IMG/VR virus record: IMGVR_UViG_3300030329_005348 | Span: 1 to 20,546 of that record | Reading direction: 5' to 3' (one strand) | Source of the DNA: a virus | DNA length: 20,546 nt | Shown here: positions 1-20,546 of the stretch, piece after piece | How positions within the stretch are numbered: position 1 is the first letter of the stretch | Layout of the letters: each line of letters starts with the position of its first letter | The notes under the pieces: model-generated | The model's database searches: none | Told to the model about the DNA's origin: nothing | What the model saw: only the letters and a program-made list of their open reading frames with translations | Program-made: the position numbers and the translations under genes

Positions 1-417
1 TGGCCCGCCAGTGCCGAACTTAATATGGGCGGCTCAATTGAAGATACAGAAAGTGCTTTATTATCCAAGGGCGAATATGTTGTACCCAAGAACACTGTTG
101 ATAAACTCGGCGTAGCCTTTTTTGATAATTTAAACAGAACTGGCCGTATAAAGGGCTATGCTGAAGGGGGCTATGTTGGAGACGATTCAGGGCCACAAAT
201 GGGCTCAGAGAGCCTCTCAGGAGCAACAAACAACATTAATATAACAGTCAACATCGACAAAAATGGCCAAACTTCTTCGGACACTGCTGGCGAAGGATTA
301 AACGAGCCCACTGCCAAGAGACTGGGCGAAATGATTAAGGGTCAAGTGATGAACGTCATCGTAAATCAGAAGCGTCCGGGCGGGGTACTATATGACGGGA
401 ATATCTCAGGAACCTAG
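1..417 (+). CDS. Tail tape measure protein, C-terminal end (5' truncated by window)
   Basis: The reading frame is open from base 1, so the gene begins upstream; the 138 visible codons end at TAG 415-417. The visible part has the tail-end signature common in siphovirus tape measure proteins: SKGEYVVPKNTVDKLG followed by FFDNLNR, then glycine-rich GYAEGGYVGD, matching the family pattern of 'GEYVI..' plus 'LD.LN.G'. Tape measure proteins set tail length and are threaded inside the tail tube, taking part in DNA ejection. The stop lies 12 nt inside the 3' end of the convergent gene on the - strand. In lambda the tape measure gene is co-directional with the tail-tip genes, so the opposite orientation here is odd. 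The family call rests on the short C-terminus only. Confidence 0.75.
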   Translation, partial: WPASAELNMGGSIEDTESALLSKGEYVVPKNTVDKLGVAFFDNLNRTGRIKGYAEGGYVGDDSGPQMGSESLSGATNNINITVNIDKNGQTSSDTAGEGLNEPTAKRLGEMIKGQVMNVIVNQKRPGGVLYDGNISGT

Positions 418-1287
418 AGAATCAATCTTATCTTCTAATTCTTTAATCTTATTATCTAGGATAGCTAAAGATTCATTATACAATAAATAATTAGCATTTA
501 GATCTCCCCTTAGAATAGGTAGCTTACAGTGAGGGGTAAAGTCTTTAAGAACGCTATAACTAACATTAAACTTATTATCATTAATATATTCCCTGTCTAA
601 AGATAGGCTCCACTTCTCCACGGATAACTCTCCGCTTATTAATCTAGGAGGTAATCCGTGATTGAACCTAATAAGGGTTTCAGAATCTTTTAATTCAATA
701 TTAGATATAGTTCTTTCCTCGACAATCCTATTGTCTGACAGGGAGGATAAAATTGACAGCCTTGCGTTTGAGCCAGAACCGGACGAGATATCATCCTCTT
801 CGTCCGGCGCTAAACTATATGATCCATTATTATGTATTTCTAATGAAGTAATTGTGCCGTTTTCGTCTACAGATTTTACGAGAAAAATGGCGGGGACATC
901 AATTTCATCTAATGAATTATATTTGCATACGCCTGAAGAGGGCTTTAGTTCATCATTTTCTGAGTAGCCAGAGCCTCCATCTAAAATTGATACTTCTGAT
1001 ACTTTATATTCTTTGTGAGTAAATTTAATTTCGTCGCCGACGGATAAACTGGTTCCGATATTTTCATTAATTTTTATAGTTTCCGTGTCGAGAACGTCTA
1101 CGTCTTTTACATACAAATGCTTTTCTTTGTTTGTTATTCTGTAAAATTCTTGATCGGTGTCAACAACGATATAGCTATCCTCTTTGAGCGTGGTGAAGTC
1201 TGCCTTTGATGAGGCTACGATCTTGTTTGAGCCCTTGAGCGCTGATACTGTGTGTCCGAACTTTTTGTTAATTGTAATTGGTGGCAT
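406..1287 (-). CDS. Virion structural protein with GGSGY-type repeat and C-terminal coiled coil
   Basis: This is the last gene of the tail-tip operon (293 aa). A good ribosome binding site, AAGGA, lies 5 nt before the ATG. Residues about 97-118 (VSILDGGSGYSENDE) and a weaker copy near 142-160 resemble the GGxGYTSxPxI beta-repeat seen in marine phage structural proteins and in the next gene upstream. The central part is acidic (EEDDISSGSGS near 163-173). The last 20 residues (NKIKELEDKIDSLG) form a short heptad-like coiled coil that could trimerise a fibre. Its place directly after gpJ suggests a tail fibre or tail-tip accessory protein. This is inference; no named family is recognised with certainty. 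The 3' end overlaps the tape measure gene by 12 nt. Confidence 0.6.
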   Translation of the reverse strand: MPPITINKKFGHTVSALKGSNKIVASSKADFTTLKEDSYIVVDTDQEFYRITNKEKHLYVKDVDVLDTETIKINENIGTSLSVGDEIKFTHKEYKVSEVSILDGGSGYSENDELKPSSGVCKYNSLDEIDVPAIFLVKSVDENGTITSLEIHNNGSYSLAPDEEDDISSGSGSNARLSILSSLSDNRIVEERTISNIELKDSETLIRFNHGLPPRLISGELSVEKWSLSLDREYINDNKFNVSYSVLKDFTPHCKLPILRGDLNANYLLYNESLAILDNKIKELEDKIDSLGS

Positions 1288-1295
1288 AAAATTCC

Positions 1296-2015
1296 TTACT
1301 CTTTGTAACTATCATTTTCTATATTTTTAGCAATTAATATTGCTGTTTCCGACTGTAACGAGTCAGGTGGAGCCTCGACTGTTATCTTGGGTCTTTTAAT
1401 ATACCCGCTTCCGACCTGCGTTACAATTACACTTGTTACTGAGCCATCTGCAATAAGTGCTTGCGCTTTCATGTGAAAGCCCGATTGCTCTGGTTCAGAT
1501 ATAGTAATTTTAGGCGGAGATGTATATCCTGCTCCCCCATTTATTATATTTATTCCTAGCACGTTATTAAAAGCATTAAATGTAAGTATTTGCTCTGTAT
1601 TTAAATCTATGAATGCTTTAGATAATTCTGAGGGTAGATTTCTTAGGTAATTTTTAATTTCCACTACATGCTCTTTACATTCTGCGCAATCTTCCTCTAT
1701 TGATTTCATGAATTCTAGATCTAAGACGGTGAAAAAGGATAACCTTTGTTTTCTAAATACTTCTAGCTTGCGCTCGATTACTAATGACTTATCGTCTATC
1801 GTCTCTGTTTCTTCGTCAAAAAAGTCTACGAAGTTATCTGCAGAAAAAGGTGTCTCTGGGAAGAAGTAATTTTTCTTTACGTCTTCTTCTGAAATTCCTT
1901 CTGATATAAGTATATTTTTATACTGGCCAACAAGGTCGTCTGTGTGAGAAAGGGTGAAACATAGCCTATCTCCGCTATTTAGAATAATTAATAAAATTTT
2001 ATTTAAGTCATTCAT
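1296..2015 (-). CDS. Structural protein with two GxGY-xxPKITI repeats
   Basis: The gene encodes 239 aa. It starts 2 nt after the stop of the gpJ homologue with no obvious Shine-Dalgarno sequence, so translation is probably coupled. The C-terminal third carries two clear copies of a beta repeat: GGAGYTSPPKITI (about 160-172) and GSGYIKRPKITV (202-213), each followed by an 'ADGSVTSV..' type strand. Such repeats occur in baseplate, neck and fibre-associated proteins of T4-like marine phages. The N-terminal 150 residues are acidic and helical-looking, with a CAEC pair at 110-113. Position and repeat type suggest a tail-tip or fibre-attachment protein. Its exact role is unknown. Confidence 0.6.
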   Translation of the reverse strand: MNDLNKILLIILNSGDRLCFTLSHTDDLVGQYKNILISEGISEEDVKKNYFFPETPFSADNFVDFFDEETETIDDKSLVIERKLEVFRKQRLSFFTVLDLEFMKSIEEDCAECKEHVVEIKNYLRNLPSELSKAFIDLNTEQILTFNAFNNVLGINIINGGAGYTSPPKITISEPEQSGFHMKAQALIADGSVTSVIVTQVGSGYIKRPKITVEAPPDSLQSETAILIAKNIENDSYKE

Positions 2016-2016
2016 G

Positions 2017-5000
2017 TTAACTGCTATAAGATATTACTCCATCTCCCCCTTGGTTAGTGGAAATTGTTACGAATCTGTTTGTAGAATATACCGCTTTGTG
2101 CAGCGTGTCGTCTTGAGAGCTAATGTTTGGTATGAGAGCTTCTTGATCGGCGATGGCATAATCGTTAGATGATACTACCCCGAAGAATCCTTCGTTTAGG
2201 TAGCTATCATCTACCATCCTGCCCAAGTGTACATCAAAGAATTTTTGAGTTTTAACTAATCCCCCGAAACCTTGCCCAAATCCAGCGGGATGGTGATTCC
2301 AAACGCCGGGAATATTTTCAAAAATGTCCCCTTCTCCTAGCCAGCTAGTCGTAGAGGGCGAAAATATAGTAGCTTTCTTATTTGGGTTGTCCGGGTCCGG
2401 AGAAAACGAAAGGTCTTTTGCTGTTAGTATGGACTTGTCTAAATTATTAGGTTCATAAGACTCGTAGTCGCCGTTCCAAGCGTTCATTCCCACTACAGCG
2501 TACGAAGCTAATTGATCAGACGTATTTGCTGGTGGTAAATTATTAGAATCAAAGTACACCCTAAATCTTCTAAAGCCTCTTAGTGGTCTATCCTTACCGG
2601 CGATGAGCTCGTTTCTTTCGTTGTATGAATTTATTTTATCTAAATCATAATTAGGGAGGTTATCTCCATAGTTATCTCTATTCCAACCTCCGTATGCTAT
2701 TCCAGCCCTCGCTAACGGTGCGTAGTTTATATCGGGCGGTCGGGTCGCGCCTGTAATAACAGGATAATCATAATTCGGCCCCCAGTATAACCAAGCGTCA
2801 TCAACGCTACCTCTTAGTATCTTCTCTGGCACAAGTACGTGGTCTGAGTGCTGACCCACCCTGAATCTACATCGAGTTATGCTATCGTTATGATTAGGAT
2901 AAAAATCTCCCCATTCAGAATCGTAATATTCTGTCATTACGCAGGCGTATTCATGGTAGCCGTTATAGTTATATTGGTCTTTGACATCTTTCCAAGTCAG
3001 TACTTTGACTGCGGATATTCCTTGTCCTTCCCACTGTCCATTAACATTTAATCTTATCCACCATCTAAAACCACCTTGGTGCGCGCTCGAAAATTTAGTT
3101 GGAACGATGGGCACGGCATAAGTTCCGTTGTAATAATCGTAATCAAAACTGTGTGGATTACTAAGAGTTGTATTACAGCATCTTGGATTGCCCGCTTCGT
3201 AATTGCCAACGAAATGCCCTTTAACATTTTCGGACATTTGGTATTCTGCGCTGAGTACTTCCCCTGCTTCGCCAGTGTGATCTCTCGCTAGACCAAGCCA
3301 TAGATCATTCTTCCAAGTCGTATTAGATGTTTTATTTTTAATGGCTCGGTCAAAGGAGTCGTAAAATTTTACGCCCATATAATAAGTATCCGAGAATAAA
3401 AACGGATCTGTCGAGCCTTCTGCATACGGGGGGCTAACTATAATTTCAGAATCTAAAGTGTTCGTTCCCGCTGCTTCGAATGGGCATTCAACTATTTGGT
3501 ATTCACCAGTTTTGTGTAGCTCATCGCTTGTGAAATTAAAGATGCCTCTTTGGCTTGGCAATTTCGGGGTTCCATTCGAATTAAAGTCTGCCCCAGAAAA
3601 TGGATGTTTCGATACATATATAAACCCTCCGGCTAGGTCGGTAAAGGAATTTCGTAGAAGCTCTAGGTGTACGAGCCCATCTTTATCAATCCACTGAGTG
3701 GTATTTAAAAGATCACAAGCAAAATCTTTCCCGGGTCTGGAGCCCTGTTGCTTTTTGGGCGTAAGGCAGTAATTTGTGGGCTTGGGGTTATATACTTCTA
3801 TAATATCCCAGCCTTTGGCGCTTGAAGAAAAACCGTTTGAAGAAGTTGCGTTGTCCGTTAAACTTCTTGCTTCTACTGTTATATCTACATGTCTATGGGG
3901 ACCGTTCGTGGTTGAACTATTTAATAAGAATGAAAAGTTAAAAAAGTTTTCTTGAGTTGTGTAAGTCTCTATTGTGCCCAAGGGAGTATTGGATCCTGTA
4001 TTTGGGTGATGTACTCTAATTACATATTCAATAGGAAACGTAACTGAAACATTTGTGCCGCCCGCGCTTGCGCCTACAGTTTGACCAAAAAAGTCCGCAG
4101 CCCACACAAAGGCAAAATCTTGATCCTGTATCTCTGCGTAATATGTTTTTTGCGCAGAAGATTCCGTGTTTGATGACGTCGGGTGGTACTCTGAATACAA
4201 TCTTAAAGAATGTATCTTTATGTCTTTAACTGGGAAATGATCAGTAATTGCGTACCCGGGGTATCCAGAATAATCTTGACCATCTGTAAAGGCTGCGGAC
4301 ATTACGCCCACGCTATTTATGGCGAATACTCTAACAAAATATCTCTTGTTGTTTCTGGGGGGTAGATAAAAAGTATATGGCCTTCCGCTTCCGTCTGTTA
4401 AGTCGTCTAAATAAATCGTCTGCTCAAGGTAGGTATTCTTGGGTATTGATATTCCGCCTTCTTTAAAATCTGCGTCAGTCCAGTTACCCGCTAGGCCCAA
4501 ATCATCTCCTTCTTTGATATATATTTTATAACCTATGGTTGTTCCTGTATCGCTCGGCGGGTGTATTTTAATACCTAATCTTTTGGTGTTGGTACTACCC
4601 GGATAATTTCTGATGTAAAGTTCAACACCCTGAGGCGCGGGAGGAGCTTCGGTGACCGTTTGCGGGCTGGGAACGAAAGAGTAGATTATTCCTGATTCAA
4701 TATAATCATATTTAGTTTCACTATGCACAATCGCTTCTACTTTGTGCATGATGTTATCTTCTTCTGATATTGAAGTTATGGAGTATAAATTTTGAGTATT
4801 TATATCTGTAATTGACCAAGTAGCCTCTTTCATTAACTCTCCAGAGGCCGCACTAAACATAACATTACCGTCACCGTAGGTTATTGTCGTACCTGACGTG
4901 GGTCCCCCTATGAGTTCGGAATGCCCTACTTCCTCACTGGATACCGTAACCAAGTTATTACTTGGAGAAAAATTAAATGTTTGAATATGCTCGTTTCTAA

Positions 5001-7035
5001 TGTCTGGGTAGTATTCCTGACTTGTTATATTAACGAGAGAGGTGTCATAAAAATAATTGGGCGTAGTTAGGGTTAGTTGATAATTTGTATTATCATCTAA
5101 TTGTAAATTTTCATCTAGAAATATACCTGTAGTATTGACGTCGACAACGCGCCCTCCCCATTTTGTTATAGACCTATTTTCGTCAACGATCTTTACGATA
5201 TCTCCGGGACGGAGAAGCATTCCTTCTGGCCCGGTGGTATACTGTACGATTTCGTTTTGTACGGCGTCCGTGGCTAGTATCCATCGAGCTAATCTAATTG
5301 CTTGTGATCTGCTAGTACAGGCAAACGCTGTTACTTCCTTTTCTATAACGCCGTGCTTTCTGATACCTTCGGTATTCTCTACGTATTCTAAGGCTGGTTT
5401 ATAAAAGTTAGTTTTATCATTATATCTAACTATACATACCGTCGGCGTAGCTTTTTCACTAGTGGACGAATACGTGAAATTACCGTCTTTTACGTTTGCG
5501 TTCGTAAATTGCGCCACCGTAGTTCTCGGCTTATCTATAGAGGTGTGTACGCTGCCAAATCCATAGTATATAATCGACCTAAAACAGCTAGCGAAATCCT
5601 TTAATACTTTAAAAGCGTCTTCTCTGGTGTTGATAAGGGTGTTGCATGTAAACCTAGGTTCTTTGCCGCCTTCTCCGTTGGGTACTAGTGTGTCGCAGAA
5701 CTTGGATATTTCGTATAAAGTCCATTTATCTACTTCCACTTCGTTTAAGAATCTTCCTACTCCATATCTTTCGTTGGTTATAAGGTCATAGAAAATCCAA
5801 GCTGGGTTGTCTGTCCAAGCTTTTTCATCTTTGAAGGTTCCATCCCAAGGCGTAACCGTATCCGCGTATTGTCTAGTTATTGGGTCGTAATTACTCGGCA
5901 CTTTTACCTTAAGTAGCCTCATATCAAATGAGCGTGTGGGTATTTGAGAAAAGTATTCCGAATTAAAATTCATAGACACTAACGATGAATTAGGGTAAGA
6001 TAAAATATCTTTACTAATGGTCGTTATCGTATCAATAAAAGTTTGATTCGAAATATTACTAACGGCAGAATCAACTGTTGTTCTTATGATCTCAATCTCC
6101 CAGCCAGCAAGGCTTTCGCTCATTAAATCAGAATCAAAAGTAATATTTACTGGGTGTATATACGGATTTTGAACTAATCCTTGCACGGTGGTTGTAAGAG
6201 GTCCGTTTCCGGGATACCAACTCCTTGCGGTTGAGAGATCCATTACGCCATTTATATCTATATAAATTGGCCTATACCTTATAGCGAAGGATACTTCCGA
6301 GCCGTTTACTTCGCCCCATTCGGACATGTCGAAATTTTCCCCTTGTTTAGTATAACTTAAGGAAGCGATTTTTATTCCTAATCGTACTCTATCTGCATTC
6401 TTATCTAAAAACCTGTATACTTTTGGATGATAGAAGAAGGGGTTGTCTGTAGAGGCTCCTTCTGCGTCCCAGTTTGAATTGTCCGGACCCCTTAATCTTT
6501 CGTTAATTACCCTTGTTTTTTCTATCGCGTTCGTATCTCCCACGTACAAAAATCCGTCTGAGCTTGCTACTCCAGAGGGCGAGCCGTTGGCAACGGAAAC
6601 CTCCACGTTTTGAAAATTGTATTGATCATTCGCATTAACAACTGGCGTGTCGTTTAAATATATAGACTTAAGCCAAGCTTCCGGTTGAGTATCCGAGAAG
6701 GGTTGAAAATTAACGTATTCCCATCCGACTTGTCCATTTGGGTTTGTCCCCGAAGGAATCCATTCACCGCTTACAATACCTTCAATTTCACCCTCTGACA
6801 CCAGATCAATTGTTTTTGCTATCGTCCTTGAGGTGAAGAATCCCGTTTCTCCATTTGGAAAAATTCCAGAAAAAACGCCTGCACCTGTCGAATTAAATAT
6901 CTTAATTTCGGATGTACCAAAAATCCTATTGTAGTACGTATTGCTGCTGGCAACATCTATTCCATACTCTTGAGTATTGTAATAGCCTTCTGCCGCGCCC
7001 GAGGTACTAACGGTATTTGTGGTAATCGTTGACAT
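2017..7035 (-). CDS. J: Central tail tip / host specificity protein (lambda gpJ-like)
   Basis: This is the largest gene of the window (1672 aa), in the place of lambda J, directly after the gpI homologue. Family features: the N-terminal segment LVSEGEIEGIV (78-88) with LNDTPV (127-132), and NPAWIFYDLITNERYGVG (410-427), the hallmark of the J/tip-attachment family. The segment around 600-620 (GMLLRPGDIVKI) is also typical of these hub proteins. A fibronectin-III-like domain occupies about 795-918, starting PPAPQGVEL and ending FAINSVGVMS. The region after about 930 is unlike known domains and probably carries receptor specificity; it includes a CCN motif. The protein is expected to form a trimeric hub and tip. 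A weak GGAG lies about 12 nt before the ATG. lambda gpJ is about 1130 aa, so this one has a much longer C-terminal part. Confidence 0.9.
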   Translation of the reverse strand: MSTITTNTVSTSGAAEGYYNTQEYGIDVASSNTYYNRIFGTSEIKIFNSTGAGVFSGIFPNGETGFFTSRTIAKTIDLVSEGEIEGIVSGEWIPSGTNPNGQVGWEYVNFQPFSDTQPEAWLKSIYLNDTPVVNANDQYNFQNVEVSVANGSPSGVASSDGFLYVGDTNAIEKTRVINERLRGPDNSNWDAEGASTDNPFFYHPKVYRFLDKNADRVRLGIKIASLSYTKQGENFDMSEWGEVNGSEVSFAIRYRPIYIDINGVMDLSTARSWYPGNGPLTTTVQGLVQNPYIHPVNITFDSDLMSESLAGWEIEIIRTTVDSAVSNISNQTFIDTITTISKDILSYPNSSLVSMNFNSEYFSQIPTRSFDMRLLKVKVPSNYDPITRQYADTVTPWDGTFKDEKAWTDNPAWIFYDLITNERYGVGRFLNEVEVDKWTLYEISKFCDTLVPNGEGGKEPRFTCNTLINTREDAFKVLKDFASCFRSIIYYGFGSVHTSIDKPRTTVAQFTNANVKDGNFTYSSTSEKATPTVCIVRYNDKTNFYKPALEYVENTEGIRKHGVIEKEVTAFACTSRSQAIRLARWILATDAVQNEIVQYTTGPEGMLLRPGDIVKIVDENRSITKWGGRVVDVNTTGIFLDENLQLDDNTNYQLTLTTPNYFYDTSLVNITSQEYYPDIRNEHIQTFNFSPSNNLVTVSSEEVGHSELIGGPTSGTTITYGDGNVMFSAASGELMKEATWSITDINTQNLYSITSISEEDNIMHKVEAIVHSETKYDYIESGIIYSFVPSPQTVTEAPPAPQGVELYIRNYPGSTNTKRLGIKIHPPSDTGTTIGYKIYIKEGDDLGLAGNWTDADFKEGGISIPKNTYLEQTIYLDDLTDGSGRPYTFYLPPRNNKRYFVRVFAINSVGVMSAAFTDGQDYSGYPGYAITDHFPVKDIKIHSLRLYSEYHPTSSNTESSAQKTYYAEIQDQDFAFVWAADFFGQTVGASAGGTNVSVTFPIEYVIRVHHPNTGSNTPLGTIETYTTQENFFNFSFLLNSSTTNGPHRHVDITVEARSLTDNATSSNGFSSSAKGWDIIEVYNPKPTNYCLTPKKQQGSRPGKDFACDLLNTTQWIDKDGLVHLELLRNSFTDLAGGFIYVSKHPFSGADFNSNGTPKLPSQRGIFNFTSDELHKTGEYQIVECPFEAAGTNTLDSEIIVSPPYAEGSTDPFLFSDTYYMGVKFYDSFDRAIKNKTSNTTWKNDLWLGLARDHTGEAGEVLSAEYQMSENVKGHFVGNYEAGNPRCCNTTLSNPHSFDYDYYNGTYAVPIVPTKFSSAHQGGFRWWIRLNVNGQWEGQGISAVKVLTWKDVKDQYNYNGYHEYACVMTEYYDSEWGDFYPNHNDSITRCRFRVGQHSDHVLVPEKILRGSVDDAWLYWGPNYDYPVITGATRPPDINYAPLARAGIAYGGWNRDNYGDNLPNYDLDKINSYNERNELIAGKDRPLRGFRRFRVYFDSNNLPPANTSDQLASYAVVGMNAWNGDYESYEPNNLDKSILTAKDLSFSPDPDNPNKKATIFSPSTTSWLGEGDIFENIPGVWNHHPAGFGQGFGGLVKTQKFFDVHLGRMVDDSYLNEGFFGVVSSNDYAIADQEALIPNISSQDDTLHKAVYSTNRFVTISTNQGGDGVISYSS

Positions 7036-7036
7036 T

Positions 7037-7666
7037 TTATCTTATTGCTCCTGCATCCTTAGTCAAAATTCTTTTAATACCATAAGAAGCCATAATTGTT
7101 TGACTACCTACGATTAATCTTCCGTATCCTATGGGTACGGGCCCGCCGTCATTTAGTACGTTTACTGGACCGTTAAATAAATAAGAATTAGCTAGCGCAG
7201 TTGGGTCTGAGCTAGGGTTAGTTATCTGTCGGTTCTCCGGCATGTCTGGCGGTTCGGATAGCATATTAGATATACCGAAAGCGAACAGAGCTAAACTAGC
7301 CATCATACCAATACTTGTGTCAGCGTAGTACATTCCGAACATGCCTAAGCCTATTCCCAGCCAGTTCTCCCAGCCCGCTCCCTCAAGCACTGGAATTATA
7401 TCTACGGTGTCGATATCGTTTCTCATCATGGTTAATTCATTTTCTTTTAAATTACCATTAAACGGAATTTCTTTGTCATTAACTAAAACCTTATATCTAG
7501 CGTACATATTCTCTTGCTTTAGGAAAAATCTTTGAATAGATCTATCGCTTTGCATGTTGATCGCATGTATGCCTTCTGCTACACTACCGACGTTTACGTT
7601 CCACTCTTTTCGAGATAGAGATTCACCGAGATTTCCGTGAAGGTTAAATTTTATATTTTTTTTCAT
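7037..7666 (-). CDS. I: Tail assembly protein (lambda gpI-like)
   Basis: The protein has 209 aa. The diagnostic part is near the C-terminus: GGPVPIGYGRLIVGS at 174-188, the signature of the lambda tail assembly protein I family. A glycine-rich hydrophobic stretch lies at about 98-137 (WLGIGLGMFGMYY, then MMASLALFAFGI), also usual for the family. The N-terminal 95 residues look like a ubiquitin-like beta-grasp domain. gpI acts in tail tip assembly and is thought not to remain in the virion in lambda. The start overlaps the end of the JAB gene by 4 nt and the stop is 1 nt from the J start, so all three are translationally linked. Confidence 0.85.
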   Translation of the reverse strand: MKKNIKFNLHGNLGESLSRKEWNVNVGSVAEGIHAINMQSDRSIQRFFLKQENMYARYKVLVNDKEIPFNGNLKENELTMMRNDIDTVDIIPVLEGAGWENWLGIGLGMFGMYYADTSIGMMASLALFAFGISNMLSEPPDMPENRQITNPSSDPTALANSYLFNGPVNVLNDGGPVPIGYGRLIVGSQTIMASYGIKRILTKDAGAIR

Positions 7667-7995
7667 GGTAGGTGGTAGAAGAATTCATCTCCTTTTATAA
7701 AATACATTACTAGTGGCAGCTTATGCGCTGAGCTTATTGCTTTATCTACGTAGGAAAAATCTTGATTTTCTTCCGTATGAGAATGGTAATAGCCCATTAT
7801 CTTACCCTCCCTGCTGGCACTTAGAAAGTCCGAACTGGATATTTCAAAATGCTCTCTTTTATTATTGGAGTTATTTTTACATTTTATAATTTTTAATTGC
7901 CTCCCGTCGTCTATGATTAAGCCGCAGCATTCATTAGGCGCTTCCTTTAGCGCCTGTTCTTTAATGTGTAATTTATTTTCTTCGTTTAGCTTCAT
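7663..7995 (-). CDS. JAB/MPN-domain metalloprotease (N-terminal half of lambda gpK)
   Basis: This 110-aa protein is a single JAMM domain. The zinc site is complete: E22 in NECCGL, and H71-S-H73 followed by seven residues, S81 and D84 (HxHx7SxxD). In lambda and many siphoviruses gpK fuses this domain to an NlpC/P60 peptidase; here the reading frame stops right after the JAB domain and no NlpC/P60 gene follows in the window. Its position between the gpL and gpI homologues fixes the assignment as the gpK-like tail assembly factor. No clear Shine-Dalgarno sequence precedes the ATG, which lies 3 nt after the gpL stop. Confidence 0.88.
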   Translation of the reverse strand: MKLNEENKLHIKEQALKEAPNECCGLIIDDGRQLKIIKCKNNSNNKREHFEISSSDFLSASREGKIMGYYHSHTEENQDFSYVDKAISSAHKLPLVMYFIKGDEFFYHLP

Positions 7996-7998
7996 GTT

Positions 7999-9180
7999 TT
8001 ACTGCGATACATATTTAGAATTTGTTCCGGGGAATCCGCCAAAAGGCAAAAAGGTATTAGCCGCTCCTTCGCAATTTCCAACTGAACACCGCCCTTCTGC
8101 CTCAGAGTTGCACGTCCCGGGGCTGCAGGATTTTGCTGCTCCAGCCGCTCCCCATCTTAGTTTACAGGCCGCAATTGTTTTAGAGCACCTATCCGCTTCC
8201 CAATAAACCGTATTGGGAGGTGAGGCGTACGCTGGAGTATTTCCCCCTTCGGGGTTACCCTTCGCTACGTAGTAATACTTTACGCTATTTTTTTCTATGT
8301 AGACTACGCTACCTGCAGCGTAAGATTGACTGTTATCATATTCTGTGACGTCTGTAGCTTTAATCTCTGTGTGGTCATAGCTTCCGTTATTCATTTTGCC
8401 GGTAATTAACTCGTCGGAATCATTCGCTATCGGGGGAGCAAAATCGGGTAAATGATCAGACGCTCCAAACAAATTCTTTTGTTTAGTTAATTCTGCACTG
8501 GTTGTTCCTTTAAATTCATAACAGCACCCTTCTCCTCTGTAGCTCCATGGGCATCGAGTGGCTAAAACGAGCCTGCCCGGTAATTTAAAGTTTTGTAAGT
8601 CTAACACGGAAGACAGTTCGAAAGATATGTGACTTTTGTCTTCTGTAATTTTTCTTTCTACATAATATATCTCTCTGGGAAACTCTGGGTTTGTACCGGA
8701 GAATTGGCCGACGTTATTTATTGTGGTATTCTCTGAGTCCAAGAATTTTTTGTAAGTTCTAATTCTGCTTACTTTCGCGCCAATTAAATTGTTCAATTCT
8801 AAAATCGCCCTTTTCAGGCTGCTGAATCTACTGAACGTTTCCGACTCTTTTTCTTGAATTGCTTTAATGGGGGCGAAGCTTAGTGAAGGTCTTGGGAGCT
8901 CGCCGCCCGCGCTAGTTTCAAAACCTTCGGTTTGTATAGGCATCGCATGATACGTATCTCCTCGAAAATATATTTTTTTGTTTCCTATGCTTTCGTTATT
9001 ATGAAATCTTAAATAGTCTTCTGGGATGGTAGAGCTTGTGTTTAAGGAAAGGTTACTTTTGATTTGGGATATATCTATTTCGTATAGTTGAATAATAGCA
9101 TCACTTTCTAAAGAGTGAGCTTCCTTAGTTATACTTTTGATTGTATCATCTGCTACTGTTGTGTCAATCTTGTTAGCCAT
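7999..9180 (-). CDS. L: Minor tail protein (lambda gpL-like) with inserted CBM5/12-like module
   Basis: This 393-aa homologue of lambda gpL has the family's segment TRCPWSYRGEGCCY (208-221) and the C-terminal motif C332-x6-C339-KLRWG with LPFGGFPG (378-385). In lambda the corresponding four cysteines bind an iron-sulphur cluster; the candidates here are C210, C219 or C220, C332 and C339. Two features are inserted between and after these. The first is a CBM5/12-like module at about 280-328 (YDNSQSYAAGSVV, YYYVAKG, GNTP, VYW). The second is an extra cysteine group, C352-x4-C357-x7-C365-x4-C370. The ATG follows an AGGA site at 8 nt. The protein should form part of the tail tip hub between gpM and gpJ. 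Confidence 0.88.
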   Translation of the reverse strand: MANKIDTTVADDTIKSITKEAHSLESDAIIQLYEIDISQIKSNLSLNTSSTIPEDYLRFHNNESIGNKKIYFRGDTYHAMPIQTEGFETSAGGELPRPSLSFAPIKAIQEKESETFSRFSSLKRAILELNNLIGAKVSRIRTYKKFLDSENTTINNVGQFSGTNPEFPREIYYVERKITEDKSHISFELSSVLDLQNFKLPGRLVLATRCPWSYRGEGCCYEFKGTTSAELTKQKNLFGASDHLPDFAPPIANDSDELITGKMNNGSYDHTEIKATDVTEYDNSQSYAAGSVVYIEKNSVKYYYVAKGNPEGGNTPAYASPPNTVYWEADRCSKTIAACKLRWGAAGAAKSCSPGTCNSEAEGRCSVGNCEGAANTFLPFGGFPGTNSKYVSQ

Positions 9181-9190
9181 ATTCTTTTTC

Positions 9191-9712
9191 CTAAGCTACT
9201 TCTTGAAAAACTGCCTGTATATTGTAATCGTCTTGAAAATTGAACGTGCTTGACCAACTGGCACATACGAATTTCTTTATAACTGAATAAGGTGCAGGAG
9301 CTTTATAGTAAAAAGATTTGTAGCCTTCCTTCGCGGATAAAAAATGCAGTATAGCTGTCGACTCTGCTTCTGATCGGTTAGTGAAAGATAACTGAAGCGA
9401 TAATAAGTTGCTGTGCGTTCCTTCACTAATCCTTTGCACATATCCGTCCCCGAGTTCTATAGTTTTAACCTTAGGCTCATGCTGTACGTTTCCGCCATAC
9501 GAAGCCGCCCAAAAGAAGTAGGGATTCTCAACTTGACTTAGTCCGCTTTGTATTTTTATTGTTCCCGCCCAGTGTACGGAATCAATACTAGGAGTGTTAC
9601 CGGACGATGCGTCTGTTTTCGAATAATAAAAGTAACCTCCATGGCTAACTATGTCGTTAGTATTATACGTCTTTGAAGCCTTATAGGGCGCTATATTATA
9701 GATTGATGCCAT
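9191..9712 (-). CDS. M: Minor tail protein (lambda gpM-like) with N-terminal CBM5/12-like module
   Basis: The protein has 173 aa and is the first gene of the tail-tip operon. Residues 63-173 follow the gpM family pattern: ELGDGYVQRISEGTH (86-100), a conserved FL..KEGYKSFYY segment (124-136), FVCASW (148-153) and a terminal IQAVFQEV. The first 50 residues are not part of normal gpM. They contain YKASKTYNTNDIVSH, YFYYSKT, SGNTP and HW, the pattern of a small chitin/carbohydrate-binding module of the CBM5/12 type, similar to the one inside the next gene product. An AAGGA site lies close to the ATG. A shared-promoter palindrome lies just upstream. Confidence 0.82.
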   Translation of the reverse strand: MASIYNIAPYKASKTYNTNDIVSHGGYFYYSKTDASSGNTPSIDSVHWAGTIKIQSGLSQVENPYFFWAASYGGNVQHEPKVKTIELGDGYVQRISEGTHSNLLSLQLSFTNRSEAESTAILHFLSAKEGYKSFYYKAPAPYSVIKKFVCASWSSTFNFQDDYNIQAVFQEVA

Positions 9713-9720
9713 ATTATTCC

Positions 9721-9775
9721 TTGTACCTTACCTCTTATTTACACTATAATAGTGTAAAATAATTATGTAATTCAA
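9721..9775. promoter_or_regulatory. Overlapping divergent promoters centred on a perfect 21-bp palindrome
   Basis: Bases 9738-9758 are TTTACACTAT, a central A, then the exact inverted complement ATAGTGTAAA. TATAAT (9745-9750) sits in the centre. On the + strand TTGTAC (9721-9726) is 18 bp upstream of it. On the - strand TATTAT (9751-9746) has TTGAAT (9775-9770) 18 bp upstream. RNA polymerase could therefore bind the same -10 in either direction, serving the gpM operon to the left and the tail-tube-like gene to the right. The palindrome may instead be an operator or a site for a phage late sigma factor. Both -35 boxes are weak, so the promoter reading is inference and the palindrome is direct observation. 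Confidence 0.5.
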
Positions 9776-9781
9776 CTAAAG

Positions 9782-10864
9782 ATGGCTATTTTTTCTCATA
9801 AAGATCTTAGAATTATTGTAGGCGGCAACGAAATATGCTGCGATAATATATCTATCAATACAAATCTTCCTGCAGCACCAACTTTTACCATCGAAAGCAA
9901 GGCGGGGAGTATTCCCAAGAATAATAATCATCGCGAGGGAGCGGTCAAGTTCTCGTACTACATAACTGGTGCAGATCCGATTTATAACCACCTAACTCAG
10001 ACTCCAGAAAGCTTTATCTCTGTTGAGGCAGCTGGTTTGAAAATCATTTCTGGTTATTTAACTGATTACGCAATAAACGTCAATCAGTTTGGTTACACAA
10101 AGGGTGAGGCGTCACTTAAATATTATGAGGAGGTTGGCGGTACATTTACTACCCAAAGCTCTGCCGTTATTCCATCTCAGGCGGAAATTATCAAAACTAC
10201 TAATGCCGAAATATCTGGAAGCCATTCTTTTTCTGTTGATGATCTGGAAACTATTTCTTACCGATATACTTGCGAAATGACCCCTGTTTTCGATGTAGAA
10301 GGTCTAGCTTTAAAAGAAGTAAGGAGAGGTAAAAAGAAGGTAGATTCCCAAGCTCTTTCAATCGGCGCAGATATATCCCTGCCTCATTCGGGATTAAGAG
10401 AAAGTTTTAAGATTAATTTAAAAGATAAAAATGATGCAATCGTTCAGTCTTTTACTATTGATGGACTTTTATACAAGAAGAGCACGGTCTTTACTACGTC
10501 TGATATTGTTAAGAGTAATTATGAAATTGGTAGCGCGAGACTAGGCGCGTTGAATAATGAGCGCCCAACTATTACCTCCTTCTCTCCCGCTCAGGGAGCG
10601 CCAGATACTGTAGCAACAAGCGCTAGCCACTCTTCAGTTACCGTTAATGGTAATAACTTCCTAAACGTTGATCAAGTTATGATAGGAGAATTTCCCTGCA
10701 AGATAACTTCTTCCTCCGAGTCTTCAGTTGTATTTGAAGTTTCTAATGATATACTTTCTGGATACTCTGCTCCGATAAGGTTAATTACTGAAACTAGTGA
10801 CCCAGTGTCCTCCGCAACCGTTTTTACGGTCACGGGAGGACTAACTGACATGCACGGATTTTAA
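9782..10864 (+). CDS. Tail-tube-like structural protein with C-terminal IPT/TIG domain
   Basis: The protein has 360 aa. The N-terminal part (about 1-255) has patterns seen in phage tail tube proteins: INTNLPAAPTF near 25-35, then ISGYLTDYAINVNQFGYTKGEASLKYYEEVGG at about 89-120. A second similar beta-rich stretch at 190-250 suggests a duplicated tube fold. Residues 261-350 begin PTITSFSPAQG, contain VTVNGNNF and VMIGEFPC, and end ATVFTV, which is a typical IPT/TIG immunoglobulin-like domain. lambda's tube protein gpV also ends in an Ig-like domain. It lies on the opposite strand from the tail-tip genes and has no clear Shine-Dalgarno site. Its stop interlocks with the convergent gene (shared TTAA). 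The tube assignment is an inference; another hub or decoration protein is possible. Confidence 0.55.
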   Translation: MAIFSHKDLRIIVGGNEICCDNISINTNLPAAPTFTIESKAGSIPKNNNHREGAVKFSYYITGADPIYNHLTQTPESFISVEAAGLKIISGYLTDYAINVNQFGYTKGEASLKYYEEVGGTFTTQSSAVIPSQAEIIKTTNAEISGSHSFSVDDLETISYRYTCEMTPVFDVEGLALKEVRRGKKKVDSQALSIGADISLPHSGLRESFKINLKDKNDAIVQSFTIDGLLYKKSTVFTTSDIVKSNYEIGSARLGALNNERPTITSFSPAQGAPDTVATSASHSSVTVNGNNFLNVDQVMIGEFPCKITSSSESSVVFEVSNDILSGYSAPIRLITETSDPVSSATVFTVTGGLTDMHGF

Positions 10865-11571
10865 CTTTTGACCTTGGCCTTTTTAAGTCTTTCAATTAAT
10901 TCAAAAGCTTTTAGTTTGGGTATGTCGTTTAACCCCTGCATGCTCTCTGCCTCAGAGAATCCTTCGGCAATAAGTTTAGATTTAACTTTATCAAAGGATA
11001 CCCCTTTCTCGGTCATTACTGACTGAAGCATACTCCTCGGGTCCATAGAGTTGTCGGTGGTGTATTCGCTGGTGTTGGTAGAGGAAACGCTCGGCGCGTC
11101 TGATCCTCCCAACTCTTCTTTACCTACGATATTTATCTTTAAGAAATTACGCACGCAACGGACAAAGGCTCTATTTTCAGCGATTGGTCCAAGAAAATTT
11201 CTAGCGAAACTATTTGTATTATGTGGTGAAGCGTCGCCGATGGCCGAAAAGACTACGGGCTCCCCTTCCGTTTCGTAATTAGGTTTCCAGCTTATTGTGC
11301 AAGTCGCCACAACATAATCCGAGCTAGGGGATACTACGTCATACGTAACATCTGTATACCCGCGAATTTGTGCGAGTTCTTTGATGCCTCCTAATAGGAT
11401 AATTAACTGGTAATCTTTAAGCTTTGTTACGTCCGTTTCTTTTGTGCGGTCCTTGTTTGGGACAAGGTGTTCGGGCTTCACCATCTTTCTCCAGTCGATA
11501 AGGCCATCTTCCGTAAAGGTGTATTCTACGTCTTTGATTAAGCCATCGCTATTTCTTTCGATTTTCTTCAT
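10861..11571 (-). CDS. Possible single-strand annealing / recombination protein
   Basis: The protein has 236 aa. The core motif is FSAIGDASPHN (108-118) followed by AENRAFVRCVRNFLKINIVGKEEL (131-154). The order 'GDAS..., AE.RA..RA.R' is typical of phage Rad52/Sak/Erf-like annealing proteins and related families, which pair single strands during phage recombination. A Ser/Thr-rich linker (about 155-178) leads to a helical, basic C-terminal domain (180-234) that may bind DNA or a partner. The gene has its own promoter with the -10 only 6 nt from the ATG, so it can be made separately from the operon upstream of it. The family call comes from motif memory only; a conserved protein of unknown function is the alternative. 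Confidence 0.4.
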   Translation of the reverse strand: MKKIERNSDGLIKDVEYTFTEDGLIDWRKMVKPEHLVPNKDRTKETDVTKLKDYQLIILLGGIKELAQIRGYTDVTYDVVSPSSDYVVATCTISWKPNYETEGEPVVFSAIGDASPHNTNSFARNFLGPIAENRAFVRCVRNFLKINIVGKEELGGSDAPSVSSTNTSEYTTDNSMDPRSMLQSVMTEKGVSFDKVKSKLIAEGFSEAESMQGLNDIPKLKAFELIERLKKAKVKS

Positions 11572-11577
11572 AAAAGG

Positions 11578-11606
11578 ATTATACTAAATAACCAAAAATA
11601 GATCAA
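11578..11606 (-). promoter_or_regulatory. Sigma70-type promoter, leaderless, for the annealing-like gene
   Basis: On the - strand TTGATC (11606-11601), a 17-bp spacer and a perfect TATAAT (11583-11578) are followed by 6 nt and the ATG at 11571. Transcription starting at the usual distance would begin at or within a base or two of the start codon. The -35 box lies inside the 3' end of the GT9-like gene. Confidence 0.7.
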
Positions 11607-12799
11607 GCTATTTTTTCGAGTATTAAAAATGAATCTAAGTCTTGCCAAAAATCCGGATGGTCAATTACCCTTCTTGGTTCAAGACATTTTGTATCAAGAA
11701 CTGGCTCATTACCCTCTAGATAAACGTTACTTGGATAAAGATCAGCCCTTAAGACTGTCAAGCATGAGCTTTTATAGTAAATGTTGCTTAAGTCCTTGTT
11801 GTTTAGAAGTTTCTGGAGCTTCTTTTTTTCTCCCACTTCCTTCTTTATGATTGGGGCTATGTCTAAATATTTTAATTTTATTTGATTTAGCTCTTTGTCT
11901 TTCATTTTACTCATCACAAAGAACTTTACTCCCGCTTGCTTCAACTGCTTAAAGTAATTAACGTCCGTATCTTTTTCTATAAAGAAAACGTACTCAGCAA
12001 TTCTGGACTTATATTTTTGTAGTAATTGAATGTTAATTGGTTTGTTTGTAACGATGGAGCACTTACAGATATTTAATTGCTGTTCTAAGCTTCTTTCGTC
12101 GAAGTATAGGTCCATGCGCACGATCATAGAATCTACTCCCATCTGTTGGTAATTAGTAATAAAATGAACGGGGACGAGTTCTATTTTGTTTATGTGGTAA
12201 TCTTTACCCATGTATAAAGTTTTGAAGGGGTAATCGTAATCAATCTGTAGCAATTTGCATACACTCCTTGCTATATCTTCAGGTTTAATTTTATTAATAG
12301 TTTTCGGGTTTTCTTCTACGGAGTAACTAGGCTTCTCGTGATTCTCTCTCGTTGGCTGTAATATGATTGTATCTTTATCCTCGCTCCAGTAAGGGCCGGA
12401 CTGTTCTGGTAGCATATTAGAATATAACCCTACGATTTTTTTATTGTGCCCTGACGCGAAATGAATGCCAAAGCTATCTATTCCCAAGTGCAGTATGGAA
12501 TTTTTAATTAAATATGCCGCCTGTGAAAACGAAGTCTGCCCCATCATGTGATGGCATCCATCAATAGGCTGTTCATTTTTCCCCCCGATTTGGACTATTT
12601 TAATTCCTTGGTCTTCTAGCGCGGGCTTAAGAATCTCTAACACTTCTTTCCAGTAGTCGTAATACCTACTTGGGAATTTTCCGTAAGGCTGGAGTGTGAT
12701 ATAATCATTCTGAAAGGGTAGGGGCACAAACCTTTCGTATACATAGGGGGTTCCTATTTTTAGTCCGGTATTCAAAGAAAATGATTCTACTAGGTGCAT
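11603..12799 (-). CDS. Glycosyltransferase family 9-like (heptosyltransferase-like) protein with long C-terminal extension
   Basis: The protein has 398 aa. Residues about 30-150 read like the C-terminal nucleotide-sugar domain of GT9 enzymes: YITLQPYGKFPSRYY (33-47), IKIVQIGG (66-73), then SILHLGIDSFGIHFASGHNKK (101-121) and IVGLYSN (122-128). These correspond to the family's 'G..D.G..H.A.A...P.V.L.G' pattern. The N-terminal acceptor domain of cellular GT9 enzymes is missing. The C-terminal half (from about 190) is unrecognised and carries FFIEKDTDVNYFKQLKQAG, like a short Rossmann-type repeat. It starts 1 nt after the membrane protein gene. It may add sugar to a virion or host glycan; the substrate cannot be inferred. 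Confidence 0.6.
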   Translation of the reverse strand: MHLVESFSLNTGLKIGTPYVYERFVPLPFQNDYITLQPYGKFPSRYYDYWKEVLEILKPALEDQGIKIVQIGGKNEQPIDGCHHMMGQTSFSQAAYLIKNSILHLGIDSFGIHFASGHNKKIVGLYSNMLPEQSGPYWSEDKDTIILQPTRENHEKPSYSVEENPKTINKIKPEDIARSVCKLLQIDYDYPFKTLYMGKDYHINKIELVPVHFITNYQQMGVDSMIVRMDLYFDERSLEQQLNICKCSIVTNKPINIQLLQKYKSRIAEYVFFIEKDTDVNYFKQLKQAGVKFFVMSKMKDKELNQIKLKYLDIAPIIKKEVGEKKKLQKLLNNKDLSNIYYKSSCLTVLRADLYPSNVYLEGNEPVLDTKCLEPRRVIDHPDFWQDLDSFLILEKIA

Positions 12800-12800
12800 A

Positions 12801-13163
12801 TTATTGAGTTATTTTTTTATATACGTAAAGGGACGCGACGTAAGCTATTGGAATGAATAGGTAGTTTTTGGTTAATGCGCATAAGATTATTGTAAACCAA
12901 AATCCCAAACAGTAAGGACAGCTAATAAGTCTTGTAAAGAATGAGCTATGATTAATCAACAAGTAATATACATAGCTTATGGATGGATCTGCGTCCTTCT
13001 TCTCTTCGTAATCGTCTATGAGGAAAAATTTAGAGCCACCAATTATTTTAGCGTATTCCACAAATGCATCCGTTTCGAACCACACAATAAGCGTAGTCAC
13101 TACTGCGGAAACTAAAAAAATAAAATCAAATATCTGTGATATATTTAAGATCTCTACCGTCAT
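12801..13163 (-). CDS. Small membrane protein with CPYCLGFW motif
   Basis: The reading frame could begin at 13199, but the ATG at 13163 is preferred because GAGGA lies 9 nt before it; this gives 120 aa and a 38-nt overlap with the dCMP deaminase gene. Hydrophobic segments lie at about 11-29, 86-99 and 101-115. Between the first two is ISCPYCLGFWF (80-90). CPYCLGFW is typical of the DUF1360-type family of small membrane proteins found in phages and bacteria, whose function is unknown. The paired cysteines could bind metal or form a disulphide. The acidic loop DDYEEKKDADP (50-60) is probably outside the membrane. Confidence 0.65.
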   Translation of the reverse strand: MTVEILNISQIFDFIFLVSAVVTTLIVWFETDAFVEYAKIIGGSKFFLIDDYEEKKDADPSISYVYYLLINHSSFFTRLISCPYCLGFWFTIILCALTKNYLFIPIAYVASLYVYKKITQ

Positions 13164-13587
13164 CTTTGTTAATCCTCGACATCGCGTCCGTAGACGCATA
13201 TAGTTGAATACCGTAAGTTGCGCTAGAAAATAGTGCTTCCTTATCTCTTGGATAAACTTCGTTAAATACCACTTTCTTTATCCCATAAGCAGCAATATTT
13301 TTTATACACTCGGTACAGGGGAGTAACGTCGTCGCTAGCAGGTAACACTCATTAGGTTGAATATACCTTAGAGCATTCATTTCTGCGTGAACTACCTTGC
13401 TCCTTCTCATTTCCCTGTCGCTCCAATCGATATTTATGCCGGAGGGAGCGCCGTTATACCCGAGACTGGCCACAGTATTATCTGACCTCAAGATACAAGC
13501 TCCCACTTGTCTGTAAGGGTCTTCGCTTCGCATCGAAGCGACCTTAGCTAATTCTAAGGCATACTCTGCCCAGTTAATTCTGGACAT
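13126..13587 (-). CDS. dcd: Deoxycytidylate (dCMP) deaminase
   Basis: The protein has 153 aa. The zinc-dependent cytidine/deoxycytidylate deaminase signature is complete: H67-A-E69 (VHAEMNAL) and P90-C91-T-E-C94 (PCTECIKN). GYNGAPSG (43-50) is the usual dCMP deaminase substrate-loop sequence. The enzyme converts dCMP to dUMP, feeding thymidylate synthesis; phage versions raise the dTMP pool or adjust base supply for phage DNA. It follows the AT-hook gene by 3 nt with a GAGGA site upstream, and it overlaps the membrane protein gene. Other nucleotide enzymes in the window are a dNMP kinase and NrdA, so supply of DNA precursors is a clear theme. The symbol is used loosely for dCMP deaminase; T4 calls it cd. 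Confidence 0.92.
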   Translation of the reverse strand: MSRINWAEYALELAKVASMRSEDPYRQVGACILRSDNTVASLGYNGAPSGINIDWSDREMRRSKVVHAEMNALRYIQPNECYLLATTLLPCTECIKNIAAYGIKKVVFNEVYPRDKEALFSSATYGIQLYASTDAMSRINKDDGRDLKYITDI

Positions 13588-13590
13588 TTA

Positions 13591-13881
13591 CTATTTGTTC
13601 CTCTCGTAAACGTTTAAAGGTCTACCGAACGCAGTCTTAAGCGTGTCGACTTTTAAGATGCCACCCTTTACTAGCTCTGCTCTCATTTTTTTTCTAAGAG
13701 ATGAGGCGGATAAAACGTTCGTTTCCTTTAGCGAATCAAATGTGAATCTACCGTCCGGCCACACAATACTTTGTTTTGGTCTACCTCGTTGTTTCGTGAC
13801 CTTGGGTTCTGAGATCTGGGGCTCTGCGACCGACGGGCTTTCCATCGAGCAGCTATTTAAGTTTTCTGTATATTCATTCAT
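13591..13881 (-). CDS. Small AT-hook protein, probable DNA binding
   Basis: The protein has 96 aa. The N-terminal 28 residues are polar and disordered-looking. KQRGRPKQS (30-38) is a classical AT-hook core (RGRP), which binds the minor groove of AT-rich DNA. The rest, WPDGRFTFDSLKE (41-53) then SASSLRKKMRAEL and GGILKVDTL, looks like a small helix-turn-helix or winged domain. It is the first gene of a - strand operon with its own promoter and faces the 143-aa gene across an 80-nt intergenic region with back-to-back promoters. A role in regulating these promoters is possible but is only inferred from position. Confidence 0.6.
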   Translation of the reverse strand: MNEYTENLNSCSMESPSVAEPQISEPKVTKQRGRPKQSIVWPDGRFTFDSLKETNVLSASSLRKKMRAELVKGGILKVDTLKTAFGRPLNVYERNK

Positions 13882-13892
13882 ATGTTAGTAAG

Positions 13893-13921
13893 AAGATATA
13901 ACATATCTGAGAATAAGTCAA
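13893..13921 (-). promoter_or_regulatory. Sigma70-type promoter for the AT-hook/dCMP deaminase operon
   Basis: On the - strand TTGACT (13921-13916), 17 bp, TATCTT (13898-13893), then 11 nt to the ATG at 13881. The predicted leader is only about 4-5 nt. Its -35 is 6 bp from the -35 of the divergent promoter. Confidence 0.6.
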
Positions 13922-13927
13922 CTTTTT

Positions 13928-13956
13928 TTGCAATTTATTTTATCTTAGATTATAAT
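13928..13956 (+). promoter_or_regulatory. Sigma70-type promoter, leaderless, for the 143-aa gene
   Basis: TTGCAA (13928-13933), 17 bp, perfect TATAAT (13951-13956), then 5 nt to the ATG at 13962. No ribosome binding site fits in the predicted transcript, which should start at about the A of the ATG. Confidence 0.75.
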
Positions 13957-13961
13957 GGGTA

Positions 13962-14393
13962 ATGACTACACTTGAAGCTTCAGGTCAACTTTACACATGG
14001 TTTTCAGAAAACGATTCCTTTTCGCTTGAAAAGGATTTTATGAAAGTCATACCAATCACAGAAGAGCCAGAAAGAGACAGGGCTGCTTTCTTATGCGCTT
14101 TAAAGGATTTCGAAGAGGGAGACATGATTAAAGAAGCCGAAATCGGTGATGAAAAATATTGGATATTGAAGAGATCTTTCTTAACGTATCCTCAAAATAT
14201 TACAGTTACTCCGGAAACTGCCCTATTGATGTCCACAGTCATAAATAAATTCTGTGAAATAATTCAAAATGATAAAGATAAATGTGATCCCGCTAACGTA
14301 TCCGAAGAAGATATAAAAAATTTATTGTACATTTGTAATTACTTAACTAATGATCCGGAAAAAGGAGTTGACTTAGAACAGGAACTACTGTAA
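13962..14393 (+). CDS. Conserved-looking hypothetical protein, acidic, possible winged-helix
   Basis: The protein has 143 aa and is not assigned to a named family. Residues 1-70 (LEASGQLYTWFSEND, then DRAAFLCALKDFEEGDMIKEAEIGDEKYWILK) have the helix-helix-helix-hairpin rhythm of a winged-helix domain. TVINKFCEIIQND and the C-terminal helices are acidic. Similar 'LEAS..LY.WF' proteins are familiar from marine tailed phages, though this is recollection and was not searched. The gene has a very strong promoter with the -10 directly before the ATG, suggesting early, abundant transcription. The last codons contain the -35 and the stop codon contains the start of the -10 of the next candidate promoter, which drives the RNA region. 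Confidence 0.75.
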   Translation: MTTLEASGQLYTWFSENDSFSLEKDFMKVIPITEEPERDRAAFLCALKDFEEGDMIKEAEIGDEKYWILKRSFLTYPQNITVTPETALLMSTVINKFCEIIQNDKDKCDPANVSEEDIKNLLYICNYLTNDPEKGVDLEQELL

Positions 14394-14396
14394 CCT
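14368..14396 (+). promoter_or_regulatory. Sigma70-type promoter pointing into the gene-free region
   Basis: TTGACT (14368-14373), 17 bp, TAACCT (14391-14396) fit the pattern of the other promoters in the window. Transcription would start near 14402-14404, at the foot of the first hairpin. No ORF follows for over 400 nt. The -10 is weaker than elsewhere. Confidence 0.5.
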
Positions 14397-14400
14397 TTCC

Positions 14401-14744
14401 AAAAGGTCAAAATCCTTTTAAGCTCGCTGAGAGCAACCAGTAGAGTTTTCCTGAGATGAGATTTTATGAATCAGGACTTCAGGCAAAAGTCCATATTCAA
14501 GGGTATGCCTAGGAAAAATACGATCCTAAAAAAACTAGCAGGTAATTCCTGCTGCACTGCCCCGGCGTGTTGTGGTAGACTATTGTAATGAGTTTTTAAG
14601 CACAGTTTCTCATCCCAAAAGGGAAGATAGTCCTCGAAAGAGTTGCGTATAGTCCGCTGAATGTCCCATCAGTATTTAAAATCACTGGGTCTAAGAAAAA
14701 TGTTTAGTATAACGCAAGCCCCCTTTTACAGGGGGTATTGTGTT
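14401..14744 (+). ncRNA. Candidate structured non-coding RNA (about 345 nt)
   Basis: The 446-nt gap 14394-14839 has no usable ORF but many perfect hairpins: 14401-14419 (AAAAGG/CCTTTT), 14449-14476 (TCCTGA/TCAGGA), 14474-14492 (GGACTT/AAGTCC), 14510-14528 (TAGGA/TCCTA), 14537-14553 (AGCAGG/CCTGCT), 14613-14624 (TCCC/GGGA) and 14633-14642 (GAAA-capped). A long final stem lies at 14711-14744 (AACGCAA/TTGTGTT enclosing CCCCCT/AGGGGG). A promoter ends at 14396. GACTAT (14578-14583) pairs with ATAGTC (14627-14632), and AAAAACT (14530-14536) with AGTTTTT (14591-14597). These two interlock as P7 and P3 do in group I introns. The last stem has no U-run, so the 3' end is uncertain. No named family is established; RNase P RNA, tmRNA and tRNA do not fit. 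Confidence 0.5.
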
Positions 14745-14763
14745 CCCATGTTCTAGAAAAATG
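14509..14763 (+). repeat. Three copies of CTA(R)GAAAAAT in the RNA region
   Basis: CTAGGAAAAAT (14509-14519), CTAAGAAAAATG (14691-14702) and CTAGAAAAATG (14753-14763) are near-identical A-rich motifs. The first forms part of a TAGGA/TCCTA hairpin and the second part of a CTAA/TTAG hairpin. They may be protein-binding or processing sites, or chance in AT-rich DNA. Confidence 0.35.
14711..14744 (+). terminator. Strong hairpin at the 3' end of the RNA region, without U-tract
   Basis: The outer stem AACGCAA/TTGTGTT has 7 pairs with one G-U. The inner stem CCCCCT/AGGGGG has 6 pairs, with loop TTTAC and a small internal bulge. It is the most stable hairpin in the window. It is followed by CCCATG and not by a T-run, so it is not a standard intrinsic terminator. 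It could be the stable end of a processed RNA. Confidence 0.35.
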
Positions 14764-14805
14764 TTATTGTATAAACGGTTCGTATTCATCTCTGGGATTT
14801 AATAC

Positions 14806-14834
14806 TTGACCGCATTTCTTTTTGGGTTTACTTA
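14806..14834 (+). promoter_or_regulatory. Sigma70-type promoter, leaderless, for the GT2 gene
   Basis: TTGACC (14806-14811), 17 bp, TACTTA (14829-14834), then 5 nt to ATG 14840. It supports the ATG at 14840 over the TTG at 14822, which would lie inside the promoter. The -10 lacks the final T at this register. Confidence 0.55.
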
Positions 14835-14839
14835 TTGGT

Positions 14840-15631
14840 ATGAGATCTTTGTTAGCTATCACTACTTATAATCAAATTCACTACACGGATCTTTTATTAA
14901 AAAGATTAAAATACCATTCTGATGTCGACGTTTTAATTGTAGATGATTTTAGCACAGACAATTATCCGGCCCTAGCGAAGCATTACGGTGTTGGGATAAT
15001 TACTAAGGACAAAGGCTATGGCCCGACCCACTCGTGGAACTTGGCTTATCAAAAATTTAAATATGGAAATTACAATTTTCTTTTTATAAGTAATAATGAT
15101 GTGATTATCCCAGACGGAGCGCTTGGTAATATGGCGAGAACTTTGCAGGATAATATGGTGGTTGTACCGTTTTGTAATCCTCAGGGAATTAGTTCACTCG
15201 GAGAGCAGCAAAAGATTTCTAGGTACAAGGAGCTTAATTTAGGCGATTATGATTCTAGGCACGCGCCGGACGAGATGTTTACTTACGAAACGATACAGGA
15301 AATTCAAGATAAAATAAACAATCGTGAAGATGATCGTAAGCTGGGTAGCTTTGGGGGGCACTTTATGGGATTTAATGGAGAGATACTTGATTACGAGTTC
15401 GAGCCTGACAAGCTTTTTGATCCCAGCAGAGAGTTTACTGGTGGAGATAACGAAATATTTAGAAGACTAAGGAATCAAGATATTCGCGCAACTCTATGCA
15501 AGTCCGCTTACGTTTTTCATTTTAGGTATGGAAGTAGTGACATAACTACAGACAGGAGGATTTTACAGGTCCAAAGGGAATTGGATTTCTCAAAGACAGA
15601 TAGCGCAGTACCCTTCCCCAATCTTATATAG
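14840..15631 (+). CDS. Glycosyltransferase family 2-like protein
   Basis: The frame extends to a TTG at 14822, but ATG 14840 is chosen because the promoter -10 ends 5 nt before it; this gives 263 aa. The GT-A fold pattern is clear: LLAITTYNQ (4-12) at the start, VLIVDDFSTDN (31-41), KGYGPTHSWNLAY (58-70) and FLFISNNDVIIPDG (80-93), where NND is the DxD-type metal and nucleotide-sugar site. Further on come GGHFMGFN and FTGGDNEIFRRLR, the latter like the acceptor-loop ED motif region, and a terminal VFHFRYGSS, as in rhamnosyl/galactosyl GT2 enzymes. It ends convergently, overlapping the next gene by 8 nt. Donor and acceptor are unknown. Confidence 0.75.
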   Translation: MRSLLAITTYNQIHYTDLLLKRLKYHSDVDVLIVDDFSTDNYPALAKHYGVGIITKDKGYGPTHSWNLAYQKFKYGNYNFLFISNNDVIIPDGALGNMARTLQDNMVVVPFCNPQGISSLGEQQKISRYKELNLGDYDSRHAPDEMFTYETIQEIQDKINNREDDRKLGSFGGHFMGFNGEILDYEFEPDKLFDPSREFTGGDNEIFRRLRNQDIRATLCKSAYVFHFRYGSSDITTDRRILQVQRELDFSKTDSAVPFPNLI

Positions 15632-16442
15632 TAAAGTCTTCTTTTTTACAGATATTTTTGTCCCAAGGAACTAGTACTCCGTAACTTTGACGATCTCCGA
15701 GCCATTTTACCTTGTGACTAGTCGTACCCCACATCATCGTAGAGTTGGGTATGTTTGTTATTGTTATTTCATACCCCAGCTTTTTAACTATGTTCCAAGT
15801 GAACCACCTTTCTCCCTGTCTCTGGTGATACCTGTAACTATTTTGGTTTGGTCCGCTATGATAAGGTAATCCTGAACTTTCGTTAGCTTTTTTTAAAATT
15901 TCTCTAGTTGTTATACCTGTCCCGCCTCTAGCGTAAGGATGACTATAACCGCGAGTAATTCGTTTTATTGTAGCTACAAATCCAATATTACTTTCTTTTG
16001 ATTCCAGTATATCTATAGCGTCTTTCATTACGCCGTGATTGACGGTAATAGCGTCATCTTCACAGAAGTACCAGTATTTATAAAAATTTTGAAATAATTG
16101 AAAAGCAAAATCAAAGGCTCCAAAGGAGATCCCAAAATTATATTTATGTAAAACTATTATCCTTCCGTTTTTAGTATCTTGCCCATTTAAAGAGTTGAGG
16201 TAATCTGAGCACTCCCCTTTTACTTTGTCATTAACAGAATTAACAATTATTAAATCCATGGGAACGCCATAGTCTAATTGCTTTTCTTGCCTAATAATAT
16301 ATTTTAATCTACATAAATTATCTGCAGACTGGATAGAGCATCTTCTAGAGCCAGCCCAAAACGCTATGACCTTTACCGCCTTAGCGGGACCCAAGTGAGA
16401 TCTATATTTACATTCGTAAGCCGCGCAAGATTGTCCGCTCAT
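15624..16442 (-). CDS. GT-A-like glycosyltransferase, paralogue 1
   Basis: The frame could start with GTG at 16457, but ATG 16442 is preferred, giving 272 aa. It is a clear paralogue of the next gene upstream: both share AVKVIxFWxGxRR, LKxIxQExxLDxG, MDLIIVNS, DYLNSLNG, KNG, HxYNxGxSFG, YKYxxF and EDD (128-130 here), then NIGFV and GGTGIT. The EDD triplet, following a hydrophobic strand, is the likely DxD metal site of a GT-A fold. The family is not one I can name. This copy has a cysteine-rich N-terminus (C6, C11, C35, C44) and about 55 residues of C-terminal extension absent from paralogue 2. No Shine-Dalgarno site is seen; the upstream region resembles that of paralogue 2. Confidence 0.6.
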   Translation of the reverse strand: MSGQSCAAYECKYRSHLGPAKAVKVIAFWAGSRRCSIQSADNLCRLKYIIRQEKQLDYGVPMDLIIVNSVNDKVKGECSDYLNSLNGQDTKNGRIIVLHKYNFGISFGAFDFAFQLFQNFYKYWYFCEDDAITVNHGVMKDAIDILESKESNIGFVATIKRITRGYSHPYARGGTGITTREILKKANESSGLPYHSGPNQNSYRYHQRQGERWFTWNIVKKLGYEITITNIPNSTMMWGTTSHKVKWLGDRQSYGVLVPWDKNICKKEDFTI

Positions 16443-16460
16443 ATGTATATAATACACTAT

Positions 16461-16475
16461 TTTTTACTATTAAGT
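16461..16475 (-). repeat. Duplicated upstream element, copy 1
   Basis: The + strand reads TTTTTACTATTAAGT. The matching element before paralogue 2 (17261-17275) differs by one base, and the spacing between copies is exactly 800 bp. Both lie 31-33 nt upstream of the respective ATG, so the upstream region was duplicated together with the gene or is kept as a regulatory site. Confidence 0.6.
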
Positions 16476-16476
16476 C

Positions 16477-17244
16477 TTAGCTCCATACCATTCTTCTATT
16501 TTGATAGTTGTCTATAACACACAATTCATATCCCTTTGCGGTGATACCGTGCGTTAATTGCCTTTCCGCTTGTTGGTGTGCTTTCCAATTTTTTTGATCC
16601 CCATCATTCCAAGGTAAGTTTTCACCGTGGCAATTCAGAAGTATCCCAGTAGACGTAATTCCAGTACCCCCAACAGCATAATCACCGTGAAGAAAGTGAG
16701 TGGAGACAAATCCAATATTTTTTTGTGGATCGTTTAGTCTATCTATAGACTCTTTTAGAACGTTACTACTCGTCACGATATAATCATCTTCAGAAAACCA
16801 AAAGTATTTATATACATTTTTATACAAGTTAAATACGTAATTGAAATTTCCAAAAGACAGCCCATGATTATACCTATGCATCACTGAAATCATTCCATTC
16901 TTAGTAAGCGTTCCATTTAGGGAGTTTAGGTAATCCATAACCTCGCTATTGAGAGCTTCTGAATTTATGGAATTCACTATGATTAAATCCATACTTTCCC
17001 CATGATCCAACTCTCGCTCTTGTTTTACGATATATTTTATTTTTTTTAAACCGTCGATAACGCCTTGAGGAGCGTTACTCCTTCTCTTTCCAGTCCAAAA
17101 AGATATGACTTTAACAGCGATTGGAATTTTCGGTTCTTCTCTCAGCATCCAATCTGCGGGTTCTCCATAATGCTTAACGGGATCCAGCGGCTTCTTTTTC
17201 CACTTTATTTTTTGTCTCGTCGCTAATCGCTGAACATATCTCAT
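16477..17244 (-). CDS. GT-A-like glycosyltransferase, paralogue 2
   Basis: The protein has 255 aa and is the upstream member of the tandem pair. Its first 40 residues are basic (RQKIKWKKKPLDP) and absent from paralogue 1. The shared core starts at AVKVISFWTGKRR (43-55), continues MDLIIVNS (85-92), DYLNSLNG (104-111), HRYNHGLSFG (123-132), YFWFSEDDYIV (147-157) with the probable metal-binding EDD at 152-154, then NIGFVSTHF and GGTGIT. It ends shortly after the conserved core. The pair faces the dNMP kinase gene across 72 nt. Functional guess: sugar transfer to a phage or host surface structure. The family name is not known. Confidence 0.6.
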   Translation of the reverse strand: MRYVQRLATRQKIKWKKKPLDPVKHYGEPADWMLREEPKIPIAVKVISFWTGKRRSNAPQGVIDGLKKIKYIVKQERELDHGESMDLIIVNSINSEALNSEVMDYLNSLNGTLTKNGMISVMHRYNHGLSFGNFNYVFNLYKNVYKYFWFSEDDYIVTSSNVLKESIDRLNDPQKNIGFVSTHFLHGDYAVGGTGITSTGILLNCHGENLPWNDGDQKNWKAHQQAERQLTHGITAKGYELCVIDNYQNRRMVWS

Positions 17245-17260
17245 ATCTATTTATTACACA

Positions 17261-17275
17261 TTTTTGCTATTAAGT
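17261..17275 (-). repeat. Duplicated upstream element, copy 2
   Basis: The + strand reads TTTTTGCTATTAAGT, one base different from copy 1 at 16461-16475. It lies 31 nt upstream of the paralogue 2 ATG and does not match the TTGACA/TATAAT promoters seen before other genes. Confidence 0.6.
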
Positions 17276-17281
17276 ATTTAC

Positions 17282-17310
17282 TTGACTTTTAATTTGGAAT
17301 CAGATACCAT
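17282..17310 (+). promoter_or_regulatory. Sigma70-type promoter, leaderless, for the dNMP kinase operon
   Basis: TTGACT (17282-17287), 17 bp, TACCAT (17305-17310), then 6 nt to the ATG at 17317. An earlier ATG at 17309 stops after 7 codons. The expected transcript starts at or next to the start codon. Confidence 0.65.
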
Positions 17311-17316
17311 GAGTGG

Positions 17317-17925
17317 ATGGCCAAAACGATAATAGGTATAAGTGGAGTAGCAGGAGCGGGAAAGGATTTATTTTTTTCCTTACTGCAAAAGCACTTACCT
17401 GTTAAGAGGTTTGCGCTGGCAGATTCATTAAAGAATGACGTTAGGGGCTGGTGCGTAAACCGTTACGGCATAGACCCCACAGAATGTTCAAGAGATGACA
17501 AAGAAAAAATTAGAGATTTCCTAGTTTTTCACGGTACATTTATGCGGGCGCAAACAAAAGGGCGTTACTGGATAGACAAGCTAGACTACGAAGTTAGAAG
17601 GTACTTAAATTCTTGGGAAAACATACCCGTGATCACAGACATTAGGTACCAAGAGCACCCAGAGGATGAAGTTACTTGGATAAAAAAAGAACTCAAAGGG
17701 GTCATCGTACACGTTTCCCAGTATCAACTTAAGGACGACAAGCGAGTTTGGAAGTGTCCTGTTAACAGTGAAGAGCAGAGGCAAGATCCGATTTTAAAGA
17801 ATCATGCAGATTTTTCCGTGGAATGGGAAAAAATAAAATGTGACAATCCGCTAGAAAGTGAGTACCTTAATAAAGAGGTGGAAAAATTTGCCACTTGGTA
17901 CCATGAAAAAACGGATAATAAGTAA
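17317..17925 (+). CDS. Deoxynucleoside monophosphate kinase (T4 gp1-like)
   Basis: The protein has 202 aa. The N-terminus TIIGISGVAGAGKDLFF (4-20) holds a P-loop of the GxxGxGKD type with the aspartate usual in phage dNMP kinases. KRFALADSLKND follows, as in the T4 gp1/dephospho-CoA-kinase-like group, and VITDIRYQEHPEDE is the typical acidic strand with the basic 'DIRY..E' motif. It phosphorylates dNMPs to dNDPs for DNA synthesis. It leads a + strand operon; its last 23 nt overlap the sigma-like gene. Together with dCMP deaminase and NrdA it forms the precursor-supply set. Confidence 0.85.
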   Translation: MAKTIIGISGVAGAGKDLFFSLLQKHLPVKRFALADSLKNDVRGWCVNRYGIDPTECSRDDKEKIRDFLVFHGTFMRAQTKGRYWIDKLDYEVRRYLNSWENIPVITDIRYQEHPEDEVTWIKKELKGVIVHVSQYQLKDDKRVWKCPVNSEEQRQDPILKNHADFSVEWEKIKCDNPLESEYLNKEVEKFATWYHEKTDNK

Positions 17926-18502
17926 TGAAGAAGATTTAAATTTAATTAAATTAATAAAAAATAAGAACTGTAGTGTTAGTTTTGTCAGCCTTACCGATAA
18001 GCACTCCAAGCTTTTCTATTCCATTTGCAACAAGTTTAAGTCCAAGCTAAACATAGAAGAAGTTCACAAAGATAGAGATTTCGTTTTTTATAAAGCTCTA
18101 GTATCCTTTAAAGACGACCGAAACGCTAAGTTCTCCACTTGGCTCGGCAACTATACCAGATTTCACTGCTTAAACTACATTAAAAACAATAGTAAATATG
18201 TTTACTCAGAAGAAGATACGATAAATCACTTCTTCAACACTAAGTCCATGGAAAACTACGAAGACAATAGTGAGATGAAAAACGACGTAGACCACGCATT
18301 TAACATACTTAGCAAACTCAACGACAAAAGAATATTTAAAATATTTAAATTAAGATATTTGAATAAGGGAGAAAGATTAACTTGGAAGCAGATAGCTGAA
18401 AAGTTTAGCCTTACGCCGCAGACAATCATCAATCTCCACACTAAAGGCAGAAGAATCCTAAAGAAGAAAATGAAAAAAAATATGAAAATAAATTTGACAT
18501 AA
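17903..18502 (+). CDS. Small sigma-70-family-like factor, possible late sigma
   Basis: The frame is open from GTG 17858, but ATG 17903 (199 aa) gives a more natural N-terminus; neither start has a clear ribosome site. Residues 28-97 look like sigma region 2: LFYSICNKF, then AKFSTWLGNYTRFHCLNYIKNN (75-96), which mirrors the 'F.TW....A.N...D..R' helix of region 2. Residues 138-190 look like region 4: RIFKIFKLRYL then WKQIAEKFSLTPQTIINLHTKGRRIL (161-186), a helix-turn-helix. Size and layout match ECF and phage late sigma factors such as T4 gp55. The many lysines at the C-terminus fit DNA binding. It may switch RNA polymerase to the tail genes; no promoter recognised by it is established here. 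Confidence 0.7.
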   Translation: MKKRIISNEEDLNLIKLIKNKNCSVSFVSLTDKHSKLFYSICNKFKSKLNIEEVHKDRDFVFYKALVSFKDDRNAKFSTWLGNYTRFHCLNYIKNNSKYVYSEEDTINHFFNTKSMENYEDNSEMKNDVDHAFNILSKLNDKRIFKIFKLRYLNKGERLTWKQIAEKFSLTPQTIINLHTKGRRILKKKMKKNMKINLT

Positions 18503-18522
18503 GATAGGATACTTGGTATAGT
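18494..18522 (+). promoter_or_regulatory. Strong sigma70-type promoter, leaderless
   Basis: Perfect TTGACA (18494-18499), 17 bp, TATAGT (18517-18522), then 6 nt to the ATG at 18529. It lies at and just after the 3' end of the sigma-like gene and is the best consensus promoter in the window. It serves the 85-aa gene and the two or more genes behind it. Confidence 0.8.
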
Positions 18523-18528
18523 TTTGTT

Positions 18529-18786
18529 ATGAGTGATACATCGAATAAGAATGATTGGTCAGATCGCGAGATCGGAGCTCTTTGGAAGAGAGACAACGGC
18601 AGCCAGAAATATCTGACTGGTAAATTAAAGGACAAAGATGGCAACGAACAGCAAGTTGTTATCTTCTCTAACAAGCATAAGAATAAAGACACCCAGCCAG
18701 ATTTCAGGGTGTATAAATCGGAGCCAAGAAATCAAGAGACTGCGGCAGCGGGAGGTGCAGCTGCAGAGCAGGAAGATCTTCTCTAA
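18529..18786 (+). CDS. Small hypothetical protein, 'IGALWKR' type
   Basis: The protein has 85 aa. DREIGALWKRDNGSQKYLTGKL is followed by QVVIFSNKHKNKDTQPDFRVYKSE; the pattern 'IGALWK....KYL.GK....V.VF.NK......PDYR.Y.SE' is recurrent in small phage and bacterial proteins, some labelled DUF736-like. The short beta-rich form would suit an OB-like or single-domain nucleic-acid-binding protein. The Ala/Gly-rich tail and acidic end (EQEDLL) resemble the acidic C-terminal tip of single-strand DNA binding proteins. It has the best promoter in the window, so it is probably made early and in quantity. Function is not known. Confidence 0.7.
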   Translation: MSDTSNKNDWSDREIGALWKRDNGSQKYLTGKLKDKDGNEQQVVIFSNKHKNKDTQPDFRVYKSEPRNQETAAAGGAAAEQEDLL

Positions 18787-19880
18787 TGAAATTAACTTTT
18801 AACTGCCCCGTTAACTCTGTTTCCTTCGGTCAAGTCTCAGTAGCCTTACTAAAAGAGGCCTACGAAAGAGGGTGCGGGGTAACTCTCTTACCGATTGGTG
18901 AGAAACTTGACCTGTCATCTCAGGATAACAGCGATGAAGCCTTTCAAAAATGGCTGACCGGGGCAGTTAAATATTTTCAACGAGATCATGATCGAAACAG
19001 TCCCGCGTTAAAACTGTGGCATATTAATTCCTCACTAGGCTGGCTTTCAGATAAGCAAATTCTTTTTACTTTTTATGAACTGGATGATCCGACAGACACA
19101 GAAGTCAGTATACTAAAACAACAGCCTCTAACCCTAGTCTCCTCTAGATATACGCAAGAAGTGCTAGAGTCTAAGGGGGTAAATAACGTAAAGTATTGTG
19201 CCCTAGGTTTTGATAGCCGCAACTTCAAAAGAATAGATAAAGAGTATTTCTCTGACGAAAGAATAGTGTTTAATTTATGCGGTAAATATGAGTACAGGAA
19301 AAGGCACGAAAAAATCCTGAAAGCGTGGGCTAAAAAATTTGGTAACAATAGAAAGTATTTTCTACAGTGCGCGTTATATAATCCCTTCTTGGACGGTCAG
19401 GCCAATAACGAACTGATCGCAAGAGCATTAGGTCACAAGAAGTTTTTCAACATGAACTTCTTCCCGCATATGAAAACTAATGCTGAATATAATGACTTCC
19501 TAAATTCGGGTGATATAGTTATAGGAATGTCTGGCGCTGAAGGATGGGGGTTACCTGAGTTTCAAAGTGTTGCGCTCGGAAAGCATGCGGTAATGCTAAA
19601 CGCTCACGCTTATAAAGGGTGGGCCAATAAGGATAATGCCGTAATGGTTGACCCGTCGGGAAAAATTGATGCATACGATGAGATGTTTTTCAAGAAGGGG
19701 CAGGAGTTCAATCAGGGCCAAATATATGATTGGGATGAGGACGATTTTATTAGCGCTTGCGAAGAAGCAATTAAAAGAGCGGAAGATAATCGAGTTAACG
19801 AAGCGGGATTACTAATTCCAGAGAACTTCTCTTATTCATCGACTTTTGATACAATTTGGAAAGAGTTAGAGACCCTTTAG
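18786..19880 (+). CDS. Glycosyltransferase family 4-like (GT-B) protein
   Basis: The protein has 364 aa. The start overlaps the previous stop (TAATG) with AGGAAG about 11 nt upstream. The C-terminal half is a GT-B domain: VFNLCGKYEYRKRHEKILKAWAKKF (strand, loop and helix of the 'G....KG...L..A' type), FFPHMKTNAEYNDFLNSGDIVIGMSGAEGWGLPEFQSVALGKHAVM with the GAEGWGLPE motif at 250-258 that matches the E-x7-E sugar-nucleotide site of GT4, then NAVMVDPSG. The N-terminal half has VSSRYTQEVLESKGVNNVKYCALGFDSRNF, the classic link region of GT4. Substrate unknown. It is the fifth glycosyltransferase of the window. Confidence 0.8.
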   Translation: MKLTFNCPVNSVSFGQVSVALLKEAYERGCGVTLLPIGEKLDLSSQDNSDEAFQKWLTGAVKYFQRDHDRNSPALKLWHINSSLGWLSDKQILFTFYELDDPTDTEVSILKQQPLTLVSSRYTQEVLESKGVNNVKYCALGFDSRNFKRIDKEYFSDERIVFNLCGKYEYRKRHEKILKAWAKKFGNNRKYFLQCALYNPFLDGQANNELIARALGHKKFFNMNFFPHMKTNAEYNDFLNSGDIVIGMSGAEGWGLPEFQSVALGKHAVMLNAHAYKGWANKDNAVMVDPSGKIDAYDEMFFKKGQEFNQGQIYDWDEDDFISACEEAIKRAEDNRVNEAGLLIPENFSYSSTFDTIWKELETL

Positions 19881-19881
19881 T

Positions 19882-20229
19882 ATGCCACTATATACCTTTG
19901 AGCACCCTACGTCCGGAGAGCAAATAGATGTAGTTCAAAAGATGTCAGATAAACACGAGTACGTGGATGATGAAGGTGTATCTTGGAATAGGGTATGGGC
20001 TGTTCCCCAAGCATCTATAGACACGCATGTAAACCCAGAGTCTTCTAAGGACTTCGTCTTAAAAACTAGAGATAAAAAGGGCACGGTCGGAGATATTTGG
20101 GAGCGCTCCAGAGAGATGAGCGAAAGGCGAGCGCAGATACACGGCGGAAAAGATCCCGTTTTGGAAAAGTACAACGAGAAGCAGAAAAAGCTACGTAAAG
20201 GCAAAAAGTCTGCGGATCAAAGGGGTTGA
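19882..20229 (+). CDS. FmdB-like small protein without zinc cysteines
   Basis: The protein has 115 aa and begins 1 nt after the GT4 stop, so it is probably co-translated. The N-terminus MPLYTFEHPTSGEQIDVVQKMSDKH has the shape of the FmdB/zinc-ribbon regulator family ('MP.Y.....CG..F......M....'). Here the cysteines are replaced, so no zinc ribbon can form. The middle WNRVWAVPQASIDTHVNP is typical of the phage variant. The C-terminal third is helical and strongly charged (EKYNEKQKKLRKGKK). Function unknown. Confidence 0.65.
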   Translation: MPLYTFEHPTSGEQIDVVQKMSDKHEYVDDEGVSWNRVWAVPQASIDTHVNPESSKDFVLKTRDKKGTVGDIWERSREMSERRAQIHGGKDPVLEKYNEKQKKLRKGKKSADQRG

Positions 20230-20232
20230 TAC

Positions 20233-20304
20233 ACATCTTATTTAGCCTTTTACTTTTCTTGTCGCTATAAAAGAATTTTCTTTCCTTTGCCTAGGATAAG
20301 ATGT
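20233..20304. repeat. 9-bp perfect inverted repeat before nrdA
   Basis: ACATCTTAT (20233-20241) and ATAAGATGT (20296-20304) are exact inverted complements separated by 54 nt. They frame most of the 96-nt gap between the FmdB-like gene and nrdA. The right arm is 21 nt before the nrdA ATG. It could be a looping operator or an RNA stem; chance is possible in AT-rich DNA. Confidence 0.4.
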
Positions 20305-20325
20305 AAAATAAACATAGTTAAAAAA

Positions 20326-20546
20326 ATGAGTAACCCCGTATTGAATGTTAAAAAGAGGAATGGTCGTTTAGAGAAGCTAGATACTAACAAAATTAACCTA
20401 TGCGCTACAAGATCATGCGAGGGGCTAACTGATGTTTCAGCTAGCGAAGTTGTGCTTGATGCAGAAGTTCAGTTCTATGATAAAATTACCACAAAAGACA
20501 TAGATCAAGCACTCATAATGTCCGCAAGGACTAAGATCGAAAAGGA
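20326..20546 (+). CDS. nrdA: Ribonucleoside-diphosphate reductase large subunit, N-terminal ATP-cone (3' truncated by window)
   Basis: Only 73 codons are visible. VLNVKKRNGRLEKLDTNKI, then CEGLTDVSASEVVLDAEVQFYDKITTKDIDQALIMSARTKI, matches the ATP-cone domain at the start of class Ia NrdA (E. coli NrdA has the same 'AEGL..VS.S.VEL...IQFYD.I.T.DIHE.II..A' pattern). The cone binds ATP or dATP for overall activity control. The enzyme reduces ribonucleotides to deoxyribonucleotides. No ribosome site precedes the ATG, only an A-run, and no promoter of the 17-bp type is clear. The catalytic part lies beyond the window. Confidence 0.88.
   Translation, partial: MSNPVLNVKKRNGRLEKLDTNKINLCATRSCEGLTDVSASEVVLDAEVQFYDKITTKDIDQALIMSARTKIEK

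What the first reader, a model, noticed from the sequence alone, without database searches (positions are those of the whole stretch)
11571..18531. A set of promoters placed to give leaderless mRNAs
Five genes (11571 on -, and 13962, 14840, 17317, 18529 on +) are preceded by a -35-like box, a spacer of exactly 17 bp and a -10-like box ending 5-6 nt before the ATG: TTGATC/TATAAT, TTGCAA/TATAAT, TTGACC/TACTTA, TTGACT/TACCAT, TTGACA/TATAGT. Since transcription normally starts about 7 nt after the -10, the AUG would be at or next to the 5' end. The tail-tip operon genes, by contrast, mostly have Shine-Dalgarno sites. Leaderless cI mRNA in lambda is a known precedent; a whole set of such genes in one phage region is unusual.
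Basis: partly seen in the sequence, partly recalled or inferred. Interest (0 to 1): 0.8.

Follow-up and report, generated by a model that had tools for sequence, protein, structure and literature searches.

The report
Phage promoters abutting start codons (leaderless)
An uncultured group of large phages places its bacterial-type promoters so close to its genes that the messenger RNAs should begin at, or within about three bases of, the start codon, so many genes, including replication genes, are probably translated without a ribosome-binding leader.

Summary
TTGAC-N17-TAnnnT sites ending 5-9 nt before an ATG recur at fixed spacing in relatives of these genes, down to 42% protein identity. Across the phage group 96 of 181 distinct sites have an ORF-starting ATG 4-10 nt after the -10 box (mode exactly 6, which puts the A of ATG at +1). 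The effect is largely confined to a 17-bp spacer. It covers 104 proteins in 43 families, with ATG 99 times against GTG 8 and TTG 5. In 120 other viral loci ATGs instead peak 21-40 nt downstream. Nine hold-out contigs chosen by an unrelated feature agree (8 of 13). The fifth site (14840, TACTTA) is not supported. These phages also encode a sigma factor. Leaderless or near-leaderless mRNA is the best explanation, but no RNA ends are mapped and the host is unknown. Leaderless genes are known in bacteria and single phage genes; a lineage-wide phage set looks like a new variant.

The parts
11578..11606 (-). Class I promoter TTGATC-N17-TATAAT; 6-nt gap to the ATG at 11571
   Evidence: TTGAC-N17-TAnnnT and a 5-7 nt gap conserved in about two dozen relatives; 23 distinct proteins in this orthogroup
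10861..11571 (-). Gene of unknown function, 236 aa, start predicted leaderless
   Evidence: relatives; no Pfam or PHROG match
13928..13956 (+). Class I promoter TTGCAA-N17-TATAAT; 5-nt gap to the ATG at 13962
   Evidence: TATAAT and a 5-7 nt gap kept in relatives, -35 varies (TTGCAA, TCGACA)
13962..14393 (+). Gene of unknown function, 143 aa, start predicted leaderless
14806..14834 (+). Claimed promoter TTGACC-N17-TACTTA before the glycosyltransferase gene at 14840: not supported
   Evidence: scores 7 of 12; in its only recovered relative sequence the box is TTATTT
17282..17310 (+). Class I promoter TTGACT-N17-TACCAT; 6-nt gap to the ATG at 17317
   Evidence: relatives keep TTGAC-17 with gaps of 6, 8 or 9
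17317..17925 (+). Deoxynucleoside monophosphate kinase-like gene (phrog_139), start predicted leaderless
17903..18502 (+). Phage sigma factor of the sigma-70 family (regions 2 and 4)
   Evidence: found in 8 of 10 related records
18494..18522 (+). Class I promoter TTGACA-N17-TATAGT, overlapping the end of the sigma gene; 6-nt gap to the ATG at 18529
   Evidence: conserved in most relatives with gaps of 6 or 9
18529..18786 (+). DUF736-like gene, 85 aa, start predicted leaderless
13893..13921 (-).
   Evidence: highest matrix score in the window; relatives
14368..14396 (+). Class I promoter TTGACT-N17-TAACCT with no ATG nearby; precedes a conserved noncoding RNA
   Evidence: TTGAC kept in all 17 loci that carry the RNA's 5' motif
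17254..17259 (-). Class II element GTGTAA (GTGTAATAAATAGATATG), 9-nt gap to the ATG at 17244
9738..9744 (-). Class II element GTGTAAA before the tail gene at 9712, with a 25-nt gap that holds AAGGA
9752..9758 (+). Class II element GTGTAAA before the divergent gene at 9782, 23-nt gap; forms a palindrome with the one at 9738-9744

Best explanation
These are real sigma-70-type promoters whose transcription start falls on, or within about three nucleotides of, the A of the start codon, so the genes are expressed from leaderless or nearly leaderless mRNAs. This is a general trait of an uncultured lineage of large siphovirus-like phages, used for genes that include replication and nucleotide genes. 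Translation would begin by ribosomes recognising the 5'-terminal AUG instead of a Shine-Dalgarno site. A second promoter type (GTGTAA(A/T)WWA, no -35), probably read through the phage's own sigma factor, is used both leaderless and, for tail genes, with a short leader carrying a Shine-Dalgarno site. Shown: box sequences, spacing, conservation, ATG exclusivity, lack of Shine-Dalgarno, the sigma gene. Inferred: the start site itself, leaderless translation, which sigma reads which class, and early/late timing.
For: Conservation of TTGAC-N17-TAnnnT and gap in relatives to 42% identity. In G001, a matrix with no ATG information, trained on G002 plus the window, gives 28 hits at 14 bits or more against 0 in a Markov control, 18 with an ORF ATG at 4-10; in the reverse direction 13 of 25 (2 control hits); G003 with its own matrix 12 of 15 (2 control hits). 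Pooled lineage: 96 of 181 sites at 4-10, mode 6, against at most 14 for any other spacer length; 120 other viral loci peak at 21-40, with 21 ORF-ATG hits at 4-10 from 243 sites; the T4 stretch and lambda have only ATGs at 37-40. At offsets 5-9 ATG occurs 99 times, GTG 8, TTG 5; with a 9-nt gap the seventh nucleotide is A in 14 of 18, a start about 3 nt upstream of ATG. 104 proteins, 43 orthogroups. Shine-Dalgarno core before class I genes 1 of 21 (G001) and 0 of 15 (G002), while AAGGA/AGGAG is enriched before other genes. Hold-out contigs 8 of 13, spacer 17 only. Sigma.
Against: No RNA evidence. The start position is taken from the usual -10 to +1 distance of bacterial sigma-70. The host is unknown, so its ability to translate leaderless mRNA is untested. 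Some sites have 8-10 nt gaps (leaders of about 2-4 nt), and about a third to a half of matrix hits in G001/G002 have no ATG at 4-10. Matrices were trained on sites that had an ATG at 4-10, though the matrix itself holds no ATG columns. Counts pool orthologues, and gene starts come from a simple ORF caller. Class I covers only about 8-10% of genes of 80 aa or more (15 of 181 in G001, 13 of 138 in G002).
Confidence: 0.82

Rival explanations
1. The sites are promoters, but the genes are translated mainly from longer transcripts that start upstream (tandem promoters or read-through); the ATG-proximal promoter adds little.
For: Gene 11571 lies downstream of 12799-11603 on the same strand, so read-through is possible there. 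Matrix hits without a nearby ATG exist.
Against: Divergent pairs (13881/13962, 17244/17317) leave only 72-80 bp between starts, and a long-leader promoter would have to lie inside the neighbouring gene. The genes lack a Shine-Dalgarno, so longer transcripts would have no normal ribosome site. The fixed gap and ATG-only start would be unexplained under this view.
Confidence: 0.1
2. Chance resemblance in AT-rich DNA combined with choosing the nearest ATG.
For: 14840 looks like this; the window alone has only a handful of sites.
Against: 17-bp spacer requirement, Markov controls, other viral loci, conservation and hold-out contigs.
Confidence: 0.02
3. The class I sites are read not by the host's main sigma factor but by the phage-encoded sigma (17903-18502), so they are phage-specific middle or late promoters. 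(This bears on which sigma is used, and is compatible with leaderless mRNA.)
For: The sigma gene is present in 8 of 10 related records. The spacer carries an extra motif (around CGGAAA) that differs between subgroups, as if it co-evolved with a factor.
Against: TTGACA/TATAAT with a 17-bp spacer is the textbook primary-sigma consensus; the GTGTAA(A/T)WWA class without a -35 is the more natural phage-sigma target.
Confidence: 0.15

Closest known systems
TA-led (leaderless) genes of bacteria, Zheng et al. 2011 (PMC3160421); -10 motif adjacent to ORFs in Deinococcus-Thermus (PMC12340547)
   Same: A -10 box about 10-12 nt before the start codon, no Shine-Dalgarno, leaderless mRNA inferred or shown.
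   Different: Here it is in phages, with a full TTGAC -35, a 17-bp spacer and a spacer motif; in Deinococcus the -10 alone suffices (PMC12340547). No expression test here.
Lambda cI mRNA (leaderless initiation first found in lambda, cited in PMC3160421)
   Same: Promoter start at the AUG of a phage gene.
   Different: A single repressor gene there, at least 43 gene families here.
Thermus phage P23-45 middle/late transcription (Berdygulova et al. 2011, not held in the library; described in PMC7403470)
   Same: A phage that switches promoter classes on host RNA polymerase; leaderless phage mRNAs are reported there as far as I recall (from memory, not checked).
   Different: Those promoters are extended -10 without a -35; here class I has a strong -35.
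T4 late promoters (TATAAATA, gp55 sigma; reviewed in PMC2988020, consensus quoted from memory)
   Same: Class II GTGTAA(A/T)WWA resembles TATAAATA, lacks a -35, and the phage encodes a sigma factor.
   Different: The sigma here carries regions 2 and 4 by profile match; class II often sits directly before the ATG; no link to a sliding clamp was tested.

Membership tests
Leaderless (TA-led) genes | -10 box at a fixed distance that puts +1 at the start codon | tested here: met
   mode 6 nt, range mostly 6-9
Leaderless (TA-led) genes | AUG start codon almost exclusively | tested here: met
   ATG 99, GTG 8, TTG 5 at offsets 5-9
Leaderless (TA-led) genes | no Shine-Dalgarno upstream | tested here: met
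   core in 1 of 21 (G001) and 0 of 15 (G002) genes; 5 of 93 gaps
Leaderless (TA-led) genes | mapped 5' end at or within a few nt of the AUG | not testable with these tools
   needs dRNA-seq or 5'-RACE
Sigma-70 -35/-10 promoters | TTGACA-N17-TATAAT type boxes | tested here: met
T4-type late promoters (class II) | TATAAATA-like -10 without a -35, phage sigma | tested here: inconclusive
   GTGTAA(A/T)WWA without a -35 at fixed distances, and a sigma gene present; no biochemical link
Sigma-70 family (gene 17903-18502) | regions 2 and 4 | tested here: met
   all 50 PDB profile hits are sigma factors; Pfam Sigma70_r2 and r4, below the gathering score for the window's copy; Foldseek top 50 are sigma factors or RNA polymerase initiation complexes

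The most novel reading that the evidence does not exclude
A phage lineage has committed many of its genes to leaderless initiation in both its sigma-70-type and its own sigma-type promoters, so that these genes keep being translated when canonical 30S initiation is limited or altered during infection.
Probability: 0.15. Interest if true: 0.8.

Novelty: new variant of a known kind. Interest (0 to 1): 0.55.

Why it matters
Leaderless translation in phages is usually illustrated with single genes such as lambda cI. A whole lineage with two promoter classes placed at the start codon gives a testable system for why a virus would do without ribosome-binding leaders. It also affects start-codon annotation of such genomes and, through the spacing rule, allows promoters and starts to be called together in uncultured phages.

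Tried and rejected
Named relatives: megablast with the window and tblastn with the 236-aa and sigma proteins found none in 50,697 phage records; the J tail protein is only about 30% identical to many phages. Host: genome-contig hits are MAG contigs from Flavobacteriales, Cytophagaceae, Verrucomicrobiales, Halobacteriovorax, Lokiarchaeota and one unassigned bin, too scattered to name a host; the IMG number of one record gave no paper. A guess at an alphaproteobacterial host from CTTGAC was not pursued: the -35 flank alone is weak, and the one-piece tmRNA in G001 speaks against it if it came from the host. Rfam explanation of the gap 14394-14839: nothing at gathering score, only weak hits. Class II as strictly leaderless: rejected, because a large set sits 17-29 nt upstream.

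Full report
The window is a 20,546-base virus fragment with lambda-like tail-tip genes on the minus strand and, further right, glycosyltransferases, a dCMP deaminase, a dNMP kinase-like gene and a sigma factor. No named phage is close at the DNA level, and the 236-aa and sigma proteins have no match in named phages. Relatives occur in uncultured viral contigs up to 178 kb; four long records were read almost whole (G001, G002, G003, G005) and one shorter one (G007).

The five promoter-like arrangements are present as described. The fifth, 14840, reaches 7.

Relatives decide the matter. Upstream of the orthologues of 11571, sequences from about two dozen distinct relatives down to 42% protein identity keep TTGAC, a 17-bp spacer and a TAnnnT box 5-7 nt before the ATG, while the rest of the upstream sequence diverges. 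18529 and 17317 behave the same way, with gaps of 6, 8 or 9 nt. 13962 keeps TATAAT and the gap, with a variable -35. For 14840 there is one relative sequence, where the box reads TTATTT.

Genome-wide, a weight matrix that contains no ATG information, trained on one phage and applied to another, finds promoters that mostly end just before an ORF: 18 of 28 in G001 (no control hits), 13 of 25 in G002 (two control hits), 12 of 15 in G003 with its own matrix (two control hits). Pooled over the lineage, 96 of 181 distinct TTGAC-N17-TAnnnT sites have an ORF ATG 4-10 nt downstream, with the mode at 6; other spacer lengths give at most 14. In 120 other viral loci, which were chosen because they carry one such arrangement, the remaining sites peak at 21-40 nt, the normal leader length; the T4 stretch and lambda show 37-40. 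Nine contigs picked only because they carry a conserved RNA motif give 8 of 13. The set covers 104 distinct proteins in 43 orthogroups, among them DNA-polymerase-related, clamp-loader and UV-endonuclease-like genes.

Three features point to leaderless use rather than to promoters that merely lie close. The start codon is ATG 99 times against GTG 8 and TTG 5; in Sinorhizobium meliloti all 171 mapped leaderless starts are AUG (PMC3616915). A Shine-Dalgarno core is nearly absent before these genes (1 of 21 and 0 of 15) but enriched before others. And with a 6-nt gap the A of ATG sits where sigma-70 normally starts; with a 9-nt gap an A occupies the seventh nucleotide in 14 of 18 cases, suggesting leaders of about 3 nt.

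A second motif appeared in the unbiased k-mer search: GTGTAA. GTGTAA(A/T)WWA without a -35 sits 7-11 nt before 36 distinct gene starts with almost no Shine-Dalgarno (1 of 36), and 17-29 nt before 48 others, half with a Shine-Dalgarno. In the window it precedes 17244(-) closely, and the divergent genes 9712/9782 with leaders. It resembles the T4 late box TATAAATA. The lineage encodes a sigma factor with regions 2 and 4, found in 8 of 10 related records. That it reads class II is inference.

The class I spacer also carries a motif, around CGGAAA in G001/G002 and A-rich in G003. I cannot say whether it serves the host polymerase or a phage factor.

Limits: there are no RNA data, the host is unknown, gene calls are simple, orthologues are pooled, and class I accounts for only about 8-10% of genes of 80 aa or more. 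Leaderless expression itself is established (PMC3160421, PMC12340547); one phage study remarks that phage transcripts are often leaderless (PMC5312081). What appears new is a lineage-wide set in two promoter classes; the literature search was limited to the held open-access papers.

Noticed in passing
window 14403-14750 (+): A roughly 350-nt noncoding stretch between its own class I promoter (14368-14396) and a terminator-like hairpin (about 14713-14742) is better conserved than the neighbouring proteins (88% DNA identity to G001, 84% to G002). It shows strong covariation (30 of 75 pairs with compensatory change, 0 of 500 shuffles), has no Rfam match at gathering score, and its 5' motif occurs in 17 viral contigs. 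A candidate new structured phage RNA.
   Followed up: partly
L054:10910-11327 (relative G001): A phage-encoded one-piece tmRNA (Rfam RF00023, 125.7 bits), tag EADEILAKFGYVEEEELQLAA.
   Followed up: partly
window 9713-9781: Conserved palindrome TTTACACTATAATAGTGTAAA between the divergent genes 9712(-) and 9782(+), kept in near relatives; it doubles the GTGTAAA element on both strands.
   Followed up: partly
window 11603-19880: Several glycosyltransferase genes (11603-12799, 14840-15631, 18786-19880) lie in the region around the dCMP deaminase and dNMP kinase genes.
   Followed up: no
L057 and L065 (relatives G001, G002): Several class I genes begin ATGATG (two Met codons) right after the promoter, and A follows ATG in most sites with 7-9 nt gaps.
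   Followed up: no
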